Shown: positions 1-64,000 of the stretch, piece by piece | Layout: every line of letters begins with the position of its first letter | Position numbering within the stretch: position 1 is the first letter of the stretch | Source: Halolamina sp. CBA1230 | Lineage (GTDB): Archaea > Halobacteriota > Halobacteria > Halobacteriales > Haloferacaceae | Direction of reading: 5' to 3' | Assembly: GCF_002025255.2 (NCBI RefSeq) | Contig: NZ_CP054587.1 | Coordinates: 1,798,001 to 1,862,000 of the forward strand | DNA: 64,000 bases | Made by a program: the position numbers and the translations under genes | The notes under the pieces: generated by a model | What the model was told of the DNA's origin: nothing | Seen by the model: only the letters and a program-made list of their open reading frames with translations | The model's database searches: none

Positions 1-601
1 CGGGCCGGACCAGCTCGTCGCCGGTGGAGACGATGCCGACCGTCGGTTTCCCGCGGACCTCGACTTCGTCTTTCCCGAGCGCCGAGAGCAGGCCGATCTC
101 GCGCGGCGTGAGTTCGGTGCCGGGGCCGAGCGCGCGCTGGCCGGCGGCGATGTCGGCGCCGGCGGGCATCACGTTGTCCCCGGGCGCGACCGAGGTGCGG
201 ATCTCGATCGTCTCGGTGCCGAGCTCGTCGGTCCGCTCGACCATCACCACCGCGTCGGCGCCGTCGGGCATCACCGCGCCGGTCGAGATCTCGGCGCACT
301 CGCCCTCGTCCACGAACACGTCGGGCTCGCTGCCGGCGTGGACCTCGCCCACCAGGTCGAGTGTCGCGGGGTCGACCTCGTCGGCGCCGAACGTGTCGCC
401 CGCCCGGACCGCGTAGCCGTCCATCGACGCGCGGTCGAACCCCGGCACGTCGAGGTCGGCGTCCACGCGCTCGGCGAGCACCCGCCCGCGAGCGTCCGCG
501 AGCGGGACGGTCTCCGGTTCGGGTTCGAGGTCCAGCGACGCGATGGCGTCGTGGGCCTTCGTGGGTTCGGCGAGGTCGCGGAACTCCTTGCGGTCGCTCA
601 T
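1..601 (-). CDS. moeA: Molybdopterin molybdenumtransferase (MoeA paralogue), 3' end outside window
   Basis: MoeA-type proteins insert molybdate into adenylylated molybdopterin in the cytoplasm. The visible part begins MSDRKEFRDLAEPTKAHDAI and carries the MoeA N-terminal signatures: VPGFDRASMDGYAV near residue 65, then a GAVMPDGADAVVMVE stretch and a GIVSTGDELV segment. Translation runs off the window edge at base 1. Its ATG overlaps the TGA of the upstream moeA copy (598-601), so the two paralogues are translationally coupled. Haloarchaea often pair a plain MoeA with one carrying an extra C-terminal periplasmic-binding-like domain; whether this is that copy cannot be seen. Confidence 0.9.
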   Translation of the reverse strand, partial: MSDRKEFRDLAEPTKAHDAIASLDLEPEPETVPLADARGRVLAERVDADLDVPGFDRASMDGYAVRAGDTFGADEVDPATLDLVGEVHAGSEPDVFVDEGECAEISTGAVMPDGADAVVMVERTDELGTETIEIRTSVAPGDNVMPAGADIAAGQRALGPGTELTPREIGLLSALGKDEVEVRGKPTVGIVSTGDELVRP

Positions 602-1836
602 CGGTTCGCCTCCCAGTCCTGAACCGCAACGGTGTCACCCGCGTCGACCCCCTCCGCGGCCTCGTCGACGACGACCCAGCCGTCGGCGAGCGCGACGCTC
701 GACAGCACACCAGAGCCCGACACGCGAGTCGGGATCGCGGCCGGCAGGGGTTCGTCCGGGCGCTCCTCCAGCCGAACCCTGGCGAACGTTCGAACGCCGG
801 GCTCGCTGGCGATCTTCCGATCCAGCCGCGCCTCGGTCGTCGGGTGCGGCGGCAGCGGCGCGTCCATCGCGCGCTTGATCGCGGGCCGGAGGAACTGCAC
901 GGCGTTGACGATCGTCGCGACGGGGTAGCCCGGCAGCATCAGCACGGGCGTCCCCTCACAGACCGCGAAGCCGAACGGGTGGCCGGGTTTGAGCGCGACG
1001 CCGTGGACGACGATCTCGCCCAGATCTTCGAGCACTTCGGGCAGCAGATCGCGTTCACCCACGGAGGAGCCCCCGGAGGTCACGACGAGTTCGCCGTCGA
1101 GCCCCGAGCGGATCGCCGCCTTCAGCTGCTCCTCGTCGTCGGGAACGGGGTCGAGTTCGGTGGCGTCCCCGCCCCAGCGTTCGACGAACCGCGCGACGGT
1201 GAGGCCGTTGGTCTCGATGGTCTCGCCGGGGCCGGGGTCCGCCTGCACGAGTTCGTCGCCGGTCGGGATCACCGTCACCTCCGGCTGTTCGAAGACGGGC
1301 ACCTCGGTGTAGCCGACGGACTTCAGCAGCCCCAGGTCGGAGGGTCGCAGGACGTGGCCAGGGTCGTAGAGCTGCTGGCCTTCCTCGACGTCCTCGCCGG
1401 CGGGGGCGACGTTCTCGTTCTCGGCGACGGCGTCGAAGATCTCGACCTCGTCGGCGACCGGGTCGGCCTGTTCGATCATCACCACGGCGTCCGCGCCCTC
1501 GGGGAGTGCGCTTCCCGTATGGACTCGGATCGCTTCGCCCGGGCCGACGTCCTCTTCGGTCGGTTCCGCGTCGACGGTACGCAGGATCTCCGGCGAACGG
1601 TCGGAGGCGCCGAACGTGTCGCTGGCCTGCACGGCGTAGCCGTCCATCGCCGCCTCCGGCGCCGCGGGGACGTTCGCGGGCGCGGTCATCGTCGCCGCGA
1701 GCGTGCGCCCGTCGGCCTCGGCGAGCGGGACCTCCGCCGCGCGGCCGTGGGGATCGACGGCGTCTCTGAGCGCTGCGAGGGCGTCGTCGACCCGCGTTCG
1801 TTGCTTGAAGCCGGACTGCTTCCGGTCGGTACTCAT
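598..1836 (-). CDS. moeA: Molybdopterin molybdenumtransferase MoeA
   Basis: This 412-aa protein is a complete MoeA for the last step of molybdenum cofactor synthesis. It begins MSTDRKQSGFKQRTRVDDAL. MoeA marks are AAMDGYAVQASDTFG, TGSALPEGADAVVMIEQADP, the TVIPTGDELV segment and the VVTSGGSSVGERDLLPEVL motif of the MoCF-binding domain, with GHPFGFAVCEGTPVLMLPGYP after it. The frame stays open upstream to 2202, but that extension is arginine- and cysteine-rich noise and crosses the hairpin cluster at 1902-1979, so the ATG at 1836 is preferred. The following paralogue overlaps by four bases. Confidence 0.93.
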   Translation of the reverse strand: MSTDRKQSGFKQRTRVDDALAALRDAVDPHGRAAEVPLAEADGRTLAATMTAPANVPAAPEAAMDGYAVQASDTFGASDRSPEILRTVDAEPTEEDVGPGEAIRVHTGSALPEGADAVVMIEQADPVADEVEIFDAVAENENVAPAGEDVEEGQQLYDPGHVLRPSDLGLLKSVGYTEVPVFEQPEVTVIPTGDELVQADPGPGETIETNGLTVARFVERWGGDATELDPVPDDEEQLKAAIRSGLDGELVVTSGGSSVGERDLLPEVLEDLGEIVVHGVALKPGHPFGFAVCEGTPVLMLPGYPVATIVNAVQFLRPAIKRAMDAPLPPHPTTEARLDRKIASEPGVRTFARVRLEERPDEPLPAAIPTRVSGSGVLSSVALADGWVVVDEAAEGVDAGDTVAVQDWEANR

Positions 1837-1901
1837 TGTCGGAGGGTAACGGGCCCGTGGTGAAAAAGGGGGGCAACGACGGACCACGGCGAGCGACCAG
1901 A

Positions 1902-1979
1902 GCGGGACCTTCGGTCCCGCAGGCCGTACGGGCGACGCGTGGGTCGCCCGTGCGACAGCGCGAGGCGTCGGCCTCGCGC
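1902..1979. repeat. Cluster of three strong hairpins
   Basis: Three perfect inverted repeats sit head to tail in the 175-bp gap between moeA and the small membrane-protein gene. Stem GCGGGACC (1902-1909) pairs across a TTC loop with 1913-1920. Stem ACGGGCGAC (1928-1936) pairs across six bases with 1943-1951. Stem GCGCGAGGC (1958-1966) pairs across GTCG with 1971-1979. Both flanking genes are on the minus strand. Termination, transcript processing, or a palindromic repetitive element are all possible. Confidence 0.75.
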
Positions 1980-2011
1980 ACGGAGCCACGCCGCGGTCGG
2001 TAGAGACGGAC

Positions 2012-2230
2012 TCAGCCGGCCCTGGCGAGCAGGCCGACGCCGACGAGCGCCCCCAGCAGCACGACGACCCGTACCGCGTCGGGAACGAGGCAGTCGGCGG
2101 TCGCCCCCGGCGGTGCCGGGCCGCAGAACGCCCGCCACAGCAGCGACCGACCGAGGGCCATCGACGCCGCTTCACCGACGCCGAGCAGCACCAGCACGCC
2201 ACCGACGGCTCGCTGGGTGTTAGGTCGCAT
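2012..2230 (-). CDS. Small two-helix membrane protein
   Basis: A 72-aa protein beginning MRPNTQRAVGGVLVLLGVGEA. Two hydrophobic stretches (about residues 8-25 and 52-70) flank a short loop containing FCGPAPPGATADCLVPDAV, so it should be a small integral membrane protein with an external or cytoplasmic Cys-Cys loop. It starts five bases after the stop of the upstream methyltransferase gene on the same strand, so the two are probably co-transcribed. I do not recognise a family. Confidence 0.65.
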   Translation of the reverse strand: MRPNTQRAVGGVLVLLGVGEAASMALGRSLLWRAFCGPAPPGATADCLVPDAVRVVVLLGALVGVGLLARAG

Positions 2231-2235
2231 CGAAC

Positions 2236-2949
2236 TCACACCGCCAGTTCCATCGCCACGCTGTACATCCGGCCCTCGTCGCTGCTGCCCGTTGTCTTCG
2301 CCAGCCGCTCGGCCTCGGTCACGAGCGGTTTGCCGAGCGCGTCGGGCAGCGAGCCGGCGTGCCCGCGCACTTCGGCGACGTGGGCGGTCAGGTGGCTCTC
2401 GGTCCACGGCACCGGTTCGAGGATCGACTGCGTGCGGTCGTGCGCCCAGCCGTGGCCGCCGAACAGCCGCCGCAGCGCGTCGGCGGGGTAGAACGCCAGC
2501 GCGGGCCGGGCGTTCGCCAGTTCGGCGGCGGCGTTCTCGACGCCGAACAGCTGTCGGACCGCGGAGTTCGGCGGCATCGGGTCGTAGTCGTCGACGACCA
2601 GCGTCGCGCCCGGCGCGGCGACGCGGGTGAGTTCGGCCGCAATCGGCGCTGTGGCGTCGGCGGGGAGAACGTTGAACAGCGCGTGGGCGGTGACGACCTC
2701 GACGCTGTCGTCGGGGAGCGGGATCTCGCGCAGGTCGGCCTCGATCAGTTCCACGCGGTCGTCGCCCGCGAACCGCTCGCGGACCCCCTCGGCGTGGTCC
2801 GCGCGGTCCGTAACCGCGTAGACCTGCTCGGCGCCCGCATCGAGCAGGCCCGCGGTGGCGTTGCCGACGCCGGCACCGGCTTCGAGACAGGTCGTTCCGG
2901 CGACGTCGCGGTCCGAGAGGGCGGCGGCGACGGAATCGGGGACCTCCAT
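2236..2949 (-). CDS. Class I SAM-dependent methyltransferase
   Basis: A 237-aa cytoplasmic methyltransferase. Motif I is CLEAGAGVGNATAGLLDAGA (residues 21-40), followed by VELIEADLREIPLPDDSVEVVTAHALFNVL, the typical motif II to IV spacing of class I enzymes. The substrate is not evident. The frame is open a little further upstream, but ATG at 2949 (MEVPDSVAAALSDRDVAG) gives the normal distance to motif I. It is divergent from cmk at 3060, with about 110 bp between them for both promoters, and is followed directly by a small membrane protein gene. Confidence 0.85.
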   Translation of the reverse strand: MEVPDSVAAALSDRDVAGTTCLEAGAGVGNATAGLLDAGAEQVYAVTDRADHAEGVRERFAGDDRVELIEADLREIPLPDDSVEVVTAHALFNVLPADATAPIAAELTRVAAPGATLVVDDYDPMPPNSAVRQLFGVENAAAELANARPALAFYPADALRRLFGGHGWAHDRTQSILEPVPWTESHLTAHVAEVRGHAGSLPDALGKPLVTEAERLAKTTGSSDEGRMYSVAMELAV

Positions 2950-3059
2950 GGCCGGTGGTTGGGTCGGGGGTGGAAAGCGCTGGCGGGCGAGCGTGACGCG
3001 CACCCACAGGGACGGGGACGAACGGCAACGATTTTGGCCCTCTACGCGCGAGTGTCGCT

Positions 3060-3638
3060 ATGTTACTCACCGTCTCCGGCCCGCCGGGCAGCGGGAAGAG
3101 CACGAACGCCGAACTTCTCGCCGACCGTTTCGACCTCGACCACATCTCCGGAGGGGACATCTTCCGCGAACTGGCCGACGAGCGCGGCTACACCCCCGTC
3201 GAGTTCAACGAACTCGCCGAGGAGGAAGAACAGATCGACAAGGACCTCGACCGACGGCTGCGCACCATCGCGGGCACGCAGGACGACGTGCTGCTGGAGT
3301 CCCGGCTCGCGGGCTGGCTCGCCGCGGAACACGCGGATCTGCGGTTCTGGTTGGACGCCCCGCTGGACGTGCGCGCCGAGCGCATCGCCGAGCGCGAGGC
3401 GAAGACCGTCGCAGAGGCCCGTGCGACCACCGAACGCCGCGAGCAGAGCGAGGCCAAGCGCTACGCCGACCTCTACGACATCGACATCGACGATCTCACG
3501 ATCTACGACGCGGTGTTCAACACCGCACGCTGGGGCGAGACGACCGTCCCGGACCTGCTCACCGCCGCCGTCGAGCGGTACGATCCCGAACAGGACGAGG
3601 GGAAACAGCCGGTCGAGGGCGTCCGCTACGAGTTCTGA
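3060..3638 (+). CDS. cmk: Cytidylate kinase, archaeal type
   Basis: Phosphorylates CMP/dCMP with ATP. The 192-aa protein begins [20 protein letters not shown] with Walker A at residues 7-15, then [17 protein letters not shown], which matches the archaeal Cmk subfamily (short compared with bacterial Cmk). The lid and Arg-rich segment [23 protein letters not shown] follows near residue 105. truB starts two bases after its stop. This cmk-truB pair is a conserved archaeal arrangement, often within ribosomal-protein neighbourhoods. Confidence 0.95.
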
Positions 3639-3640
3639 CC

Positions 3641-4537
3641 GTGACCGACCCACTCCGCGACCCGCCGGGCGAGCGTGCCGTCGAGGAACTGCTCTCGTTC
3701 GGCGTCGTCAACCTCGACAAGCCAGCCGGCCCCTCGGCCCACCAGGTGGCGGCGTGGGTTCGCGACCTCGCGGGCGTCGACCGCGCGGCCCACGCGGGCA
3801 CGCTCGACCCGAAGGTGACGGGCTGTCTGCCGACGATGCTCGGCGACGCGACCCGGCTCGCTCCGGTGTTCCTCGAAGGCGGGAAGGAGTACATCGCCGT
3901 GCTCGAACTCCACGGGCTCCCGCCGACCGACGTCGAGGCCACGCTCGCGGAGTTCGAAACGGAGATCTACCAGAAGCCGCCCCGGAAGAGCGCGGTCGCG
4001 CGCCGCCTGCGCTCCCGGGAGATCTACGAACTCGACCTGCTGGAACTGGAGGACCGGCAGGCGCTGCTCCGGATCCGGTGTGAGAGCGGCACGTACGTCC
4101 GGAAGCTCTGTCACGATCTCGGCCTCGCGCTGGGCACCGGCGGGCATATGGGCGACCTGCGGCGCACCGCGACCGGCCCGTTCGACGACACCGACCTCCG
4201 GACGCTGCAGGATCTCGCGGACGGCCTCGCGTGGGCGCGCAAAGACGATCACGAGGCGTTCCTCCGCAAGGTGGTCTCCCCCGCCGAGCGCGCGATGGCG
4301 CATCTGCCGGCGATCACGATCGCCCGCAGCGCCGCGGTGGCAGTGGCCGACGGCGCGCCCGTCTACGCGCCGGGGGTCGTCGACCTCGACGACGACGCCG
4401 CAGCGCTCGATCCGGGCGACGACGACCTGCTCGCGTGCTACACGCCCGACGGCAGCGCGGTCTGTCTCGGGAAACTGGTCGGCGATCCCGACGCGGAGTC
4501 GGGCGAAGTGGTGTCGCTGGAGCGCGTACTGGCCTGA
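3641..4537 (+). CDS. truB: tRNA/rRNA pseudouridine synthase, TruB/Cbf5 family
   Basis: Converts uridine 55 of tRNA, and rRNA sites when in the H/ACA RNP, to pseudouridine. The 298-aa protein uses a GTG start (VTDPLRDPPGERAVEELLSF). Catalytic Asp56 lies in HAGTLDPKVTGCLP, and VNLDKPAGPSAHQVAAWV precedes it. CESGTYVRKLCHDLG is the third TruB motif. A C-terminal PUA domain starts near TIARSAAVAVADGAPVYAPG. GTG is preferred because the stop of cmk lies immediately upstream and the open frame beyond it is a shadow of cmk. Confidence 0.94.
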   Translation: MTDPLRDPPGERAVEELLSFGVVNLDKPAGPSAHQVAAWVRDLAGVDRAAHAGTLDPKVTGCLPTMLGDATRLAPVFLEGGKEYIAVLELHGLPPTDVEATLAEFETEIYQKPPRKSAVARRLRSREIYELDLLELEDRQALLRIRCESGTYVRKLCHDLGLALGTGGHMGDLRRTATGPFDDTDLRTLQDLADGLAWARKDDHEAFLRKVVSPAERAMAHLPAITIARSAAVAVADGAPVYAPGVVDLDDDAAALDPGDDDLLACYTPDGSAVCLGKLVGDPDAESGEVVSLERVLA

Positions 4538-4700
4538 CGCCCCGCCCGACCCGGCTGTAGCTTCTTCCCGCCCCGCCGCAGTTCGGACACGGACATCGAC
4601 ACCGCGAGCGCGGCGTCCGGCGAACTGATGGCGCCGTAGGATGCCGAACAGGGCTCCGCGCTCCTCGTCGTCGCGTCAGCGAACGGGGAACGAAGCGAAG

Positions 4701-4710
4701 TGCTTAACTG
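4701..4710 (+). promoter_or_regulatory. Likely box A for tRNA-Pro
   Basis: TGCTTAACTG lies about 25-30 bp upstream of the first base of the tRNA, the expected spacing of an archaeal TATA-like element. It is a weak match to the haloarchaeal consensus, so the call rests mostly on position. Confidence 0.45.
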
Positions 4711-4734
4711 CCGGACGGCGTTGTCTCTACCTGC

Positions 4735-4805
4735 GGGACCGTAGGGTAGTGGTATCCTCTGCCGATGGGGTCGGTAGGACCTGAGTTCGAATCTCGGCGG
4801 TCCCA
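4735..4805 (+). tRNA. tRNA-Pro (anticodon GGG)
   Basis: A 71-nt cloverleaf. The acceptor stem is GGGACCG at 4735-4741 pairing with CGGTCCC at 4798-4804, with discriminator A at 4805. The anticodon stem is TGCCG/CGGTA with loop ATGGGGT, which places GGG after T33. The T arm is CTGAG, TTCGAAT, CTCGG. CCA is not encoded and there is no intron. A provirus-like gene block begins within 70 bp of the 3' end, the usual side for archaeal tRNA-targeted integration. Confidence 0.93.
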
Positions 4806-4874
4806 TCACCTTTCTGAAACGTTCCATGGGACGGAGCGGAAGTGCCACCCGACGGCGGCCGATCGGGGGGCGCT

Positions 4875-5138
4875 ATGACGCCTCTCGAAACCGAGGCGTC
4901 CCATTCGGAGTGCCGGTTCTGCGGCGCCCACGTCAGCGCCGACTTCCGGCGAACCCTCGGCGACGAACAGAACGTCGCCCACCGCTGTCTTGCCTGCGAT
5001 AGCACCCCGCGACTTCAAGCGGGGACTGCGGCCGGGAAGACCGTCTCCTACCCCGATCCTGCCGAGCAGGAGTGCCGAAACCGAGGGTCGCGCGTCGCGG
5101 CCACCGACGGCGGTCAGGCAGGGGGTGACGGGCTTTGA
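4875..5138 (+). CDS. Small zinc-ribbon protein (haloarchaeal DUF7563-like N-terminus)
   Basis: An 87-aa protein starting MTPLETEASHSECRFCGAHV. The first 45 residues hold two CxxC pairs (ECRFCGAHVSADFRRTLGDE and RCLACDS), the pattern of the tiny haloarchaeal proteins annotated DUF7563, often found in proviruses; the family name is from memory. The last 40 residues extend beyond what I expect for that family. The ATG at 4875 is preferred to one 33 bp upstream because it sits just before the conserved part. It is the first gene after tRNA-Pro and its stop overlaps the next start. Confidence 0.7.
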   Translation: MTPLETEASHSECRFCGAHVSADFRRTLGDEQNVAHRCLACDSTPRLQAGTAAGKTVSYPDPAEQECRNRGSRVAATDGGQAGGDGL

Positions 5139-5266
5139 GCACCGCCTCGATCGCCCGCGAACACGTCCACGGAGCAACCGTGTGGGCGTTCGGCGGTGGC
5201 GGGGCCACGGTCAAGCCGTGGGACCGTCCGGAACACTTCTCGCGCTTCAGGGGTGAGGCGCGTTGA
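5135..5266 (+). CDS. Small provirus protein, 43 aa, TTG start
   Basis: The frame opens at TTG (5135) overlapping the preceding TGA, and its own TGA (5264-5266) overlaps the TTG of the next gene in the same way. It reads STASIAREHVHGATVWAFGG and then GGATVKPWDRPEHFSRFRGEAR. The double TTGA coupling on both sides is the main evidence that it is translated. No homology is recognised. Confidence 0.5.
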   Translation: MSTASIAREHVHGATVWAFGGGGATVKPWDRPEHFSRFRGEAR

Positions 5267-5643
5267 GCCTCGAGAGCGAACAGTCGGCGCTCACCCGCGC
5301 CCGCAACTTCTTCCGCGGTGCGCTCCCGATCGACCCGGAGCGCTGCTCGAAGATCCGCGTGCCCGTCGACGCGGTGTGCTGTGGCTGTCAGACGGTCCGG
5401 GTCAAGCACGAGGCAGTCCGCGATCCGCGGTACATCGGCTCGTTCGAACAGGCGTGCAAGGGCTGCGGGACCGTCGAGTGGTTCAACACTCGGAGCCGCC
5501 TCGACGGGATCGCCGACCCGGTGGTGTTCGTCCGCGCCGCGGTGCTCGAGCTCCACGACGCGGCCAACGGTGAGGAACCGGACCCCGACGTGCTCGAAGC
5601 CGGGATCCGCGAAGCGAAGAACGCCGAGGAGGCGGTGGTCTAG
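5263..5643 (+). CDS. Zinc-ribbon protein of the provirus
   Basis: A 126-aa protein with a TTG start at 5263 (SLESEQSALTRARNFFRGAL). Two CxxC knuckles are seen, VCCGCQTVRV near residue 42 and ACKGCGTVEWFNT near residue 68, suggesting one zinc ribbon in the middle of the protein. The C-terminal third is acidic and helical. It starts inside the stop of the upstream small ORF, and the next gene starts immediately after its TAG. The role is unknown. Confidence 0.65.
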   Translation: MSLESEQSALTRARNFFRGALPIDPERCSKIRVPVDAVCCGCQTVRVKHEAVRDPRYIGSFEQACKGCGTVEWFNTRSRLDGIADPVVFVRAAVLELHDAANGEEPDPDVLEAGIREAKNAEEAVV

Positions 5644-6177
5644 ATGTCCACCGAGAACCGGGCGCTCGCGGAAGCGAAAGCGATCGGTACCGACGTGGAG
5701 CGGCTGGTCTGCGACGCGCTCCCGCTCAAGGCGGTCACTCGCGACGACGCCCATCACGACGCCGAGGTCTCGGGCGTTCTCGCGCCCGACGTGGACGCAC
5801 CGTTCCCGGTCGTGTTCGCCGGTGCTCCGCTGGCTGAGTCCGGGTGCCACGTCGAGATCAAGGCGTGCAAGCGGACCACCGGTGCACGGCCCCGCTCCGG
5901 TCGGTGGAACTTCAAGGGCCGCGACGATGGGCAGCACGGCGTTCTGGTCGACCGGGGAGCGTTCTACGCGCTCACCGTCTACGACGACGACGGCACCGCC
6001 GCCGATCGTCGCGTGCTCGCCGTCGCGATCGCTCCGGCGACGGTCGTCGACTCCGTGCTCGCCGACCGGTGGCTCGAGGTCGACCGCACCGAGGGCACCA
6101 TGTCGCGGCTCCCCTGGTCGATCACTTCGCTGGCTCCGACTGTCGAAGAACTCGGAGGTGGTCCCGGTGCCGAGTGA
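5644..6177 (+). CDS. Putative PD-(D/E)XK nuclease-like protein
   Basis: A 177-aa protein. The segment CHVEIKACKRTTGARPRSGR and the following WNFKGRDDGQHGVLVDRGAFYAL have the look of archaeal viral endonuclease-fold proteins, where V-E-I-K supplies the ExK half of the active site. An upstream Asp/Glu-rich stretch (RDDAHHDAEVSG) could give the other metal ligand. The family assignment is inference from motif shape. It lies in the middle of the plus-strand operon before the replication-type protein, so a role in DNA processing is plausible. Confidence 0.5.
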   Translation: MSTENRALAEAKAIGTDVERLVCDALPLKAVTRDDAHHDAEVSGVLAPDVDAPFPVVFAGAPLAESGCHVEIKACKRTTGARPRSGRWNFKGRDDGQHGVLVDRGAFYALTVYDDDGTAADRRVLAVAIAPATVVDSVLADRWLEVDRTEGTMSRLPWSITSLAPTVEELGGGPGAE

Positions 6178-6349
6178 CGACGACACGGTGGCTGTCGAAC
6201 GCGGAACCTGCCCGAGTTGCCAGTCCGACCGGACTCAGATGGCCTACGTCAACCACACGATTACCGCGTTCAAGTGCCTGAACTGCGGGTTTGACGACGA
6301 ACAGACGGCCACGCTCCGAACGAAAGGGATGCGGGGGGCCAACGTATGA
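6167..6349 (+). CDS. Small zinc-finger protein
   Basis: A 60-aa protein with two CxxC pairs (GTCPSCQSD and KCLNCGF). The start is GTG at 6167, with a GGAGGTG Shine-Dalgarno-like sequence at 6154-6160. It overlaps the end of the upstream nuclease-like gene by 11 bp, and its stop overlaps the next ATG. It probably binds zinc and perhaps nucleic acid; nothing more specific can be said. Confidence 0.6.
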   Translation: MPSDDDTVAVERGTCPSCQSDRTQMAYVNHTITAFKCLNCGFDDEQTATLRTKGMRGANV

Positions 6350-6678
6350 GCGACACACCTACCGCCGGGGTCCACCGCCTCGAGCGTCCGGCGTGGCTCG
6401 CCGTACTCGCCACCTTCGTCGTCGGCGACGTGCTCACCACCGCCGCCGGGCTCCAACTCGGGGCCGTCGAAAAATCTCCCGTGGCGCTGGCGCTGTTCCA
6501 CGCCCTCGGCGTCGTCCCGGCGATGCTCATCCTCAAAGCGGCCACGCTCGCCGTGCTCGGGTCCATCTGGGCCGTCGCTCCCGAGGAGTTCCGTATCGCC
6601 GTTCCCGCCAGCCTCGCCGTCTGGGGCGCGGCCGTCGCCGCCCGGAATACCTACGTCGTGGGGGTGTTGCTGGCGTGA
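6346..6678 (+). CDS. Membrane protein of the provirus
   Basis: A 110-aa protein with three or four hydrophobic helices, at about residues 17-37, 45-60, 62-78 and 86-106. It begins MSDTPTAGVHRLERPAWLAV. It overlaps its upstream neighbour by an ATGA junction, and its TGA overlaps the GTG of the large downstream gene. The function is unknown. In a membrane-vesicle virus a small extra membrane protein would not be surprising, but this is inference. Confidence 0.65.
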   Translation: MSDTPTAGVHRLERPAWLAVLATFVVGDVLTTAAGLQLGAVEKSPVALALFHALGVVPAMLILKAATLAVLGSIWAVAPEEFRIAVPASLAVWGAAVAARNTYVVGVLLA

Positions 6679-8327
6679 GCGAACGTGTCGCCCCCACCTG
6701 GCACGAGTTCACCGCCGAGGTGAACTTCGCCGACGGGCTCGAGCCGCACTTCGCTGCCCACCGCCGCTTCAACGATCGCGTCGGCGACGAGGCTCCGCGG
6801 GTCGAGTTCACTGCCCGCGGCGAGCGCTGGACCGCGAAGCTCTATTACCAGGAGTCGGGGATCGTTGACCCCGGCTACCAGCTCCCCACCGGCACGACGT
6901 GGGAGTTCGAAAACGTCCGCGAGTACCGTATCGCGATCAACCGTCACTCCGACGAGGACGACGTGGGTCTACAGGGGTTCAACGCCCACATCCGCCCGCG
7001 CTGGCAGGGTATGGAGGTCGAGACCGACGACGGCGACACCTTCGAACTCTCGATCCCCGACGAGATCACCGAGGGAGTCAGCGTCCGGCTGAGCGGATCG
7101 AACGTCGACGCTCACCGCTACCTCGGTCTCCTCCGAGCCGCCGCGAAGGCGCTCGATATCAACCCGACTCACTTCCGCGACTACCACTCCTCGAGCACGG
7201 TTCAGGACGGCGAGCGGTACGTTCGCGTCCACGAGGACGCCAGCGGCCCGGTCCACGCTCGAGACGGCCCGATCGCCCAGATGGGCCACCTGTTGGAGAA
7301 CGATCGCGAGGGGTATCGTAAGGTCGTTCAGAACGACACCGACGACCACGGGCAGAAGGTCCCCGGCCACTACCACACCGCCACACTGGGGCCGAAGCGC
7401 GTGCAAGAGGCGTTCCCCAGCCACTCCGCCCCCGTAGAGGTCAAGCACTACCGCGCTCGGGAGGCGCTGGCGATCGATCCCGACAACCCGCTCCGACACC
7501 CGAAGGTCGGGGTGAGCTATCAGGTTTCTCGTTGGGACTCCTCGGTTCCGCTCGACGATCTCGACGAGCTCCAGCGTGAGCTTGACCGAACCCTACACTC
7601 CGTGCTCGACGACGCGGACGTGACGCGACAGCCCGGCGCTGACGGCGGTCCCTTCGTGTCGGACGCGTACTTCGCCGCCGAGATGGGCGAGTTCGACGAT
7701 CCGCCCGAGCTGAACCTCTCCCGGATCAAGAACGAGCAGGAGAACATCGTCGTTCGGGAGCTCACCAAGAACGGCGGTTTCTCGCCCGTCGAACTCGAGG
7801 CGCTGGATACTCTCGTCACCGACGGCGGGAAGGTCAGCCCCGCAGATATCGCCGAGCAGCACGGTCGCCACGTCGGCAGCGTTCGCCGAGCCCTCCGACG
7901 CATGGAGGACGTGTTCGACCGCGAGTACGGCGAGGTGGGCCTGCGTAGCCCCTACGTCGCCGAGATGGTCCAGTCGGCCGTGCAGCAGATGCGCGACGCC
8001 AGCCAGCGCCTAGCGGACGTGACGGGGCAGGCACTCCTCGACGCCGAGCGAGGTGTCGAGAAGACCGCCGCCGCGCTCCGCTCCTGGTGCGAACGCTACG
8101 GCGTCGAGGTCGACAGCCGCGGCGACGCGATCGAGAAGATCCGGATGGGCGAGATGCCCCGAACCGGCCGGAACGGGTTCCAGTCCGTTCGGGTGAAACT
8201 CCGTGACGGGCTCGCTCTCTGGTGCGACGCCGGCCACGATCGCGCGAAGTTCCTCGCCGGGAAAGTCGAGTGGACCGACCCGAAGCGAGGTCACCGCAGC
8301 TTCAGCGTATCGAACATCCTGAACTGA
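6675..8327 (+). CDS. Large wHTH protein, candidate replication-initiation protein of the provirus
   Basis: A 550-aa soluble protein with GTG start overlapping the preceding TGA. It begins SERVAPTWHEFTAEVNFADG. Around residues 370-405 it has a helix-turn-helix-like segment (VSPADIAEQHGRHVGSVRRA). Haloarchaeal homologues are, as I recall, annotated DUF7845. It is the last gene of the plus-strand operon and is followed by a 409-bp hairpin-rich gap. A large wHTH protein beside structured DNA fits an initiator role, as proposed for betapleolipoviruses, but no catalytic motif is visible. Confidence 0.65.
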   Translation: MSERVAPTWHEFTAEVNFADGLEPHFAAHRRFNDRVGDEAPRVEFTARGERWTAKLYYQESGIVDPGYQLPTGTTWEFENVREYRIAINRHSDEDDVGLQGFNAHIRPRWQGMEVETDDGDTFELSIPDEITEGVSVRLSGSNVDAHRYLGLLRAAAKALDINPTHFRDYHSSSTVQDGERYVRVHEDASGPVHARDGPIAQMGHLLENDREGYRKVVQNDTDDHGQKVPGHYHTATLGPKRVQEAFPSHSAPVEVKHYRAREALAIDPDNPLRHPKVGVSYQVSRWDSSVPLDDLDELQRELDRTLHSVLDDADVTRQPGADGGPFVSDAYFAAEMGEFDDPPELNLSRIKNEQENIVVRELTKNGGFSPVELEALDTLVTDGGKVSPADIAEQHGRHVGSVRRALRRMEDVFDREYGEVGLRSPYVAEMVQSAVQQMRDASQRLADVTGQALLDAERGVEKTAAALRSWCERYGVEVDSRGDAIEKIRMGEMPRTGRNGFQSVRVKLRDGLALWCDAGHDRAKFLAGKVEWTDPKRGHRSFSVSNILN

Positions 8328-8736
8328 ATCGCCTCCCGATCGGGCCGGTGAGCGGCCCGGTCGGGACAGTGGCGACGCTCTCCATCACCCCTCAGAACCG
8401 GCGATATCCGGGCGTTTGAGGGGTAACCTCCGTTTCTTGTGGAACTCTCCGACCGGTCCGAAGCGTCGATCGGCGCCGACGGCGCGAGCGAACCTCACCC
8501 CAGGGGTTCGGTTTGCTCTTAGGCGTGTGGCTAAGGCCACCTATCCAAGGGACCACCACCTCCGCCACCGCGAGCGCAAGCGAAGCGGGGGCGCGATAGC
8601 GCCCCCCGCCCCCTGTGGGCGCGCGAAAAATTCAGCCGGCAGGGAAACAATTATCGCACCGGATGCGATACGACCAAATGGTCAGGTGCGGAGGCTCGGA
8701 GCTTCTCCGGGCTGTTTTCTCAGGGAACCAGCAGCT
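8328..8736. other. Hairpin-rich gap between convergent operons, candidate origin
   Basis: No credible ORF. Five perfect inverted repeats are visible: ACCCCTCA (8387-8394) with 8417-8424; GTGGC (8527-8531) with 8536-8540; GGGGGCGC (8587-8594) with 8599-8606 around a GATA loop; TATCGCA (8652-8658) with 8664-8670; and GACCA (8672-8676) with 8679-8683. The last two are adjacent and operator-like. The position directly downstream of the putative initiator gene suggests a replication origin; bidirectional termination is the simpler alternative for part of it. Confidence 0.6.
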
Positions 8737-9156
8737 CTAACTGAACCGCTCTTTCAGCGCCGCCGCCTTGCTCTCCCCCACGCCGTGAACCTCGGCAAGC
8801 TCCTCCTGGGTCGCACCGCGGACGAACTCCTCACCGGGGAACTCCGCCCGGATCGGCCCCGAGAGCGACGGCCCCACGCCGTCGACGCGCTCGAGAGCGG
8901 CACGGAACTCCTCGCCCGCCTCGATCGCCGCCGCCGATCGGCGCGCGTGTTCGTCGCGGGAGATCTCGCCGCGGGAGTAGGCCGCTGCCGATCCCTCCGG
9001 AGTCCACTCGTCCGGTTCCTCCTCCTCGGTATTGATCCACCAGTCCCACGCGAGATACCCGGCCGCGAGGACGTACGTAATCGGGTGGATTGTGTAGGAG
9101 GGGTGAAACCACTCGGGGGAGGTGAGCAGTATCCCGATCGCCTCTGTCTCGGTCAT
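8737..9156 (-). CDS. Membrane-anchored helix-hairpin-helix protein
   Basis: A 139-aa protein starting at ATG 9156 (MTETEAIGILLTSPEWFHPS). An N-terminal hydrophobic stretch (IHPITYVLAAGYLAWDWW) is followed by an acidic linker and two helix-hairpin-helix-type segments, ERVDGVGPSLSGPIRAEFPG and LAEVHGVGESKAAALKERFS, which end the protein. HhH pairs bind DNA non-specifically. It is the last gene of the minus-strand structural operon. It could tether DNA to the membrane, which is inference. The longer upstream frame to 9294 is rejected as Arg-rich and poorly conserved in style. Confidence 0.65.
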   Translation of the reverse strand: MTETEAIGILLTSPEWFHPSYTIHPITYVLAAGYLAWDWWINTEEEEPDEWTPEGSAAAYSRGEISRDEHARRSAAAIEAGEEFRAALERVDGVGPSLSGPIRAEFPGEEFVRGATQEELAEVHGVGESKAAALKERFS

Positions 9157-9354
9157 GGTCAAGAGAACACCCCGCTTCACCCCACCTTTTGACCCATGAC
9201 CTCGGCCCTTCTCGCGCGATCGGCCGATTTCGACGAAAAACGCGGGTCGGTACCCCCGGGTGTCCGGCGCACACCTGCCCAGCGCACCCGTCAATAGATA
9301 GGTATGGGCGGTGGGGGGTGTGGCCGTGGACGGACACGATGTACCCCGACGCCC

Positions 9355-10533
9355 TCATTCAGAATCCCCTTCTCCGGTGTCCGTCGGGTCCGGCACCAGA
9401 TCCCGGTGCTGTCCATCGCGCCACTCCAGAACTCGATCCGACACCCAGCCTTTGCCGTATCCGACGAGTTCGCGCCCGTCCTTGCTGATTTCCCGGTAGC
9501 TCATCCCGGCGTCGTCGTCCCACGGTTGGTAGGCTTGGATCGCCGTCCGAGCCTGTGCTTCCCACTCCGCCGACTCCGCCGCGTCGTCCGGGTCCACGTC
9601 GTCGCCCTCACTGTCGTCCTCGTGCAGCGTTATCTCGAAGCTCGAGGCTTCATGCTCGGCGTACTTCTCCCGACTGTCGGTAACTCCCTGATAGGTCTGT
9701 TCGTCGGCGCTGTCGAGATCGTCCTGTCCGCCCTCGGTCTCGATATAGCGGACCGTGCTCGGGTCGTCCCTGCTCGGCTTCTCGAGCGCGAAGGTAGCCA
9801 GCCGCCGGAACGACGCCGCCGTTCGCATCCGCGTGTGGTTGACCATGAGCACCGAGCCCTTCTTCGCGTATGGGCCGTGGTCCTCCTCCGCCTTCCTCAC
9901 GAACGTCAGCGCGTTCGCGAACGCTTCGGCCTTCTTCGACTCCGTTCCGTATCCAGAGAGTTCCTGTGCTGTTTCGTCTATCAGCGCGAGAACCGGCCCG
10001 TCGTACTCCGCCATGGCCTCGAGCATCTCCATGTCGGAGTTCACCACCTTATCGGCCCCTTCCCAGTCGGTGTTTGAGATTATCAGCCCGCCGGTCCGTG
10101 CGCCCCACGCCCGCGCCACGTCCAGCGTCAGCGCCGTCTTCCCCGCGCCGGGCGGACCGAGCACGAGCCCGATCGCCCCCTCGTTCGTGAGCGACTTGGC
10201 AGCGCGACCGATCAAGTCCTGCCCGTCGCCGTTCTGGTTCGTGAGCCCGACCATCCCTTGCAGCTGGCTCACGTTGCCGTCCCGGAACGCTCGGTCGGTG
10301 GTCCGGGTCGCGGCGTTCTGAAGAATCTCCCTTCCGATCGGAATCTCGAGGAAGTCCTCCGGTTCGTCGCGCCAGAGCGAGCAGTAGTAGTTGAGTAGAT
10401 CCAGAACCTCGGGATCGTCGACGAGCCCCGCGAACTCTCGGATGAACTCGTTGCTCTTGCCCTGGAGCTCGTCGCGGAGGAACTCCCGGCCCTGGGCCGC
10501 GGCGTAGACCGAGGAGTCGCCGCCCTTACTCAT
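9355..10533 (-). CDS. P-loop NTPase, pleolipovirus VP8-like
   Basis: A 392-aa soluble ATPase. Walker A GPPGAGKT is at residues 126-133, and Walker B VLALIDE ends near residue 187. A helical N-terminal domain and a long acidic C-terminal tail (about 300-392) flank the core. Pleolipovirus genomes end their conserved block with a predicted NTPase of this kind, whose function in virion formation or genome handling is not settled. It overlaps the upstream small membrane-protein gene by eight bases, so it belongs to the structural operon. A 198-bp gap with no gene separates it from the HhH gene. Confidence 0.75.
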   Translation of the reverse strand: MSKGGDSSVYAAAQGREFLRDELQGKSNEFIREFAGLVDDPEVLDLLNYYCSLWRDEPEDFLEIPIGREILQNAATRTTDRAFRDGNVSQLQGMVGLTNQNGDGQDLIGRAAKSLTNEGAIGLVLGPPGAGKTALTLDVARAWGARTGGLIISNTDWEGADKVVNSDMEMLEAMAEYDGPVLALIDETAQELSGYGTESKKAEAFANALTFVRKAEEDHGPYAKKGSVLMVNHTRMRTAASFRRLATFALEKPSRDDPSTVRYIETEGGQDDLDSADEQTYQGVTDSREKYAEHEASSFEITLHEDDSEGDDVDPDDAAESAEWEAQARTAIQAYQPWDDDAGMSYREISKDGRELVGYGKGWVSDRVLEWRDGQHRDLVPDPTDTGEGDSE

Positions 10534-10765
10534 CGGCGTGATACCCCCGCGTGTTCTTCCACAGCAGCGTTCGGCCGATCGCCTCCTGCATCCACGGAAT
10601 CCCGACCAACAGCGCCCCCAGCCCGACGAACCCGAGCACTCCCGCGACCGTGGACTCTGGGAGCACCTTCATCCCGCCGATTCCCAGCGCCGTGACTGCC
10701 ACCGACCCGACAAACTTTGCTGTTACCTCCCGATTCGTCGCCTCTATCGTCCGGTCTGGGTTCAT
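10526..10765 (-). CDS. Small two-helix membrane protein
   Basis: A 79-aa protein (MNPDRTIEATNREVTAKFVG...) with two hydrophobic helices, near residues 17-36 and 42-58, and a basic C-terminus ending in HADE. Start and stop overlap both operon neighbours (ATGA-type junctions), which supports translation. No family is recognised; likely a virion or assembly membrane protein by context. Confidence 0.65.
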   Translation of the reverse strand: MNPDRTIEATNREVTAKFVGSVAVTALGIGGMKVLPESTVAGVLGFVGLGALLVGIPWMQEAIGRTLLWKNTRGYHADE

Positions 10766-11610
10766 CGGTTGGTCCCTCCGTCAGTCGCCGCCTCGGTGGC
10801 GTCGTACTCCGGCATCGGGTCGATCTCCTCACCGTCCTCGAGCACGGCGAAGCCCATCTCGCTGCCGTGCTCCTCGGTCGGGTCCGACTCCTCGCTGTCG
10901 GCGTCGGTCGTCAGGTGGTCCGGCTTCACGTCGTCCGGCAGGATGTCGTCGATGATCTCCTCGTAGCTGTCGCCCTCGTTCAGCGAGGGAGCGACCACAC
11001 CCTGAAGCGCCGCGTTGTAGTCCTTCGCCCGGCGCTTGTCCAGCTTCCGGAGCATCCCGCCGATGTTCCGCTTGATGTAGTCGCCTTCCCGAGCCGCCCG
11101 CTCGTACTCGTCGCGGAGCTCCCGGATGTTCTCCATCGCCTCCTTCACCGTCGGCTGGGCGAGCATCTCCGAAGCGACCTTGGCCGACTCCGTGCCGCGC
11201 CAGTTCGCGACGCTCGTGTTCGTCGAGTCGTTGTAGATCCGCACCTCGTGGGCGTCCTTCGGCGACTTCGTCCACGAGTAGAGTTCGCCGCGCACGATGT
11301 TCATCTGCTCCCAGGCGGCGTCGTTGAGCTCCCAAACCTCGCCACCCTGCTCGTCGCCGCCCTCCTGGGCGATCACGTAGTGGCCGTCCGGCGACGGCAC
11401 GAGGTCGGCGATCTTGCCGCCGACCACCCACGCGACCAGCCCGGCGCCGCCGGCGATCACGACCGGAAACGGCCACCAGGCCGGGATGTTTGGCGCGGTG
11501 AGTGGCGGCGCGTAGCCCTGGTTCGCGAGCACGACGTAGGCCACGCCCACGATTATCAGCGTCCGGAGGTTGTCGAAGATCCCCTCCGTTATCGTGTCTC
11601 GCAGGCTCAT
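10762..11610 (-). CDS. Membrane protein of the provirus structural operon
   Basis: A 282-aa protein with two N-terminal transmembrane helices (about residues 15-30 and 45-65), then a soluble domain of about 200 residues rich in helices, and an acidic C-terminal tail. It occupies the position of the uncharacterised ORF just before the NTPase in pleolipovirus genomes. It overlaps both neighbours by four bases. Topology suggests a cytoplasm- or lumen-facing C-terminal domain. No catalytic motif is seen. Confidence 0.65.
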   Translation of the reverse strand: MSLRDTITEGIFDNLRTLIIVGVAYVVLANQGYAPPLTAPNIPAWWPFPVVIAGGAGLVAWVVGGKIADLVPSPDGHYVIAQEGGDEQGGEVWELNDAAWEQMNIVRGELYSWTKSPKDAHEVRIYNDSTNTSVANWRGTESAKVASEMLAQPTVKEAMENIRELRDEYERAAREGDYIKRNIGGMLRKLDKRRAKDYNAALQGVVAPSLNEGDSYEEIIDDILPDDVKPDHLTTDADSEESDPTEEHGSEMGFAVLEDGEEIDPMPEYDATEAATDGGTNR

Positions 11611-12194
11611 AGCACTCTCTCGGCTTTCGGTTCGTCGTCTTCCTCGAGCGCTTCCTTCCCGCGCTTGTAGCTGAGTCCGCCCGCGCCGACCGCCGCGCCG
11701 AGCCCGCCCATCATCGCCGTCTGTAGCTTGATCGACGTGCTCCCGGCGTCGACGCTATCGGTCCGGATGAGCGCCGCCGCCTCGCTGCTCGCGACCGCGA
11801 TCGCGTAGGCGTCGTCGAACTCCTCGGCCGCGTAGGTCATGGTCATGCCGTCCTTCACGGTCGCGCCGCGCGTCGGGATCTCGGTGATCCCCGAGCCGGA
11901 CCCCTCCGTCATCGCGCCCATCATCGCCCCCGTGTCGGTGATCTTGATCGCGGACGGGTAGTCCGCGCCGAAGGTGATCCGGAACTCCTCGCCCGTGTGC
12001 TTCCACGACTTGATCCGGACCGACCCGAGTTCGATCGCCACCGTGTCGCTCTCCTCCTCGGTCGCGGTCGGCGTGCTCGAGTTCTCCTGGGCCGTCGCGG
12101 TCCCGACCGACCCGAGCGCTGTTGCTCCAGCGAGCGCCGTCAGGACTGCTCGCCGTTCGATTCCTTCGCCGTCGGCTTCTGAGTTCTCGGTCAT
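11607..12194 (-). CDS. Tat-signal exported protein with C-terminal anchor
   Basis: A 195-aa protein from ATG 12194 (MTENSEADGEGIERRAVLTA). The twin-arginine-type signal ERRAVLTALAGATALGSVG is followed by a Thr/Glu-rich linker, a beta-rich domain, and a C-terminal hydrophobic segment (LQTAMMGGLGAAVGAGGLSY) with a charged tail. An in-frame GTG six bases upstream is the alternative start. It lies between the spike-like gene and the two-helix membrane protein, in the place of the ORF following the spike in pleolipoviruses. Confidence 0.7.
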   Translation of the reverse strand: MTENSEADGEGIERRAVLTALAGATALGSVGTATAQENSSTPTATEEESDTVAIELGSVRIKSWKHTGEEFRITFGADYPSAIKITDTGAMMGAMTEGSGSGITEIPTRGATVKDGMTMTYAAEEFDDAYAIAVASSEAAALIRTDSVDAGSTSIKLQTAMMGGLGAAVGAGGLSYKRGKEALEEDDEPKAERVL

Positions 12195-12219
12195 GGTCAC
12201 AAAAATGGGGTGTTGGTCG

Positions 12220-13860
12220 CTACGAATCAGGCAGATAGACCCGGGCGATCAGCACGACGGCGCCGGCCGCGACGAGGAGGACCACCCCGGTCCCGACCCC
12301 GAGCGCCGTCGCGATCTTCGTGATCAGCCCGTCGTTGGTCTCGACGTCCGATCCGCCGCCCGTCGCCTGTGCCTGCCGCTCCTCGATCTGCTCGTTCAGC
12401 GAGCGGATCTGTTCCTGGAGCGCGGTGTAGTTGGCCGAGGCGTTGCTCGTTTCGTACGTGACGTTGACCGTCGTCGCCCGATCGATCTGCTCGCCGTCGG
12501 TGCCGGTGATCACGTCGACGGTGAACGCTTGATCGAGCGTGACGATCTCGCCCGACTCTCCGGCGACGGCGAACATCTGGAGCCCGGAGAGCAGCGCCGG
12601 ATCGTAGGTCTCTCCGGACTGCCAGCCGCCCGACGGAGCCTCCTGCGAGAGCAGCAGCCCCTCGTAGGTCGTCCCGTTGTAGGAGATGGTCATGCTCCCC
12701 GTCTCCTCGAGCGAGGGCGTGTCCATCCCGGAGTAGGCGGCGATCGCCGTCGCCCGGATGTACGACTCCGTGCCGTTGTAGCTCTGCGCGTACTCCTGCG
12801 CGAGGGTCGCCGGACTCACGTAGGACTGAGCGTCGAGGTTACCGTTCTCGACGGCCGGCCCGAGGGATTGCTCGATATAGACGGATAGCTCCTGTTTGGT
12901 CTCTTCAGATTTAGATTCAATCTGACCGAATTGCTCATCGAATCTCTGAAGATCTATAGCTAATCTGGTACTAAGGTTATCAGCAGGCCGGACTTTAACA
13001 CGATCAACAACAACGTGACCGCCATCAGCGCTAAGTCGGTAATTCTGAAAGCTATCCCAGTTTCCTTTCTCTATGAAACTAAGATTATTTAATCCAAATT
13101 CAATAGTTTGTTCCGACCAAACACTACCACCATCATAAACGTCCGCCGACACAATCAACGATTTAGAAGTTACAGTAGTACCATTCAGAAGCGTGACAGA
13201 ATCGGATGCTCCCCCATCAATGGTTGTGGTAGTTGATGTAAGTATGCTATCACTATCAGGAGAAGAATCGAATTCATCGGCGAAGTCTCCGGGGCCTCCG
13301 ATCGTAACGAAATCAGAGTTTACTTCTGTTGTGTTTTCAGCGCGCTGGTTGAGAGTTACAACAGTCTCAACAGCAACATCTCTACGATCAACAAGATTCG
13401 TTTGTTTTACGGTGTAATGATCCTCGGTGGTTTCGTTAGCAGCCGCTTGAGCCTCTGAGACGTTCCCTCCGTCCGCGAGCACCTCGACCGCGGCAGCCTC
13501 TCCTTTGGAAAACGCGATCGTGTCGCTGTCCGTCACCGAGTTGCTCATCGCGGTCAAGAACTGCTCGTTACCCGCGCTGAGTTGGCCGGCCTGCGAGTGG
13601 ATCTGCGTCCGCGTCTGCTTCGCGTCGGTTTCGTTCCACGCCTCCGAAACGTCGCCGGCCGTCTTGCAGTTGGTCGTGAAGATGGTGCCGGTCACGAACG
13701 TCAGGAACCAGTCGGCGCTCGTACAGGCTCCGCCGGACCCGTCGCCCAGCTGTGCCTCGGCGGTCCCGACCGGCGATGCTCCGGGAGCGATCGCCCCACC
13801 GGCCCCGGAGAAGACGATCAGCAACGCGAGCAGCGGCGCGGCGATTCGCTCCCCGCGCAT
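12220..13860 (-). CDS. Spike-like protein, type I membrane protein (VP4-like)
   Basis: A 546-aa exported protein. An N-terminal signal peptide (MRGERIAAPLLALLIVFSGA, then GGAIAPGASP) is followed by a long Asn/Thr/Ser-rich ectodomain with many N-glycosylation sequons, a coiled-coil (YTALQEQIRSLNEQIEERQA), and a C-terminal transmembrane helix near 520-540. This is the architecture of pleolipovirus spikes, which bind the host and fuse membranes. Residues of roughly 140-323 are encoded by clearly AT-richer DNA (about 12890-13440) than the rest, a sign of a swapped receptor-binding region. Confidence 0.72.
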   Translation of the reverse strand: MRGERIAAPLLALLIVFSGAGGAIAPGASPVGTAEAQLGDGSGGACTSADWFLTFVTGTIFTTNCKTAGDVSEAWNETDAKQTRTQIHSQAGQLSAGNEQFLTAMSNSVTDSDTIAFSKGEAAAVEVLADGGNVSEAQAAANETTEDHYTVKQTNLVDRRDVAVETVVTLNQRAENTTEVNSDFVTIGGPGDFADEFDSSPDSDSILTSTTTTIDGGASDSVTLLNGTTVTSKSLIVSADVYDGGSVWSEQTIEFGLNNLSFIEKGNWDSFQNYRLSADGGHVVVDRVKVRPADNLSTRLAIDLQRFDEQFGQIESKSEETKQELSVYIEQSLGPAVENGNLDAQSYVSPATLAQEYAQSYNGTESYIRATAIAAYSGMDTPSLEETGSMTISYNGTTYEGLLLSQEAPSGGWQSGETYDPALLSGLQMFAVAGESGEIVTLDQAFTVDVITGTDGEQIDRATTVNVTYETSNASANYTALQEQIRSLNEQIEERQAQATGGGSDVETNDGLITKIATALGVGTGVVLLVAAGAVVLIARVYLPDS

Positions 13861-13862
13861 GC

Positions 13863-14411
13863 TCAGTCGTCCCTCCGGAGAACCAGCAGCGCCCCGGCGA
13901 CGACCACGACGATCCCGACGGTCCCGATCGAGCCGGCACCGCCGCCGATGCCGAACCCGCCGCCGCCGCCAGCAACCTCCGCGACCTTACCGACCTCGGC
14001 GGTCGCTTCGGTGCTGTTGAGGTTCGGCGCTGTGACCATGACCCGGTACGACTCGTAGGCCGACGTGTTCACGTCGGACCGTTCGACCAGCTGCTCCTCG
14101 CTGGCGTTGACCGTGACCGATCGCTCCTCGAGCTCTGTTTCGTTCCCGTCGGCGTCGACGCCGGCGAACGTGACGGTGAGATCCACGCTCGAGTTCCCGG
14201 CCGCCACGTCCGCGTAGACGCTCCGGGTGTCGTTGTCGACTGAGACCGTGCTGTTCACGAGTTCGACGCCCGAGCCGCTGTCGGTCGCCGTCGGTGTCGC
14301 GGTGCCCTCCTGGGCGATCGCGCCGCCGGTCGCGCCGACCAGCAGCCCGACGACGACCAGCACGAGCATCAGCCCCGAGCCTGCCGTCTTCAGTTGAGTG
14401 TTGGAAAACAT
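13863..14411 (-). CDS. Secreted protein with C-terminal anchor, possible second spike subunit
   Basis: A 182-aa protein (MFSNTQLKTAGSGLMLVLVV...). It has a signal peptide, a Thr-rich linker, a beta-sandwich-like domain with several N-x-S/T sequons, a Gly-rich stretch (AGGGGGFGIGGGAGSIGTVG) and a C-terminal transmembrane helix with an RRDD end. It ends two bases before the ATG of the large spike-like gene, so the pair is coupled. Some betapleolipoviruses use two spike-associated proteins; this gene may be the small partner, which is inference. Confidence 0.65.
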   Translation of the reverse strand: MFSNTQLKTAGSGLMLVLVVVGLLVGATGGAIAQEGTATPTATDSGSGVELVNSTVSVDNDTRSVYADVAAGNSSVDLTVTFAGVDADGNETELEERSVTVNASEEQLVERSDVNTSAYESYRVMVTAPNLNSTEATAEVGKVAEVAGGGGGFGIGGGAGSIGTVGIVVVVAGALLVLRRDD

Positions 14412-14425
14412 GCTCTTGAACCTCC

Positions 14426-14842
14426 TCAGTACATCCAGCCGAGAGCAGCCTGAGCGATCGCCGAGATGGCGATGAACGCCGCCCCGTACACGTCTTGGCT
14501 GGTGATGAAGTCCGAGACTTCGGGGATGAACACCCACGCGATCAGGAGCCCGACGTAGCCCAGAATCGTGTAGACGTAGTAGTCCGCCATACCGCTGTTC
14601 TGGAGCTTGTCGACCCCGTCAGCGGCGAGTAGGTCCGTGTTGTTGTTCGTGACGAGGATCCCGCCGGTGGTGCCGAGGGTGACGATCCAGGCGAGCGAGA
14701 GCTCGAAGTTCGAAATCGAGAACGTGTCGCCCATGCTCATGCCGAACGCTTCAACGACGACGATACCGACCATGACCCCAGCGGACAGGACTCCGAGAAC
14801 GAATAGCCCGATGTCCTCCGGGTCGAATTCTGTTTCTGACAT
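14426..14842 (-). CDS. Four-helix membrane protein (VP3-like)
   Basis: A 138-aa protein (MSETEFDPEDIGLFVLGVLS...) with four hydrophobic helices spread over its whole length, a short acidic N-terminus and almost no loops. Pleolipovirus VP3-type proteins are small internal membrane proteins with this topology encoded just before the spike gene. It is the first gene of the minus-strand structural operon, with a TATA-like element about 30 bp upstream of the ATG and no Shine-Dalgarno, so the transcript is probably leaderless. Confidence 0.7.
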   Translation of the reverse strand: MSETEFDPEDIGLFVLGVLSAGVMVGIVVVEAFGMSMGDTFSISNFELSLAWIVTLGTTGGILVTNNNTDLLAADGVDKLQNSGMADYYVYTILGYVGLLIAWVFIPEVSDFITSQDVYGAAFIAISAIAQAALGWMY

Positions 14843-14870
14843 ACTACAACCGCCCCCGGACGACGGGGTT

Positions 14871-14932
14871 CCGTTAAACCTCGGCTCAGCGAGGGGTAAG
14901 CCAGCCCGAGGCTGGCTCGGCCGTAGTTTTAT
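14871..14932. promoter_or_regulatory. Divergent promoter pair with central hairpin operator
   Basis: On the minus strand a GTTTAACGG box (14871-14880) lies about 30 bp before ATG 14842. On the plus strand TTTTAT (14927-14932) lies 26 bp before ATG 14958. Both spacings fit leaderless haloarchaeal transcripts. Between them is a perfect hairpin, stem AGCCAGCC (14899-14906), loop CGA, stem 14910-14917. A regulator bound here could control both the structural operon and the AbrB-like gene. Confidence 0.6.
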
Positions 14933-14957
14933 CACGGGTCATCGTCAGCGCCCGACC

Positions 14958-15221
14958 ATGCAGAAGCTCAGAACCGACGGTAGTTCCGGACTGGTTACGA
15001 TCCCGCGACACTACCTCAGTAAAGATCGCGTGCTCGACGACGGCGACGTGCCCGACGAGCAGCAGGTCGACGTGGAACGGCTCGGCGAGCGCGCGTACCT
15101 GGTCCGGATCCCCGACGACGGCTCGCTCCCGGACCCGCAGGATTGCGAGGTGATCGAGCGACTAGTCGGGCAGCGTATCCTGAACGAGGATGCGTACGGG
15201 CAGCCGCGAAGCGCTGATTGA
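14958..15221 (+). CDS. SpoVT/AbrB-like small regulator
   Basis: An 87-aa protein (MQKLRTDGSSGLVTIPRHYL...). The opening KLRTDGSSGLVTIPRHYLSK resembles the swapped-hairpin AbrB DNA-binding fold. The rest is acidic. It is transcribed divergently from the structural operon, across a hairpin operator, which is a classic place for a lysogeny-type regulator. The AbrB call rests on a short motif only. Its stop overlaps the following lipoprotein start by one base. Confidence 0.55.
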   Translation: MQKLRTDGSSGLVTIPRHYLSKDRVLDDGDVPDEQQVDVERLGERAYLVRIPDDGSLPDPQDCEVIERLVGQRILNEDAYGQPRSAD

Positions 15222-15622
15222 TGGCGACGAACACGGGGAAGCTGCTGGTCGCTCTCGGCGTTGTCGGGGTGGTACTTCTCGCCGGCTGTGCTGGCGGCTC
15301 CTCGCCGGAGACGAACGCGATCGACTCCACCGCCAACGTGAGCGTTGAAAGTGGTGACGCCGCGGACTGCGTGCTGAACGTCGATGCCGAGGTGGGGGAC
15401 GGCGAACTCGTCACGATCATCCAGAAGGATGCGATCGGCCTCGCCGACTCGACGACGCTTCGGAAGTCGCTCAACATCTCACGTGCGGCGTATCAAGGTG
15501 CGAACGTTACCGTGTTCGCGGTTAATCCGGAGACTGAGAACGCGTCGACGCTCTACCGCGGCTCGATCTCGCCGGTACTCGCTGAGGAGTGCGGGATCGA
15601 GGAACGGCCGGGAGCGGACTGA
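15221..15622 (+). CDS. Lipoprotein
   Basis: A 133-aa protein with a clear lipobox (LVALGVVGVVLLAGCAGG), so it should be exported and lipid-anchored at Cys23 or so. The mature part is acidic with a few N-glycosylation sites and two further cysteines, possibly disulfide-bonded. A TTG codon directly before the ATG is an alternative start. It sits with the AbrB-like gene. Surface lipoproteins encoded by proviruses can act in superinfection exclusion, but nothing here proves that. Confidence 0.7.
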   Translation: MATNTGKLLVALGVVGVVLLAGCAGGSSPETNAIDSTANVSVESGDAADCVLNVDAEVGDGELVTIIQKDAIGLADSTTLRKSLNISRAAYQGANVTVFAVNPETENASTLYRGSISPVLAEECGIEERPGAD

Positions 15623-15955
15623 CTACTTCTCGCCGACGCGGACCTCGAGCATCTCCTCGGCGCTGTCGAAGCCAACGTCCAGCTGAAGCTCACTCGTCGA
15701 GAGCCGGCGGCACACCTCCGCGAGTTCCTTCGGCGGGAGTCGGTCGGCGAGGTACTCGATCGCCCGGCGCTTCCCGCGGCGGTCGGCGTCGACGTGCCGG
15801 CACGCCGCGAGGATCGCCTTCGTCTTCGAGGTCTCGTCGAGCGCGTGTTGCGCGTCGTGGAGGGTCTTGTACCGCGTCGCGTACCCCGCGTCGGGGTCGG
15901 TGCGGACGCTGACGCGGTTCGGAACGTCGTCGAGATCGGGTTCTTGGGAGACCAT
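15623..15955 (-). CDS. Small basic-acidic helical protein, possible DNA-binding
   Basis: A 110-aa protein (MVSQEPDLDDVPNRVSVRTD...). The N-terminal part VPNRVSVRTDPDAGYATRYK followed by helices ALDETSKTKAILAACRHVDA looks like a compact regulator, but no defined family is assigned. It converges on the lipoprotein gene with no gap (stop codons abut at 15622/15623). Upstream, a TTTATAAC box on the minus strand (about 16022-16030) may be its promoter. I take it as the last provirus gene. Confidence 0.6.
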   Translation of the reverse strand: MVSQEPDLDDVPNRVSVRTDPDAGYATRYKTLHDAQHALDETSKTKAILAACRHVDADRRGKRRAIEYLADRLPPKELAEVCRRLSTSELQLDVGFDSAEEMLEVRVGEK

Positions 15956-16503
15956 ACTGTTACCACGACCACCGTATGGCTTGTCTGTTTGGGTAGCTCA
16001 AACTGCCCCGGACTGGGGGAGGTTATAAACTCCACCCGGATGCGGGTGGGGTCGCCGGGGAGATCGGGGCGGCGCCGCGGGCGTCGACGCCGATATGTGA
16101 CCACGGCCGATCGGCGCCGGCTCGCGCTCGTGGTCACATTCCGGATCGCGGTGTTCTGTGCTCGCGACCCCGTGCAGTCGCCCCAGAACCGGGTTCCTCC
16201 GGATTCATATCACGTTAACAGACTCCGCGAGAGAACTATCAATCTGGATAAAGTGAACGACGGAGTTTTCCTATTCGGTTCCAACCCCTGAATTGCCCCT
16301 GGAAATGCGGGGCATTCTTTCGACTCGGTCGGTGGGCACCAACCCACCGGCTTTCCCGCGCATATCACTGGAAAAGACCTTTTCGCGGATGATAATTGGG
16401 GCACCGGGTTTATACATCACCTCCGATTTTCGAGGAGTAGACGCGGTCAGGAAGGTGCACGCCTGCGTGCGGTAGGGTGTGCCAACCCCCGGGTCGAAAG
16501 AAC
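15956..16503. other. 548-bp gap between provirus and pilins with long inverted repeat
   Basis: No credible ORF. A perfect 11-bp inverted repeat ATGTGACCACG (16095-16105) pairs with 16129-16139 around a 23-nt spacer that itself holds GCCGATCGGC. A second hairpin, CGGTGGG (16330-16336) with 16343-16349, lies further right. No copy of the tRNA-Pro 3' end is present, so the right att site remains unknown. Confidence 0.65.
16407..16418 (+). promoter_or_regulatory. TATA box for pilin cluster
   Basis: GGGTTTATACAT about 90 bp upstream of the first pilin ATG matches the haloarchaeal TTTAWA core. It implies a 5' leader of about 65 nt containing a GCACGC/GCGTGC hairpin just before the coding region. 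Confidence 0.5.
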
Positions 16504-16923
16504 ATGAAGCAGAAAATCAAAGCGATGCTCGAAGAGGAGCGAGGGGTATCACCTGTCATCGGTGTTATACTGATGGTCGCGATCACCGTGATCCTGGCTG
16601 CGGTGATCGGGACGTTCGTGCTGGGTCTGGGGGACAGTCTTCAACAGGCGCCGCAGGCTCAGCTTGAGGCGTATTCGGATACGTCAGGGGAAATTAGTAT
16701 CGATCACAATGGTGGTGATCCCTTACCCGTGAATGAAATCACAATCCAAGTTGGTACCGATGGTACCGATGACACTAGTGATTTCACCAGTAGTGAGTTC
16801 ACAGTTGGGCAAACTATCACCGATTCGAGTCCAGACACAACTGGAGAATCGGTTTCCGTAACAGTTATTCACGACTCCTCTGAGTCGATCCTGCTTGATA
16901 CAGAAGTAGATACAACAGCATAG
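16504..16923 (+). CDS. Type IV pilin (PilA-type), copy 1
   Basis: A 139-aa prepilin. A short basic leader ends in EEERG, then comes the hydrophobic helix [20 protein letters not shown] that defines haloarchaeal adhesion pilins; prepilin peptidase (PibD-type) should cut after the Gly. ATG 16504 is chosen because it gives the normal short leader. The tail is AT-richer, variable, and carries the shared HNGGDPLP and SILLDTEV segments. Followed at once by two paralogues, it likely forms surface pili used for adhesion. Confidence 0.88.
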
Positions 16924-16924
16924 A

Positions 16925-17347
16925 ATGATGGAACAAATTAAGAATATATTCGATGTTGATCGAGGTGTCAGTCCCGTCATCGGGGTTATCCTGATGGTTG
17001 CCATCACCGTGATTCTGGCAGCCGTGATCGGGACATTCGTCCTAGGCCTCGGTGACAGCCTAGAACAGGCGCCACAGGCCCAACTTGATGCGACGACAGA
17101 CAGTGGTACAATTTACATCAATCACAACGGTGGAGATCCGCTTCCGAAGAGTGAGATAACGATTAATATTGTGGATCCCGATGGTACTGATCCATCATTG
17201 TCTTTCGGCGGATATAATACTGATGATGAATTAGCCGTCGGCGGGTCAATCAATGGTGGAGGGGGTACTCTCAGTGGTACTTACACTGTTACCGTTGTCC
17301 ATGATCCGTCTGAATCGATTCTCCTAGATACCGAGGTCGAAGCCTAG
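16925..17347 (+). CDS. Type IV pilin (PilA-type), copy 2
   Basis: A 140-aa prepilin starting [20 protein letters not shown]; either Met can start. The helix region is almost residue-for-residue the same as in copy 1 up to QAPQAQL, while the tail differs except for the [10 protein letters not shown] and [13 protein letters not shown] blocks. Two bases separate it from copy 1. The sharp switch from conserved to variable fits gene duplication followed by diversification of the exposed domain. Confidence 0.88.
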   Translation: MMEQIKNIFDVDRGVSPVIGVILMVAITVILAAVIGTFVLGLGDSLEQAPQAQLDATTDSGTIYINHNGGDPLPKSEITINIVDPDGTDPSLSFGGYNTDDELAVGGSINGGGGTLSGTYTVTVVHDPSESILLDTEVEA

Positions 17348-17355
17348 ATTCAACC

Positions 17356-17901
17356 ATGAAAACAAATCTTAAATCCATAATTGACGATGAACGGGGTGTC
17401 AGCCCCGTTATCGGGGTCATCCTGATGGTCGCCATCACCGTGATTCTGGCAGCGGTTATCGGCACGTTCGTCCTGGGCCTAGGCGATAGCCTGCAGCAGG
17501 CGCCGCAGGCGCAGCTTGATGCGGAAGATGCGGAAGGTAGTAGTTCCGTTGAAGGTGCTGCATCTACCACTGTACTCGACATTAGTCATGGAGGGGGTGA
17601 CGAAATCCCCGCTGAAGACTACGAGATCAGGATTACCGACCCTATTTCAGACTCGCAAACTACGATCTGGGATGGGAGTGATACTCCAAACGCCACGGTA
17701 AGTTCGTCTCCCACTGCCGATATCGGACTTAGCGGTGATCCCGGTTCGTTGACCGTCGGATCGACTGTGACGGTTGCTATCACCAATAATGGTGCTGATG
17801 GTACCGTTGATGAGGTCGAATTCGACGGCGAGTACGAAGTCCAGATTGTCCACGTGCCGAGCGACTCGATCCTACTCGACAAGACGGTCGACGTCGAGTA
17901 G
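17356..17901 (+). CDS. Type IV pilin (PilA-type), copy 3
   Basis: A 181-aa prepilin ([20 protein letters not shown]...), with a longer tail than its two neighbours. The helix and QAPQAQL block are conserved and the C-terminal VPSDSILLDKTV block is recognisable. It starts nine bases after copy 2. The base composition drops in the variable tail and rises again at the end. No assembly ATPase or PilC-like gene is nearby, so these pilins must use a machine encoded elsewhere. Confidence 0.88.
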   Translation: MKTNLKSIIDDERGVSPVIGVILMVAITVILAAVIGTFVLGLGDSLQQAPQAQLDAEDAEGSSSVEGAASTTVLDISHGGGDEIPAEDYEIRITDPISDSQTTIWDGSDTPNATVSSSPTADIGLSGDPGSLTVGSTVTVAITNNGADGTVDEVEFDGEYEVQIVHVPSDSILLDKTVDVE

Positions 17902-18063
17902 CTCGCCCACCTTCACACACTTCTTTGAACCGAACGCCCGGACGAACGAGAAACATCTCTATCCCCATCGTCGACCCCAAATCTCTCGCTCGAACCGAGA
18001 ACCACCCGAGCAAATACCCCTGAACGGCCGTCGAACTCTATTGCGAAGCCCGCCGACCCCCAC

Positions 18064-18573
18064 TCACCGCTCGGCCTCGTCCACGCGCCCCACGAGCACC
18101 CAGAAGCCGACCGCGAACAGGACGACCCCGGGGACCATCGCCCCGGGGCCGAACGCCTCGACGGCGTCGATCCCGTCGCCCTGATACACGACGCCCGACG
18201 GTCGCACGAGCGGCATCCCCCAGATCGCCGCGGCGTACAGCGACTCGTACAGCGTCACGGCCGCGCCGGCGGTCAGGAGCGCCCACCGGACGCCGGTCCG
18301 GGAGACGGTCACCGAGTACCGCATCGTGAGGATCCCGGCCGTCGCCATGAGCAGCGGCGTGAGGAGATTGTTCCACGCACCGACGCCGGGCGAGCTGTAG
18401 CAGGTCGCCAGCCGGCCCGCGTGGTACGTCCACGGCCCGAGCCCGCAGGCGGCCAGCGTCCCCGACGCGGCGTAGTCGATCGCCGCGTGAACGACCTCGT
18501 GGAGGACGATCTCGGCGACGACGAGCGCCGGCGCGAGGACGAACGCGACGAGAAACGGGTCCCGCTCGCCCAT
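18064..18573 (-). CDS. Membrane metalloprotease-like protein (HExxH)
   Basis: A 169-aa protein with about four or five hydrophobic helices. The first helix ends with LHEVVHAAIDYAASG, a HExxH zinc motif, and a later LLTPLLMATAGI stretch could supply part of the second half of the site. This layout matches small DUF3267-like membrane peptidases, but I cannot point to the third zinc ligand. It is convergent with the pilin cluster. Confidence 0.65.
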   Translation of the reverse strand: MGERDPFLVAFVLAPALVVAEIVLHEVVHAAIDYAASGTLAACGLGPWTYHAGRLATCYSSPGVGAWNNLLTPLLMATAGILTMRYSVTVSRTGVRWALLTAGAAVTLYESLYAAAIWGMPLVRPSGVVYQGDGIDAVEAFGPGAMVPGVVLFAVGFWVLVGRVDEAER

Positions 18574-18866
18574 CAGCGCCTCCGTGACCGTCGGCCGGGC
18601 GCCGCCGGACGGCGTCTTCCGCCGACGACGGACACCGACCGCGGACGGTCGTCACTCGAACGCGACCAGTGCGGGCGGCCGGACGGTCGCGCGGCCGTCA
18701 GTCCGACCCCGCCACGGGCGTCGACGGCGTCGAGCGAACCCGGCTTCGACATACTGGAACACGCCGCAGCGCGTCGGTTAGCTATGAAGGTCCTTCTGAC
18801 GCCTCGCTCGACGACCCCGACGGTTAGTCACGATCCGATCGTCGCCCGTCGCGCCGACGCTCCGCG
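18574..18866. other. Gap without a supported gene
   Basis: About 290 bp of high-GC sequence between the HExxH gene and a stress-protein remnant. Short open frames are present but none has a recognisable start or domain. No clear promoter or strong hairpin was noted. Confidence 0.5.
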
Positions 18867-19030
18867 TTAGCTGGCTCTTTCGCTGGCCCTTTCGGCGACG
18901 GTGCCCGCGTCGAACGCCGCCGCTCGAACCAGTGCGGTCCCAGCGAGCTCGGACCCGTCGAAGGGGACGACGAGCCTCGCGGCCGACGGACCGGCGAGGA
19001 CGCTGCTTCCCGTCGGACGCTCGGTCGAAC
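18867..19030 (-). pseudogene. Remnant of a UspA-like universal stress protein
   Basis: One minus-strand frame reads SAARLVVPFDGSELAGTALV followed by RAAAFDAGTVAERASERAS and a stop. VVPFDGSELA is the N-terminal strand-and-loop of UspA nucleotide-binding proteins. There is no start codon at a sensible place and the frame stops after about 50 residues, whereas UspA proteins have about 140. I read it as a decayed fragment. It could also be a chance match of a short motif. Confidence 0.4.
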
Positions 19031-19084
19031 ACGGATCCCCGTTCCTGCGACCGGAACGGTGTCGCCCTCGCCAGCCCCGGCGGA

Positions 19085-19459
19085 TCAGTTCTCGAGCACC
19101 ACAGTGTCGCCCGGCTCGACGCCGTCGGCGCCGCCGGCCCGGAGCTCGATCACCGTGTCCGCGAGCCCGTGGGTCAGCCCGCGGAACGGCCGCAGTCGGT
19201 CGACTTTGATCACCTCGTCGTCGACCAGCCAGAGCACGTCGAGCGGTTCGAACACGAACAGCGTGTGGATCGTCCGGTCCGCCGGCTCCGCGAACGGGAA
19301 CACCAGCGCGTACCCCTCTGGGATCGAGGGGCGAAACATCAGCCCCAGCGACTGCGCCACCGGCCCCTCGGCCCGCTCGACGTCGTCGGCGAGGATCCGC
19401 GTCTCCACCTCGCCCGCCGATGGAGCGGCCTCGCCGTCTCGGTGATGGACGAGTCGCAC
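19085..19459 (-). CDS. DUF192 family protein
   Basis: A 124-aa protein of the DUF192 beta-barrel family. Seen features are SLGLMFRPSIPEGYALVFPF, the IHTLFVFEPLDVLWLVDDEV core and the terminal GDTVVLEN. Family function is unsettled. The start at 19459 gives MRLVHHRDGEAAPSAGEVET, which is normal for cytoplasmic haloarchaeal versions without signal peptide. It is divergent from the HNH-like gene. Confidence 0.85.
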   Translation of the reverse strand: MRLVHHRDGEAAPSAGEVETRILADDVERAEGPVAQSLGLMFRPSIPEGYALVFPFAEPADRTIHTLFVFEPLDVLWLVDDEVIKVDRLRPFRGLTHGLADTVIELRAGGADGVEPGDTVVLEN

Positions 19460-19535
19460 GCCACCCGCTCCCGTCGCTGCCCTACTAAGCGTTCCGCCCC
19501 CGAGCGTTCAAGGCCGAGCGCGCCCCACCGCGGGT

Positions 19536-20114
19536 ATGGAGGAGACGCCCGAGGGGACGCCCGTCGGCGTCGACGACCCCTACGCGGTCGCCGGGCGCTG
19601 TGACCACCTCACGAACGACGGCCGCTGCCGGTACGCGCTCGATCACGCCGGCGAGGATCCGGAGTTCGCGGCCGAGCGCCGCGCCGACGACTACGCCTGC
19701 GTCGTCGCCGACACGGAGGCGGCGTCGACCGAGGGCGAGGACCCCGACTGGTCGCGCTGCCCGCACTACCGCTCGACGACGGACGCGAAGGAGTGTGCCC
19801 GCTGTGGGCTCGAGGAGGTCAGACTGGCCCACGACGCGGACGCGCGCCCGCTGGTCGAGGAGCACCACCTCTCCTATGCAGGTGCCGCCGGCACGGACCA
19901 GCCGGCGGACGACCGTCCCGCGGACGCGGAGCCCTCCCACGAGATCACGGTCGGCCTCTGTCGCTGGTGTCACACCAAGGTCCACCGCTCGTTCGCCCGG
20001 GTCGACGACGACGCCAACCCCGACCCGGAGGCGATCGCCGAACGCGAGCGCCGCCGGAGCGAGGAGCTCTCCGAGCTGGGGTTCCGGTCGGCCAGCGAGC
20101 GCCGGGAGGAGTAA
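19536..20114 (+). CDS. HNH-like zinc protein
   Basis: A 192-aa acidic protein. The centre contains CPHYRSTTDAKECARCGLEE, then EEHHLSYAG, then VGLCRWCHTKVHRSFARVDD: paired CxxC knuckles around a double His and a final C-x-x-C-H-x-x-x-H, the arrangement of an HNH endonuclease finger. An N-terminal CDHLTNDGRCRYAL segment adds further cysteines. Close homologues in haloarchaea are, as I recall, annotated DUF7097. Nuclease activity is not certain. Confidence 0.65.
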   Translation: MEETPEGTPVGVDDPYAVAGRCDHLTNDGRCRYALDHAGEDPEFAAERRADDYACVVADTEAASTEGEDPDWSRCPHYRSTTDAKECARCGLEEVRLAHDADARPLVEEHHLSYAGAAGTDQPADDRPADAEPSHEITVGLCRWCHTKVHRSFARVDDDANPDPEAIAERERRRSEELSELGFRSASERREE

Positions 20115-20146
20115 ATCATGCCGCGTTCGACGCTGTCGGTAGGGGT

Positions 20147-20651
20147 ATGCCCGCCGACCACCTCGGCCACGTCCACCTGAAAGTGACAGACGTCGACCGC
20201 GCCGTCGCGTTCTACCGCGACGTGCTCGGCCTCGACGTGGCCGAGCGGTTCGACCGCTACGCGTTCCTCTCCGTCGGCGAGCACCACCACGACCTCGCGC
20301 TCCAGGGCATCGGCGCCGAGGAGGTCGACGACGGCGTCCCGGCCGACCCCCGCGGCCCCCGCGTCGGCCTGTACCACTCCGCGTGGGAGGTCGACAGCGC
20401 CGCGGAGCTCCGGGCGACCGCCGAGCGCCTGTGCGAGCGCGAGGTCGCGGTCTCGCCGGTCGACAACGGCGTCAGCAAGGCGCTGTACTTCGAGGTCACC
20501 AGAATCGAAGGTTCTGGTTGGCTAACGAGAGCTTCGCTCTCGTGAACGACCCGGACGGCAACGTCGTCGAGGTGTACCTCGACACCGCGAGCAGCGCGAC
20601 ATCGAGCAGTGGAACGGCCGGAACGAGCGGTTCGACCCGTTCTCGATCTGA
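20147..20651 (+). pseudogene. Glyoxalase/VOC protein interrupted by a hairpin insertion
   Basis: Intact for 116 codons from ATG 20147: DHLGHVHLKVTDVDRAVAFY, metal-binding His residues and SKALYFE. Then 53 foreign bases (20495-20547) follow and the reading frame stops at 20545. The expected VOC ending resumes after the insertion as DPDGNVVEVYLDT and, after one more frame change, RDIEQWNGRNERFDPFSI ending in TGA at 20649-20651. The truncated 132-aa product lacks the final strand with its Glu metal ligand. A sequencing error cannot explain the 53-bp block. Confidence 0.8.
20495..20547. mobile_element. 53-bp two-hairpin palindromic insertion
   Basis: Two adjacent inverted repeats fill the block that splits the VOC gene. 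ACCAGAATC (20498-20506) pairs across GAA with 20510-20518, with one G-T pair. ACGAGAGC (20525-20532) pairs across TTC with 20536-20543. The inverted sequence matches the plan of 34869-34919: an ACGAGAGC-type hairpin, a TNGCCA linker, then a CAGAA-type hairpin. It encodes nothing, so it would need to be moved in trans, like a MITE or REP element. Confidence 0.75.
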
Positions 20652-20716
20652 CCACGAACGTGCCCATCTCGCCCCGGTTCCGAGCTACTTTTGAGCCTCG
20701 TCGGCCAACACAGCGC

Positions 20717-21271
20717 ATGACCAGGATCGTCGTCATCGACAACCACGGGCAGTTCACCCACCTCGAGGGGCGCGCGCTCCGCGATCTCGGCGTCGACACC
20801 GAGATCCTCGACAACGACACCGACCCCGCCGAGATCGACGCCGACGGGCTCGTGCTCTCGGGCGGCCCCTCGATGGACCGGGTCGGCCGCTGTGCCGACT
20901 ACCTCGAGATGGACGTGCCCGTGCTGGGCATCTGTCTCGGGATGCAGTTCGTGGCCGAGGAGCTGGGCGGCAGCACCCACAGCGGCGAGTACGGCGGCTA
21001 CGCCGACGTGACCGTCGAGATCCTCGACGACGAGGACCCGTTGCTCGGCGATCTCGCGCCCGAAACGCGCGTCTGGGCCAGCCACGCCGACGAGGTCGAC
21101 GAGGTGCCCGAGGGGTTCACGCGCACCGCCCGCAGCGACGTCTGCGAGGTCGAGGCGATGAGCGACCCCGACCGCGGGCTCTACGGCGTCCAGTGGCACC
21201 CCGAGGTCGCCCACACCGCGGAGGGCGAGGCGGTGTTCGAGGCGTTCGAGACGATCTGTGAGAACTGGTAG
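20717..21271 (+). CDS. guaAA: GMP synthase, glutamine amidotransferase subunit
   Basis: A 184-aa class I glutaminase that supplies ammonia to the separate archaeal GMP synthetase subunit. It begins MTRIVVIDNHGQFTHLEGRA. The nucleophile Cys is in LGICLGMQFVAEELGG, and the His-Glu pair in YGVQWHPEVAHTAEGE. The length fits the split archaeal form. ATG 20717 is chosen because the longer frame upstream is the shifted tail of the broken VOC gene. The ATPase subunit is not in this window. Confidence 0.94.
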   Translation: MTRIVVIDNHGQFTHLEGRALRDLGVDTEILDNDTDPAEIDADGLVLSGGPSMDRVGRCADYLEMDVPVLGICLGMQFVAEELGGSTHSGEYGGYADVTVEILDDEDPLLGDLAPETRVWASHADEVDEVPEGFTRTARSDVCEVEAMSDPDRGLYGVQWHPEVAHTAEGEAVFEAFETICENW

Positions 21272-21327
21272 CCGGCCGGGGACGGAAAGTCACGGGTTTT
21301 AGGCCGTCCGGATCCCACCCGATATCG

Positions 21328-23235
21328 ATGACGGCGTCCCAAAGCAACCTCGCGGGGCTCTCGCGGTTCATCTTTCGGGCCCCGAACTGGTACACCAGCC
21401 TCGCCTTCGCCCTGCTGGTGGCCGCCGTCGCGGGCATCGGCGCGTTCGAGAGCGGCGACGCGAACGCGGTGTTCCGCGGCATCCTCTTCGTCGGCCAGGA
21501 CGCGTGGGAGGGGATCTTCTTCATCGGCGTGCCGACGGTGGTCGCCGGCTTTGCGACGCCGTGGGTCGACCGCTACACGGGCGGGCGCCTCACCTACAAC
21601 CGCGCGTCGCTGCTCGCGCTGATCTGCGAACTGGTGATCGTCGCGGTGGTGAGCGTCGCCGCACTGGTCGCGTTCCTCGTGCCGGCGCTTGGGCAGTCGT
21701 TCGTGTTCGACGCGCTGATGTTCGCGCTGGCGTCGGTGTTCGCGCTGCGCCTGCTGGTGGTGATGGCAGTCTCACGCACCTCGCTCCCGGTCGCGGTGCT
21801 GCCGGCGAGCATCCAGACCGCGGTCGCCGGCGCGCTGCTGTTCGTGTACAGCGGCGCGATCCGCTACCTCGCGGAGGGTGGGCCGATCGTCGAGGCGTTC
21901 CTCACCCCGTTCCTCGACGAGTCCGCCGAGGCCCCGGGCGTGCTGACCACGCTCTCGCCCCAGCAGTTCGGGCTGCTGGGCGTCCTCTGTGTGATCTACG
22001 CCGGTGCGGTCTGGGTGTTCCTCGTCGCGGTCGATCGGCCGTGGCGCCGCTCGATGGGCGTCTCGATGCTCGACTTCCTCCGGGGGTTCATCGGCCACGT
22101 CGCCGAGGGGACCCGGGAGCTGGAGGACTTCTTCGAACAGCTGGGCGAGGAAGCGATCGTCCCGGTCACCGTCCTTGCCTTCCGCCACCCCGACGGCGAG
22201 GAGAAGGCGCGGTTCGTGCTGCCGATGATCCACCCCGGACCGATGGGCGAGATCGGCGGCGGCAACCTCCCCGAACGCGTCGCCGACACCGCCGAGGGGC
22301 TGGCGTTCCCGCCCCACGCCACCGCAGGCCACGACTTCAACCTCGTCACCGAGCGCGAGGTCGACCGCCTGATCGACGCCGCCGACCGCGCTCACAGCCG
22401 CATCGAGTACGACGACGCGGCGACCGGGAGCGTCCGCACCCAGTCCGGCGACGCCAAACTGCTCGGGCAGGCGTTCGGCGGTGACGGCCTGCTGGTGAAC
22501 ACGTTCTCGCCCGACTTCGCCGACGACGTGGAGTACGGCGTCGGCCTCACGGCGACGGAGGGCGCCCGGACCAACGGGCTCGACGACGTGTTGCTCGTCG
22601 ACGCCCACAACTGCAACAACGGGCTCGACGGCCCGGATCTGGGCCACGTCACCCCCGGAAGCCCCCGCTCGTTCGACATGATCACCGCCGCCGAGGCGGC
22701 GGGCAGCGAACTGGGTGACGCCCCCGAAGCGCCGCTCTCGCTGGGGACCGCGTGGGACGAGACCGAGTGGGTCCCACAGGAGGGGATCGGCCCGCTGGGG
22801 ATCCGGGTCGCGGTCACCGAGGTCGACGGGCAGGAGACGGCGTACGTGCTGGTCGACGGCAACAACATGGAGCCGTGGCTCCGCGACCGAACCGTCGACG
22901 AGCTGCTCGACGGTGACCTCGACCACGCGGAGGTGATGACCACCGACACCCACATCGTCAACACCGTCGAGGCGGACAACCAGGTCGGCGCGGAGATCGA
23001 CCACAGCGCGTTCATCGACACCGTCACGGACCTCGTCGGTCAGGCCCGCGACGACCTCGAACCCGTGGAGGCGGGGATGGCCACCGAGCGCGCGGAGGTG
23101 ACGGTGTTCGGCAACGACCGCACCGAGACGCTCGCCTCCCACGCCAACGCGGTGGTGTCGCTGGGCGGGGCGTTCGCGCTCGCGGTCAGCCTGGCGGTGA
23201 TCGCGATCAGCGTCCTGCTCTTCTTCGTCACCTGA
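21328..23235 (+). CDS. DUF2070 family membrane protein
   Basis: A 635-aa archaeal membrane protein. About seven transmembrane helices occupy residues 25-250, a large soluble domain (about 255-600) contains MIHPGPMGEIGGGNLPERVA and LLVDAHNCNNG, and a final helix closes the protein. The His and Asp-rich signatures are conserved in DUF2070, whose role is unknown. It starts 56 bp after guaAA on the same strand and may share its transcript. Confidence 0.88.
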   Translation: MTASQSNLAGLSRFIFRAPNWYTSLAFALLVAAVAGIGAFESGDANAVFRGILFVGQDAWEGIFFIGVPTVVAGFATPWVDRYTGGRLTYNRASLLALICELVIVAVVSVAALVAFLVPALGQSFVFDALMFALASVFALRLLVVMAVSRTSLPVAVLPASIQTAVAGALLFVYSGAIRYLAEGGPIVEAFLTPFLDESAEAPGVLTTLSPQQFGLLGVLCVIYAGAVWVFLVAVDRPWRRSMGVSMLDFLRGFIGHVAEGTRELEDFFEQLGEEAIVPVTVLAFRHPDGEEKARFVLPMIHPGPMGEIGGGNLPERVADTAEGLAFPPHATAGHDFNLVTEREVDRLIDAADRAHSRIEYDDAATGSVRTQSGDAKLLGQAFGGDGLLVNTFSPDFADDVEYGVGLTATEGARTNGLDDVLLVDAHNCNNGLDGPDLGHVTPGSPRSFDMITAAEAAGSELGDAPEAPLSLGTAWDETEWVPQEGIGPLGIRVAVTEVDGQETAYVLVDGNNMEPWLRDRTVDELLDGDLDHAEVMTTDTHIVNTVEADNQVGAEIDHSAFIDTVTDLVGQARDDLEPVEAGMATERAEVTVFGNDRTETLASHANAVVSLGGAFALAVSLAVIAISVLLFFVT

Positions 23236-23282
23236 GAACGACCGCGTTCGAGACGTACTCGACCGTCAAGAGCGGAAGCGTT

Positions 23283-23299
23283 CGCCCCGAATCGGGGCG
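23283..23299. terminator. Hairpin between convergent genes
   Basis: CGCCCCGA pairs with TCGGGGCG around a single A, in practice a 6-7 bp stem. It lies between the convergent DUF2070 and DUF3194 genes. There is no T-run, so termination is inferred from position only. Confidence 0.5.
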
Positions 23300-23328
23300 C
23301 ATCGGAGAGAGAGGGAACGCGTGTCCCG

Positions 23329-23577
23329 TCAGTCGAACAGTTCGTCGACCGCGTCCTGGGCCGCGCGGGCCGCCTCGTCGGCGACGTCCTCGGCGTCAGG
23401 CTCGGCGTCTGCCGGGGGGTTGACGTACACGTCCACCTCGAGCGTCCCGTCCTCGAACGTGACCGTCACGTCGAGGTCGGTCAGTTCGGACTGCTTGTAG
23501 CGGTCCAGCACGACACCCTCGGCGGCCGCGCTGGCGGTTTCGACGACCTCCTCGTCGGTCGGTTCGGCCTCGCTCAT
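23329..23577 (-). CDS. DUF3194 family protein
   Basis: An 82-aa very acidic protein: MSEAEPTDEEVVETASAAAE, then DLDVTVTFEDGTLEVDVYVN. Small archaeal proteins of this family are regularly encoded beside prefoldin beta, as here, where the gene starts directly after the prefoldin stop. The function is not known; a co-translational or chaperone-linked role is inferred from the pairing. Confidence 0.85.
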   Translation of the reverse strand: MSEAEPTDEEVVETASAAAEGVVLDRYKQSELTDLDVTVTFEDGTLEVDVYVNPPADAEPDAEDVADEAARAAQDAVDELFD

Positions 23578-23970
23578 TTACGCGCCGGCGCCGGGGCCGC
23601 CGGGGCCCATCGGGCCGCCGCCCTCGCCACCCTGGAGCATCTGCTGGAGCTCCTCCTGCAGCTCCTCGAACTGCTCCTGGGTCTTCTGCTCGCGCTTCTC
23701 GAGCTGGTCGACGCGGACTTCGAGGCTGTCGACTTTCTCCTCGAGATCGTCCTTGGCGCTCTCGTAGTCGGTGTGGACGAGGAGCTCACCGATCTCTCGG
23801 TACATGGTGGTGTCCTCGTCGATGTCCTCGAGCGCCTCGAGGGCGGTCTCGGCCTCGTTGAGCGAGGTCTCGGCCTGCGTCTTCTGGGCCGAGAGCTGCT
23901 CGGTTGTCTCCTGAAGGTCCTGTAGCTCCTCGATCTTCTCCTGCGCCTCGGGCGGCAGACTACCCTGCAT
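23578..23970 (-). CDS. pfdB: Prefoldin subunit beta
   Basis: A 130-aa subunit of the archaeal hexameric holdase that passes unfolded proteins to the thermosome. Two long coiled-coil helices (residues 8-50 and 75-112) flank a short beta hairpin, [17 protein letters not shown]. The C-terminus is Gly/Pro-rich ([17 protein letters not shown]). ATG 23970 ([20 protein letters not shown]) is the standard start. DUF3194 follows with no gap. Confidence 0.95.
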
Positions 23971-24079
23971 ACCCTTACCGAAGTTCCTCGGCCTGAAAAA
24001 GCCCCGTATTTGGGCCTACGAGGAAATACCGGGCGGATCGCGGTCCCCGCCGCCTCTACTCCCCGGACGGGCCCTCGTC

Positions 24080-24174
24080 CCGGCCGGCTCACCGTGCCGG
24101 CCGGACCCGCTGTCCTCGTCGGCTCACCGTGCCGACGAGACCAACCGTCCCGCCCGCCTCCACTCGCCGGGCGG
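24080..24174. repeat. Tandem hairpin array with a repeated loop
   Basis: Two 9-bp hairpins share the loop TCACCGT but have different stems: CCGGCCGGC at 24080-24088 with 24096-24104, and CTCGTCGGC at 24115-24123 with 24131-24139. A third, CCGCCCG at 24150-24156 with 24168-24174, follows with an unrelated loop. GTC-type and GAC-type bases flank each unit. It lies between the divergent pfdB and carS genes, so it could affect either. Confidence 0.7.
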
Positions 24175-24214
24175 ACCCACCGGACTTACCACACTCCCAA
24201 CCGACGGATCGCCC

Positions 24215-24754
24215 ATGCTCGAGCTGATCGCCGGCGCGCTCTGGGCGATGCTCCCGGCGTACGTTCCGAACAACGCGGCCGTGCTCGCGGGCGGCGGCCG
24301 CCCCATCGACGGCGGGCGGACCCTCGGCGGCACGCGCCTGCTCGGCGACGGGAAGACCTGGCGCGGCACCGCGGTCGGCACCGCGGTCGGGCTCGCGCTC
24401 GCGCTCGCGCTCGACGCCGTCGCGCCCGCGGCCGGCGACGCGCTCGGGATCACGCTCCCCGGCTTCCCCATCAACGCGGCGCTGGGGCTCGCACTCGGCG
24501 CGATGCTGGGCGACATCGGCGCCTCCTTTATCAAACGCCGTAGCGGCCGCGAGCGCGGGGCGGCGTTCCCCGGGCTCGACCAGCTCGACTTCGTCGTCGG
24601 CGCGCTCCTGCTCGCGCTGCTGTTCGCGCCCGACTGGACGCTCCGGGTGTTCTCGCTCGAACGCGTCGCCGTCGTCGCCGTCGTCACGCCGCTGCTGCAT
24701 CTCGGCACCAACGGGATCGCGTACTGGCTCGGCGTGAAAGACGAGCCCTGGTGA
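24215..24754 (+). CDS. carS: CDP-archaeol synthase
   Basis: A 179-aa membrane enzyme that activates digeranylgeranylglyceryl phosphate with CTP in archaeal phospholipid synthesis. It begins [38 protein letters not shown] is the family (DUF46) active-site signature near residue 45, and [20 protein letters not shown] with LDQLDFVVG the second. Five hydrophobic helices are visible. It stands alone, downstream of a hairpin array. Confidence 0.93.
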
Positions 24755-24826
24755 GCGGCCGGGTCGGATCCCCTAGCAGTCTGAACACTGCTTCTAACTA
24801 TGGCTGTGGAGCCCAGATGGACACGT

Positions 24827-25933
24827 ATGGGTGAACCGTCCCCCGAGGAAGCGACCGATCAGCGGTACGACGTCCGCTGGTACGACCCCGACGACCGGGA
24901 CGATATCCTCTCGCTGTTCGAGCGAGTGTGGGGGACCGATCGGGAGGCGGACTGGCTCGCCCACACGTACGAGACCAACCCCTACTTCGACGAGCCGACG
25001 ATGATCGTGGCCGACGCGGGCGGCGAGGTCGTCGGCGCTCGCCCGTTCGTTCCGTTCCCGATGCGGGCTGACTCGGCCGATCTCGTCGCCGCGTACCTCA
25101 ACAACGCGATGGTCCACCCCGACCATCGGCGGCGTGGACTGTTCTCGCGGATGATGGAGCGGACGGTCGACGCGCTCGACGAACACGGCGTGTCGCTCCT
25201 GTTCAACTTCGCGAACGAGAAATCAGCCCCCGGCTACAGGGAGATGGGGTTCGACGCGCTCGGAACCGGCCCGAGGAAGTCGCTACGCGTCCAGCGGCCG
25301 GGACGGTACGTCCGTGACCGACTCGATACGCCGCTCGACCCGGGCGTCGGCGCGGTGGCGAACACGGTGATGCGGGGGTATCACGCCGTCAGGCGGCTCA
25401 GGAGATCCGTTCCGGAAGAGTGGCGGGTCGAGCGCCGTCGCGGCGTTCCCGCCGACGAGCTCGCCAGCCTGTACGACACCCGCCCACCGCGCTCGCTCCA
25501 CGCCCGCAGGGAGGAGCCGCTCTATCGGTGGCTCGAGGCCGACCCGCACTGGAACCACGAGACGTTTCTCGCGTCGACCGACGGCTCGCCCGCGGCGGCG
25601 GCCGTGATCCGCACCCGCCCGGGGGCATCCCCCGAAATCGTCGACGCGGTTCCGTCGACGTTCCCAGCCGGCGGGGGAGCCGCGCTGCTCGAGGCGGTCC
25701 TCACGGAGCACCGGTCCGCACCGGCGATCTCGGTCACCGGCCCGGTCGTCAACGAACGGCTCTGTCGGCCGTCGCTGCTGTCGGCGTTCGGCTTCCTCCC
25801 GTCCGAGCACCCGCTACTGTCCCGGTTCACCGCCGGCGAGGACACTGCGTTCGTCCACGCCTTCGAGGACGCCGACCTCCCCGACGGGTTCGACGTGCTG
25901 GACGCCGAGAACTGGCGCGTTCGGGTCCGTTGA
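24827..25933 (+). CDS. GNAT-family acetyltransferase
   Basis: A 368-aa cytoplasmic protein with an N-terminal GNAT domain: VRWYDPDDRDDILSLFERVW and the acetyl-CoA loop AMVHPDHRRRGLFSRMMERT (about residues 100-120), followed by NFANEKSAPGYREMGF. A second, more diverged half follows (about 200-368), with a further fold common in Eis-like or FemAB-like haloarchaeal enzymes. An ATG at 24800 is the other start choice. The substrate is unknown. Confidence 0.8.
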   Translation: MGEPSPEEATDQRYDVRWYDPDDRDDILSLFERVWGTDREADWLAHTYETNPYFDEPTMIVADAGGEVVGARPFVPFPMRADSADLVAAYLNNAMVHPDHRRRGLFSRMMERTVDALDEHGVSLLFNFANEKSAPGYREMGFDALGTGPRKSLRVQRPGRYVRDRLDTPLDPGVGAVANTVMRGYHAVRRLRRSVPEEWRVERRRGVPADELASLYDTRPPRSLHARREEPLYRWLEADPHWNHETFLASTDGSPAAAAVIRTRPGASPEIVDAVPSTFPAGGGAALLEAVLTEHRSAPAISVTGPVVNERLCRPSLLSAFGFLPSEHPLLSRFTAGEDTAFVHAFEDADLPDGFDVLDAENWRVRVR

Positions 25934-25996
25934 GTCGGCACGCCCCGCCGACGCGGCACCGACCAGTTTTTCCCGACCCCACGCCCACCCACGCCC

Positions 25997-26515
25997 ATGA
26001 CCGACGACCTGATCGAGGCGCTCCGGGACGCCGACGCGGTCCGGTTCGGCGAGTTCGAACTCTCCCACGGCGGCACCAGCGACTACTACGTCGACAAGTA
26101 CCTGTTCGAAACCGACCCGCGCTGTCTTCGCCTGATCGCCGACGCGTTCGCCGACCGCCTCGACGGCGAGAAGCTCGGCGGCGTCGCGCTGGGCGGCGTC
26201 CCGCTCGCGGCGGCCACGAGCATCACCGCCGACGTGCCCTACGTGATCGCCCGGAAGGAGCAGAAGGAGTACGGGACGGGCAACCGCATCGAGGGCCGCC
26301 TTGCTGAGGGCGAGGAGGTCGTCGTCGTCGAGGACATCGCCACCACCGGCCAGTCCGCGGTCGACGCCGTCGAAGCGCTGCGTGACGCTGGCGCCGAGGT
26401 GAACCGCGCGCTGCTGGTCGTCGACCGCGAGGAGGGCGGCCGCGAGAACCTCGCCGAGCACGGCGTCGAGATGGAGGCGCTCGTGACCGCCTCGGAGCTG
26501 CTGGACGAACGGTAG
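25997..26515 (+). CDS. pyrE: Orotate phosphoribosyltransferase
   Basis: A 172-aa enzyme making orotidine monophosphate from orotate and PRPP. It begins [20 protein letters not shown], with [20 protein letters not shown] as substrate loop and [20 protein letters not shown] as the PRPP-binding motif. It is next to gfcR, another PRPP-fold protein once also named PyrE-like, so the two can be confused; this one has the orotate loop. Confidence 0.92.
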
Positions 26516-26602
26516 CTGCTCCCCTCGCTACGCACATCGCTGTCCGTTTTTCGTACGCGACGTCTTCGACGTGTTCATGGTTGTGCAACAGTGAGGGTGT
26601 CC

Positions 26603-27322
26603 ATGAACCGTGCAGAGAAGGCGGCCCTGCAGCTACGGGCCGTCGCCGTCCTGCGGACGCTGAAGCGCAGCCGAACGTACGACGAACTCGCGGAGCTCAC
26701 CGGCCTGCCGGCGGGCGATCTGAACCGCTACGTCAACGGGCACGTGCTGCCCGGCGTCGAGCGCGCCCGCGAGACCGTCGAGAGCGTCGGGAAGGAAGCG
26801 CTGTCGGAGGAGCTGGAGTCCCGGATCTCCGTCGACGACGAGGGGTACGTCGACAACAGCGAGGTCGTGTTCGACCAGTCGTTCCTCGACCTCGTCGCGC
26901 CGGTCGCCGCCGAGTCGTTCGCGTTCGACCGCCCGGACGTGGTGCTGACCGCCGCGACCGACGGGATCACCCTCGGCGCCGCGATGGCCTCCTACTTCGA
27001 CGCCGACATCGCCTACGCCAAGAAGCGCAAGGAGACCGCCGTCGAGGAGTTCATCGAGTCCCGCCAGCGACTGGCTTCCGGGATCGAACTCACCTACTAC
27101 CTCCCCGCCAGCGCGGTCTCGGCGGGCGACACCGTGCTCGTCGTCGACGACCTGATCCGCTCCGGCGAGACCCAGGAACTGCTGCTCGACATCGTCGACC
27201 AGTCCGACGCCATCGTCGGCGGCGTGTTCACCCTGATCGCGGTCGGCGACGAGGGGATGGACCGCGCCCGCGAGATCACCGACGCACCGGTGGGCGCGCT
27301 GACGACGTTCGAGGATCACTGA
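26603..27322 (+). CDS. gfcR: Transcriptional regulator GfcR (PRTase-type)
   Basis: A 239-aa regulator. The N-terminal winged-helix part runs from MNRAEKAALQLRAVAVLRTL to about residue 60 (YDELAELTGLPAGDLNRYVN), and the C-terminal phosphoribosyltransferase-like domain contains DTVLVVDDLIRSGETQELLL. In Haloferax this protein controls sugar catabolism genes for the semiphosphorylative Entner-Doudoroff and lower glycolytic steps. ATG 26603 is preferred over a GTG four codons earlier. Confidence 0.9.
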   Translation: MNRAEKAALQLRAVAVLRTLKRSRTYDELAELTGLPAGDLNRYVNGHVLPGVERARETVESVGKEALSEELESRISVDDEGYVDNSEVVFDQSFLDLVAPVAAESFAFDRPDVVLTAATDGITLGAAMASYFDADIAYAKKRKETAVEEFIESRQRLASGIELTYYLPASAVSAGDTVLVVDDLIRSGETQELLLDIVDQSDAIVGGVFTLIAVGDEGMDRAREITDAPVGALTTFEDH

Positions 27323-27475
27323 GGCCGCCCCGCTGCGGCCAGCCTACCCATATTCGTGTATAAACTTCCCAGATAGCGGCGGCGACACGCCACTCACCCA
27401 GCAGGTTTGGGCGCGTTTGTGCATACCGTTGGGAAAGCCTCAAGTACCAGTCCGTCTCGATGTGCACCTATACGG

Positions 27476-28912
27476 ATGGGTCTCACAGAGACGCTGGCCG
27501 ACTACTTCGACATCGATAGCCGCGACACCACCGTCAGGACCGAACTCCTGGCGGGGTTGACCACGTTCTTGACCATGAGCTACATCGTGGTCGTCAACCC
27601 CGCGATCCTGGCCGACGCCATCCTCTCGGACGGCGGTGTCGGCGTCGGGCGGGGGCAACTGATCGCGATGCTCGCCGTGGTCACGATCATCTCCGCCGCG
27701 GTGGCGACGCTGATCATGGCGCTGTACGCCGACCGCCCGTTCGCGCAGGCGCCGGGGTTGGGGCTGAACGCCTTCTTCGCGTACACGGTCGTGATCGGGA
27801 TGGGCGTCCACTGGACGACCGCGCTCGCGGCCGTGGTCGTCGAGGGGATCCTGTTCATCGCGCTCACCGCCGTCGGCGCGCGGGAGTACGTGATCAAGCT
27901 GTTCCCCGAACCGGTCAAACTCGCCGTTGGGTCCGGGATCGGCCTGTTCCTCGCGCTGATCGGCTTCGAGTCGATGCGGGTCGTCGCGGGCGACGCCGCG
28001 ACGTTCGTCACGTTCTCGCCGGTGTTCGCCGAAGACCCCGTGGCGCTGATCTCCGTCGCCGGCCTGCTGTTCACGTTCGCGCTGTACGCCCGCGGGATCC
28101 GGGGGTCGATCGTGATCGGGATCCTCGGGACGAGCGTCGTCGGCTACGCCGCCGCGGCGCTCGGGTACACCGCGTACAACCCCGAGAACGTCCCCGGCGA
28201 CGCCTCGATCGCGACGGACATCTTCCTCACCGGCTCGACGACGACGTACAGCCTCGCGGCGTACGACATCCGGCCGCTGGCGGGCGCGTTCCTCGAAGGG
28301 TTCGGCAACGTCGACGCGTTCACGTTCGCGCTGATCGTGTTCACCTTCTTCTTCGTCGACTTCTTCGACACCGCGGGCACGCTGGTCGGCGTCGGCCAGA
28401 CCGCGGGGTTCCTCGACGAGGACGGGAACCTCCCCGAGATCGACAAGCCGCTGATGGCCGACGCGGTCGGCACCACCGTCGGCGGGATGCTCGGCACCTC
28501 GACGGTGACGACGTACATCGAGTCCGCCACCGGCGTCGAGGAGGGCGGCCGCACGGGCCTGACGGCGCTGACCGTCGCGGGGCTGTTCATCCTCTCGCTC
28601 GCGTTCGTCCCGCTGGCGGCCGCGATCCCGGAGTACGCCTCCCACATCGCGCTGGTGGTCATCGGCGTCGTGATGCTGGGCAACGCCGTCGAGGTCGCGT
28701 GGGACGATCTCACCTACGCGATCCCGGCCGGGATGACGATCATGGTGATGCCCTTCACGTTCTCGATCGCCTACGGCATCGCCGCGGGGATCGTCTCCTA
28801 CCCGATCGTGAAGTTCGCTGCCGGCGAACTCGACGACACCCATCCCGGCCAGTGGCTGTTGGCGGGCGCGTTCGTGGTCTACTTCGCGGTGCGGACTAGC
28901 GGCGTGATGTAG
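27476..28912 (+). CDS. NCS2-family nucleobase permease
   Basis: A 478-aa, 12- to 14-helix membrane transporter of the AzgA-like NCS2 branch (purine/xanthine/uracil uptake). It begins MGLTETLADYFDIDSRDTTV. Diagnostic parts are TFLTMSYIVVVNPAIL, FAQAPGLGLNAFFAY, FFFVDFFDTAGTLVGVG and GTSTVTTYIESATGVEEGGR. The neighbours gfcR and pyrE suggest nucleotide-linked context. A TATA-like GTGTATAAAC lies about 120 bp upstream. Confidence 0.9.
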   Translation: MGLTETLADYFDIDSRDTTVRTELLAGLTTFLTMSYIVVVNPAILADAILSDGGVGVGRGQLIAMLAVVTIISAAVATLIMALYADRPFAQAPGLGLNAFFAYTVVIGMGVHWTTALAAVVVEGILFIALTAVGAREYVIKLFPEPVKLAVGSGIGLFLALIGFESMRVVAGDAATFVTFSPVFAEDPVALISVAGLLFTFALYARGIRGSIVIGILGTSVVGYAAAALGYTAYNPENVPGDASIATDIFLTGSTTTYSLAAYDIRPLAGAFLEGFGNVDAFTFALIVFTFFFVDFFDTAGTLVGVGQTAGFLDEDGNLPEIDKPLMADAVGTTVGGMLGTSTVTTYIESATGVEEGGRTGLTALTVAGLFILSLAFVPLAAAIPEYASHIALVVIGVVMLGNAVEVAWDDLTYAIPAGMTIMVMPFTFSIAYGIAAGIVSYPIVKFAAGELDDTHPGQWLLAGAFVVYFAVRTSGVM

Positions 28913-28981
28913 CAGTAGACAGTTGCGCGATTTCTCCGTTCGGAGCATCCGCGAAACAGCTGGTGAGTAGTTCGTCCAAAC

Positions 28982-29359
28982 CTATGAGTGGCGGAAGTAA
29001 TATTCAACGCCACCCACAACCAAGATAATTATGAGAAAGAACGGCCAGACGCCGTAGTATAGCGGGGTGAACGACTCCATCGACGTGGAGAATAAGTCCC
29101 AGAAACAGTAGCCCGTGAGCAGGACAGTCAGCAGGAGCGGACTACCAAGTCGATTACGGACGGTAAGATATGTGGGGAGCGCGCCCATCGCCCAGAGGCC
29201 ACCAATCCAGTACGACCATGTTGCGACGAAATTGAGCCGACTCACGTTCGGCCCCGGCCCGGACAGATTCAACATGGCCTCTCCATACCATAGGAGCAGC
29301 CCGAGATTCACGAATCCGGCTATTACTGCCACCGCGAGGTGCCGATTTCGTTCAGTCAT
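28982..29359 (-). CDS. Four-helix membrane protein
   Basis: A 125-aa protein with four hydrophobic helices (about residues 8-25, 44-62, 74-92 and 100-117). It begins MTERNRHLAVAVIAGFVNLG and ends in EYYFRHS. It opens the AT-richer patch 28930-32900, whose codon use differs from the core genes on either side. No family is recognised. Confidence 0.6.
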   Translation of the reverse strand: MTERNRHLAVAVIAGFVNLGLLLWYGEAMLNLSGPGPNVSRLNFVATWSYWIGGLWAMGALPTYLTVRNRLGSPLLLTVLLTGYCFWDLFSTSMESFTPLYYGVWPFFLIIILVVGGVEYYFRHS

Positions 29360-29510
29360 CCTCCTACCACCTTCGACATATTCTCGTAGAGTCAGGGAAC
29401 TGGTAAATGCCTTGTCTGTATCTATCGATAGGGGGATAGCACGGTTATCTAAATCGGCCCTTTGTCCTTACCATTCCATTATTAGGAGTCAGATGTAAGG
29501 TGAAGACAGT

Positions 29511-30032
29511 ATGAAACGCAGGGAATTACTCGGGGCTGGTGCGTTAGCGCTCTTAGGAGGTGGTGCTGCCGGGACAGCCGTTGGGCTCGGCCCTTTGGCG
29601 TCAAAGGACACTTCAGAACCGGCTTATTTCGAGTTAGAACCGATCACATACGAACGAGAGCCGCTCCTACTCCAAGCACCTACAGATGCAGTTCCTCGCG
29701 GGGAATCTATCACATTTGAACTCCAACATACTGGAGAATCTGAGAACATTAGTGTTGGATGTCACATTCCGTGGGCCATCCAGAAATTCGAAGACGGAAC
29801 ATGGAAGCACGCTGTATGGACAGACCAACGATGGCACCTCCTCTGTGCTACGTTGATATCTCCCGGTGACACTCTCACTATAACTGTCCCCCTGTCACCA
29901 ACAGCATTAGCTGAGGATCATGGTGTCAGCGAAGAGGAAGCCGAAGTTACATTCACACCTGGAAAGTATCGGTTCGTCGTGTTTGCAAACCCTCCATTAG
30001 CAGTCAATTTCCGCGTTGTTCCGACGGAATAG
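29511..30032 (+). CDS. Tat-secreted protein
   Basis: A 173-aa protein with a twin-arginine-type signal: MKRRELLGAGALALLGGGAA. The mature part is a beta-rich domain (residues 45-170), with ITFELQHTGESENISVGCHI and two cysteines, resembling immunoglobulin-like secreted domains. The lone KRRE version of the Tat motif is acceptable in haloarchaea. It lies in the AT-richer patch. The function is unknown. Confidence 0.65.
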   Translation: MKRRELLGAGALALLGGGAAGTAVGLGPLASKDTSEPAYFELEPITYEREPLLLQAPTDAVPRGESITFELQHTGESENISVGCHIPWAIQKFEDGTWKHAVWTDQRWHLLCATLISPGDTLTITVPLSPTALAEDHGVSEEEAEVTFTPGKYRFVVFANPPLAVNFRVVPTE

Positions 30033-30115
30033 ACCGCCGGAATAAGATGGCAATTCGGTTTCTAAGCTGTTCTACTGTGCCTATCGCGCTTGTCTTGGAT
30101 AAGGAGAAAGGCGTT

Positions 30116-30670
30116 TCAAGTAGTCCTCGGTTGGCGTCGATCCAACCGCCAATCTCTCCCAAGTACGTACAACGGGATACCGAATACAAGCGAGTAGAGG
30201 GTGAAAATCGTAGGTACCCACACTGCTGGTGCGGCAGAGGAGAATGGGCGACCGATTACGACCATCCCGATACTGATCGGTACAAGAACTAATGAAACTG
30301 CAATTATTCGTCTCTTAGTCGTGTTCATGGTTCCGACGATTAACGGAATCACCACTCCAGCAGAGAGTGCGAAGTTCCGGAAGATCGCAGATTCACTACT
30401 AAGAAGGATTGCCAGAAGAAGAGTGCCCACGCAGGCAACCGCGGCTCCTATGACACTCTTTATAGCGGACTGAGTAGATCGATCAGACCGAAGATTCCAC
30501 TCAACAAGAACTCCTGCGGCAATGTAGACTGCACCCCACCATCGTAAAAACGAGAAAGACGCAATATCAATTCCGGGAAGAATGGAAAGGAAATTCAAGA
30601 CACTTGACGGAAAAGCCAACGCTACGAGCCCCATAGAGACCACTAACGCGGCTGTCTTGGAGCGGAGCAT
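30116..30670 (-). CDS. Multi-helix membrane protein
   Basis: A 184-aa protein from ATG 30670 (MLRSKTAALVVSMGLVALAF...). Six hydrophobic helices are visible. A TTG seven codons upstream keeps the frame open but is not preferred. The short cytoplasmic C-terminus is basic (RDWRLDRRQPRTT). No family is recognised; AT-rich codons mark it as part of the accessory patch. Confidence 0.6.
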   Translation of the reverse strand: MLRSKTAALVVSMGLVALAFPSSVLNFLSILPGIDIASFSFLRWWGAVYIAAGVLVEWNLRSDRSTQSAIKSVIGAAVACVGTLLLAILLSSESAIFRNFALSAGVVIPLIVGTMNTTKRRIIAVSLVLVPISIGMVVIGRPFSSAAPAVWVPTIFTLYSLVFGIPLYVLGRDWRLDRRQPRTT

Positions 30671-30794
30671 ATCAGAGACAATCTCACCCAAAGGGAAGTG
30701 CTTTGTGCGGATATAGATTATTGAGTTTACTTCGGTATCGTAGTGTGAGTAGTTCCGCTATTCTTAGCGATTGGTGCTTCACCTGAACACATCG

Positions 30795-31127
30795 TTACAA
30801 ATCATACTTTGAGGGGTCACAAAGTGCGATACGCGCCTCATCGGTAGAGACGCTGATTATCACGACTTCCAACCCGTGTTCAGTGGCGATGTTGCGTATG
30901 CTTTCCGGGGCATTTTCTGGGTCGGTTCCCACAGCACTACGCCCCAGTAGCGCGAGAATCCGTATCCAAAGTGGTTGGTTCTCGTGTTTCAGTCCTCCCT
31001 CACGTGGGATATTGCCGGAGACCCACTCACCAGACAGCCCCGGCACGGCCGTATCGCCGCTATCGAACTCGAATCCAGAATAGCCTGCCTCTTTGAGTTC
31101 TTGTCTCACACGTTCCCAATCGGTCAT
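30795..31127 (-). CDS. Hypothetical soluble protein, 110 aa
   Basis: Begins MTDWERVRQELKEAGYSGFE and ends DEARIALCDPSKYDL. No membrane segment or motif stands out; an alpha-beta fold is likely. It is isolated within the AT-richer patch, with 120 to 190 bp of gene-free sequence on each side. Confidence 0.5.
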   Translation of the reverse strand: MTDWERVRQELKEAGYSGFEFDSGDTAVPGLSGEWVSGNIPREGGLKHENQPLWIRILALLGRSAVGTDPENAPESIRNIATEHGLEVVIISVSTDEARIALCDPSKYDL

Positions 31128-31318
31128 TAGTCGTCTAATCGAACAATACTGACGTAAATATGCCGCCTGTACTGAATGATACGTTCTTCACCTAAATTGA
31201 GCAAAAATCAGAGTGATAATTCTGAAAAAAGTGCCCAACTACTTTTTTAAACTAGCGTAGCAGACTGTGTGGTGGAATATACTTCTAGCTATGGGCCGGA
31301 TTATTCTTACCCTCTCCT

Positions 31319-32056
31319 ATGTTGACTCGAAGGGACTATTGTTTTGGAGGCCAGTATGCGATTAAGTTGGACCAACAACACGGAAAGGAGAGTGATGGAG
31401 AAATAACGTGGACTGTACAGACTCGTGGTATTCGGAAGCTGCCACGCCGCATTAAATATACGATCGCTGACTTCAGCCACTCGCTATGGTGGTCAACACT
31501 TGCGATAATTCCTTCCAGTCTGTTAGCTCTCGGGGTGTTCCTTGGCGGTGAAGGTGTGGCCTTCTATGAGATGTATTGTGCAATAATGCTAATTGTCCTT
31601 TTCCAGTCCTCAGAGCGGTTCATTGAAACTACAGTAAGTGTGGGCGAGGGTGAAATGACCGTGAGCTACCCTATGGGCGATCCCACAATGTATGGGAACA
31701 ACCACGAAACGATCATCGAATTCGACGATCTTGAGGGAGTTCGATTCTTTTCGTTCGGAGATGATACGCTTGTCCGACTAGACCAAAAGCGATCATTCGC
31801 AGAGGGGAGTGCTTTCCTTATCCCACAGGAGAGTAAATCCCGATTCTGTAAGCTCCTCCATCAGCAGGGGGTTTCGATTCAGGAACGAACTCGCTCTGAG
31901 TCTGCTGATTGGATACGTAAGAGAACGGTTGTAACGACTCTATTGCTTTTCGTGATTCCGATTGCCGGCTTTGTGATATGGCCAATTCGGGTTCTACTCC
32001 CGTACTTGTTAGTGGTTCTCGTCAACCTGAGCCTTGCAGCGTTACAAGGAGAATAA
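31319..32056 (+). CDS. Membrane protein with PH-like central domain
   Basis: A 245-aa protein. It has two central helices (residues 58-78 and 82-98), a soluble stretch with TIIEFDDLEGVRFFSFGDDT that resembles a PH-type (bPH2) beta sandwich, and a C-terminal helix pair. The start ATG 31319 (MLTRRDYCFGGQYAIKLDQQ) is the first in frame after a long AT-rich leader. Assignment beyond membrane protein is guesswork. Confidence 0.55.
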   Translation: MLTRRDYCFGGQYAIKLDQQHGKESDGEITWTVQTRGIRKLPRRIKYTIADFSHSLWWSTLAIIPSSLLALGVFLGGEGVAFYEMYCAIMLIVLFQSSERFIETTVSVGEGEMTVSYPMGDPTMYGNNHETIIEFDDLEGVRFFSFGDDTLVRLDQKRSFAEGSAFLIPQESKSRFCKLLHQQGVSIQERTRSESADWIRKRTVVTTLLLFVIPIAGFVIWPIRVLLPYLLVVLVNLSLAALQGE

Positions 32057-32172
32057 GTCTCCTGAATCTACCACCGACCGGAGCTCCAGCACCGTTCAGA
32101 CGACCTCACCCAGAATGGCAGGTAACCGAGGGTCATGATGCCATATTCACCCGGTGTACCCTGATTCAGGGT

Positions 32173-32844
32173 TCATTTCGCCGGGTATAGGCGGGCAAAC
32201 GGACCCACGTTCCCGTACTTGCGGAACCAGTACCAAATGAGTGGAACTCCAATAACGGTTGGCCAGAGCCAGCTCACGACTGGTGAGACGTTACTGAAGT
32301 TGACAACCGACACTGCCGTGACCGTAGCGATGTACGCCCCCATCATTCGTCCGAGATGCTCAATCATCCATGGGCCTCGCCGGTCCGAACTACGGAACTC
32401 CCGGATATCAGAGACTCCCACGAGAAGGCCGATAGAACCGAAAACGACCATCACTGTTCCGAACGCATCCCCACCAAGAAGAAAACCAGCACCCCATCCC
32501 CCGAGGAACAGACACGCGCCGACGACGAGAACTGCAGCTATCCAATCGATTCGCTCAACAGTGTCCGTGGACCGTTTCCGGGAAAGAACTCGATAGCCAG
32601 AAAACGCGAAGTAGCCACTAAAAACGGCAACTAGTGTGAGAAATATCCGATTCGGGGTTGGGTCGAAAACGAGTAATGGAAGAACAGTTCCGACGACCAC
32701 ACTCATTGCTCCGACGTAGACCCGGCCAGCAAGCCGGTGGCGATGGCCGCCTTTTGTGGTGGCAAGTGCACCGACACCCGCTAGCAGCGCAGTAACTCCC
32801 GCAGCAATGTGAATCCAAAGTATAGCTGTTTCAGGAGTCGGCAT
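32173..32844 (-). CDS. DUF2306-like membrane protein
   Basis: A 223-aa protein with seven hydrophobic helices. It begins MPTPETAILWIHIAAGVTAL, and GHRHRLAGRVYVGAMSVVVG carries the His pair typical of the DUF2306 family; IEHLGRMMGAYIATVTA adds another conserved His. The family has no settled role, though a haem- or quinone-related one has been considered. It closes the AT-richer patch. Confidence 0.7.
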   Translation of the reverse strand: MPTPETAILWIHIAAGVTALLAGVGALATTKGGHRHRLAGRVYVGAMSVVVGTVLPLLVFDPTPNRIFLTLVAVFSGYFAFSGYRVLSRKRSTDTVERIDWIAAVLVVGACLFLGGWGAGFLLGGDAFGTVMVVFGSIGLLVGVSDIREFRSSDRRGPWMIEHLGRMMGAYIATVTAVSVVNFSNVSPVVSWLWPTVIGVPLIWYWFRKYGNVGPFARLYPAK

Positions 32845-32995
32845 GGCCTACGTCTGGCTGGAGAGATAATAGCTGTATAGGGCGTATCTCTCTCAGATAC
32901 GCCGGTATTTTACCTGAACAAAGAACCGTGCGACCGACTACTGGCGGCGTACCCGGAATCGCAACACCTTCCCTCGCTCCCCCGTTTGCGCGACT

Positions 32996-34396
32996 ATGCA
33001 ACGCAGTCTCCCGTCCCGCCTGTGGCTGGTCCGCGGGATGGCGCTCCTCCTCGTCCTCTCGCTGCTGGCGCCCGCCGCCGGCGCGGCTCTCGGCGTCGGC
33101 GGCGGCGACGACGCGGGGCCGAGCCAGCTCGGGCCCGGCACCGTCGAACAGCCGGCCGACAACGCCACCGTCGTCGGGATTCAGGGGTACCACTTCCAGG
33201 GCCAGGGGAACCGCAAGAAGCCGGCCCGTGTGGTCTCGGCGGACGGCAACGCCACCACCAACTGGGCGTACGAGGACGCGCTCGGCTCGCGGTGGTTCTA
33301 CGACGTCGACCCGCTGCCGAACGGGAACCTCCTCGTCGTCTCCACCAACCCCGGCGGGACGACCGTGTTCGAACTCGATCGCGAGAGCCGCGAGCGCGTC
33401 TGGGAGGAGACGCTGCCGTACCACGACACCCACGACATCGACGTGTACAACGACACGCACCTCGCGATCGCCAACATGCGGCAGTGGAACGACTCCTGTG
33501 ACTGCTCGAACGACCGCGCGGTGCTGTACGACCGCGAGGACGGCGAGGTCGACTGGGAGTGGACGTTCCGCAACCACTACCCCAACTCCACGGACGGCGG
33601 CTTCGCGGAGGACTGGACCCACGTCAACGACGTGGAGGTGATCCGGAACGGCACCGAACTGCTGCTCTCGCCGCGGAACTTCGACCAGGTTATCGCGGTG
33701 AACATCGAGTCCAAGGAGATCACCGAACGCCTCGGCGAGGACGGCGACCACTCGACGCTGTACGAACAGCACAACCCCGACTGGCTGACGACCGAGGAGG
33801 GCGATCCGACGATCCTCGTCGCCGACAGCGAGAACGACCGCGTGATCGAGTACACGAAAAACGAGCAGGGCGAGTGGGAGCACGTCTGGAGCGCCGGCTC
33901 CTCGGCGTCGCTCTCCTGGCCCCGCGACGCCGACCGCCTCCCCAACGGGAACACGATGATCGTCGACTCGATGAACCACCGCGTGATCGAGATCACGCCG
34001 CAGGGCGAGATCGTCTGGGAGTACTTCGCCACCTGGTCGCCGTACGACGCCGAACGCATCGGCACCGGCGACGAGTCCAACGGGCCGACGATGCGCGACC
34101 AGGGCGTAAGCGGCCACAAGGCGGTGTACGGCTCCGCCGGCGGGCTCTCGGCCACGTTCTCCTCGTGGCTCGCGGGGAGCGCACAGGGGACGGTCGTCGA
34201 GGGGCCGGTCATCGAGTTCGCGGGGCTCTGGGGGCGGCTGGCGCCGTGGTTCCAGCCCGTCTGGCTCGACTCCTGGGAGTTCGCGGGCGTGATCGGTGCG
34301 TTGCTGCTGCTGGCCGGCTGGGGGCTCTCCGAGGCCGTCCGGGAGCGCGAACGGATCGCCGACGGCCTCCGGTCGCTGCGCGAGCGGGCCGTTTGA
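32996..34396 (+). CDS. Arylsulfotransferase-family protein, membrane anchored
   Basis: A 466-aa exported protein of the ASST beta-propeller family. A signal peptide (LWLVRGMALLLVLSLLAPAA) is followed by repeated blades such as WFYDVDPLPNGNLLVVSTNP, DTHDIDVYNDTHLAIANMRQ and SWPRDADRLPNGNTMIVDSM. A C-terminal helix (FAGVIGALLLLAGWGL) anchors it at the membrane, and the basic tail is inside. Transfer of sulfate groups outside the cell is the family role; the substrate is unknown. Confidence 0.85.
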   Translation: MQRSLPSRLWLVRGMALLLVLSLLAPAAGAALGVGGGDDAGPSQLGPGTVEQPADNATVVGIQGYHFQGQGNRKKPARVVSADGNATTNWAYEDALGSRWFYDVDPLPNGNLLVVSTNPGGTTVFELDRESRERVWEETLPYHDTHDIDVYNDTHLAIANMRQWNDSCDCSNDRAVLYDREDGEVDWEWTFRNHYPNSTDGGFAEDWTHVNDVEVIRNGTELLLSPRNFDQVIAVNIESKEITERLGEDGDHSTLYEQHNPDWLTTEEGDPTILVADSENDRVIEYTKNEQGEWEHVWSAGSSASLSWPRDADRLPNGNTMIVDSMNHRVIEITPQGEIVWEYFATWSPYDAERIGTGDESNGPTMRDQGVSGHKAVYGSAGGLSATFSSWLAGSAQGTVVEGPVIEFAGLWGRLAPWFQPVWLDSWEFAGVIGALLLLAGWGLSEAVRERERIADGLRSLRERAV

Positions 34397-34458
34397 GGTA
34401 GCCTGCACGCTCGCCGGCGTCGCGGCGTTTTTCAGTGTTACACGCCTACTCGTCGGTG

Positions 34459-34716
34459 ATGGCGAACCTCACGCTGTACGAACTCGAAGGCTGTCCGTAC
34501 TGTGCGAAAGTCAAGGACAAACTGGCCGAACTCGATCTGGCGTACGACTCGGTGATGGTCCCCTCCAGCCACGACCAGCGCGACGAGGTGAAGGAGGTCT
34601 CGGGCCAGACCGGCGTGCCCGTGCTCGTCGACGAGGAGCACGGCGTCGAGGGGATGCCCGAGAGCGACGACATCGTCGAGTACCTCGAGGAGACGTACGG
34701 CGACAGCGCGTCGTAA
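34459..34716 (+). CDS. Glutaredoxin-like protein
   Basis: An 85-aa thioredoxin-fold protein: MANLTLYELEGCPYCAKVKD with the CPYC redox centre, QTGVPVLVDEEHGVEGMPES with the cis-Pro, and a final helix DIVEYLEETYGD. Glutaredoxin-family proteins reduce disulfides with low-molecular-weight thiols (gamma-glutamylcysteine in haloarchaea). ATG 34459 fits the fold; the open frame eight codons earlier does not add structure. Confidence 0.88.
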   Translation: MANLTLYELEGCPYCAKVKDKLAELDLAYDSVMVPSSHDQRDEVKEVSGQTGVPVLVDEEHGVEGMPESDDIVEYLEETYGDSAS

Positions 34717-34810
34717 GCGGTCGCGTCTCGGTTCTCGTTTTCTGCGGAATCAGACGAGTAGCGACGGTTGAGTTACGGTTGCGGTAGCGGTGCAGTGGCG
34801 GTGGACGCCT

Positions 34811-34919
34811 CGCGGGCGCGATGGTCGCGCCCGCGGGGGGAGGGGTGGGGACTCGGCGCTGTGCCGTTGACGAGAGCCTGCGGCTCTCGTCTGCCAATCA
34901 GAAATCTCCGATTTCTGAT
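34811..34919. repeat. Three hairpins including a two-hairpin palindromic element
   Basis: CGCGGGCGCGA (34811-34821) pairs across TGG with 34825-34835. Then GACGAGAGCC (34869-34878) pairs across TGC with 34882-34891, and ATCAGAAATC (34897-34906) pairs across TCC with 34910-34919, joined by a TGCCA linker. The last two are the inverted-order relatives of the insertion at 20495-20547. All three have stems of 10 or 11 bp and loops of three bases. Confidence 0.78.
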
Positions 34920-34964
34920 GATGGGCCTCGTGTCCGACACCCTGCGGTCACAAGTGGCCATGCT

Positions 34965-35020
34965 TCGAGATGCTGTTGCTGTCGCGGTTTCAGTGCCAAC
35001 GATCGAGATGCTGTTGCTGT
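34965..35020. repeat. 18-bp direct repeat
   Basis: TCGAGATGCTGTTGCTGT occurs at 34965-34982 and again at 35003-35020, 38 bp apart, in the same gene-free gap. The similarity extends slightly with CGC or TTCGC on the right. Purpose unknown. Confidence 0.7.
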
Positions 35021-35089
35021 TCGCTGTCGTAGTGGCGTCGCCGTCCTCGCAAAATCTCACAGTCCCCCGATCAGTTCCGACCGAGAACC

Positions 35090-36112
35090 TCACCCACCGT
35101 TCACGCCCTCCGCGATCAGTTCGTGCGACCGCAGCGCCGCCGCCTGCTCCGGCACGACGTGCTGGATCATCATCTCCTCCACCCCGACGCGGTCGGCCAA
35201 CTGCTCGAACAGCCCCGCGATCGTCCCCGGACCGCCCGAGATCGCGCGCGGCCACTCGTCCTCGTCGAGCGTTTCCGGCGTCGGGTCGGGCACCCCGCCG
35301 AGTTCGTCGATCGCCTCCTCGACCGACGGCGTCGTCCCGCGCTCGCCGCGCTGCATCCGCTGGAACGACGCCTCCGCGACCGCCCGCAGGCGCGCGGCTT
35401 CCTCGTCGGTCTCGGCGGCGACGGCGTTGAGCGCGACCATCCCCGTCGGCTCCTCGACCCCGCCGGGAAGCGACGACGGCTCGAACGTCTCGCGGTACGC
35501 CTCGAACGCCGGCACTGCGAAGCTCGGGCGGATGAACGCCGCGAAACAGAACCGCAGTCCCAGTTTCCCGGCGATCTTCGCGCTGGAGGCGCTGGAGCCG
35601 AGCACCCACGGCTCCGGCTCGGCGGCGTCCGACCGCGGGATCTCCACGTCGGCGTACTCGTGACCCGCGGGGAACGCGTCGTAGAGGTGGTTCACCACCG
35701 CCTCGATCTTCTCGCGGTGGTCCTCGTCGGGGTTCCGCTGCCGGCGGCTCGTCCCCAGCGCCCGGTCCACGGCGGGCGAGCCGTTCGCCCGCCCCAGCCC
35801 GGCGTCGACGCGCCCGGGCGCGAGCCCGTCGAGGACGCCGAACTGCTCGGCGACTTTGAGCGGGCTGTAGTGGTTCAGCAGCACCGCGCCCGAGCCCAGC
35901 CGGATCGACTCGGTCTCCGCGGCGAGGTGGCCCAGCAGCACCTCCGGGGCGACGCCGGCGAGGCGGCTCCCCATCCCGTGGTGTTCGGCGACCCAGAAGC
36001 GTTCGAACCCCAACTGCTCGGCCTGCTTGGCGGCGTCGACGCTGTTCCGGTAGGCGTCGGTCGCGGTGCCGTCCGCGGGCACCGGCGAGAGGTCGACGGC
36101 GGAGAGCTTCAT
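35090..36112 (-). CDS. LLM-class flavin-dependent oxidoreductase
   Basis: A 340-aa luciferase-like monooxygenase family protein (TIM barrel, flavin-dependent). It begins MKLSAVDLSPVPADGTATDA; QLGFERFWVAEHHGM, SIRLGSGAVLLNHYSPLKVA and PGRVDAGLGRANGS are the family signatures, and the flavin-contact EPWVLGSSASSAKIAGKLGL follows. Members oxidise alkanes, sulfonates or unknown substrates. It is a single gene with no flavin reductase nearby. Confidence 0.9.
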   Translation of the reverse strand: MKLSAVDLSPVPADGTATDAYRNSVDAAKQAEQLGFERFWVAEHHGMGSRLAGVAPEVLLGHLAAETESIRLGSGAVLLNHYSPLKVAEQFGVLDGLAPGRVDAGLGRANGSPAVDRALGTSRRQRNPDEDHREKIEAVVNHLYDAFPAGHEYADVEIPRSDAAEPEPWVLGSSASSAKIAGKLGLRFCFAAFIRPSFAVPAFEAYRETFEPSSLPGGVEEPTGMVALNAVAAETDEEAARLRAVAEASFQRMQRGERGTTPSVEEAIDELGGVPDPTPETLDEDEWPRAISGGPGTIAGLFEQLADRVGVEEMMIQHVVPEQAAALRSHELIAEGVNGG

Positions 36113-36253
36113 ACCGAACGGCGGGGACTGCGGGGGAAAACGGTTCGGCTAGCGGGTCCGGGCGTGGGGTGGGACCGCGGCCGTTCGTCGGGCGTCAGCG
36201 GGGGGAGAGTGCGGCGTCAGCAGGGGTGGGATGGTCCGGTGGGCGCCGACGCC

Positions 36254-37420
36254 TCAGTTGCTCGCGATCTGGCGGCTCCACTCCTCGATCCAACCCTGGA
36301 GGTTCCCCCGGAGCTCGTCGTAGGTGAAGCTGACCGCCTCCGGCGGCACCTGGGCGTACTGCTCGTACTCGGCGTGCTCCTCGCCGAACTCGGCGTCGGT
36401 GACCGCGGGGAACTGGACGTTCCGCACCGCGATCTCGGCCTGCACCTCGGGGCGGAGCACGAACTCCATGAACGACTGCGCGAGCTCGGGGCTGTCGGTG
36501 CTCGCGAACCGGGCCATCCCCTCGGGGTTGGCGTACGCCTGATCGTTCAAAAAGCGGATCTGGTGGCGGTCCATATCCTGTCCCTGTCGGTTGGCGTACA
36601 CCTGGTCGGTGGAGTAGGAGACGACCATCGGCGCCTCGTCGTTGCTGTACGCGGCGTAGGCGGGGTCCCACTCGTCGAGGATCCGGACCTCGTTCTCCTG
36701 GAGGTCCGCCCAGTAGTCGAGGTAGTTCTCTTCGCCTTTCGCCTTGATCGTGTGCAGGAGGAACGCTCGGCCGGTCGCCGAGGTAGAGGGGTTCTGGGCG
36801 ATCAGATCGCCGCGGTACTGAGACTCCAGCAGCCCGTCGAACGTCTCCGGCGCGACGAACTCGCCGCCGTCGGCGGTCGCGTTCCAGACGAGGCTGATGT
36901 ACCCCGTGTCGTACGGTACGGCCCGGCCCTTCGGGTCGAAGCCGAGCCCGTCCTTGATGTCGCCGGCGCCGGCGAGATCCGGCGCTTCGGCGAACAGCGA
37001 CCCGCTCTCCAGGTTCTCGTCGAGGCGGATCAGCCCGTCGACGTTCAGCCCGACGTACACGTCGGCGTCGATCTCCACGTCGGCGTTGGCCCGCTGGATG
37101 TACTGGTCGAGCTCGTTCGGCGGCGTCTGGTACACCAGGTCGGCGTCGAACTCCGACTCGAACTGCTGTTTGATCCACGCGCCGGGGCTGGAGCTGACCG
37201 CGTCGATGAACGAGCTGTACGTCGCGACGACGAGCGTGCCGCCGCCCTCGGTTTCGCCCACTGTCGTCCCGGCTGCCTCCGTCCCCGTTCCGGTCGGCGT
37301 GTCCGTTTCCGTCCCGGTCGGCGAGTCGACCTGCTCGGCCGAACAGCCCGCTAGCAGCGCCGCGCCCGCCGCGCCGGCGCCCGCGAGGAACCGTCGCCTG
37401 TCGATGCGTTCGTCGCTCAT
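36254..37420 (-). CDS. ABC transporter substrate-binding protein, thiamine type
   Basis: A 388-aa lipoprotein of the ThiB/TbpA-type extracellular binding proteins. [20 protein letters not shown] combines a Tat motif with a lipobox (ALLAGCSAEQ), followed by a Thr-rich linker. TLVVATYSSFIDAVSSSPGA and ADVYVGLNVDGLIRLDENLE are the typical type I binding-protein parts. ATG 37420 is clear. Neither permease nor ATPase genes are adjacent, so it is an orphan or works with a distant transporter. Confidence 0.85.
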   Translation of the reverse strand: MSDERIDRRRFLAGAGAAGAALLAGCSAEQVDSPTGTETDTPTGTGTEAAGTTVGETEGGGTLVVATYSSFIDAVSSSPGAWIKQQFESEFDADLVYQTPPNELDQYIQRANADVEIDADVYVGLNVDGLIRLDENLESGSLFAEAPDLAGAGDIKDGLGFDPKGRAVPYDTGYISLVWNATADGGEFVAPETFDGLLESQYRGDLIAQNPSTSATGRAFLLHTIKAKGEENYLDYWADLQENEVRILDEWDPAYAAYSNDEAPMVVSYSTDQVYANRQGQDMDRHQIRFLNDQAYANPEGMARFASTDSPELAQSFMEFVLRPEVQAEIAVRNVQFPAVTDAEFGEEHAEYEQYAQVPPEAVSFTYDELRGNLQGWIEEWSRQIASN

Positions 37421-37542
37421 TACGCAGTGATTTCTCCGGGTTGTAGTTAAGGCGTGCGATCCGCGACAACGACCGCCGGATCGGTCAGCCGCGAACCTCC
37501 CCCCGGGACAACGGTTTTGCCCCACCGCTCCGCGTGGGGTGT

Positions 37543-38601
37543 ATGAACAGCGATTGGGGTGAGACCCGGCTGCTCGTGCTCGCGCTGATCGCGCTGACGG
37601 CGCTGTCGGCGGTAGTGCTCGCGGAGGTGCTGTACACGGTCGTGTTCGCCATCACGGTGGCGTACACGCTGTTCCCGTTCCGACAGGCGCTCGTCACCCG
37701 CGGCTACTCCCGCCGGGCCGCGACGAGCACGGTCACGGGCGTCGCCGGACTGGCGCTGGTGGTCGCGGTCGTCCCGGTGGCGTTCGTGCTCTACCGCCGG
37801 CGGTCGGAGCTGATAGATCTCGCCCGCTCGCTCCCGGAGACGATCCCCATCGTCGTCGGGGAGTTCTCGTTCGTGATCGAGACGACGCCGCTGATCGCGG
37901 CCGCCGGCGCCGCGCTCCGGGACGCCGCGCTCTCGATCGCGAGCGCCGCGACGGTGCTCTCGCTCAAGGCGCTGCTGTTCGCGATCGTCGTGTACGGCCT
38001 GCTCGCGCGACCGGGGTCGGTTCGGACGGTCGCGGTCGGACTCGCGCCCGCGGAGTTCCACGGCGCGCTGGAGCGCTACCACGAGCGGATCCACGCGACG
38101 CTGGTCGGGATCTACGTCGTCCAAGCGGCGACGGCCGCCGGCACGTCGGTCGTCGCGTACGTCGTGTTCGCGTTGCTGGGGTACGACGCCGCGCTCACGC
38201 TCGCGGTCGTCGCGGGCGTGCTCCAGTTCATTCCGGTGGTCGGTCCCAGCGTCGTCATCGTCGTCCTCGCGGCCATCGACGTGCTCGCGGGGAACGTCCC
38301 GCGGGCGACGACGGTGCTGATCGTCGGCCTCGTCGTCGTCGGCTTCCTCCCGGACGCGGTGATCCGGCCCCGACTGGCCGCCGCGACGGGCGAACTGCCG
38401 ACGACGCTGTACTTCGTCGGCTTCGTCGGCGGCGTGCTCACGATCGGCCCCCTCGGCTTCGTGCTCGGGCCGCTCGCGGTCGGCCTGCTGGTCGAGACGG
38501 TCGAACTGCTGTCGACGGTGCCACAGATCGAGGAGGCGCCCGGCCCCGAGGAGCTGGCCGACGAGACGGCCCGCTCCGATCGCGAAGCCGGCATCGAGTA
38601 G
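37543..38601 (+). CDS. AI-2E/PerM family transporter
   Basis: A 352-aa membrane protein with about eight helices. It begins MNSDWGETRLLVLALIALTA. The diagnostic part is VVAGVLQFIPVVGPSVVIVV followed by GELPTTLYFVGFVGGVLTIG, GPLGFVLGPLAVGLLVETVE. Family members export small molecules or ions; archaeal substrates are unknown. The C-terminal acidic tail is cytoplasmic. Confidence 0.85.
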   Translation: MNSDWGETRLLVLALIALTALSAVVLAEVLYTVVFAITVAYTLFPFRQALVTRGYSRRAATSTVTGVAGLALVVAVVPVAFVLYRRRSELIDLARSLPETIPIVVGEFSFVIETTPLIAAAGAALRDAALSIASAATVLSLKALLFAIVVYGLLARPGSVRTVAVGLAPAEFHGALERYHERIHATLVGIYVVQAATAAGTSVVAYVVFALLGYDAALTLAVVAGVLQFIPVVGPSVVIVVLAAIDVLAGNVPRATTVLIVGLVVVGFLPDAVIRPRLAAATGELPTTLYFVGFVGGVLTIGPLGFVLGPLAVGLLVETVELLSTVPQIEEAPGPEELADETARSDREAGIE

Positions 38602-38624
38602 CTCTCCGACTGCTCACCCCCGCG

Positions 38625-39410
38625 TCACTCCTCGGTCACCAACTCCCCGCCGCGTTCCTCCCACTCCGTGAGGCTCCCCTCGTACAGGTCGACGTTCTCG
38701 TACCCCAACTGCCGAAGCACGAGGTAGGTGTGGCTCACTCGTCTGGCGGTGTTGCAGTACAGCACCGTCCGCTTCCCGGGGACGATCCCGCGCGCTTCCA
38801 GCAGCTCCCGGAGTTCGGTCTCGGGGCGCAGTCCGCGCGTGTCCTCGTCGACGAGTTCGCGCCAGTCGAGTCGGACCGCGCCCGGCAGGTGACCCTCCGC
38901 GAACTCCCAGTCCTCGCGGGTGTCGACGAGCGTCACGTCGCCCGACTCGGCCGCAGGCAGCAGCGCCTCGACGGCGTCGAAGTCGATCAGCGGCGTCTCG
39001 GCGTCGGGGTCGCTCTCGTACTCCCTTGGTGCGGGGTCGACGGCGTCGGTGCTGGTCTCGTACTCGCGCTGCCAGGAACTGAAGTCGCCGTCGAGGACGT
39101 GGAGCTTCTCGGGGTCGTGGCCCAGCAGTAGCGCGGTCACGACGAACCGCGACGCGAACACGCCCTGCGTGTCGTCGTAGGCGACGACCTCGCTGTCGCT
39201 CCCGATTCCGGCCGCCGCGAGCAGCTCCTCCCACTCCTCGCGGGGCGGCAGTTTCCCAGCCTCGCCCTCGTCGGAACGGAACTCGTCGAAGGGAACGTTG
39301 ACCGCACCCGGCAGGTGGCCGATGCTGTCGTACTCCCACGGGTCGCGGACGTCGACGACTGCCACGTCGTCGCGCTCCCGGAGCCACGACGCGGGGACGA
39401 ACGGTTGCAT
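38625..39410 (-). CDS. Two-domain sulfurtransferase (rhodanese family)
   Basis: A 261-aa protein with tandem rhodanese folds. The first (MQPFVPASWLRERDDVAVVD) is catalytically inactive-looking, and the second has the active Cys in TVLYCNTARRVSHTYLVLRQ. The type of loop (CNTARR) is unusual compared with the thiosulfate or mercaptopyruvate classes. Start ATG 39410 is preferred because the upstream 25 codons of the open frame are Arg-rich. It is divergent from a second rhodanese gene at 39559. Confidence 0.88.
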   Translation of the reverse strand: MQPFVPASWLRERDDVAVVDVRDPWEYDSIGHLPGAVNVPFDEFRSDEGEAGKLPPREEWEELLAAAGIGSDSEVVAYDDTQGVFASRFVVTALLLGHDPEKLHVLDGDFSSWQREYETSTDAVDPAPREYESDPDAETPLIDFDAVEALLPAAESGDVTLVDTREDWEFAEGHLPGAVRLDWRELVDEDTRGLRPETELRELLEARGIVPGKRTVLYCNTARRVSHTYLVLRQLGYENVDLYEGSLTEWEERGGELVTEE

Positions 39411-39558
39411 GGGCGGATCGAGGGCCCGCCCCGACTTAGCCCTCCGGATCGTGACACAGCCCGCGCCCCGTGTGCGCCGCTCCACCGTCCGAGAGGCCGG
39501 CGAGAGCGACCGCGGTCTGGTCGTTTAAGTGGGACGCTGCCGTACACTCGAGTGAATC

Positions 39559-40428
39559 ATGGTTACAGACTCCGAGTACGCGACCGACGCGCTCGTCTCC
39601 GCCGACTGGGTGGAGGAGCATCTCGACGAGTTCCAGAGCGACGACCCCGAGTATCGGCTGGTGGAGGTCAGCGTCGACACCGAGGCCTACGACGAGGTCC
39701 ACGCCCCCGGCGCTATCGGCCTCAACTGGGAGAGCCAGCTGCAGGATCAGACCCAGCGTGACATCCTGAGCCAGGACGACTTCGAGGAGCTGCTGGGCTC
39801 CCACGGTATCGCCAACGACTCGACGGTCGTGTTCTACGGCGACAACTCCAACTGGTTCGCCGCCTACGCCTACTGGCAGTTCAAGTACTACGGCCACGAG
39901 GACGCCCGCCTGCTCGACGGCGGCCGCGACTACTGGCTCGAGCACGACTACCCGACGACCACGGAGGAGCCCGACTTCCCCGAGCAGGAGTACACCGCCC
40001 GCGGCCCGTTCGAGGACATCCGCGCGTACCGCGAGGACGTCGAGAACGCCATCGACCGCGGCGTTCCGCTCGTCGACGTCCGCTCGCCCGAGGAGTTCCG
40101 CGGCGAGGTGCTCGCGCCGCCCGGACTCAACGAGACCGCCCAGCGCGGCGGCCACATCCCCGGCGCCCAGAACATCTCCTGGGCCGCGACGGTCAACGAC
40201 GACGGGACGTTCAAGTCCGCCGAGGAGCTGCGTGAACTGTACGCCGAGAAGGGGATCGACGGCGACGAGTCCGTCGTCGCCTACTGCCGCATCGGCGAGC
40301 GCTCCTCGATCGCGTGGTTCGCGCTCCACGAACTGCTCGGCTACGAGTCGACCGTGAACTACGACGGCTCCTGGACGGAGTGGGGTAATCTCGTCGGCGC
40401 GCCCGTCGAGACCGGCGACGCCGAATAG
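39559..40428 (+). CDS. Thiosulfate/3-mercaptopyruvate sulfurtransferase (rhodanese family)
   Basis: A 289-aa tandem-rhodanese protein. It begins MVTDSEYATDALVSADWVEE; the inactive domain ends with the DNSNWFAAYAYWQFKYYGH part, and the active domain carries Cys in SVVAYCRIGERSSIAWFALH, the C-R-I-G-E-R loop of thiosulfate-type sulfurtransferases. It transfers sulfane sulfur between thiosulfate and acceptors such as cyanide. It is divergent from the neighbouring rhodanese at 38625-39410, across about 150 bp. Confidence 0.92.
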   Translation: MVTDSEYATDALVSADWVEEHLDEFQSDDPEYRLVEVSVDTEAYDEVHAPGAIGLNWESQLQDQTQRDILSQDDFEELLGSHGIANDSTVVFYGDNSNWFAAYAYWQFKYYGHEDARLLDGGRDYWLEHDYPTTTEEPDFPEQEYTARGPFEDIRAYREDVENAIDRGVPLVDVRSPEEFRGEVLAPPGLNETAQRGGHIPGAQNISWAATVNDDGTFKSAEELRELYAEKGIDGDESVVAYCRIGERSSIAWFALHELLGYESTVNYDGSWTEWGNLVGAPVETGDAE

Positions 40429-40503
40429 CGACGTCGCCCGCAGCGGTCGACTGCGACCGCCGCTTCCGTGGGCTACAAGCCGCTGCTGGCCCACCATCAG
40501 CGT

Positions 40504-41130
40504 ATGGACGCCGACAGCTTCCTCGACGACCTGCGGGACGCTCACGGAACCGAACTCTCGCGGCTGAGCTCCTCGAAAGCCGTCTACGCGCTGACCGACG
40601 GGGAGATGGAGGGCGACGCCGTCCGGGCCGGCACCGCGCGCGAACTCCACGAACTCGCGTCGGTTCTCGACGGCTGGGCGACGACGAGCGAGGGCGAGGC
40701 GGCCGACCTGTTCGCCGACGCCGCCGAGTTCGCGGCAACGTTTGCCGACGACTTCGACAGCGAGGCGACGGTCCCCGAGGGCGAGTCAGCGACGGGTGTC
40801 ACCGCCGACGCGCTCGCGGCGTGTGAGAGCGACCGGGAGCGGCTCGCCGGCGCCGCGGCGGCGTTCCTGGTGCTCGAGGAGCTCGCGGGCCAGCTGGTCG
40901 GCTTCTTCGTCGGCGACGCCGACCGCAAGAGCGCCGACGAGTTCCGGGAGTTCCGCGCGGAACTGGGCGACTACCGCGACGAGGCGGCCGCCCTGCTCGC
41001 GGACCACTGCGAGGGCGAAAGCGACTGGGAGACGGCCCACGAGGTCGGCGCCGACGTGGTCGACGGGGCGTACGACTGGTACGTCGACACCCTCGAATCC
41101 ATGGGCGTCGAACCGAAGAACGTCTGCTGA
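40504..41130 (+). CDS. Rubrerythrin-like/ferritin-fold protein
   Basis: A 208-aa, almost all-helical acidic protein starting MDADSFLDDLRDAHGTELSR. Haloarchaeal relatives are annotated rubrerythrin family, but only some expected metal-binding residues are visible (E-x-x-H such as ARELHELAS and AHEVGAD), so diiron binding is uncertain. ATG 40504 is chosen over a GTG 12 codons upstream. The gene stands alone. Confidence 0.6.
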   Translation: MDADSFLDDLRDAHGTELSRLSSSKAVYALTDGEMEGDAVRAGTARELHELASVLDGWATTSEGEAADLFADAAEFAATFADDFDSEATVPEGESATGVTADALAACESDRERLAGAAAAFLVLEELAGQLVGFFVGDADRKSADEFREFRAELGDYRDEAAALLADHCEGESDWETAHEVGADVVDGAYDWYVDTLESMGVEPKNVC

Positions 41131-41179
41131 GGATCGCTCCTGCGCTACCTATCAGAACCTGCACTCGAAACGAAGGGGC

Positions 41180-41452
41180 CTACACCCCGCCGACGGTCTC
41201 GCGGTAGGCGGTGATCGCTTCCTCGGCGTCGTCGACGTGGCTCGCGACTTCCTCGCTCGCGGCGTCGCGGATCTCCGACAGCGCGTTCAGGTGGCGCGCC
41301 AGCCGTCCCTGGTCGGGCCCGCGGTCGGCGGTCGCCAGTTGGGCGAACTGGTCGGACTGCTCGTGGAGGCGCTCCTGCAGGTCCGAGTCGGTCGCGCTCT
41401 CGGCGGCTTTTCGGAGTTCCTCGCTCGCGGTCTGGAGTTTCTCCCGAGGCAT
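41180..41452 (-). CDS. Small helical protein, copy A of a tandem pair (DUF7553-like)
   Basis: A 90-aa all-helical acidic protein: MPREKLQTASEELRKAAESA, then LQERLHEQSDQFAQLATADR and LARHLNALSEIRDAASEEVA. The protein encoded by the gene 44 bp upstream (41496-41765) aligns with it along its whole length, so this is an old duplication. The family is haloarchaeal and its function unknown. A four-helix or coiled-coil bundle is likely. Confidence 0.75.
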   Translation of the reverse strand: MPREKLQTASEELRKAAESATDSDLQERLHEQSDQFAQLATADRGPDQGRLARHLNALSEIRDAASEEVASHVDDAEEAITAYRETVGGV

Positions 41453-41495
41453 ACGTCCGGGTTCGGCGCGGAGGGACAAAGCCGTTCGGCCGCGG

Positions 41496-41765
41496 TCAGT
41501 CCGCTAACTCCTCGCGACGTTCCCGGACGTTCTCGAGCGCGCTATCGACGCGGTCGCTCACGTCGCCGTCGGTCGTCTCGCGCAGCTCCCCGAGCGCGTG
41601 GAGGTGTTGCATCAGGTCGTCGCCGTCCGGTGTCTCCTCGGCAGCCGCGAGCGCGGCGATGCGGTCGGAGAGGTCGTACAGCCGCCGCTGAATCTCCTCG
41701 TCGTCGGCTGCGGCGCTGGCGTCCCTCAGTTCCTCGCTCGCCGTGCGGAGTCGGTCGTCGGACAT
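41496..41765 (-). CDS. Small helical protein, copy B of a tandem pair (DUF7553-like)
   Basis: An 89-aa paralogue of the next gene downstream: [40 protein letters not shown] and [20 protein letters not shown] match the same blocks. Start ATG 41765 is adopted. The divergent neighbour is uvrB (start 41869), about 100 bp away. The two copies were probably transcribed together. Confidence 0.75.
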
Positions 41766-41868
41766 GGCTGGACGGTCGGACCGACGGCGGGAAAGCGGTT
41801 CGGCTCGGCGGTGCGAACGGTTCCCACGACCGCGCCGCTCAAGTCCGTCCACCGCCTGCCTTGTGCCA

Positions 41869-43929
41869 ATGAGCGACTCCGAGAGCGGTCCGCTCTCGCC
41901 GGACCAACCCGACGCCGAACGACCGTTCCGCGTCGACGCCCCCTTCGAGCCCGCGGGCGACCAGCCCGAGGCGATCGAGCAGCTCGCGGCGGGGTTCCGC
42001 GAGGGGATGGACCGGCAGACGCTGCTGGGCGTGACTGGGTCCGGGAAAACGAACACCGTCTCCTGGCTGATCGAGGAGATCCAGCAGCCCACCCTCGTCA
42101 TCGCCCACAACAAGACGCTCGCGGCCCAGCTGTACGAGGAGTTCCGGGAGCTGTTCCCGGACAACGCCGTCGAGTACTTCGTCTCCTACTACGACTACTA
42201 CCAGCCCGAGGCGTACGTCGAGCAGTCGGACACGTTCATCGAGAAGGACGCCTCGATCAACGACGAGATCGACCGCCTGCGCCACTCCGCGACGCGCTCG
42301 CTGCTCACCCGCGAGGACGTGATCGTCGTCGCCTCCGTCTCCGCCATCTACGGGCTGGGTGACCCGCGGAACTACGTCGACATGTCCCTGCGACTCGAGC
42401 AGGGCCAGCAGATCGACCGCGACGAACTGCTGGGGCGGCTGGTCGACCTGAACTACGAGCGCAACGACGTCGACTTCACGCAGGGCACGTTCCGCGTCCG
42501 GGGCGACACCGTGGAAATCTTCCCGATGTACGGCCGCTACGCCGTGCGCGTGGAGTTCTGGGGCGACGAGATCGACCGTATCCGGAAAGTGAACACCCTC
42601 GAGGGCGAGGTCGTGAGCGAGGAGCCGGCCGTGCTGCTCCACCCGGCGGAGCACTACTCGATCCCGGAGGACCGCCTGCAGGAGGCGATGGCCGAGATCG
42701 AGGAGCTGATGGAGGACCGCGTGCGCCACTTCGAGCGACAGGGCGACCTCGTCGCGGCCCAGCGGATCGAGGAGCGAACCACGTTCGACCTCGAGATGCT
42801 GCAGGAGACGGGGTACTGCTCGGGGATCGAGAACTACTCGGTCCACCTCTCGGACCGCGAGCAGGGGGAGGCGCCGTACACGCTGCTCGACTACTTCCCC
42901 GACGAGTTCCTCACCGTCGTCGACGAGTCCCACCAGACGCTGCCGCAGATCCGCGGGCAGTTCGAGGGCGACAAATCCCGCAAGGACTCGCTGGTCGAGA
43001 ACGGGTTCCGCCTCCCGACCGCTTACGACAACCGCCCGCTCACGTTCGAGGAGTTCGAGGCGAAGACCGACGAGACGCTGTACGTCTCGGCGACGCCGGG
43101 CGAGTACGAGCGCGAGGAGTCCGACCAGATCGTCGAACAGATCGTCCGACCAACCCATCTCGTCGACCCCGCGGTCGAGGTCACGAGCGCGCAGGAGCAG
43201 ATCGACGACCTGATGGACCGCATCGACGAGCGCATCGAGAACGACGAGCGCACGCTCGTCACCACGCTCACCAAGCGGATGGCCGAGGATCTCACCGAGT
43301 ACCTCGAGGAGGCGGGCGTGAACGTCGCGTACATGCACGACGAGACCGACACGCTGGAGCGCCACGAGATCATCCGCTCGCTCCGCCTCGGCGAGATCGA
43401 CGTACTCGTGGGTATCAACCTCCTCCGTGAAGGACTCGACATCCCCGAAGTGAGCCTCGTCGCGATCCTCGACGCCGACCAGGAGGGGTTCCTGCGCTCG
43501 GAGACGATGCTGGTCCAGACGATGGGTCGCGCCGCGCGGAACGTCAACGGCGAGGTGGTGCTGTACGCCGACAAGCGCACCGACGCGATGACGAGCGCCA
43601 TCGAGGAGACCCGCCGGCGTCGGGCGATCCAGCAGCGCTACAACGAGGAACACGGGTTCGAACCGACCACGATCCAGAAGGAGATCGGCGAGACGAACCT
43701 CCCGGGGAGCAAAACCGACGCCTCCGGCGCCGCGAACGCGGAGGTCGGCGACGCCGACGACGCGGCTCGCCAGATCGAGCAGTTGGAGGACCGGATGGAG
43801 GAGGCGGCCGACAACCTCGAGTTCGAACTCGCGGCGGACATCCGCGACCGCATCAGGGAGCTCCGCGAGGAGTTCGACCTCGACGGCGGCGACGAGGGCG
43901 TCGCGCCGGAACCCGACGCGGAGTTCTAG
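41869..43929 (+). CDS. uvrB: Excinuclease ABC subunit B
   Basis: A 686-aa DEAD-like ATPase of bacterial-type nucleotide excision repair, found in haloarchaea. Walker A is in [20 protein letters not shown] (about residues 53-62). The beta hairpin and DNA-binding part are [20 protein letters not shown], and helicase motifs such as [20 protein letters not shown] and [20 protein letters not shown] follow. The C-terminal UVR domain [20 protein letters not shown] binds UvrC. uvrA and uvrC are not in the window. Confidence 0.97.
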
Positions 43930-44825
43930 CGCGTTCGGGCTGACGGTGTCAGCGTCTCGGTCCTGTCGCCGAGGAGGCCGCCGTCGTCGGTTTCGTTCCC
44001 GTCGTCAGTCTCGGTTCCGTCGTCAAGGAGGCCGCCATCGTCAGTTTCGTTCCCGTCGTCGAGAAGCCCATCGTCGTCGCCATCGTCAGTCTCGTTTCCG
44101 TCGTCGAAGAGATCGCCGTCGTCAGTTTCGTTCCCGTCGTCGAGAAGGCCGCCGTCGTCAGTTTCGTTCCCGTCGTCGAAGAGACCGCCGTCGCCATCAT
44201 CAGTCTCGTTCCCGTCGTCGAAGAGACCGCCGTCGATCGGGGCGTGTTTCGAGGCGTTGAGCGATCCGAGCCCGCCGATCACCTCGCCCGCGATCGCGCG
44301 GGCTGCCTCGGCGACCTCGCCACCGCCGGTACGGTTGGCCTGCTGGAGGATCGAGCGCACCTGACTCACGTTCGCGCCGTGTTCTCGGAGCGTGGGCTCG
44401 GGCAGCGACGCGGCGGCGGTCGCGGTCTGATCCGCTCGCCGCTCGACCGCCCGGATCTGGGCGCTCAGCCCGGCGAGCTGGGCCTGGTACTGGGCCTGAC
44501 CGATGCTACCGTTCTCGTAGGCCTGCTTGAGGCGGGTCTTCTCGGCTTCGAGTTCCTCGATCCGTTCGGCCAGCCGCTGCTGCTGCTGGGCCACGATCCG
44601 CGCTTTCGAGCCGTTGGACGCCGCGGCCGCCAGCTGCCGGGTGAGCGAACGCTGTGCGATTTCGCTGTCGATCTCGGCTTCCTGGACGCCGACGACGCCC
44701 GCGAACGCGGCACCCGGCTCCGGTCCGTCCGCCGGCGTGGCCTGCGCGCTGGACAGCGTCGCGGCCGCGGGGACGCTGCCGACGAGCACGGCGAGGGCGA
44801 CGGCGACGACAGCGGCTCGGTTCAT
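43926..44825 (-). CDS. Secreted coiled-coil protein with acidic tandem repeats
   Basis: A 299-aa exported protein: signal peptide ([20 protein letters not shown]), a coiled-coil ([20 protein letters not shown], then [20 protein letters not shown]), and a C-terminal third of about six repeats built on DDGNETDDG with GLF or GLL spacers. Each repeat has an N-E-T sequon, so it may be glycosylated. Its TAG is shared with the TAG of the convergent uvrB (43926-43929, sequence CTAG). The repeat length may vary between strains. Confidence 0.78.
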
Positions 44826-44920
44826 ACCCGACAGATCAGACACCCACTCCTAAAAACCGTCCACTCCCTCCACTCGGGTTCACCCCGATTAACCGAGTTT
44901 AACGCCGTGTCACCGAACGA

Positions 44921-45979
44921 TCACTCCTCGTCGGGGAGCTTCAGTACGTTCTCACGACCCAGTCGGAACGACTCGACCTCCCCGTCGTCGCGCAGGTCGC
45001 CGACCACCTGGCTGGTGCGCGCGGCGCTCCAGTCGAGCTCCTCGGTGACGGTTTTCTGCTTCATTCGACCGCCGTTCCGTTCGATCAGCCGAAGGACGCG
45101 CTCCTCCGGGCTCAACAGCTCCTCGGGCGGGTCGTCGTCCGTCGTCCCGGGTCCGCCGCCGGCTGCTGCACCGTCCGGTGGTCCGTTGTCGCTCTCGGCC
45201 TCGTTCGGCGGCTCACCGTCACCGGCGCCGTCGACGGGCGGACCGCCACTGGCGTCGGACAGGACCGATCCAGGGTTCTCCCGACGGTAGTACCACAGCA
45301 CCCCGGCGGCCGCGAACAGCGCGATGCCGACCACCACACCCCACGGCGGGGCCGAGTTCGCGGTGCGCAGCACCACCCGGGGCTGCCCCACGTCGAACTC
45401 GCGGGGGCCGGTCCACGTCACCGAGTTCTCGTCCTCGCTGTCCGGTTCGGGTTCGACGAGGGAGATCCGGTACTCCTCGGGCCACTCGATCGTGAGTTCG
45501 GTGTCGGCGTCGAGGAACATCCCCGCGAGCACCTCGTCGACCGCCAGCTGGCCGTCGCTCGCGTCGGCGAACCCGACCCAGTCGAACCCGTAGCGAACGA
45601 TGCCGTACTCGCCGCTGATCGGGCTGGTCGTCGCCTCGACGCTGACGTTCTCGACGGCCATCTCCCGCCCGGTCGCGTTCTCGGCGGTCGCGACCGTCGA
45701 CTCCATCCGCGAGGCGAACTGTCCGCGGTAGTCGCTCGTGCTCCGCTCGATGTCCTGCTGGAGGCTCTCGAACGCCTCGGTAGTGTTCTCGCTGTCGAGC
45801 GCGACGCGGTACTCGACCGTCCATCGGGCGTCGCCGTCCTCGTCGAGGTCGGCCTCGAGCATGACCGAGTCCGTCCCCAGGTCGCCGGTCTGGAGCCCCG
45901 AGAACTCCGCAGCGGCGCCGACTCCGGACGTGACCAGCAGGAGGGCCAGTGTGGTCACCACAACGCACCGTCGATCCAT
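44921..45979 (-). CDS. Membrane-bound winged-helix regulator (DUF7345/DUF7343-like)
   Basis: A 352-aa protein. A signal peptide (MDRRCVVVTTLALLLVTSGV) leads a beta-rich extracellular domain (residues 28-215), followed by one transmembrane helix (WGVVVGIALFAAAGVLWYYR), a Gly/Asp-rich linker and a C-terminal winged helix (LLSPEERVLRLIERNGGRMK, QKTVTEELDWSAARTSQVVG). This layout is typical of haloarchaeal transmembrane sensors that regulate transcription from the membrane. ATG 45979 is used; the 39 upstream codons in frame are not signal-like. Confidence 0.8.
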   Translation of the reverse strand: MDRRCVVVTTLALLLVTSGVGAAAEFSGLQTGDLGTDSVMLEADLDEDGDARWTVEYRVALDSENTTEAFESLQQDIERSTSDYRGQFASRMESTVATAENATGREMAVENVSVEATTSPISGEYGIVRYGFDWVGFADASDGQLAVDEVLAGMFLDADTELTIEWPEEYRISLVEPEPDSEDENSVTWTGPREFDVGQPRVVLRTANSAPPWGVVVGIALFAAAGVLWYYRRENPGSVLSDASGGPPVDGAGDGEPPNEAESDNGPPDGAAAGGGPGTTDDDPPEELLSPEERVLRLIERNGGRMKQKTVTEELDWSAARTSQVVGDLRDDGEVESFRLGRENVLKLPDEE

Positions 45980-46101
45980 TCGCTCGGACGTGGGGTGCCC
46001 CGGAGTATATGCGTTGCCGTCCGGGTCGAACGCCGACTTCGGGCAGAACGCCGCCGAAACGGCCACAGCCCTTTTGCTGGCTGCCCGCTCACCCACGCGG
46101 T

Positions 46102-46293
46102 ATGGACACGCGAGGCAACCTCGAAGCCGAGGACCTGTTGAAGCTGATACTGGTGCTGGTGGTGGCGTGGCTGGTCATCGGCCTGCTCGGCGAAGTGCTC
46201 GAACTGTTCACCGGCCTGCTCGGCTTGCTCCCGGACCTACTGGGGGTCGTCATCATCGTGCTGGTGATCCTCTGGCTGCTCGACCGGATCTGA
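46102..46293 (+). CDS. Small two-helix membrane protein (DUF7554-like)
   Basis: A 63-aa protein, nearly all hydrophobic after the start MDTRGNLEAEDLLKLILVLV. Two helices (about 15-33 and 40-60) separated by a Gly-Leu-Leu turn. It is common and short in haloarchaea; function unknown. It is divergent from the membrane regulator gene at 45979. Confidence 0.7.
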   Translation: MDTRGNLEAEDLLKLILVLVVAWLVIGLLGEVLELFTGLLGLLPDLLGVVIIVLVILWLLDRI

Positions 46294-46378
46294 CCGGCGA
46301 CGACGCGCTTTTCACCGCCGACCGCCCAGTGCTCGGCGTGACCCGTCGCGCCGACAGCACCGCCGTCGTCCGCCAGCA

Positions 46379-46879
46379 GTGAACCTCCGCGTCCCGCCAG
46401 CGGTCAAACGCCTCGCCGACAGCCTCTACCCGCAACTCACCTCCTTCGAGCAGGTGCGCGAGCGCCACACGCTCGTCGTCAAACGCATCGAGGCCGACAC
46501 GTGGCGCGAGGGCCGCGGCGGCGTGCGCGAACGCCTCCGGCGCGTGCTCGACGAGACCAAACCGTTCCCGGTCCGGATCGACGGGATCGACTACTTCGCC
46601 GACCCGCCCGACGGCCGCGGGCCGGTGGTGTACCTCAGCGTCGAGAGCGAGGGGATCCACCAGCTCCATCGGCGGCTCTGCCGGGAGTTTCCGGTGGTCG
46701 GCGAGCTGGAGGGGGAGAACTACGTGCCACACGTCACGCTCGCCCGCGGGGGGAGCGTCGCCGACGCCGAGCGCGTCGCCGGAACCGAGATCGACCCCGT
46801 GGAGTGGACCGCCGAGCGCGCGCTGACGTGGGATCGCGAACACCGCGAGGCGGTCGATCGCTTCCGGCTACGGGGCTGA
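46379..46879 (+). CDS. 2'-5' RNA ligase-like phosphoesterase
   Basis: A 166-aa protein with a GTG start ([20 protein letters not shown]). The two HxT motifs of the 2H phosphoesterase superfamily are visible: [14 protein letters not shown] near residue 25 and [13 protein letters not shown] near residue 120. The family ligates or hydrolyses 2'-5' or cyclic phosphodiester RNA ends. The frame reads on from the gene 46102-46293 with an 85-bp gap. Confidence 0.8.
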
Positions 46880-47007
46880 ACCGCGGAACTTCGGCCGCGA
46901 TCGGCAAAAGAAGTGTGGGCGATTTTGGCCGGCCTAAAGCGCTGAAACGCCCGTTCTCTCGGTTGGAACCACAAGACCCTATATGGTGGCAGAAGAACCA
47001 CCGGGTG

Positions 47008-47397
47008 ATGCCAACCGTCGAATACCTCAACTACGAAGTGCTTGACGACCACGGCTGGTCGATGGACGACGACGACCTGTTCGAGCAGGCCGCCGACGCG
47101 GACCTCGACGCCGAGGACTACGGCACGCTCGAAGTGAATCAGGGCGAGTACATCCTCGAGGCGGCGGAGGCGCAGGGGTACGACTGGCCGTTCTCCTGTC
47201 GCGCCGGCGCGTGTGCGAACTGCGCCGCCATCGCGAAGGAGGGCGAGATCGACATGGACATGCAGCAGATCCTCAGCGACGAGGAGGTCGAGGAGAAGGA
47301 CGTCCGCCTGACCTGTATCGGCTCGCCCGCCACCGACGAGGTCAAGATCGTCTACAACGCCAAGCACCTCGACTACCTCCAGAACCGCGTCATCTGA
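47008..47397 (+). CDS. fdx: 2Fe-2S ferredoxin, Halobacterium type
   Basis: A 129-aa haloarchaeal ferredoxin, the electron carrier for 2-oxoacid dehydrogenases. Cysteine ligands are Cys64, Cys69 and Cys72 in [17 protein letters not shown], and Cys103 in LTCIGSP, matching the spacing known for Halobacterium. It has the halophilic acidic N-terminal insertion ([20 protein letters not shown]). ATG 47008 is the standard start; a CTATAT box 26 bp upstream suggests a leaderless transcript. It is the last clear core gene before the second mobile region. Confidence 0.96.
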
Positions 47398-47713
47398 TTT
47401 AGTAGCTCAGTGCGAGCTCATGGTCCGCGAGCGCTTTCGTTTTTGCGCTGCGGGCGTTATCTGCGGGTAGAGGCACTTATACCCTTGGACTAGCGTGTAG
47501 TGTCTGCTGGTTGAGAATAGATTCTGCGGGGGTCGATTCTAGGTACCGAGTATCCAACCTTGTCCGGGTCTTACCTGCAGGTGCGCCGGGAGCGACCGCC
47601 ACCGGCGCGGGCATCACGCCGACAAAGGAAGTGCCTGTCGTGGTCCCTCACGACAACCCCTTCTCTGGTCTAGGCAGCGATTATCTACATCACCACAACC
47701 AGTACGCTCGGGT
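47398..47713. other. 316-bp gap at the left side of the second element
   Basis: No recognised gene. A CTTATACCC stretch near 47478 could act as a TATA element on either strand. The open frame 47511-47828 starts at TTG, is basic and shadows the more credible gene at 47714. Confidence 0.5.
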
Positions 47714-47968
47714 ATGTGCTGTGAAGGACCGCCGTGGGTCGTTCTGCGTGCGTTCAACGGTATGCACCACGCGTTTGTCGATGCGTTCTACACCAAACTC
47801 GAAGCATTCGCGAAAGCGCACGAGCTAGCGAGAGATCAACAGCAACAGCGTGAGGGCGAGATAGAGTTCGGAACGACCGCGCACGACTTGCCGCCCAGCA
47901 GAGGAGTCACGGAGTGCGAGTTCGTTGGTGTGGTTGATGATGCGAGATGGGTGGTGTTCCAATCATGA
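47714..47968 (+). CDS. Hypothetical protein, 84 aa
   Basis: Begins MCCEGPPWVVLRAFNGMHHA and continues with a helical AFAKAHELARDQQQQREGEI, ending in a short beta-rich part (ECEFVGVVDDARWVVFQS). The stop overlaps the ATG of the next gene (ATGA), which supports translation. No family recognised. Confidence 0.45.
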   Translation: MCCEGPPWVVLRAFNGMHHAFVDAFYTKLEAFAKAHELARDQQQQREGEIEFGTTAHDLPPSRGVTECEFVGVVDDARWVVFQS

Positions 47969-48225
47969 GCGAGCCTGTAACTGCGGCTCAAGAAGCCGTC
48001 ACGAACGCGATGCTCGCCGGCATCATCGCCTGCGGAGCACTCAGCCTCACCCTCATCCAACACTTCAACCTCACCACCCCGATCTCCTACGCCATCCTCA
48101 CAATGACGACCTTCGTCGTCTCAGCCTATCTCATCCCGAACCTCATCGCGCTCTGGCTCGGACGCACGCTCGACGACATCATGACTGACGATACGCCAAC
48201 AACGCCCAGTCAAGCACGGCAATAG
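47965..48225 (+). CDS. Two-helix membrane protein
   Basis: An 86-aa protein from ATG 47965 (MSEPVTAAQEAVTNAMLAGI...). Two or three hydrophobic helices (residues 16-30, 38-58 and possibly 60-72) and a hydrophilic Thr-rich tail. Its 3' end overlaps the 3' end of the convergent regulator gene by 47 bp. Function unknown. Confidence 0.6.
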   Translation: MSEPVTAAQEAVTNAMLAGIIACGALSLTLIQHFNLTTPISYAILTMTTFVVSAYLIPNLIALWLGRTLDDIMTDDTPTTPSQARQ

Positions 48226-48541
48226 CGCGGTCGTACTCGTCGCCTGGTCTGATAACGTCGGTGTTTCTGTCCCACTCGATGACGCCTTCAAGCGCCTCAA
48301 GGTGCTGTTGGTACAAACTGATGTTCGTTCGCTTGCGCTTCTGCGCAGTCATCCGTTCATTTCGATAAGCTATCTGGTTCACTCTCGTCACTAGCTCAGT
48401 CCTCCGGAGTTCCGATTCTCCTCGTAGAGCGGTCAACACGTGTATTCTTCGTGGCGAGGAGAGTAGGTGCAGCAGGTCGGTCAGGTCGTCGATTTCGTTG
48501 TTGGTGTACTTCGGGTTCGGTGTTGGTGTTGTCGTAGCCAT
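48179..48541 (-). CDS. Winged-helix regulator, DUF7344-like
   Basis: A 120-aa protein. LTDLLHLLSSPRRIHVLTAL is the signature of haloarchaeal DUF7344 proteins, ArsR-like winged helices. The second helix-rich part (TNISLYQQHLEALEGVIEWD) and a beta wing follow. A perfect 11-bp inverted repeat straddles its own start codon, so autoregulation is likely. Confidence 0.75.
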   Translation of the reverse strand: MATTTPTPNPKYTNNEIDDLTDLLHLLSSPRRIHVLTALRGESELRRTELVTRVNQIAYRNERMTAQKRKRTNISLYQQHLEALEGVIEWDRNTDVIRPGDEYDRAIAVLDWALLAYRQS

Positions 48542-48577
48542 AGATGCCTACAGGGCACCTTGGTCGGGCATCTATGG
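48538..48577. promoter_or_regulatory. Inverted repeat over the start of the DUF7344 gene
   Basis: CCATAGATGCC (48538-48548) pairs with 48567-48577 across an 18-base spacer. The ATG of the regulator lies within the left arm. The position suits an operator bound by the encoded wHTH dimer or an RNA stem that hides the start. Confidence 0.6.
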
Positions 48578-48646
48578 CGCCGCAGAGGGTGGGTTCGAGG
48601 CGGGCAGAACCGGGTCCCCGCCACTGGTATTGGTCAAAAGAAGGAG

Positions 48647-48820
48647 TTAGTCGTCGGCGGCGTCGTCTTCGGTGGTGGTGTCGATGACGGCGAGCGTGAG
48701 TGTGTCTTCGCCGGCGAGGTCGGTGCCGAGGTACGCGCGTCCGCGGTCGTCGGTGCTGACGACGCGGATGTCGGCGACTTCGTCGGGGTCGATGGTCACG
48801 GTGATGTCGTCGTCAGTCAT
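48647..48820 (-). CDS. Small acidic protein, 57 aa
   Basis: MTDDDITVTIDPDEVADIRV and then AGEDTLTLAVIDTTTEDDAA. It appears to be a small beta-rich protein. An upstream in-frame ATG at 48829 is possible, but ATG 48820 is preferred because the preceding ORF ends within it (8-bp overlap). Function unknown. Confidence 0.5.
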   Translation of the reverse strand: MTDDDITVTIDPDEVADIRVVSTDDRGRAYLGTDLAGEDTLTLAVIDTTTEDDAADD

Positions 48821-48947
48821 CGGTGTCACCCCCGCCGTCGATGATTTCGATGTCGGTGTTGATGTCGATGGAGCTGCGTTTGATTGGTTTCGATGCTTCG
48901 AGTCGTTCTGCGAGGTCTGCTCGCAGTACGGTGTTTTTCAGGTACAT
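48813..48947 (-). CDS. Small protein, 44 aa
   Basis: MYLKNTVLRADLAERLEASK, then PIKRSSIDINTDIEIIDGGG. It overlaps the next gene by eight bases, which suggests translational coupling. A tRNA-like fragment lies immediately upstream. Too short for family assignment. Confidence 0.45.
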   Translation of the reverse strand: MYLKNTVLRADLAERLEASKPIKRSSIDINTDIEIIDGGGDTDD

Positions 48948-48960
48948 ATTTGCCTGAGAC

Positions 48961-48989
48961 CGCTCCGCGGGAATCGAACCCGGGTAGGT
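48961..48989 (-). other. tRNA T-arm-like fragment
   Basis: Read on the minus strand, ACCTACCCGGGTTCGATTCC followed by CGCGGAGCG resembles the T arm and 3' acceptor side of a tRNA. No matching 5' acceptor strand, anticodon arm or D arm is present in the 70-bp gap, so it is a fragment, perhaps from a recombination att site. Confidence 0.4.
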
Positions 48990-49017
48990 GCGCCAGCAGC
49001 GGCGAGAGTCGAGCGCG

Positions 49018-49407
49018 TTAGTCTTGCAGCGTCATCAGCGTGTTCTGCTTGCTGTCGATGATAGACCACAACTGCTCATCGACGATATCGACGAATCGTT
49101 CACTCGTCATGAACGGTTTTGCTGGGCAAGACACGGCAGCGAATCCGGGGTTGTCGCGCAGGTGTTCGCCGGGTCGGGTTTTGATGACGTCGGTTGGGTA
49201 GGCTTCGTCCTCCAGACCCAGGATGCAGGTTGCGCCGGAGTAGATGTCGGTGTCGGCGGTTCGAGCTTCGTGGAATAGCTCGCTGAGGCGCGTGTCACCG
49301 ATGCTTTCGGCTTGTTCGAGTTCTTCTCGCAGTTCTTCGAGGGCGGCCATTTCGTTCTTGAGTTGTTCGGTGCGGCTGTCGTCAGCTGTGTTTTCTTTCT
49401 GTCTCAT
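49018..49407 (-). CDS. Hypothetical protein, 129 aa
   Basis: An acidic protein: an N-terminal coiled coil (LKNEMAALEELREELEQAES), then a mixed part with GATCILGLEDEAYPTDVIKT and SCPAKPFMTSERFVDIVDEQ. No catalytic motif is certain. The start at 49407 has a strong upstream TATA (GGTATAAAC-type on the minus strand at about 49430-49440). Divergent from the plus-strand cluster at 49649. Confidence 0.55.
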   Translation of the reverse strand: MRQKENTADDSRTEQLKNEMAALEELREELEQAESIGDTRLSELFHEARTADTDIYSGATCILGLEDEAYPTDVIKTRPGEHLRDNPGFAAVSCPAKPFMTSERFVDIVDEQLWSIIDSKQNTLMTLQD

Positions 49408-49648
49408 TGCAACTGTATGTATACCCCTGATAGGTATAAACCTGTGGGGTAAAGAGTGGATAAATTACCCCACACTCAAGTGACAAATACATAAACGAAC
49501 GCACCCACGCGGGCACGGGTGAAAGCTGCGAGAACCCTCAACACGCCCGAGAACACGCCACAGAGAACCTGACGCAGCACACACCCATCGCCACACCCAC
49601 CACTATTGCCAAACTTATTTACTTAACACATTATTAAAATTAATCACT
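49408..49648. promoter_or_regulatory. Divergent promoter region
   Basis: On the minus side, TTTATACC near 49432-49439 lies about 30 bp from ATG 49407. On the plus side an AT-rich block (CTTATTTACTTAACACATTA, about 49612-49631) lies about 30 bp before ATG 49649. The middle has no gene. Confidence 0.55.
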
Positions 49649-49945
49649 ATGAATCCGCTACACACCGCGGCTGAATCGACAGCAGAAGCAGCATCAATCA
49701 GCCCGACTGGCATGTTCGTCGTCGGGGTCGGCGTTACGCTCGTCGGCGTCTATCTGCTCTACCACAACCCGGGGAAGGGACCGTACTGCAGCGACTGTGA
49801 CATCCACGCCACACACGACTCAGACTACTGCCCCGTCTGCGGCTCGGGCGACCTGGAACAGCACCAGCGTCCGCGAGGCATCGATAACCTGGCGGAGTGG
49901 GCAACCAACCTCGGTCAGACCACGGACGGTGATGGCGATGAGTGA
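49649..49945 (+). CDS. Membrane-anchored zinc-ribbon protein
   Basis: A 98-aa protein: one N-terminal transmembrane helix (MFVVGVGVTLVGVYLLYH) followed by CSDCDIHATHDSDYCPVCGS, two CxxC pairs making a zinc ribbon, and an acidic tail DGDGDE. First gene of a tight plus-strand cluster; its end shares a 23-bp sequence with the next gene's end. Function unknown. Confidence 0.65.
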   Translation: MNPLHTAAESTAEAASISPTGMFVVGVGVTLVGVYLLYHNPGKGPYCSDCDIHATHDSDYCPVCGSGDLEQHQRPRGIDNLAEWATNLGQTTDGDGDE

Positions 49946-50159
49946 CGATGCACATGCCGGGACCCACTGGGATGACTGCCCGACATGCGGCACCCACACT
50001 GATGTAAACATCTACCAGATACACTGGTACGAACTGAAGGTCATACAGGTACGTTTTTGCTCCGAATGTTGCACCAAATACGCGGCGGAATTTGAATTCT
50101 CGGAGCGGGATATCATACGTGACGCCCCATCAGACCCGGACGGTGATGGCGATGAGTGA
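49938..50159 (+). CDS. Zinc-ribbon protein, 73 aa
   Basis: MSDDAHAGTHWDDCPTCGTH with CxxC, then a second pair in RFCSECCTKYAAEFEF. It ends DPDGDGDE, identical at DNA level to the end of the preceding gene. ATG 49938 overlaps the TGA of the previous ORF; an ATG six bases earlier is possible. Confidence 0.6.
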   Translation: MSDDAHAGTHWDDCPTCGTHTDVNIYQIHWYELKVIQVRFCSECCTKYAAEFEFSERDIIRDAPSDPDGDGDE

Positions 50160-50304
50160 TGAAATCCTCGTTATGTGCGACGGCGCCGATGGTGACGGCA
50201 CCCGCTGCGACCGGCTGTTACTCGTCCCGGCAGATACGCGCGATGCGGCGCACTACTGCCCCGAACACCAACCAGGAAGCGACCGCAGCAAGGTGACAGC
50301 ATGA
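50152..50304 (+). CDS. Small zinc-finger protein, 50 aa
   Basis: MSDEILVMCDGADGDGTRCD, then HYCPEHQPGSDRSKVTA: Cys and His ligands (C-x9-C, H-x-C-x-x-H) suggest zinc. It starts at the same kind of repeated junction as the preceding gene and overlaps the next start by four bases. Confidence 0.55.
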   Translation: MSDEILVMCDGADGDGTRCDRLLLVPADTRDAAHYCPEHQPGSDRSKVTA

Positions 50305-50549
50305 CGGTCAGTACGCTCGTGCGTCGATTCCTGATGGCTTACGCCGCGGTCACGACTGTCGCGCTGCACGCCGGCGTCGGGGCGCACTACTGGTACCTCT
50401 CGACCACGTGCACTCCCGAGAATTGCCTAGGAGTCGCGATTGCCGGGAGCATCCTGCGGGCGGTCGTGGTCGGGCTCGCGCTCGCCACAGTCGCGGTAAT
50501 GGCTGCAGACAGCATGCTACGACGACATTACAGCAGCGCCAAAGCCTAA
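50301..50549 (+). CDS. Two-helix membrane protein, 82 aa
   Basis: MTVSTLVRRFLMAYAAVTTV with one helix, an external loop holding two cysteines (TTCTPENCLG), and a second helix (LRAVVVGLALATVAVMA). Starts at an ATGA overlap. Last gene of the zinc-ribbon cluster. Function unknown. Confidence 0.6.
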   Translation: MTVSTLVRRFLMAYAAVTTVALHAGVGAHYWYLSTTCTPENCLGVAIAGSILRAVVVGLALATVAVMAADSMLRRHYSSAKA

Positions 50550-50592
50550 GCACCGCCTATCCAACCACCCGCAGCTCAACCTCTCACTCAAC

Positions 50593-51258
50593 ATGACCAA
50601 CAACAACGACAGCGACGGCGACGACGATGAGGAGTGGAAGGAGCCGTACCCGGACGACATGCCCGACGACGGCTGGCCAGACGATGAAGACCCGCCCGAC
50701 ATCGACGACCTCGACGACGATGGCGACGGGAAGGAGCCGATTCCTGACGACCAAGGTGCTGGTAAGAGCAGCGAAGATGAGTGGATTCTGTCTACGACGC
50801 CGATAGAGCGTGTGTGCAGCGTTATCAGAACGACATACGACCCGAGAACCGTGAGTGAGCTGGCGGAGCGAGCAGTCGCTCCCGAGGAGACGGTGAGGAC
50901 CGTCGTTGAGGTGTTGCTAGAAATCGACGTGGTGGTGGTCGAGGAGACCGAGCGCGGGCAGGGTTACAGGGCGACTTCGACGTGGTGGGACTTCCAGAAG
51001 GCGTCGAGTCTAGCCGATTGGAAGCGAACCGAGGACCTGCTCCGCAGCGCGCGCGAGAAGGTCGAGAGGTATCAGCAGAAGTATGGGGTGGAGAGTCCCG
51101 ATGAACTGCAGGCTACCGAGCGAGAACTGACCGAGGAGGAGTTGCGGGACTTGTCGTGGTGGCGGAGCGCGGAGAAGGAGATTATGACGCTTCGGTTGGG
51201 GGAGGTGCTGGCTGAGTATCGAGAGGAGATCAAGGATAACGATGACCCCGGTGAATGA
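50593..51258 (+). CDS. Winged-helix protein, DUF7342-like
   Basis: A 221-aa protein. The first 55 residues are very acidic and disordered (NNNDSDGDDDEEWKEPYPDD). Then RTVSELAERAVAPEETVRTV is a helix-turn-helix, followed by a long amphipathic helical region ending in ELTEEELRDLSWWRSAEKEI. This matches haloarchaeal DUF7342 regulators in plan. Likely a DNA-binding regulator of the element. Confidence 0.65.
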   Translation: MTNNNDSDGDDDEEWKEPYPDDMPDDGWPDDEDPPDIDDLDDDGDGKEPIPDDQGAGKSSEDEWILSTTPIERVCSVIRTTYDPRTVSELAERAVAPEETVRTVVEVLLEIDVVVVEETERGQGYRATSTWWDFQKASSLADWKRTEDLLRSAREKVERYQQKYGVESPDELQATERELTEEELRDLSWWRSAEKEIMTLRLGEVLAEYREEIKDNDDPGE

Positions 51259-51332
51259 CCGGTGTGAGAAGGTTCTGCTAACCACCCGATTCTGCCGAGA
51301 ACACTACTCAGACACGCCCTAATCGGTGGTAT

Positions 51333-51358
51333 CCCCACAGCCTTAAACTCATAAAAGT
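51333..51358 (+). promoter_or_regulatory. Duplicated promoter cassette, copy 1
   Basis: A 26-base block containing CACAGCCTTAAACTCATAAA is identical to 52585-52610 and sits the same 16 bp ahead of an ATG (51374 here, 52626 there). TTAAAC as TATA core lies about 27 bp from the ATG, so both transcripts should be leaderless. Confidence 0.7.
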
Positions 51359-51373
51359 GCTAATAATATCCAT

Positions 51374-51715
51374 ATGGAACTAAATGCAATCGAGAGCTAC
51401 AACGACATAGCTTCACACGACCTCCAGCACAGCACCACAGAACACATCGTCTCCCTCCTCAACACCGGACTTGACGGTATCGTGCACGTCCCTCGGTGGC
51501 TCACCGAGGAAGAAGACGTCCCGACGGTCGGACCCGACGACAACCTCGTAGTCGGCGATATCGCAGACCACAGCGAGAAGTCAATCCGCATCACCACCGC
51601 CAACGACAACGAGCACTACCTCCCCAAGTCGCAAGTCACGGTGTTCGTACGCGGTAGCGAACGCATCGACTCCCCGCAGCAGGGACTCACCGACTACGGA
51701 GGTGAACAGCGATGA
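51374..51715 (+). CDS. Hypothetical protein, 113 aa
   Basis: Begins MELNAIESYNDIASHDLQHS; DGIVHVPRWLTEEEDVPTVG and SIRITTANDNEHYLPKSQVT suggest a small beta-barrel-like domain. Its stop overlaps the next ATG. Expressed from the duplicated promoter. No family recognised. Confidence 0.5.
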   Translation: MELNAIESYNDIASHDLQHSTTEHIVSLLNTGLDGIVHVPRWLTEEEDVPTVGPDDNLVVGDIADHSEKSIRITTANDNEHYLPKSQVTVFVRGSERIDSPQQGLTDYGGEQR

Positions 51716-51951
51716 AGACAGTCTACGTAGTCGTGCTTGACATCGGAAATGGGAGCCTAGTTAAGGGCGCGTTTGCGGACAAAAAAGAAGCAGAGGCATG
51801 TGCGTTTCAGGCAGCGAAATCCTCAAATAAGGGATGTGATGACGACCTCGAAATAGTCAATGACCCAAGTCCCCCAAAAGGAGTAACACAAGTCAAGACA
51901 GCTAGCCCGGCTACCTACGCGACGGTCAAAGCGTACGACCTCGACTTCTAA
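51712..51951 (+). CDS. Hypothetical protein, 79 aa
   Basis: MKTVYVVVLDIGNGSLVKGA, then FADKKEAEACAFQAAKSSNK and TYATVKAYDLDF. Resembles the 91-aa protein at 62926-63201 in plan (a strand, an A-rich helix with -EAEA- and an ending strand), so the two may be distant paralogues. Couples to the upstream gene by a 4-bp overlap. Confidence 0.5.
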   Translation: MKTVYVVVLDIGNGSLVKGAFADKKEAEACAFQAAKSSNKGCDDDLEIVNDPSPPKGVTQVKTASPATYATVKAYDLDF

Positions 51952-52016
51952 CCCCGTAACTGAACGGGGGTTCTGTTGCACCCTGTAACGTGCGTCGGTT
52001 CTTTTTTAACCGTGAC

Positions 52017-52166
52017 TATGAAACTGGGTAAATATTATAAGTCTCCCTGTCGTATCTAGGGATGCAGTTACCCCAGAAACCCGTCGTAACCACAACGGTC
52101 GATCCTCACTGTGTGTCGTCGCACACAGGCAACTGTCCCGCGATCAATGGGGTCATTTTCGACCCC
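52017..52166 (+). ncRNA. Structured non-coding element, copy 1 (candidate small RNA)
   Basis: Starts with a TATA-like GTAAATATTATAAG, then AGGGATGCAGTTACCCC. Two hairpins follow: CTGTGTG (52109-52115) with 52122-52128, and GGGGTC (52149-52154) with 52161-52166. The same elements occur in copy 2 at 52340-52482. The region has no credible ORF. Transcript direction is inferred from the TATA position. Confidence 0.55.
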
Positions 52167-52258
52167 GCGCCCTTGAATTCCCTAGCTGTAGTAGTGTCGT
52201 ACACCCCCTGTGTCGTTTTCTGGAACTGCTGGTAAGGCGCGTAGCAACGTTCGAGTCA

Positions 52259-52269
52259 GCAGTTACCCC
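52259..52269 (+). repeat. Third GCAGTTACCCC box
   Basis: GCAGTTACCCC occurs here and at 52064-52074 and 52387-52397. The middle copy lies in the spacer between the two structured elements, in the right arm of a short ACTGCTG/CAGCAGT inverted repeat. Confidence 0.6.
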
Positions 52270-52339
52270 TTGTGCCTTGTTACCAAAGCACAATGGGTAA
52301 GATGCGTCGGTAGCCCTCAACGCTGTTGTTTACTCTCAT

Positions 52340-52482
52340 TATGAATTTGGATAAACATTATACGCCCCGGTATCGTAACTAGGGATGCAGTTACCCCGAA
52401 AACACCCGTAACGGTTGCTCCTCACTGTGTGACCTACCACACAGGAAACTGTGCTGTCAACGATGGGGTCTCTTTTGACCCC
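52340..52482 (+). ncRNA. Structured non-coding element, copy 2 (candidate small RNA)
   Basis: Parallel to copy 1: a TATA-like ATAAACATTATAC, TAGGGATGCAGTTACCCC, then hairpin CTGTGTG (52425-52431) with 52438-52444, then GGGGTC (52465-52470) with 52477-52482. Both stems are identical to copy 1, while the loops differ (TCGTCG against ACCTAC; ATTTTC against TCTTTT). Conserved stems with free loops suggest RNA structure. Confidence 0.55.
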
Positions 52483-52584
52483 TCCCTGTCCCTTACTTCC
52501 GAAACACCCCATGTCCTTGTGAGGGGTGAGTCGAGAACCCCGAAGTGCCGATTCGATGCGTCTCAGTACCCTGTTCGACCGTTT

Positions 52585-52610
52585 CCCCACAGCCTTAAAC
52601 TCATAAAAGT
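52585..52610 (+). promoter_or_regulatory. Duplicated promoter cassette, copy 2
   Basis: Identical to 51333-51358 over 26 bases and 16 bp ahead of ATG 52626. See copy 1 for spacing. Confidence 0.7.
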
Positions 52611-52625
52611 ATTAACTATATCCGT

Positions 52626-52892
52626 ATGTATATAACAGATGAGGAGTTGCGAGAAGTACAGGAAAAAGACACGCATGAAGCCGTTCGAACGCTCATATCG
52701 GAGTACGACGCGGTGCTTTTCGAACTGCTTCGAAATGACCGCCGAGTTGACCTCAAGCTGCATGACGCGCTGCTCGAAGCCATCGTTCAGGATGCAGTCG
52801 AGGAGCTGTCGATGGACTCCATCAGGGAGATCAAGAGCGTGGATGACCCCGAGGTGTCGGTTTCTGTCGAGGTGAACTTCGATGAATCTTGA
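52626..52892 (+). CDS. Hypothetical protein, 88 aa
   Basis: MYITDEELREVQEKDTHEAV, a largely helical acidic protein with RTLISEYDAVLFELLRNDRR and DAVEELSMDSIREIKSVDDP. It uses the copied promoter, and the next gene starts within its end. No family recognised. Confidence 0.5.
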   Translation: MYITDEELREVQEKDTHEAVRTLISEYDAVLFELLRNDRRVDLKLHDALLEAIVQDAVEELSMDSIREIKSVDDPEVSVSVEVNFDES

Positions 52893-53157
52893 ACTTTGTA
52901 TTGAATATGCACGCCATCGTCGGGAAAATCAAAAACTGCACAAGGAGAGAGTCGAGATGATATCGGCAGTCCGTACGCTAGACATCGAGGACAGCGAGTA
53001 TGTAATGGACGCCGTGTACGATGACACATTTGACAAACTCGACCAGAGAAGGACTGAGAACATCGAAAACATCGAAAACACAAGAGAGCAGATGTCGATG
53101 GGAGAGCTCATTCTCGGGAAAATGATGCTCCATTCCGGGGTGTGGGTGTGGTTCTGA
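52882..53157 (+). CDS. Hypothetical coiled-coil protein, 91 aa
   Basis: MNLELCIEYARHRRENQKLH, then DDTFDKLDQRRTENIENIEN. Predominantly helical; it ends in an aromatic HSGVWVWF tail. The ATG overlaps the last codons of the preceding gene by 11 bp. No family recognised. Confidence 0.5.
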   Translation: MNLELCIEYARHRRENQKLHKERVEMISAVRTLDIEDSEYVMDAVYDDTFDKLDQRRTENIENIENTREQMSMGELILGKMMLHSGVWVWF

Positions 53158-53316
53158 CACTTTTGTGAGGTCTGGTGCAGTATGGGTAGTTGCTGATTCG
53201 CTGTCGGAGAACCCTGTTTCTTTCACTGAGTTGGGTCGATTAGGTGCGTCGAGACAGTAAATACGGGTTATTTTCGATTATTTACTTGCTGGTGAGAAGG
53301 TTTATTGTCGTGAAAA

Positions 53317-53328
53317 CTCTATATAGAG
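53317..53328 (+). promoter_or_regulatory. Palindrome over the TATA box of the DNA methyltransferase gene
   Basis: CTCTATATAGAG is a perfect 12-bp palindrome centred on a TATA core, 45 bp before ATG 53373. A protein bound here would block TBP, so it may be a repression site. Confidence 0.6.
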
Positions 53329-53372
53329 GTAAGTACGACACGCCGAACCGGTCGGTGTTCGTGCCCTCCACT

Positions 53373-54161
53373 ATGGAACAGAAATACACAATTGTTGACC
53401 TGTACTGCGGCGCTGGTGGCGTCGGGCTCGCCCTTGACGACATCAGCACCGAATACGAAATCGACATCGAACACATAGGAATCGACATCGAAGACCACCA
53501 TGACACATATCCCGGAAACTTCGTGCAAGGGGACTGCAGCGACCCAGAATGGCTCGACGCCATGCTCCCCAACGACATTGACCTTCTGTGGCTCTCCCCA
53601 CCGTGCACCGCGTACAGCACACTCAGCTACGCGAACAAGCACGAACTCGGGTTCGACGATCCGCGCGACCACTACCCGACCATAGACGACCTCAACGTCC
53701 ACGAAGTTATCGACCGCCTCGACCCGGACGAATACATCATCGAAAACGTGGCGACCTGTGAAGACCTCCGGGAACCGGCGAAGCTGAACGGGCTCGCGTT
53801 CGACGAACCCTACGACCTCGAACGACACTTCGAGACATCCTTCGATGCCCCGAACAACGTTGTGACGGGCGAACCGTCAGTTCCGCTGACAACAGTGTCG
53901 GACGATTCACAATCGCAGTCGGCGAAACCGATTGCCCGCGCGAAAGGCGTTCCCGAAGATTGGGGGTCGCAGGTAATTCGCTCCGCTATCCCGCGGTCCT
54001 ACGTGCAGTACCTGCTGCACTACTGCCCAGTCGTCGATGTGCCACTACCGACTGCTGCAGCACCGAAACAGACGCTGTGGAGCGACTACACGGCACGCGG
54101 ACACCCCCTGCGTGACATCTTAACGATTGCCCGACGGGCAGTTCGCGGGGTGGGTATCTAA
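53373..54161 (+). CDS. DNA cytosine-C5 methyltransferase-like protein
   Basis: A 262-aa protein, short for a C5 methyltransferase. Motif I is VDLYCGAGGVGLALDDI (residues 9-25), motif IV LLWLSPPCTAYSTLS with the catalytic Pro-Cys, motif VI YIIENV, and a motif X-like SAIPRSYVQYLLHYC. The target recognition domain is very small, and motif VIII is not obvious, as in many viral orphan enzymes. ATG 53373 follows a TATA at 53317-53328. Its TAA overlaps the recombinase ATG by one base. Confidence 0.82.
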   Translation: MEQKYTIVDLYCGAGGVGLALDDISTEYEIDIEHIGIDIEDHHDTYPGNFVQGDCSDPEWLDAMLPNDIDLLWLSPPCTAYSTLSYANKHELGFDDPRDHYPTIDDLNVHEVIDRLDPDEYIIENVATCEDLREPAKLNGLAFDEPYDLERHFETSFDAPNNVVTGEPSVPLTTVSDDSQSQSAKPIARAKGVPEDWGSQVIRSAIPRSYVQYLLHYCPVVDVPLPTAAAPKQTLWSDYTARGHPLRDILTIARRAVRGVGI

Positions 54162-54760
54162 TGCAGATTGAACCGTTCACTGACGACGATGGGTACCGCT
54201 GCTGGCTCTCGGAGACCGAACAAGACCAGCTCACCAGTCACTACCACACGGAACCGAAGAAGCGACTCGCCATCGAGCTGATGCTCGATGGGCTGCGCAG
54301 CGAGGAAGTGCCGAGGGTTGCGACGCGGGACTTCCGGCGGCTCGACGCCGACGAGGAAGCATACAAACTCCGCGTCAGGGAGGGCAAAACCGGGTGGAGA
54401 GAGTGTCCGGTGAGCAACGATACCCACACCCTCGCGCAGACGCTGAAGAACGCGAGCGGCACAACGAAAGAAGATCCGCTCGTGGACGTGTCCTCGCGAA
54501 CCGTGCAGCGGTGGGTGTCGAGCGCGGCAGAAGCACTCGCCGACAGCACAGGGAACACTGATTGGCACCACGTCACCGCGCACGACCTGCGACGCACATG
54601 GGCGACGACGACCTACTACGGGCTGTCAGCGCCGTACGCACTGGACGTAATCATGCAGTGGGGCGGGTGGACCGACGGCGACACCTTCCGAAACAACTAC
54701 CTCGGCAAGGAACCGGATGACCTCGCAGTGTCGATGATGGACGAAGCCGGACTCCGATAG
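54161..54760 (+). CDS. Tyrosine recombinase, catalytic domain only
   Basis: A 199-aa integrase-like protein that lacks the usual N-terminal arm-binding and core-binding domains. Catalytic residues by position: Arg46 (LDGLRSEEV), Lys76 (REGKTGW), His141 and Arg144 (HDLRRTW), Trp170 (GGWTDGD) in place of the second His, and Tyr180 (RNNYL). It is coupled to the DNA methyltransferase gene. It could catalyse element integration or resolution, or be an N-terminally truncated fragment. Confidence 0.78.
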   Translation: MQIEPFTDDDGYRCWLSETEQDQLTSHYHTEPKKRLAIELMLDGLRSEEVPRVATRDFRRLDADEEAYKLRVREGKTGWRECPVSNDTHTLAQTLKNASGTTKEDPLVDVSSRTVQRWVSSAAEALADSTGNTDWHHVTAHDLRRTWATTTYYGLSAPYALDVIMQWGGWTDGDTFRNNYLGKEPDDLAVSMMDEAGLR

Positions 54761-54861
54761 TTCCCGCCCCGAGTTGTCTTGAAGAACACGCCTTTCTCCC
54801 ACCCCGGTAGAGAACGTTGGAACACTCCCGGGTGCAGGTAAGAGACGAAGGGTGACTCCGG

Positions 54862-57800
54862 CTAGACGTCGAGTTGCTGTTGACCGCCCAGCGTGAACGT
54901 CAGATAGTCCCCCTCGATCCCCTCGAAGGACTTGTCGAGCTCATCCTGAATGTCGTCCGTCTCCATCAGCGCTCGGATAATCTTACAGAACTTCTGAATC
55001 TCACTCATCGTGAGCGTCTCACCGATACGGTTCTGAATCCACTTCTTCGCCACCTGCCGGTCACCAATCTCGTACTCCCACACATCCTTCGGGACCGGAT
55101 GGAAGTACTGGTCTGAGTTGATGTAGAACCGCTCTTCCTCCTCGTCGTAATGCCGGTAGTACTCCCCCGTACTCTCCGACACCTCGTTCTCCCCGTCACC
55201 ATCACCGTCACTGTGTAGCTGCACGCCCGGCGAGTCGAGGTTCGGGTGCGAGAGCGTGTGGAGCTTCACCAAGTCCTCGCCGTGCTCGGCGTACTCGCTG
55301 AACAGCGACTCATCCTCCGGGAACGGGATTTTCGGGAAGTCCGTCTCCATGAACTCGGAGTACTTCAGCCGGTACGACCGAGCGTACAGCACTGTGTACG
55401 TGTAGTAGAACACCTCCTCCGGCGTGACATCACGGTCGTACGCGTCCGAAAGCTGCGACACCAACCGCGGGTTCACGTTGCTCTGCCGGTCGGGGTCGCT
55501 CAGCTCCGTGTACGTCTCGTCCGGCGCGCCAGGATACAGATACAGCGGGAACTGGTAGTTCACCTCCTTCGTCGAAACCCCGTGGTGAGTCATCAGCCCG
55601 TCCGTCGCGAACGCGTGGTCGAACGGCGTACGCTCAGTTCGACGCGGCACGGAAATGCTGACGTTCTCTCCCGCGAGCATATGCTTCGAGAGCCGGTCAG
55701 CACGCCGATGCACGGCAACGTGCTCGTCGTAGACGGTGTACTCCTTATCGAACGGTGAGGTCTGTATCTCGACGAGTTTATCCTCCCAGTTCGCGCCTCT
55801 GAGGTGGTCTTTCGCCTCGTCGTACAGCCACTGGTCTTGACTACACAGGTTGAAGTACTCTCTCGCTTTTTCCTCGCTATCGGTATCGAGGAGCTGCCTG
55901 ACTTTCTCCTTCTGCCGCTCCTCCGTCAGCGAAATAGCGAACTCGTTGTGCGTGGTGACGATCCCCGGCGCGGGGTCACCGTACTCGGAGAAGATTTTCG
56001 GCACCTCCACCCAGTCGTGGTACGTCGAAGCGAGTTCCTGGTCACGAGGAACGAACAGGTAGTGGGGTTCCTGCGGCGAGACCTCCTCCCAGTCCACGTC
56101 GGTGAAGTCACCACTCTGGAGCGCCTCGAACTTCTCCTCGCGAGTCCCCCAGAGGTCACTGTGGTAGACGTCGGCGTACTCGCCGTCGGTATCCCGCCCA
56201 TCCTTCACGAAGATGCTGATGGCGACGCCCTGCCGGATGTCGAACACGTTCTTGTCCCGCCCACCATCCGGGGGTTCCTCACGACGATTGGAGTTCCCGT
56301 GCAGGTCCATCACGTAGATTTCGTCGAACTCCTGCAGGAGCTGCTCGCGCATCCCCATGAACGTCGGGTTGTCGATGTACGCGTGGTTGGTGATGTACGC
56401 GAGCGTGCCTTCCTCCCTGTCAGAGAGCTTCCACTGCGCCCAGCGAATGAACTTCACGTAGTCGTCCTGCAGCCACTTCGCCTGCCCACGCTTTTGCAGC
56501 TCGGGATACCCATCCTTGTAGTCGTCCACCAGCCCTTCAATCCAGTCGCCCTGGTTCTCCGAGTGCCCCGAGTACGGCGGGTTCCCCAGAACTGCCAGAA
56601 TCTCCTCGGTTTCCTTCACCTCGTTCGCATCCTCCGCCTCATCGGCGAGCGAGGACGCGTACGGCAGGTTCGTCTGCTCGATATCCCCGTGTTCGAGCGT
56701 GTTCGTGAGGTACAACTGCACGCGGTCGTCGTCGCCCAACTCGTACCCCTCCTCCTCCAGCAGAATAGCCATCTTCAGATGCCCGATAGTGTAGGCTGCG
56801 ACGAGCAGTTCGAACGCGTAGAAGTCCTCCAGCACGTGGTCAGACAACAGCGCCGAAACCGCACCATCACCGTACTTTTCCGAAATCTCCTGTGCGGCGA
56901 GAGTCGTCGCAGCAGCCGGGAACGCCATCGTTCCCGCAGCCGGGTCGAGTATCGTCACGTCATCCTCAGCAAGCCCGTCACCGCGTTCGAGCTTCTCCTT
57001 CAGCACGGTGTTCACCGAGCGAGTAATCCACGACACCACGGGTTCAGGCGTGTAGTACACGCCTTTCTGCTGCCGGGTGTTCGGGTCGTACTCTTCGAGG
57101 AACGTCTCGTAGAAGTGCACGAGCGGGTTCGACTCAGCACGATCTTCGTAGAAATCCCCGAGAATCTCCCCAACGTCGGTCCCAGAGAGGATGTGCACCA
57201 CATCATCGACGACCCACTCAATCTCGTCCGGGAGGTCTGACGTCGAGATGAAGTCGAAGATATCCTTCAGAATCCCGATAGTGCTGGGTATCGCGTCCGC
57301 AGCGTTGGTTCGAGAGAAATCCCCGGACACGCGAGTTCGCGCAGCGAGCAACCCGTACGTGATGGTCTGGCTGTAGATGTCAGCGAACTCTTCCTCGCTG
57401 AGGTCCGGCATCAGGTACTCCTCGAACGCTTCGTAGAACCCGAGCACCTGCCCTTCCTGCTCGACCTGCTGGTGCTCCAGTTCCTGCAGCACCACACCCC
57501 GCATGAACGATGTTCGCTTCGCGAGTTCTTTTGCGAGCCCCTGCGCGGACTCGATTTCCGTGTGCGTGTGCGAAAAGAACTTCTCCAACAGGTCGTCGAG
57601 GTCGTCGGTGTTCACCGCGTCAGACGCATCGCCGAACTCGGGGATTTCGGGCGGGTCGGCGACCTCGGCTTCGGCGATCTGCTCCCCGTTTCGGTACAGG
57701 CGGAACTCCACGAAGTTTGTGAGGATGACGTTCTCGAACGTTCCTCGGTAGCGAGTCAGTTGCTCGGTTTCCTCGATGGCGTCGAGCGAACGCCCGCTGG

Positions 57801-58035
57801 GGAGTTTCGCCTCGATGTACCCGGTTACTTCGTTGGTGCCGTTCCACACCCGGAAGTCCGGGTTCCCACCTTTAGTCGAGGATGGCAGGGTTGTGACCTG
57901 CACGTCGTCTCTGTCGTTCTCGTCGGCGTGTGCTTCGAGGAGGTCGCTGAGGTCTGAGTAGAAGGTCTCCTCGCGGTAGTCCCCCATGCTCGCGGTGTCT
58001 TGGAGGGCGTCGAGGTACCGTTGTACGTCGGTCAT
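54862..58035 (-). CDS. Single-chain restriction-modification enzyme (type IIG/ISP-like without helicase)
   Basis: A 1057-aa enzyme. The N-terminal nuclease-like domain has NPDFRVWNG followed by YIEAKLP (Asp60, Glu75, Lys77), a PD-ExK arrangement. The adenine methyltransferase core has GVYYTPEPVVSWI (motif X region), LDPAAGTMAFP (motif I, 364-369) and LGNPPYSG (motif IV, 485-488). The C-terminal half is a specificity domain of the type-ISP sort. There are no DEAD helicase motifs, so it differs from type ISP. GTG at 58047 is an alternative start. Confidence 0.82.
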   Translation of the reverse strand: MTDVQRYLDALQDTASMGDYREETFYSDLSDLLEAHADENDRDDVQVTTLPSSTKGGNPDFRVWNGTNEVTGYIEAKLPSGRSLDAIEETEQLTRYRGTFENVILTNFVEFRLYRNGEQIAEAEVADPPEIPEFGDASDAVNTDDLDDLLEKFFSHTHTEIESAQGLAKELAKRTSFMRGVVLQELEHQQVEQEGQVLGFYEAFEEYLMPDLSEEEFADIYSQTITYGLLAARTRVSGDFSRTNAADAIPSTIGILKDIFDFISTSDLPDEIEWVVDDVVHILSGTDVGEILGDFYEDRAESNPLVHFYETFLEEYDPNTRQQKGVYYTPEPVVSWITRSVNTVLKEKLERGDGLAEDDVTILDPAAGTMAFPAAATTLAAQEISEKYGDGAVSALLSDHVLEDFYAFELLVAAYTIGHLKMAILLEEEGYELGDDDRVQLYLTNTLEHGDIEQTNLPYASSLADEAEDANEVKETEEILAVLGNPPYSGHSENQGDWIEGLVDDYKDGYPELQKRGQAKWLQDDYVKFIRWAQWKLSDREEGTLAYITNHAYIDNPTFMGMREQLLQEFDEIYVMDLHGNSNRREEPPDGGRDKNVFDIRQGVAISIFVKDGRDTDGEYADVYHSDLWGTREEKFEALQSGDFTDVDWEEVSPQEPHYLFVPRDQELASTYHDWVEVPKIFSEYGDPAPGIVTTHNEFAISLTEERQKEKVRQLLDTDSEEKAREYFNLCSQDQWLYDEAKDHLRGANWEDKLVEIQTSPFDKEYTVYDEHVAVHRRADRLSKHMLAGENVSISVPRRTERTPFDHAFATDGLMTHHGVSTKEVNYQFPLYLYPGAPDETYTELSDPDRQSNVNPRLVSQLSDAYDRDVTPEEVFYYTYTVLYARSYRLKYSEFMETDFPKIPFPEDESLFSEYAEHGEDLVKLHTLSHPNLDSPGVQLHSDGDGDGENEVSESTGEYYRHYDEEEERFYINSDQYFHPVPKDVWEYEIGDRQVAKKWIQNRIGETLTMSEIQKFCKIIRALMETDDIQDELDKSFEGIEGDYLTFTLGGQQQLDV

Positions 58036-58188
58036 TACTGACGACACCAGTCGGTAAGGTGAAAAGTGTTATGACGAACTGTGGAAGTGGTTGATTTACT
58101 GACTATAGATTCAGTGAGTTCCGCCACTCGGCGAACCAGTTACCAGATAACAACGAACATAGTAGAGCGAATCAAACACCCGCACATA

Positions 58189-58635
58189 ATGGACGAATGG
58201 ACACCGAGTAAAGACGCCGACGCCATCAACGGGACGAAATCCCGCAAGGACATCGAGGGCGCTGACGACACTCTCGGTGCAATCTTCCCCACCAAACCGG
58301 GCGGTATCGAATTCCTCCGAGAAAACAACGCGTGGGGATTCGTAAACCTGAATCGAGAGCCAGAGTTCGTTCTAATATACGTCTCGGGGTCAACGAAAGC
58401 GGTTCGCTACTTCGCACGAGTGCAGGACATAGTTCCTGCAGACGTTGCTACCCTTACACGACCAGCGGAAAGCTATCCACAATACGACCCATCGAAGAGT
58501 GTCGTTGTTTTCGAACCGGGAACCCTGCAGGAGTTGACTCCCGAAATACAGTACCGAGAGAAAACCCCCTACTCACTGCGATACACAACACTTGGGAACG
58601 TCCGCGACGCCACGGGCACGGATGACCTATTCTAA
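58189..58635 (+). CDS. Hypothetical protein, possible PUA/EVE-like fold
   Basis: A 148-aa protein divergent from the restriction-modification gene. RENNAWGFVNLNREPEFVLI then YVSGSTKAVRYFARVQDIVP resembles the entry strands of EVE- or PUA-type domains, which bind modified nucleotides; this is shape only. ATG 58189 (MDEWTPSKDADAINGTKSRK) is preferred over longer frames with basic extensions. Its end overlaps the next gene by 14 bp. Confidence 0.5.
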   Translation: MDEWTPSKDADAINGTKSRKDIEGADDTLGAIFPTKPGGIEFLRENNAWGFVNLNREPEFVLIYVSGSTKAVRYFARVQDIVPADVATLTRPAESYPQYDPSKSVVVFEPGTLQELTPEIQYREKTPYSLRYTTLGNVRDATGTDDLF

Positions 58636-58864
58636 CAACTACTCTCCCGGCGACCGAGTGCGTATCGACATCCCCGACGAGACTGACCCGGACCACGACC
58701 GCTACCACGGCAGAGAAGGCGTCATCGAGGAGATCCGTACGGACGACGCGGCGAAGGAGACGGGTCGTGCTATCGATAGTATCGAGTATCTCGTTGAGCT
58801 CGACGATGGTGCTGGTAAGACTGAGGAGATGTGGTTCCGCGGCAGAGACGTTCGCCCACGATAA
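58622..58864 (+). CDS. SH3/KOW-like small protein (DUF8139-like)
   Basis: An 80-aa protein: SPGDRVRIDIPDETDPDHDR, then YHGREGVIEEIRTDDAAKET and IEYLVELDDG, the beta-barrel pattern of KOW/SH3-like domains. Such proteins are widespread in haloarchaeal genomes; the DUF name is from memory. Overlap with the upstream gene suggests coupled translation. Confidence 0.65.
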   Translation: MTYSNNYSPGDRVRIDIPDETDPDHDRYHGREGVIEEIRTDDAAKETGRAIDSIEYLVELDDGAGKTEEMWFRGRDVRPR

Positions 58865-58924
58865 CTCGGATGTGGTGTGGTACACCACGCCACATTTAAA
58901 AATCAACACCGCCAACCGACCGCA

Positions 58925-59674
58925 ATGACCGACGAGGAGCCCGAGGACAGCACTTCTACTGACGACGTAGACCCGGCATTCGCGACGACGAAAATCGCCA
59001 AAGCAGTCGCAGACGCACAGGCGAATGCACTCGAAAAACAACTCTCTCCCATCGTCGAGCTCATCGCGAAACACCAGCGACAGAGAATAGCGCAAACGAT
59101 GTCACCCATCATCGAAATGCAGCAAAAACAACTCCGTCGCTCGATGAAGCCGGTGCTCGACGCACACCGCCTCGGGCTGCACGACATGATGAACCCGGGG
59201 CTGTCTGGCGTGATGCAGGCATTAGTAGAGGCTCAACGACAGCCACTGAACGACCTCGCTGCTACCCTCTCACAGCTCCCGGAACTCGAACCAGAACTCG
59301 CCTCGACAACGGCTACAGTGGCGTCGGCGACGGCAACGCCATCAACCTCGAAACGACCTCACCACGACACTACGTGGGACCCAGACACCACCCCGACACA
59401 CCCCACGTCTAAAGCCCGAACCCAGGGGATTGACCCGGTTGACGCTTTCAGCGCCTCACTAATCGCCTATACTTCTGTCCCGAACTATTCCGAACTTGAT
59501 GAGCGTGAGCAGCAGGCTATCGCCTTCGTCATCGGTGGGGTGCTCACTTTCGGCGTCGGGTTCCTTTTGCTTGAACCTGTGACAGCAACGATGGTTGGTC
59601 TAGGTGGTGGGAGAGCAGCATCGATATTGGAGGCTGGACGGGTTGGTCGCCAAGACCGACTCACCGACGACTAA
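58925..59674 (+). CDS. Helical protein with C-terminal membrane segment
   Basis: A 249-aa protein. The N-terminal half is a long charged helical region (KQLSPIVELIAKHQRQRIAQ, MQQKQLRRSMKPVLDAHRLG), then a Thr/Pro-rich linker, and a hydrophobic segment (FVIGGVLTFGVGFLLL) near the end. An ATG at 58925 follows a TATA-like ATTTAAAAAT. Function unknown. Confidence 0.55.
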   Translation: MTDEEPEDSTSTDDVDPAFATTKIAKAVADAQANALEKQLSPIVELIAKHQRQRIAQTMSPIIEMQQKQLRRSMKPVLDAHRLGLHDMMNPGLSGVMQALVEAQRQPLNDLAATLSQLPELEPELASTTATVASATATPSTSKRPHHDTTWDPDTTPTHPTSKARTQGIDPVDAFSASLIAYTSVPNYSELDEREQQAIAFVIGGVLTFGVGFLLLEPVTATMVGLGGGRAASILEAGRVGRQDRLTDD

Positions 59675-60120
59675 CCCACATAGCTGAATCTTCTCACACC
59701 CTCGTCAATCACCCGCATACAAATTCGTATCATCCCCCAATCCTTGGGACGAATACGGGCGGAATCGACGCACTGAGACTAAGGCAGGTTCAACGATTAG
59801 CCGTCGAAACCCACGAGATCCCTCTCAGAAAACGATATATGAAAAACGCATACCGTCTTGTACAGCAATCTGAGCGCTAACTGACCCGAACAGCACGCGA
59901 AACCCACCAGTCTACCTTTTCTAAGCGACTAAGAAATGTTCGTGAGAATGGTAGATTATACGAACTTGTGTATGCCAACTATTCACAGGGGGTCAAACAC
60001 CGGTGAATCTCACACGATCAGGCACCGAAACCCGTCAACAACATCGTATAGACGATGGCGACGATGGAGACGTGACGACGACGAACAGCACCGCAGTTAG
60101 GTATCGAGGAACGGAAAAGG

Positions 60121-60151
60121 TCCCGAGAACCACTCGGGAACGCGTCGCACC
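60121..60151. repeat. AACCA-loop hairpin with CGTCGCACC box, copy 1
   Basis: Stem TCCCGAG (60121-60127), loop AACCA, stem 60133-60139, then CGTCGCACC at 60143-60151. Confidence 0.65.
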
Positions 60152-60229
60152 CGGGACACCATCGTCCCTTACCCCACAGTAATGCCTCCGCGTACTTAAG
60201 CACACGGGAGTGAATTAAACCCATCACTA

Positions 60230-60247
60230 ATGAACAAGTTTGTTCAT
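60230..60247. repeat. 18-bp palindrome
   Basis: ATGAACAA (60230-60237), centre GT, TTGTTCAT (60240-60247), a perfect operator-like palindrome between the first two AACCA-loop hairpins. Confidence 0.7.
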
Positions 60248-60269
60248 CACTCCACAAATCGTGAAAAGT

Positions 60270-60304
60270 CGAGGGAACCACCCTCGGACACGTCGCACCA
60301 AACA
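60270..60304. repeat. AACCA-loop hairpin with CGTCGCACC box, copy 2
   Basis: Stem CGAGGG (60270-60275), loop AACCA, stem 60281-60286, then CGTCGCACCAAACA at 60291-60304, of which 14 bases recur in copy 3. The stem differs from copy 1 at most positions yet still pairs. Confidence 0.65.
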
Positions 60305-60468
60305 ACACCCAACGGGTGTCACGACAATATCTGCGCTCGCGACGCATAAAACATTCGAACGCACACACCGCAGAGAACCCTCTGCCGCCGCCGCTGACGA
60401 CCGCACCGAACCGCACCGCACCGCAGCTAGGAATCGAGACCCGAGACTGACTGATGGGGGTCGAAACA

Positions 60469-60620
60469 CCCTCGGTCAGCAAAACCGCAAGACTGCGTCG
60501 GGATAAATTAGAGTGACCGAGGTGACTGAGGGTAAATCCGAAATTGTAGAGTTTATGAGAAAATAGTTATCGCTCTCACAAAATGAAGAAAATTGCGTTT
60601 ACCCTCGGTCACCTCGGTCA
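60469..60620. other. Candidate replication origin with inverted iterons
   Basis: TGACCGAGGTGACTGAGGGT at 60514-60533, continuing AAA, is mirrored at 60598-60620 with one mismatch in 23 bases, so each arm has two TGACYGAGG units. A fifth unit, CCCTCGGTCA, lies at 60469-60478. The 61-bp centre (60537-60597) is AT-rich. It lies 125 bp upstream of the SF3 helicase gene. This is the classic iteron, unwinding-region, initiator layout. Confidence 0.65.
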
Positions 60621-60700
60621 GGGGTGCTTTTCTTCGCTGCTCATTTCATTTGCCAAATCCTTAAACGTATGTCTCCAGTATGAATGAGTAACGACGCGCC

Positions 60701-60743
60701 CCCGACAAACCATCGGGACTCGGTCCGCGCGTCGCACCAAACA
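60701..60743. repeat. AACCA-loop hairpin with CGTCGCACC box, copy 3, at the helicase start
   Basis: Stem CCCGA (60701-60705), loop CAAACCA, stem 60713-60717, then CGTCGCACCAAACA at 60730-60743, two bases before the helicase ATG. It may be a regulatory leader. Confidence 0.65.
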
Positions 60744-60745
60744 GT

Positions 60746-62929
60746 ATGTCCGAAACACCCACCGGGGACAGTGATACGTCTCCAACGACAGACGAACAGC
60801 AATCAACTAACGCAGGCGGTAGCGGTATCGTCGGGTCGGAAATTATCGACGACGACGTCGAGACCGACCCCGACGAGGTCGATGCGGAATTCGGCGGAGT
60901 CACCGACCCCTTCACCGACACCGAAGACGACGACTCCACCGACGACTCCGGCAGTCGTGGCGAGGAAGACAGCGAACTCGTCGAAGCCATCGAGGATATC
61001 ATCGACAGCGACGGTCCGAAAGAAGCCGGGTCGATAGCGTTCCGAATCAACCGACGAAACCTAGATGTTGAGGATGAACGGATTCTGGAAGTTATCGAAT
61101 CCGAGTTCAAGCGAGACGACCACGGTCGCGTCAGCGAGCGGAAGAACGGGATGGACCGCGCGGTCGAGGATAGCGGGAACGCCGGTATTCGGTCGTGGGA
61201 AGACCTGAAGAGTGACTTGTCGGATGCGGACCCGAAGGCTGCGCGGAAGATGGTCGCGGACAAGATGGATCACGAGTTCGACTTCATTCATGTCAAGAAC
61301 GAGGAACGGGAGATGCGTGATTTCCGTGCGTACAACCCGAATGAGGGCGTGTACGTGTGGGATGGTGAGGCGTTTGCGAATCGCATGATGGATCACCATC
61401 TCGACGGGTTCGCGTCAACGACGGATATGAATGAGGTGGTGGCGAAGTTGAAGCTGCGGAACGAGGTCGCGCTGGGCGAGGTGAACAATCCTGATGGGGT
61501 GAAGGTCGCGGTCGAGAATGGCGTGCTCGACGTCGAAGAGCGCACGCTCGAACCGCACAGCCCGGAGTTCCTGTTCACGAGAAAGCTGAACGCGGAGTGG
61601 CAACCGGACGTGGACACGTCCGAAGTTCGCGAGTTCATTCGCGACATCACCGACGGTGAGTCTGATGCGAAAGTGCTGGAGGAGATGTTCGGGGACACGC
61701 TGTCGCCGGACTACAAGCGTGATTGGTTCGGACTGATTTACGGTGATGGGGCGAATGGGAAGTCGGTCGCGTTGAACTGTCTTGAAGCCGTTCTCGGGGA
61801 GAACAACACGTCGAACGAGTCGCTGCAGGGTATCGCTGAAGGACGATGGGCGGCGGCGCAACTGATTGGCGGGTACGGCATGCTGGCGAACATCGACCCG
61901 GACATCAGCGCGAAGAAAATCACCGATGATTCGATGCTGAAGTCGCTGACGGGCGGGGATTCCGTGCCAGCGGAGTACAAGGGTATCGACAAGTTCGCGG
62001 CGACGAACACGGCGAAAATGCTGTTCGCAGCGAACAAGGCGCCGATGTTCTCGGGTGACGGTGAGAACCTTGAACGGCGCTTGAAGCCGCTGCACCTGCC
62101 GTACATCTACCGCGACGAGGACGATATGGACGAGGCTGATGAGGCAGACCCGTACATCAAGGAGCGAGACTACACCATCGAGCAGCGGTTGACGACCGAC
62201 GAGAATCGCGCTGCGTGGCTGTCGGTGATGGTTGATTCGTGGCACCGACTGGAGGAGGATGGCTGGTCGTATGAGCAGTCGCAGCAGGAGCTGTGGGACC
62301 AGTATCAGGCTGAGGCAGACACTATCTGGTCGTTCCTGACGGAGTGTGTGGAGTCGAGTTACGGGACGCGGTTCGACGACGATACGCCGGTGCACCTGAC
62401 GGTGGATGAGCTGCATCAGATGTGTGCTGACTATCATCGTGAGCGTGGGGAGACGTTGGAGATGTCGGCGGCGCAGTTCGCGCGCCAGATCAACAAGATG
62501 GGCGTGCATGAGATGATTAGTTTTGAGTCGCGGAAGACGGGGCAGAAGCGTTCGCGGAAGTGGCTGCACCCGACCGAGACAGGGTTCCAGCACGCGACTC
62601 GCGACACCGTGCAGCGGTTTGTCGCTGAGTGCGATGAGATTGATGTTCCGGCGCGCGAAGACGACGGCGACAGCGGCGGTGAAGGCGGGTCGTCAGACCC
62701 CGAAAATGAGTCGCTGTCGCGGGTGGAGCAGCTGTACAGCGAGATAGAGAGTTGGGAGGGTGAGGATGCTGTGCTGGAGGCGACCCCGGCGAAGTTGCTG
62801 GCGCACACGGACATCGATTGGGCGGATGCGGCGGAGCTGCAGGGTGCGCTGACGGTGTTGGCGGAGCGAGATCGAGTCGAGCAGGGAGATGATGATGTGT
62901 ACCGCCCAGCAGGGGGTGATGGCGAATGA
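60746..62929 (+). CDS. Phage/plasmid SF3 helicase, P4/D5 primase C-terminal type
   Basis: A 727-aa replicative helicase. The first 90 residues are disordered and acidic, and 150-300 holds the D5_N-like helical domain. The SF3 ATPase has Walker A GDGANGKS (333-340), Walker B-like ANIDPD (381-386), sensor LFAANKAP (426-433) and Arg pair NLERRLKPLH (441-450). A C-terminal wHTH-like region follows. No primase catalytic motif was found at the N-terminus, so it is probably helicase only. Confidence 0.85.
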   Translation: MSETPTGDSDTSPTTDEQQSTNAGGSGIVGSEIIDDDVETDPDEVDAEFGGVTDPFTDTEDDDSTDDSGSRGEEDSELVEAIEDIIDSDGPKEAGSIAFRINRRNLDVEDERILEVIESEFKRDDHGRVSERKNGMDRAVEDSGNAGIRSWEDLKSDLSDADPKAARKMVADKMDHEFDFIHVKNEEREMRDFRAYNPNEGVYVWDGEAFANRMMDHHLDGFASTTDMNEVVAKLKLRNEVALGEVNNPDGVKVAVENGVLDVEERTLEPHSPEFLFTRKLNAEWQPDVDTSEVREFIRDITDGESDAKVLEEMFGDTLSPDYKRDWFGLIYGDGANGKSVALNCLEAVLGENNTSNESLQGIAEGRWAAAQLIGGYGMLANIDPDISAKKITDDSMLKSLTGGDSVPAEYKGIDKFAATNTAKMLFAANKAPMFSGDGENLERRLKPLHLPYIYRDEDDMDEADEADPYIKERDYTIEQRLTTDENRAAWLSVMVDSWHRLEEDGWSYEQSQQELWDQYQAEADTIWSFLTECVESSYGTRFDDDTPVHLTVDELHQMCADYHRERGETLEMSAAQFARQINKMGVHEMISFESRKTGQKRSRKWLHPTETGFQHATRDTVQRFVAECDEIDVPAREDDGDSGGEGGSSDPENESLSRVEQLYSEIESWEGEDAVLEATPAKLLAHTDIDWADAAELQGALTVLAERDRVEQGDDDVYRPAGGDGE

Positions 62930-63201
62930 GCGCCCCTGCGACTTCCTGCGGCGACGACCGCGATGCTGCAGGTGAGACGTTCGTGGTCGCGTTCGATGCG
63001 TTTGACAGTGATGTTGGTCAGAAGATTCTGAAGCGAGGGTACACGTCGTTGCGAGATGCGGAGGCGGAGGCGTACAGGCTTGCTGTGGAATGCTGCAATG
63101 ACCCTGATAACGTGGAGATTTCGGAGAGGTACTTGATAGAGACGAAGGTGGAAAACGAGTATGGGGAGTACTTGGTGGCGAGTGAGGAGGTGGTACGATG
63201 A
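62926..63201 (+). CDS. Hypothetical protein, 91 aa
   Basis: MSAPATSCGDDRDAAGETFV, then VAFDAFDSDVGQKILKRGYT and SLRDAEAEAYRLAVECCNDP, ending in YLIETKVENEYGEYLVASEE. It has the plan of the 79-aa protein at 51712. Overlaps the helicase stop and the next start by four bases, so it belongs to the helicase operon. Confidence 0.55.
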   Translation: MSAPATSCGDDRDAAGETFVVAFDAFDSDVGQKILKRGYTSLRDAEAEAYRLAVECCNDPDNVEISERYLIETKVENEYGEYLVASEEVVR

Positions 63202-63644
63202 GCGTCGAGAACGTTCGTGGTGGCGACGATGGTGTGGGTCGGGAGCGTGATCCGGATGAACTGGCTGAGGCGCGTCACGACCCGGATATGGCGGTGTACG
63301 ACTACACTGACCAGACTGTCGTGCGCCTGCCACCGTGCGAGCCGGGACCGCAGCAGGGAGCTGTCGTGTTCGAGTTCGAGCGCGACGGCGGGGAGTGGGT
63401 GTTTGACCATGTCGTGGTGTTGCGGCGGCGGGGGTGGCGGGGGTCGTGGACTTCGGTTGCGCCATCGATACAGCCAGCGCACGAATACGAGGGGCAGGCG
63501 TTGTTGCATGTGGGTAACGGGATGGGGTTCGATGCGCGTGATCTGGAGGATAAGCAGCGCGAGCGGCGTGAGAAGAATCAGCAGGGTGAGGAGGAGCAGT
63601 CGGTGGTGGAGCGGACGGAGCAGTCGGGGTTGGAGGAGTTCTAG
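63198..63644 (+). CDS. Hypothetical protein, 148 aa
   Basis: MSVENVRGGDDGVGRERDPD, a beta-rich centre (QGAVVFEFERDGGEWVFDHV, VVLRRRGWRGSWTSVAPSIQ) and a charged Gln/Glu helical tail. Last gene of the helicase operon. No family recognised. Confidence 0.5.
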   Translation: MSVENVRGGDDGVGRERDPDELAEARHDPDMAVYDYTDQTVVRLPPCEPGPQQGAVVFEFERDGGEWVFDHVVVLRRRGWRGSWTSVAPSIQPAHEYEGQALLHVGNGMGFDARDLEDKQRERREKNQQGEEEQSVVERTEQSGLEEF

Positions 63645-63705
63645 CTGCGGTGCTGTTCTTTTGAGTTGCCGAAGTGTTTTATTCACCCGGATAGTAACGA
63701 AAGTT

Positions 63706-63719
63706 GCCCCGTGAGGGGC
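63706..63719. terminator. Hairpin after the helicase operon
   Basis: GCCCC pairs with GGGGC across GTGA, about 60 bp after the 63644 stop. No long T-run, so termination is inferred from position. Confidence 0.45.
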
Positions 63720-63791
63720 GTTGTGTGAACTTCAATTCGGAGACACTGCGTCTTCGTTGAGTTGTTGTCTGCATGGTTTGGTTTCATTTCG

Positions 63792-63812
63792 GGGCGGGTG
63801 TTTTACCCGCCC
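63792..63812. terminator. GC-rich hairpin with T-rich loop
   Basis: GGGCGGGT (63792-63799) pairs with ACCCGCCC (63805-63812) around GTTTT. It lies in the gene-free stretch 63645-63966. Confidence 0.5.
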
Positions 63813-63879
63813 ACTTTCTGTGTTTGTTCAAGTCAGTCCCCACAGGCATTTATATCGCTGTGCGTTATCAGTAACTAGT

Positions 63880-63945
63880 CCATACCTTACAGGTTCGCGT
63901 TGACGCTAGCCCTCCAATCGCTAGCCGGCAACCGGTCAGGTATGG
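63880..63945. repeat. Long inverted repeat ahead of the last gene
   Basis: CCATACCT (63880-63887) pairs with AGGTATGG (63938-63945). Inside are two GCTAGC sites (63905-63910 and 63920-63925) and two CCGG sites. A TATA-like TTTATAT lies about 30 bp upstream. The structure would form in the leader of the final ORF, ending 21 bp before its ATG. Confidence 0.6.
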
Positions 63946-63966
63946 CGAAAAGCTTCGAATCAATAC

Positions 63967-64000
63967 ATGACTGTCAATAATTTCGACGCAGAAGACGTGC
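63967..64000 (+). CDS. Start of a gene cut by the window end
   Basis: ATG at 63967 opens MTVNNFDAEDV and runs off the window. A structured leader precedes it. Nothing can be said of its function. Confidence 0.4.
   Translation, partial: MTVNNFDAEDV

What the first reader, a model, noticed from the sequence alone, without database searches (positions are those of the whole stretch)
52017..52482. Duplicated structured element: stems conserved, loops free
Copies at 52017-52166 and 52340-52482 share a TATA-like start, the GCAGTTACCCC box, a CTGTGTG/CACACAG hairpin and a GGGGTC/GACCCC hairpin in the same order and spacing. Stems are identical while both loops differ, the mark of selection on pairing. 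No ORF fits. A third GCAGTTACCCC box lies between them. I know of no named family like this, so it is a candidate new small RNA or antitoxin-type RNA, or a protein-bound DNA array.
Basis: partly seen in the sequence, partly recalled or inferred. Interest (0 to 1): 0.8.

Follow-up and report, generated by a model that had tools for sequence, protein, structure and literature searches.

The report
Duplicated hairpin element in archaeal provirus
A virus genome lodged in a salt-loving archaeon carries two side-by-side copies of a short, apparently non-coding stretch whose promoter, start-site box and two hairpin stems stayed identical while the rest drifted. It is most likely a pair of small structured RNA genes, known so far from this one genome.

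Summary
Two tandem copies (52003-52166 and 52326-52482, 76-78% identical) share a TATA box, the box GCAGTTACCCC and two hairpins. All 26 stem bases are unchanged, against 7 of 12 loop bases changed (P about 2e-4 to 3e-4). GCAGTTACCCC occurs three times in the 3.47-Mb genome, all within these 334 bp. The pair sits in a 24.8-kb pleolipovirus-like provirus integrated at the 3' end of a ferredoxin gene, not in a plasmid.

The TATA box lies about 25 bp before the box in both copies, so the start site should fall on GGATGCAGTTACCCC. The box and hairpins then form the first ~105 nt of a transcript. One correction: copy 1 does hold a 57-aa ORF at a leaderless-type ATG, but substitutions show no coding pattern and a 7-nt indel breaks the frame in copy 2.

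No relatives were found in 391 class and 392 order genomes (covariance model), viral, phage and plasmid collections, or Rfam. None of the 19 pairs shows a compensatory change, so 'selection on pairing' is unproven; sequence-specific DNA sites explain the stems equally well. Best reading: two paralogous provirus units making short structured RNAs. Moderate confidence; function not shown.

The parts
52003..52166 (+). Unit 1 of the duplicated element (promoter, box, stems P1-P3)
   Evidence: Direct repeat families D1 and D2; alignment A1
52326..52482 (+). Unit 2 of the duplicated element
   Evidence: Direct repeat families D1 and D2, 76-78% identity; 7-nt deletion relative to unit 1
52030..52039 (+). 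TATA box of unit 1 (AAATATTATA), about 25 bp upstream of GGATGCAG
   Evidence: Sequence; haloarchaeal promoter elements described in PMC4983044; not tested experimentally
52353..52362 (+). TATA box of unit 2 (AAACATTATA), same distance to GGATGCAG
   Evidence: Sequence and alignment
52064..52074 (+). Box GCAGTTACCCC, copy 1, at the predicted transcript start
   Evidence: Only three exact copies in the whole genome
52387..52397 (+). Box GCAGTTACCCC, copy 2, at the predicted transcript start
52259..52269 (+). Third box GCAGTTACCCC, without a promoter, between the units
52263..52300 (+). Hairpin whose 5' arm is the third box (TTACCC-CTTGTGC...GCACAA-T-GGGTAA); closes unit 1, possibly a 3' end
   Evidence: Fold of 52254-52312: -22 kcal/mol, z = -3.1
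52109..52128 (+). Stem P2 of unit 1, CTGTGTG-TCGTCG-CACACAG
52425..52444 (+). Stem P2 of unit 2, CTGTGTG-ACCTAC-CACACAG
52149..52166 (+). Stem P3 of unit 1, GGGGTC-ATTTTC-GACCCC
52465..52482 (+). Stem P3 of unit 2, GGGGTC-TCTTTT-GACCCC
52131..52136 (+). AACTGT, can pair with GCAGTT of box 1 (stem P1 enclosing P2); equivalent 52447-52452 in unit 2
   Evidence: In the MFE fold of unit 1 but not of unit 2; invariant in both; weaker than P2 and P3
52505..52528 (+). Hairpin CACCCC...GGGGTG after unit 2, possibly a 3' end
   Evidence: Fold
52062..52235 (+). 57-aa ORF in unit 1 at a leaderless-type ATG; judged probably not a conserved protein
   Evidence: no family match, no convincing homologue; codon test

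Best explanation
Two paralogous small transcription units of a pleolipovirus-like provirus, made by tandem duplication of a ~320-bp unit. Each has its own archaeal promoter (TATA box about 25 bp before the start) and makes an RNA that begins at GGAUGCAGUUACCCC and folds into two rigid hairpins with free loops, P2 (CUGUGUG/CACACAG) and P3 (GGGGUC/GACCCC). The first ~105 nt are the conserved part; the transcript may run on to a downstream hairpin (52263-52300 for unit 1, 52505-52528 for unit 2). The most likely role is a regulatory RNA of the provirus, the invariant 5' box and stems being the parts recognised by a protein or shared target and the loops being free to diverge. Shown: the duplication, the constraint on box and stems, the promoter-like layout, the provirus location. 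Inferred: that it is transcribed, that it folds in the cell, and that it regulates.
For: Stems 0/26 changed against loops 7/12. Two shared hairpins arise in 0 of 20,000 column shuffles. Each hairpin set lies downstream of a TATA box at the same distance, so box and stems fall inside the predicted transcript; haloarchaeal promoters have a TATA box and most protein-coding transcripts have no leader (PMC4983044). Folding is more stable than shuffles, moderately: z = -1.7 and -2.4 for the two copies, -3.1 for the third-box hairpin, -2.3 for 52060-52300. No reading frame shows a coding-type substitution pattern. P2 and P3 have no further intact copies in the window, as expected for parts of one RNA rather than operators spread over many promoters.
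Against: No compensatory change at any pair, so pairing itself is not shown to be under selection. Fold z-scores of the two cores are modest. No T-rich terminator follows P3. No expression data. No homologue in any collection searched, so constraint rests on a single pair of sequences. Unit 1 carries a 57-aa ORF at exactly the leaderless position.
Confidence: 0.48

Rival explanations
1. A DNA regulatory array: the dyads CTGTGTG-N6-CACACAG and GGGGTC-N6-GACCCC and the three GCAGTTACCCC boxes are binding sites for provirus or host regulators that control the two promoters and perhaps neighbouring promoters.
For: Stem sequence is identical, not merely paired. Both dyads have 6-bp spacers, a usual operator geometry. 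The box sits at the predicted start of transcription in two copies and recurs once without a promoter. A neighbouring promoter region is also duplicated (51317-51383 / 52569-52635, 79%).
Against: The two dyads have different sequences and lie about 50 and 90 bp downstream of the predicted start, far for archaeal repressor sites. Neither dyad recurs intact elsewhere in the window. The box is not palindromic.
Confidence: 0.25
2. A duplicated leaderless small-protein gene: unit 1 encodes a 57-aa Cys/His-rich peptide (MQLPQKPVVTTTVDPHCVSSHTGNC...), and unit 2 is a decayed copy with a 7-nt frameshift.
For: ATG 52062 lies exactly where a leaderless mRNA would start; 72% of H. volcanii protein-coding transcripts are leaderless (PMC4983044). 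The frame reads PHCVxxHTGNC in unit 1 and again, out of register, in unit 2.
Against: In that frame 8 of 11 changed codons are non-synonymous, which is no sign of purifying selection. The 7-nt indel separates the start from the conserved stretch in unit 2. No family match and no convincing homologue in 167 family genomes or plasmids; the one weak hit is a chance match near an unrelated gene, with no matching small ORF. The changes avoid the stems rather than non-synonymous positions.
Confidence: 0.14
3. A recent tandem duplication with no function beyond its promoters; the stem pattern is chance plus hindsight.
For: Only one pair of sequences is available. Hairpins with stems of at least 6 bp are common in this provirus, about 3.8 per kb. 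No relative exists to show long-term conservation.
Against: The third box is outside the duplicated block.
Confidence: 0.13

Closest known systems
Haloarchaeal intergenic sRNAs (e.g. H. volcanii sRNA132, PMC6560208)
   Same: Intergenic, short, own archaeal promoter, no conserved ORF.
   Different: Known ones are shown to be expressed; this is a tandem pair in a provirus, with no expression evidence and no match to any described RNA family (Rfam none). No direct comparison with individual published sRNAs was made.
CreTA CRISPR-regulated RNA toxin-antitoxin modules (PMC8501985, PMC9458426)
   Same: Small RNA genes known from haloarchaea, mini-ORF-like starts.
   Different: No CRISPR-like repeat in the units. 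The genome has one solitary match to the haloarchaeal repeat pattern tried, elsewhere.
Operator arrays of temperate viruses
   Same: Repeated boxes and dyads around paired promoters in a lysogenic element.
   Different: The dyads lie inside the predicted transcripts, differ in sequence from each other, and are not repeated intact elsewhere in the window.
Pleolipoviridae (host element; His2, HRPV-1, HHPV-4)
   Same: The provirus has a spike protein related to His2 VP1 and HRPV-1 VP4 and a downstream ATPase-like gene.
   Different: At ~24.8 kb larger than the 7-16 kb pleolipoviruses matched; carries a D5-type primase and an ISP restriction enzyme. The element was not found in the phage collection, which holds these viruses.

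Membership tests
Structured non-coding RNA family | Base pairs kept through compensatory changes in homologues | tested here: inconclusive
   19 pairs, none varies between the two copies; no further homologues
Structured non-coding RNA family | More stable folding than composition-matched shuffles | tested here: inconclusive
   z = -1.7 and -2.4 for the cores, -2.3 and -1.5 for extended transcripts
Structured non-coding RNA family | Transcription from its own promoter | not testable with these tools
   TATA at the expected distance in both copies; no expression data
Any Rfam family | Match above the gathering score | tested here: not met
   No match in the window; the only weak hit is SNORA16 at E 2.6 on the other strand
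Protein-coding small gene | Excess of synonymous over non-synonymous change | tested here: not met
   3 synonymous, 8 non-synonymous codons in the best frame; frame broken by a 7-nt indel
CreTA RNA toxin-antitoxin | CRISPR-repeat-like sequences in the antitoxin RNA | tested here: not met
   The only match to the haloarchaeal repeat pattern in the genome (up to 3 mismatches) is at C1:1337987, far from this locus; more degenerate repeats would be missed
Type I or other antisense-RNA toxin-antitoxin | Antisense RNA complementary to a toxin mRNA | tested here: inconclusive
   The two units are in the same orientation; no exact reverse-complement copy of the box in the genome. Only the box was tested genome-wide
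Pleolipoviridae (host provirus) | Spike protein and downstream core genes | tested here: met
   Spike vs His2 VP1 E 4e-53 and HRPV-1 VP4 E 4e-45; PHROG and weak AAA match of a downstream ATPase-like protein. Formal genus assignment not tested

The most novel reading that the evidence does not exclude
A new class of paired, self-contained structured RNAs carried by pleolipovirus-like proviruses, with an invariant 5' box and stems and free loops, in which a third box downstream of unit 1 gives an alternative pairing partner; the RNA pair would set the lysogenic state or expression of the neighbouring methyltransferase/restriction region.
Probability: 0.2. Interest if true: 0.65.

Novelty: new member of a known kind. 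Interest (0 to 1): 0.4.

Why it matters
My literature searches turned up no described regulatory RNA of a pleolipovirus or its proviruses, though the library is partial. If transcribed, this pair would be a ready test case: two natural variants with identical stems and different loops in one genome. If instead it is a DNA array, it would mark a control region of a provirus whose relatives are otherwise poorly understood. As it stands the element is an orphan in one genome, which limits its weight.

Tried and rejected
Coding gene: 57-aa ORF and all six frames tested, no support. Rfam: nothing. Homologues: blastn in 170 family genomes, plasmids and phages, only self; covariance model in 391 class and 392 order genomes, only self, two weak hits (E 0.3-0.5) with broken or missing stems judged chance. 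Pattern scans of viral contigs: two hits are repetitive, probably coding sequence in unrelated viral contigs; 46 further loci re-scored with the model, none matches. Genome-contig patterns: none, or one Streptomyces hit judged chance. CreTA/CRISPR link: one solitary repeat elsewhere, no array within the 3 kb read. Neighbour genes as a handle on syntenic relatives: 51712 ORF only in self, 52626 ORF only weak hits; provirus ATPase relatives at 25-31% identity.

Full report
Observation. The two copies are real and at the stated place. The repeat finder reports 52003-52080 / 52326-52403 (76%) and 52094-52166 / 52410-52482 (78%), offset by 323 and 316 bp because of one 7-nt indel. A short upstream match (51985 / 52297) suggests the duplicated unit is about 312-323 bp. 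The box GCAGTTACCCC is present at 52064, 52259 and 52387 and nowhere else in the 3.47-Mb genome on either strand.

Beyond chance. Over the 73-nt block, the 26 stem bases carry no substitution, the 12 loop bases carry 7, and the other 35 carry 9; P(no change in stems) = 2.9e-4. Over all 163 aligned columns (42 substitutions) it is 2.0e-4, and 2.9e-6 with the box included. In 20,000 column shuffles none kept two shared hairpins. These tests used features picked out beforehand by eye, so they are somewhat optimistic. A further shared stem, GCAGTT/AACTGT, encloses P2, but it is only in the minimum-energy fold of unit 1. None of the 19 pairs varies.

Coding. Copy 1 in fact has a 57-aa ORF (52062-52235) whose ATG is where a leaderless haloarchaeal mRNA would start. 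It is unlikely to be a maintained protein: changed codons in that frame are 3 synonymous to 8 non-synonymous, the 7-nt indel puts unit 2 out of frame, there is no Pfam match, and no convincing homologue was found.

Promoter layout. Each unit has AAA(T/C)ATTATA about 25 bp before GGATGCAGTTACCCC. Haloarchaeal promoters carry a TATA box and BRE upstream of the start, and 72% of H. volcanii protein-coding transcripts are leaderless (PMC4983044). The predicted start thus falls on or next to the conserved box, and P2 and P3 lie within the first ~105 nt. Folding is moderately more stable than shuffles (z -1.7 and -2.4 for the cores; -3.1 for the third-box hairpin; -2.3 and -1.5 for longer transcripts). 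No T-run follows P3; hairpins at 52263-52300 and 52505-52528 may mark the 3' ends.

Context. The locus lies in an integrated provirus. A 19-bp direct repeat CTCCAGAACCGCGTCATCT at window 47377-47395 and L011:8212-8230 (genome C1:1870212-1870230) flanks about 24.8 kb. The left copy is the 3' end of a ferredoxin-like gene (named from its sequence, not searched), and a tyrosine integrase (L011:6522-7556, minus strand) lies beside the right copy. G+C drops from about 0.68 to 0.50-0.60 inside. The element has a spike protein related to His2 VP1 (E 4e-53) and HRPV-1 VP4, an ATPase-like protein and a D5-type primase, a C5 methyltransferase fragment and an ISP-type restriction enzyme. It is a pleolipovirus-like provirus. 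Larger genomes in integrase-bearing pleolipoviruses are described (PMC10599561).

Relatives. A covariance model of the two copies found only these two in the own genome, in 391 class genomes and in 392 order genomes (the two samples overlap); two weak hits have broken or missing stems. blastn in 170 family genomes, plasmids and phages gave only self. Pattern scans of viral and genome contigs gave nothing or hits judged chance. Even the adjacent small ORFs are orphans or nearly so.

Mechanism. I judge a pair of small structured provirus RNAs most likely (0.48): box and stems are inside the predicted transcripts, the two dyads differ in sequence from each other, and neither recurs intact elsewhere in the window. 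A DNA operator array (0.25) explains exact sequence conservation and the third, promoterless box. A decayed leaderless gene pair (0.14) and hindsight on a neutral duplication (0.13) remain possible. Nothing identifies a target. A toxin-antitoxin role has no support: no toxin family nearby, both units in the same orientation, no exact antisense copy of the box, and no match to the CRISPR repeat pattern in the units.

Verdict. Confirmed observation, partly supported interpretation, orphan element. I score interest 0.4. It is statistically solid and easy to test, but it rests on one genome and has no shown function.

Noticed in passing
window 47377-47395 and L011:8212-8230: 19-bp direct repeat bounding a ~24.8-kb provirus; the left copy is the last codons of a 2Fe-2S-type ferredoxin gene, so the integration site appears to be a protein gene's 3' end rather than a tRNA.
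   Followed up: partly
window 60514-60620: Long imperfect inverted repeat (47-nt arms, 77% complementary, 13-nt centre) with a TGACCGAGGTGAC-type motif just upstream of the D5-type primase gene; candidate replication origin.
   Followed up: no
window 51317-51383 and 52569-52635: A second duplicated promoter region (79% over 67 nt, with a shared TCCCCACAGCCTTAAACTCATAAAAGT core) upstream of two small ORFs, flanking the element on both sides.
   Followed up: partly
genome C1:1337987-1338016 (L022:1501-1530): A solitary copy of the haloarchaeal CRISPR repeat with no array within the 3 kb read, near a long G-run; only one match to the pattern tried in the whole genome.
   Followed up: partly
window 53373-54158 and 54161-54757: C5 methyltransferase matching only the first third of the Pfam profile, followed at once by a 199-aa integrase-like protein; both look like fragments or reduced forms.
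   Followed up: no
window 49923-49948 and 50137-50162: 26-nt repeat (96%) containing GATGGCGATGAGTGA at the stop/start junctions of neighbouring small ORFs.
   Followed up: no
window 43926-44843 (minus strand): Protein with a low-complexity tail of [12 protein letters not shown]-type repeats, outside the provirus.
   Followed up: no

Follow-up and report, generated by a model that had tools for sequence, protein, structure and literature searches.

The window analysed here is a 64,000-nucleotide stretch of the Halolamina sp. CBA1230 genome. It carries a gene for a 727-residue primase-helicase of the P4/D5 type (D5_N and DUF5906 domains), and upstream of this gene lie three copies of a hairpin followed by a short shared sequence, the box. 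Neighbouring genes encode a tyrosine integrase, a spike-like protein (27.6% to one encoded on plasmid NC_019285 of Haloferax lucentense, which we take to be the pleolipovirus-related pHK2) and an ATPase (25% to the His2 ATPase). The PHROG families of these neighbouring genes are common to the loci L033 and L054, where the VP3-like assignment comes from protein size and apparent membrane segments. VP3-like, spike and ATPase genes, as expected of a Pleolipoviridae-related provirus, are all accounted for, and we infer that the window holds an integrated pleolipovirus-related element with a D5-type replication module. The gene and the three copies are:

Copy 1: stem TCCCGAG (60121-60127), AACCA loop (60128-60132), stem CTCGGGA (60133-60139); box 60143-60151
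Copy 2: stem CGAGGG (60270-60275), AACCA loop (60276-60280), stem CCCTCG (60281-60286); box 60291-60299
Copy 3: stem CCCGA (60701-60705), CAAACCA loop (60706-60712), stem TCGGG (60713-60717); box 60730-60738
60746..62929, plus strand: P4/D5-type primase-helicase, the gene proposed as controlled

All three hairpins, with loops ending in AACCA, and their boxes were recovered where the earlier note had placed them, and the same 9-mer, CGTCGCACC, forms the box in each. The distance from hairpin to box, previously given as 4-13 bases, is 3, 4 and 12 bases for copies 1, 2 and 3 on recount. The box does extend to the same 14 bases in copies 2 and 3, as had been claimed: the 14-mer CGTCGCACCAAACA occurs in the 3.47-Mb genome only at these two places, and its end in copy 3 lies two bases 5' of the helicase ATG (60746), again in agreement with the earlier reading. 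By itself the 9-mer is not rare (4 occurrences in the window vs 2.9 expected). When we scanned for any shared 5-base loop end combined with any shared 9-mer behind hairpins, this region gave a family of three; a family of even two appeared in 0/300 dinucleotide shuffles and in 0/158 other 750-base tiles of the window. Since no shuffle produced even two members, the AACCA-loop and box family is real and far beyond chance. Additional hairpins are present behind boxes 1 and 2; these had been overlooked, as had two features described below, copy 3's outer stem and the signals on the minus strand at copy 1. An Rfam 15 search of positions 59000-62000 returned no family at its gathering threshold, with four sub-threshold chance matches only.

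Helicase orthologues were searched for in haloarchaeal genomes (five families completely, and 391 genomes drawn evenly from the class) and were found in G012 (55% identity, locus L033), G381 (39-40%, L042) and G494 (36%, L067). With the protein and alignment queries used, phage, plasmid, viral-contig and GTDB collections yielded no close relative. Against phages and plasmids, tblastn of the helicase gave only distant D5 relatives (<=34%), DNA-level searches of phage and plasmid records with the region or its relatives gave no meaningful match, and the copy 2 DNA pattern was absent from the viral contigs. The layout is the same in the window, L033, L042 and L067 (4/4 elements): copy 1, a short spacer, copy 2, iterons round an AT-rich stretch, a promoter, copy 3 and the ATG. 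Because the four elements form two related pairs, they do not count as four independent tests; the sequence features, their conservation and their co-variation are direct observations in all four. The stems vary freely, differing even among the copies within one element. In L033 all three copies have an AGCCA loop and the box CGTCGCGTCC. Copies 1, 2 and 3 have the loops CACCA, AACCA and TAACCA in L042 (boxes TGTTGTGACACG, ATGTGGCATG and TGTTGTGGCACG) and TACCA, AACCA and TAACCA in L067 (boxes GTCGTTGTGGCAC, ATGTGGCAC and GTCGTTGTGGCAC). As loop and box are common to the copies within an element and are altered jointly between elements, they read as a code that an element's copies have in common. 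Upstream of other D5-type genes we saw no comparable hairpin-plus-box family. An apparent case at L020 was discarded as a 97-base tandem adjoining an N, likely an assembly artefact.

Copy 3 and the promoter before it occupy the following positions:

60653..60666, plus strand: BRE/TATA of the predicted helicase promoter P3, CCAAATCCTTAAAC; implied start 60689-60691
60691..60743, plus strand: copy 3, predicted helicase mRNA leader; outer stem 60691-60699/60727-60734, hairpin 60700-60717, loop CAAACCA, box 60727-60738

In the alignment, the BRE/TATA block (CCAAA, two bases, CTT) is invariant in all four elements. At a TATA-to-start distance of 27 (computed for the window and L042, by alignment for L033 and L067), the implied starts fall on the A of AACGACG, AAGCGACG, AAGCAACA and AAGCAACG in the window, L033, L042 and L067 (the order kept for all four-element lists below), which coincides with the first bases of the outer stem. 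This stem is made of the leader's 5' bases and the 5' part of the box, and is in the predicted fold of all four leaders. It covaries, with both sides changed between elements (ACGACGCGC/GCGCGTCG, GCGACGC/GCGTCGC, GCAACA/TGTTGT and GCAACGA/TCGTTGT), and the ATG follows the end of the box after 7, 8, 6 and 7 bases. These observations support copy 3 as a structured 5' UTR of the helicase with its own conserved promoter. Of the two roles suggested in the earlier note, an RNA control device is supported by this evidence (structured leader, conserved promoter, covarying stems, four elements), and a site for an element-encoded protein is less well supported. Among haloarchaea, a structured leader counts as atypical: in Haloferax volcanii, 72% of protein-coding transcripts are leaderless (PMC4983044). 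A peptide-coding leader was rejected, the upstream frames of the window and L033 being offset by an indel; no short reading frame is conserved across the four leaders.

Copy 1 has a different set of signals, all on the minus strand:

60195..60200, minus strand: CTTAAG, TATA-like, a putative promoter element for the antisense RNA; the 5' hairpin follows after 26 bases
60112..60170, minus strand: copy 1, predicted antisense RNA gene of ~58 nt, read leftward from ~60170 to ~60112; layout found in four elements
60153..60168, minus strand: 5' hairpin of the predicted antisense RNA, GGGAC/GTCCC (GGACAC/GTGTCC in relatives)
60141..60151, minus strand: anti-box, predicted to form a 12-bp helix with the copy 3 box (11 Watson-Crick pairs and one terminal G.U)
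60121..60139, minus strand: hairpin of the predicted antisense RNA; its TGGTT loop complements AACCA in the loops of copies 2 and 3
60115..60118, minus strand: U4 tract with a C behind it, adjoining the hairpin; likely terminates the antisense RNA

In none of the four elements (0/4) is copy 1 preceded by a forward TATA-like hexamer at a suitable distance. On the minus strand, such a hexamer lies to the right of the second hairpin, 23-26 bases away, in 4/4, and a leftward transcript would therefore begin at that hairpin. In L033, TTTATA (3632-3637) implies a start at 3607, with the hairpin end at 3608; in L042, TTTAAG (907-912) implies 882 vs a hairpin end at 881; and L067 has CTTAAG (898-903) at the equivalent place. 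The CTTAAG of the window and L067 is a weak TATA (2 mismatches to TTTAAA), and a second minus-strand candidate at 60214 of the window would give an RNA 20 bases longer. The antisense loops are TGGTT, TGGCT, TGGTG and TGGTA, and in 4/4 elements the loop hairpin is directly followed by U3-4 and then C (ends CCTTTTCC, CCCTTTTCT, CACTTTTCC and CACTTTCC); the intergenic terminator motif mapped in Haloferax volcanii is likewise a run of T and then C (PMC7237163). Unconstrained folds of the predicted antisense RNA favour other pairings in 3/4 elements, so that an alternative conformer is possible. A covariance search with a model of this gene layout scored 66-76 bits in the four known elements only; elsewhere among 391 haloarchaeal genomes the best matches reached at most 26 bits, a chance-like level, and those inspected lacked copy 2 or 3. 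One of them, the intergenic-looking GGAAAAGCGTCCGGGTACACCGCCCGGACGTAGCGCGTCGCGCCCCGGACACC at about 1500-1572 of L077 (G349:C1:1223316-1223387), scored 26 bits for its resemblance to copy 1; the stretch inspected holds neither copy 2 nor copy 3, and the likeness may be chance.

The strand on which each copy would act as RNA can also be judged from its wobble pairs: a G.U pair keeps a stem in the RNA of one strand only, the other strand having A.C instead. Within stems, the wobble of copy 1 is in the minus-strand RNA (1/1); those of copies 2 and 3 are all in the plus-strand RNA (6/6, three in each), two of those in copy 3 belonging to the outer stem of L042 and L067 and probably reflecting one inherited change. 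All seven (7/7) thus lie on the strand predicted by an antisense model, a small number drawn from related sequences that are not independent. The earlier note had treated the three copies as equivalent sites on one strand, which probably does not hold for copy 1. Because of its minus-strand TATA-like box, its U tract, the strand-specific wobbles and the missing forward TATA, copy 1 is most likely an antisense RNA gene with copies 2 and 3 as its targets.

Allowing G.U pairs, the longest helix between each antisense RNA and its own copy 3 would be 12, 11, 12 and 13 bp. Non-cognate helices are mostly of 7 bp or less across the two clades (maximum 10) and reach up to 13 bp within a clade. Shuffled antisense sequences attained the cognate length in 39, 19, 32 and 8 cases of 1000, and because 8-39/1000 shuffles match it with G.U allowed, helix length alone is modest evidence in each element. 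The constant position by the AUG, the joint match of the loops and the strand-specific signals add to it. In L042, the box differences between copy 1 and copies 2 and 3 (A/G, C/T) retain pairing as G.U.

Copy 2 looks like a second leader:

60214..60219, plus strand: ATTAAA, likely TATA of promoter P2; implied start about 60243
60231..60246, unstranded: dyad TGAACAAGTTTGTTCA over the predicted copy 2 start, with perfect 8-bp arms at 60230-60247
60265..60319, plus strand: copy 2; hairpin 60270-60286 with loop AACCA, box 60291-60304, then hairpin ACACCC/GGGTGT

Copies 2 and 3 are alike in sequence up to the position of the start codon, which copy 2 does not have. Equivalents of the P2 TATA are TATAAA at L033 3632 and CTTAAA at L042 907; L067 has none within one mismatch. 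An equivalent dyad, TGTACAAGTCTGTACA, lies at L033 3649-3666, likewise over the predicted copy 2 start, and was not seen in L042 or L067; the window holds no second copy of its own dyad. By its position, the dyad is likely a repressor operator. Pairing of the copy 2 box is also possible with a GCCACA lying downstream of it in L042 and L067. It is possible that copy 2 acts as a decoy, removing antisense RNA upon departure of the repressor, or that it is a second target; this is the least certain part of our reading.

A set of iterons lies between copies 2 and 3:

60470..60620, unstranded: five 9-bp iterons of the CCTCGGTCA type, one imperfect, round an AT-rich stretch

Their layout (one direct, two inverted, the AT-rich stretch, two direct) is the same in L033 (3850-4001) and partly so in L042 (1115-1265) and L067 (1156-1300). 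The iteron sequence differs per element (CCTCGGTCA, CCTCCGACA, CCCCCGATA and CCCAATA-like), and some copies are imperfect. Iterons and AT-rich stretch together are likely the replication origin for the D5-type primase-helicase. At L043 (1010-1320, genome G376), TTGACCA iterons of both orientations, placed round an AT-rich stretch, stand before another D5-type gene, which has no hairpin/box copies; judged from this arrangement, L043 and the four elements appear to have the origin plan in common and not the RNA module.

Altogether, we consider that the repeats are probably a module by which an antisense RNA controls the element's replication helicase. Copy 1 would be transcribed leftwards into a short RNA with a 5' hairpin, a single-stranded anti-box and a UGGU-loop hairpin ending at the U tract. 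In the target, the 5' bases of the leader and the box would close the outer stem round a hairpin that displays its ACCA (or GCCA) loop. Loop-loop pairing would bring the antisense RNA into first contact with the copy 3 leader, and the RNA would then invade the box, giving a helix of 11-13 bp that ends 6-8 bases before the AUG and that would block initiation or invite cleavage. Little helicase would be made, and the provirus would therefore stay quiet or at low copy number. RNA from the copy 2 promoter would soak up the antisense RNA or serve as a second target. We infer the existence of these RNAs, their pairing in the cell, its negative effect and the role of copy 2. A more specific version is offered tentatively, as possible rather than probable: a trans-pairing antisense RNA derived from a duplicated leader, combined with a repressor-regulated decoy, would make a silencer, target and sponge switch for lysogeny or copy number, with a loop-plus-box code re-set in each element and possibly setting incompatibility groups.

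The main alternative is that a protein of the element, either the helicase itself or a small regulator, binds loop and box in RNA of all three plus-strand copies, copy 3 serving translational autoregulation and copies 1 and 2 titration. RNA hairpins bound by proteins typically combine a constant loop and a box close by with a stem whose sequence is free, co-evolution of loop and box with a protein is conceivable, and the wobbles do place copies 2 and 3 on the plus strand. However, this explanation leaves the minus-strand TATA-like box, U tract and wobble of copy 1 and its missing forward promoter unaccounted for, and the box seems to change faster than expected for the binding site of a protein that is 40-55% identical; we regard it as unlikely. 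Still less probable, in our judgement, is a device on one strand in which copies 1 and 2 are attenuators (hairpin, box and second hairpin in exclusive pairings) within a long helicase leader and copy 3 is the final switch. Three mutually exclusive GTCCC/GGGAC segments in copy 1 and the second hairpins after the box in copies 1 and 2 would fit such a scheme, but no plus-strand U tract follows these hairpins, for which reason we also rejected them as plus-strand terminators, and copy 1 has no forward promoter. Nor is a leader starting at copy 1 needed, since a conserved promoter of the helicase itself lies immediately ahead of copy 3.

It is very improbable that the copies are instead DNA-level sites, recognised as single-stranded or duplex DNA in replication, such as HUH nick sites or initiator binding sites. 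The copies do flank the probable iteron origin, and a hairpin with a downstream box resembles an HUH nick site. Against this, neither an HUH nor a Rep gene turned up in the set of proteins scanned, the likely sites of the initiator are the separate iterons, the G.U-type pairs point to RNA, and copy 3 falls exactly within a predicted 5' UTR.

Antisense-RNA control of replication is classic in bacterial plasmids; for an archaeal replicon we found no described case in the open-access literature searched. Temperate elements also use short immunity RNAs, the CI RNA of P4 and the c4 RNA of P1/P7, which act through two short pairings to silence an operon of replication or antirepressor genes, and the P4 gene under CI control is a primase-helicase, like the proposed target in the provirus. 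CI and c4 RNAs arise by processing of the same strand and find their pairing partners, inverted copies, in the leader of their own operon; unlike copy 1, they have no promoter on the opposite strand. In design, the closest working analogue appears to be par of pAD1 (RNA I / RNA II, of the Fst family of type I toxin-antitoxin systems), of which the provirus module is not a member. In par, opposite transcripts run across direct repeats and are complementary at the translation start; first contact is made through the loop of a terminator hairpin, the 5' end of the mRNA is held in a helix, and the repeats vary between systems, giving specificity (PMC7472228). The likeness would lie, at the level of sequence, in boxes that correspond to the direct repeats, in the minus-strand signals of copy 1 and in a box 6-8 bases from the AUG. 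The differences are that the par mRNA makes a short, hydrophobic toxic peptide whereas the proposed target encodes a 727-residue replication helicase, that par transcripts converge on a shared terminator whereas the predicted antisense gene lies ~550 bases upstream and points away, and that the provirus has a third, leader-like copy.

The predicted pair also resembles CopA/CopT of R1 and Inc RNA/repZ of IncI plasmids, where an antisense RNA acts on the mRNA leader of a replication protein with loop contact first (PMC12361487); here too the target would be the leader of a replication-initiator mRNA, copy 3 lying directly upstream of the D5-type primase-helicase. Those bacterial antisense RNAs are fully complementary to their targets and come from the same stretch of DNA (PMC12361487), whereas the RNA of the archaeal provirus would come from a diverged, separate copy ~550 bases from copy 3 and pair by loop and box only. 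Antisense control does exist in haloarchaeal viruses, since it is proven for the Tant RNA of the Halobacterium phage phiH, which acts on an early lytic transcript near ribosome-binding sites (Stolt and Zillig 1993, in PMC4284463). Like Tant, the predicted RNA would act in a haloarchaeal viral element. Unlike the predicted RNA, Tant is cis-encoded, overlapping at T1, and its phage is head-tailed; neither repeat copies nor a decoy are described for it.

If the proposed mechanism is correct, the module would be an RNA switch for the induction or copy number of pleolipovirus-type proviruses, would provide a mechanism by which related elements are incompatible, and would stand as an archaeal parallel, reached by convergence, to the designs of pAD1 par and CopA. 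Haloarchaeal genetics might also gain from it a tunable part for controlling translation.

L032 (7361-14556; G000:C1:1862361-1869556), L033 and L054 have the look of pleolipovirus-related proviruses, with a P4/D5-type primase-helicase and a tyrosine integrase; a 2023 survey of the Pleolipoviridae reports one member with a P4-like primase, and the word antisense is absent from its text (PMC10599561). A 55,136-base contig (G465:C4, L072) contains three D5 gene matches of identical score, 16,352-16,355 bases apart, and plasmid NZ_CP119995.1 of Halomarina sp. PSR21, equal to it in length, also has three D5 places; this triplication is probably a multimer or an assembly concatemer.
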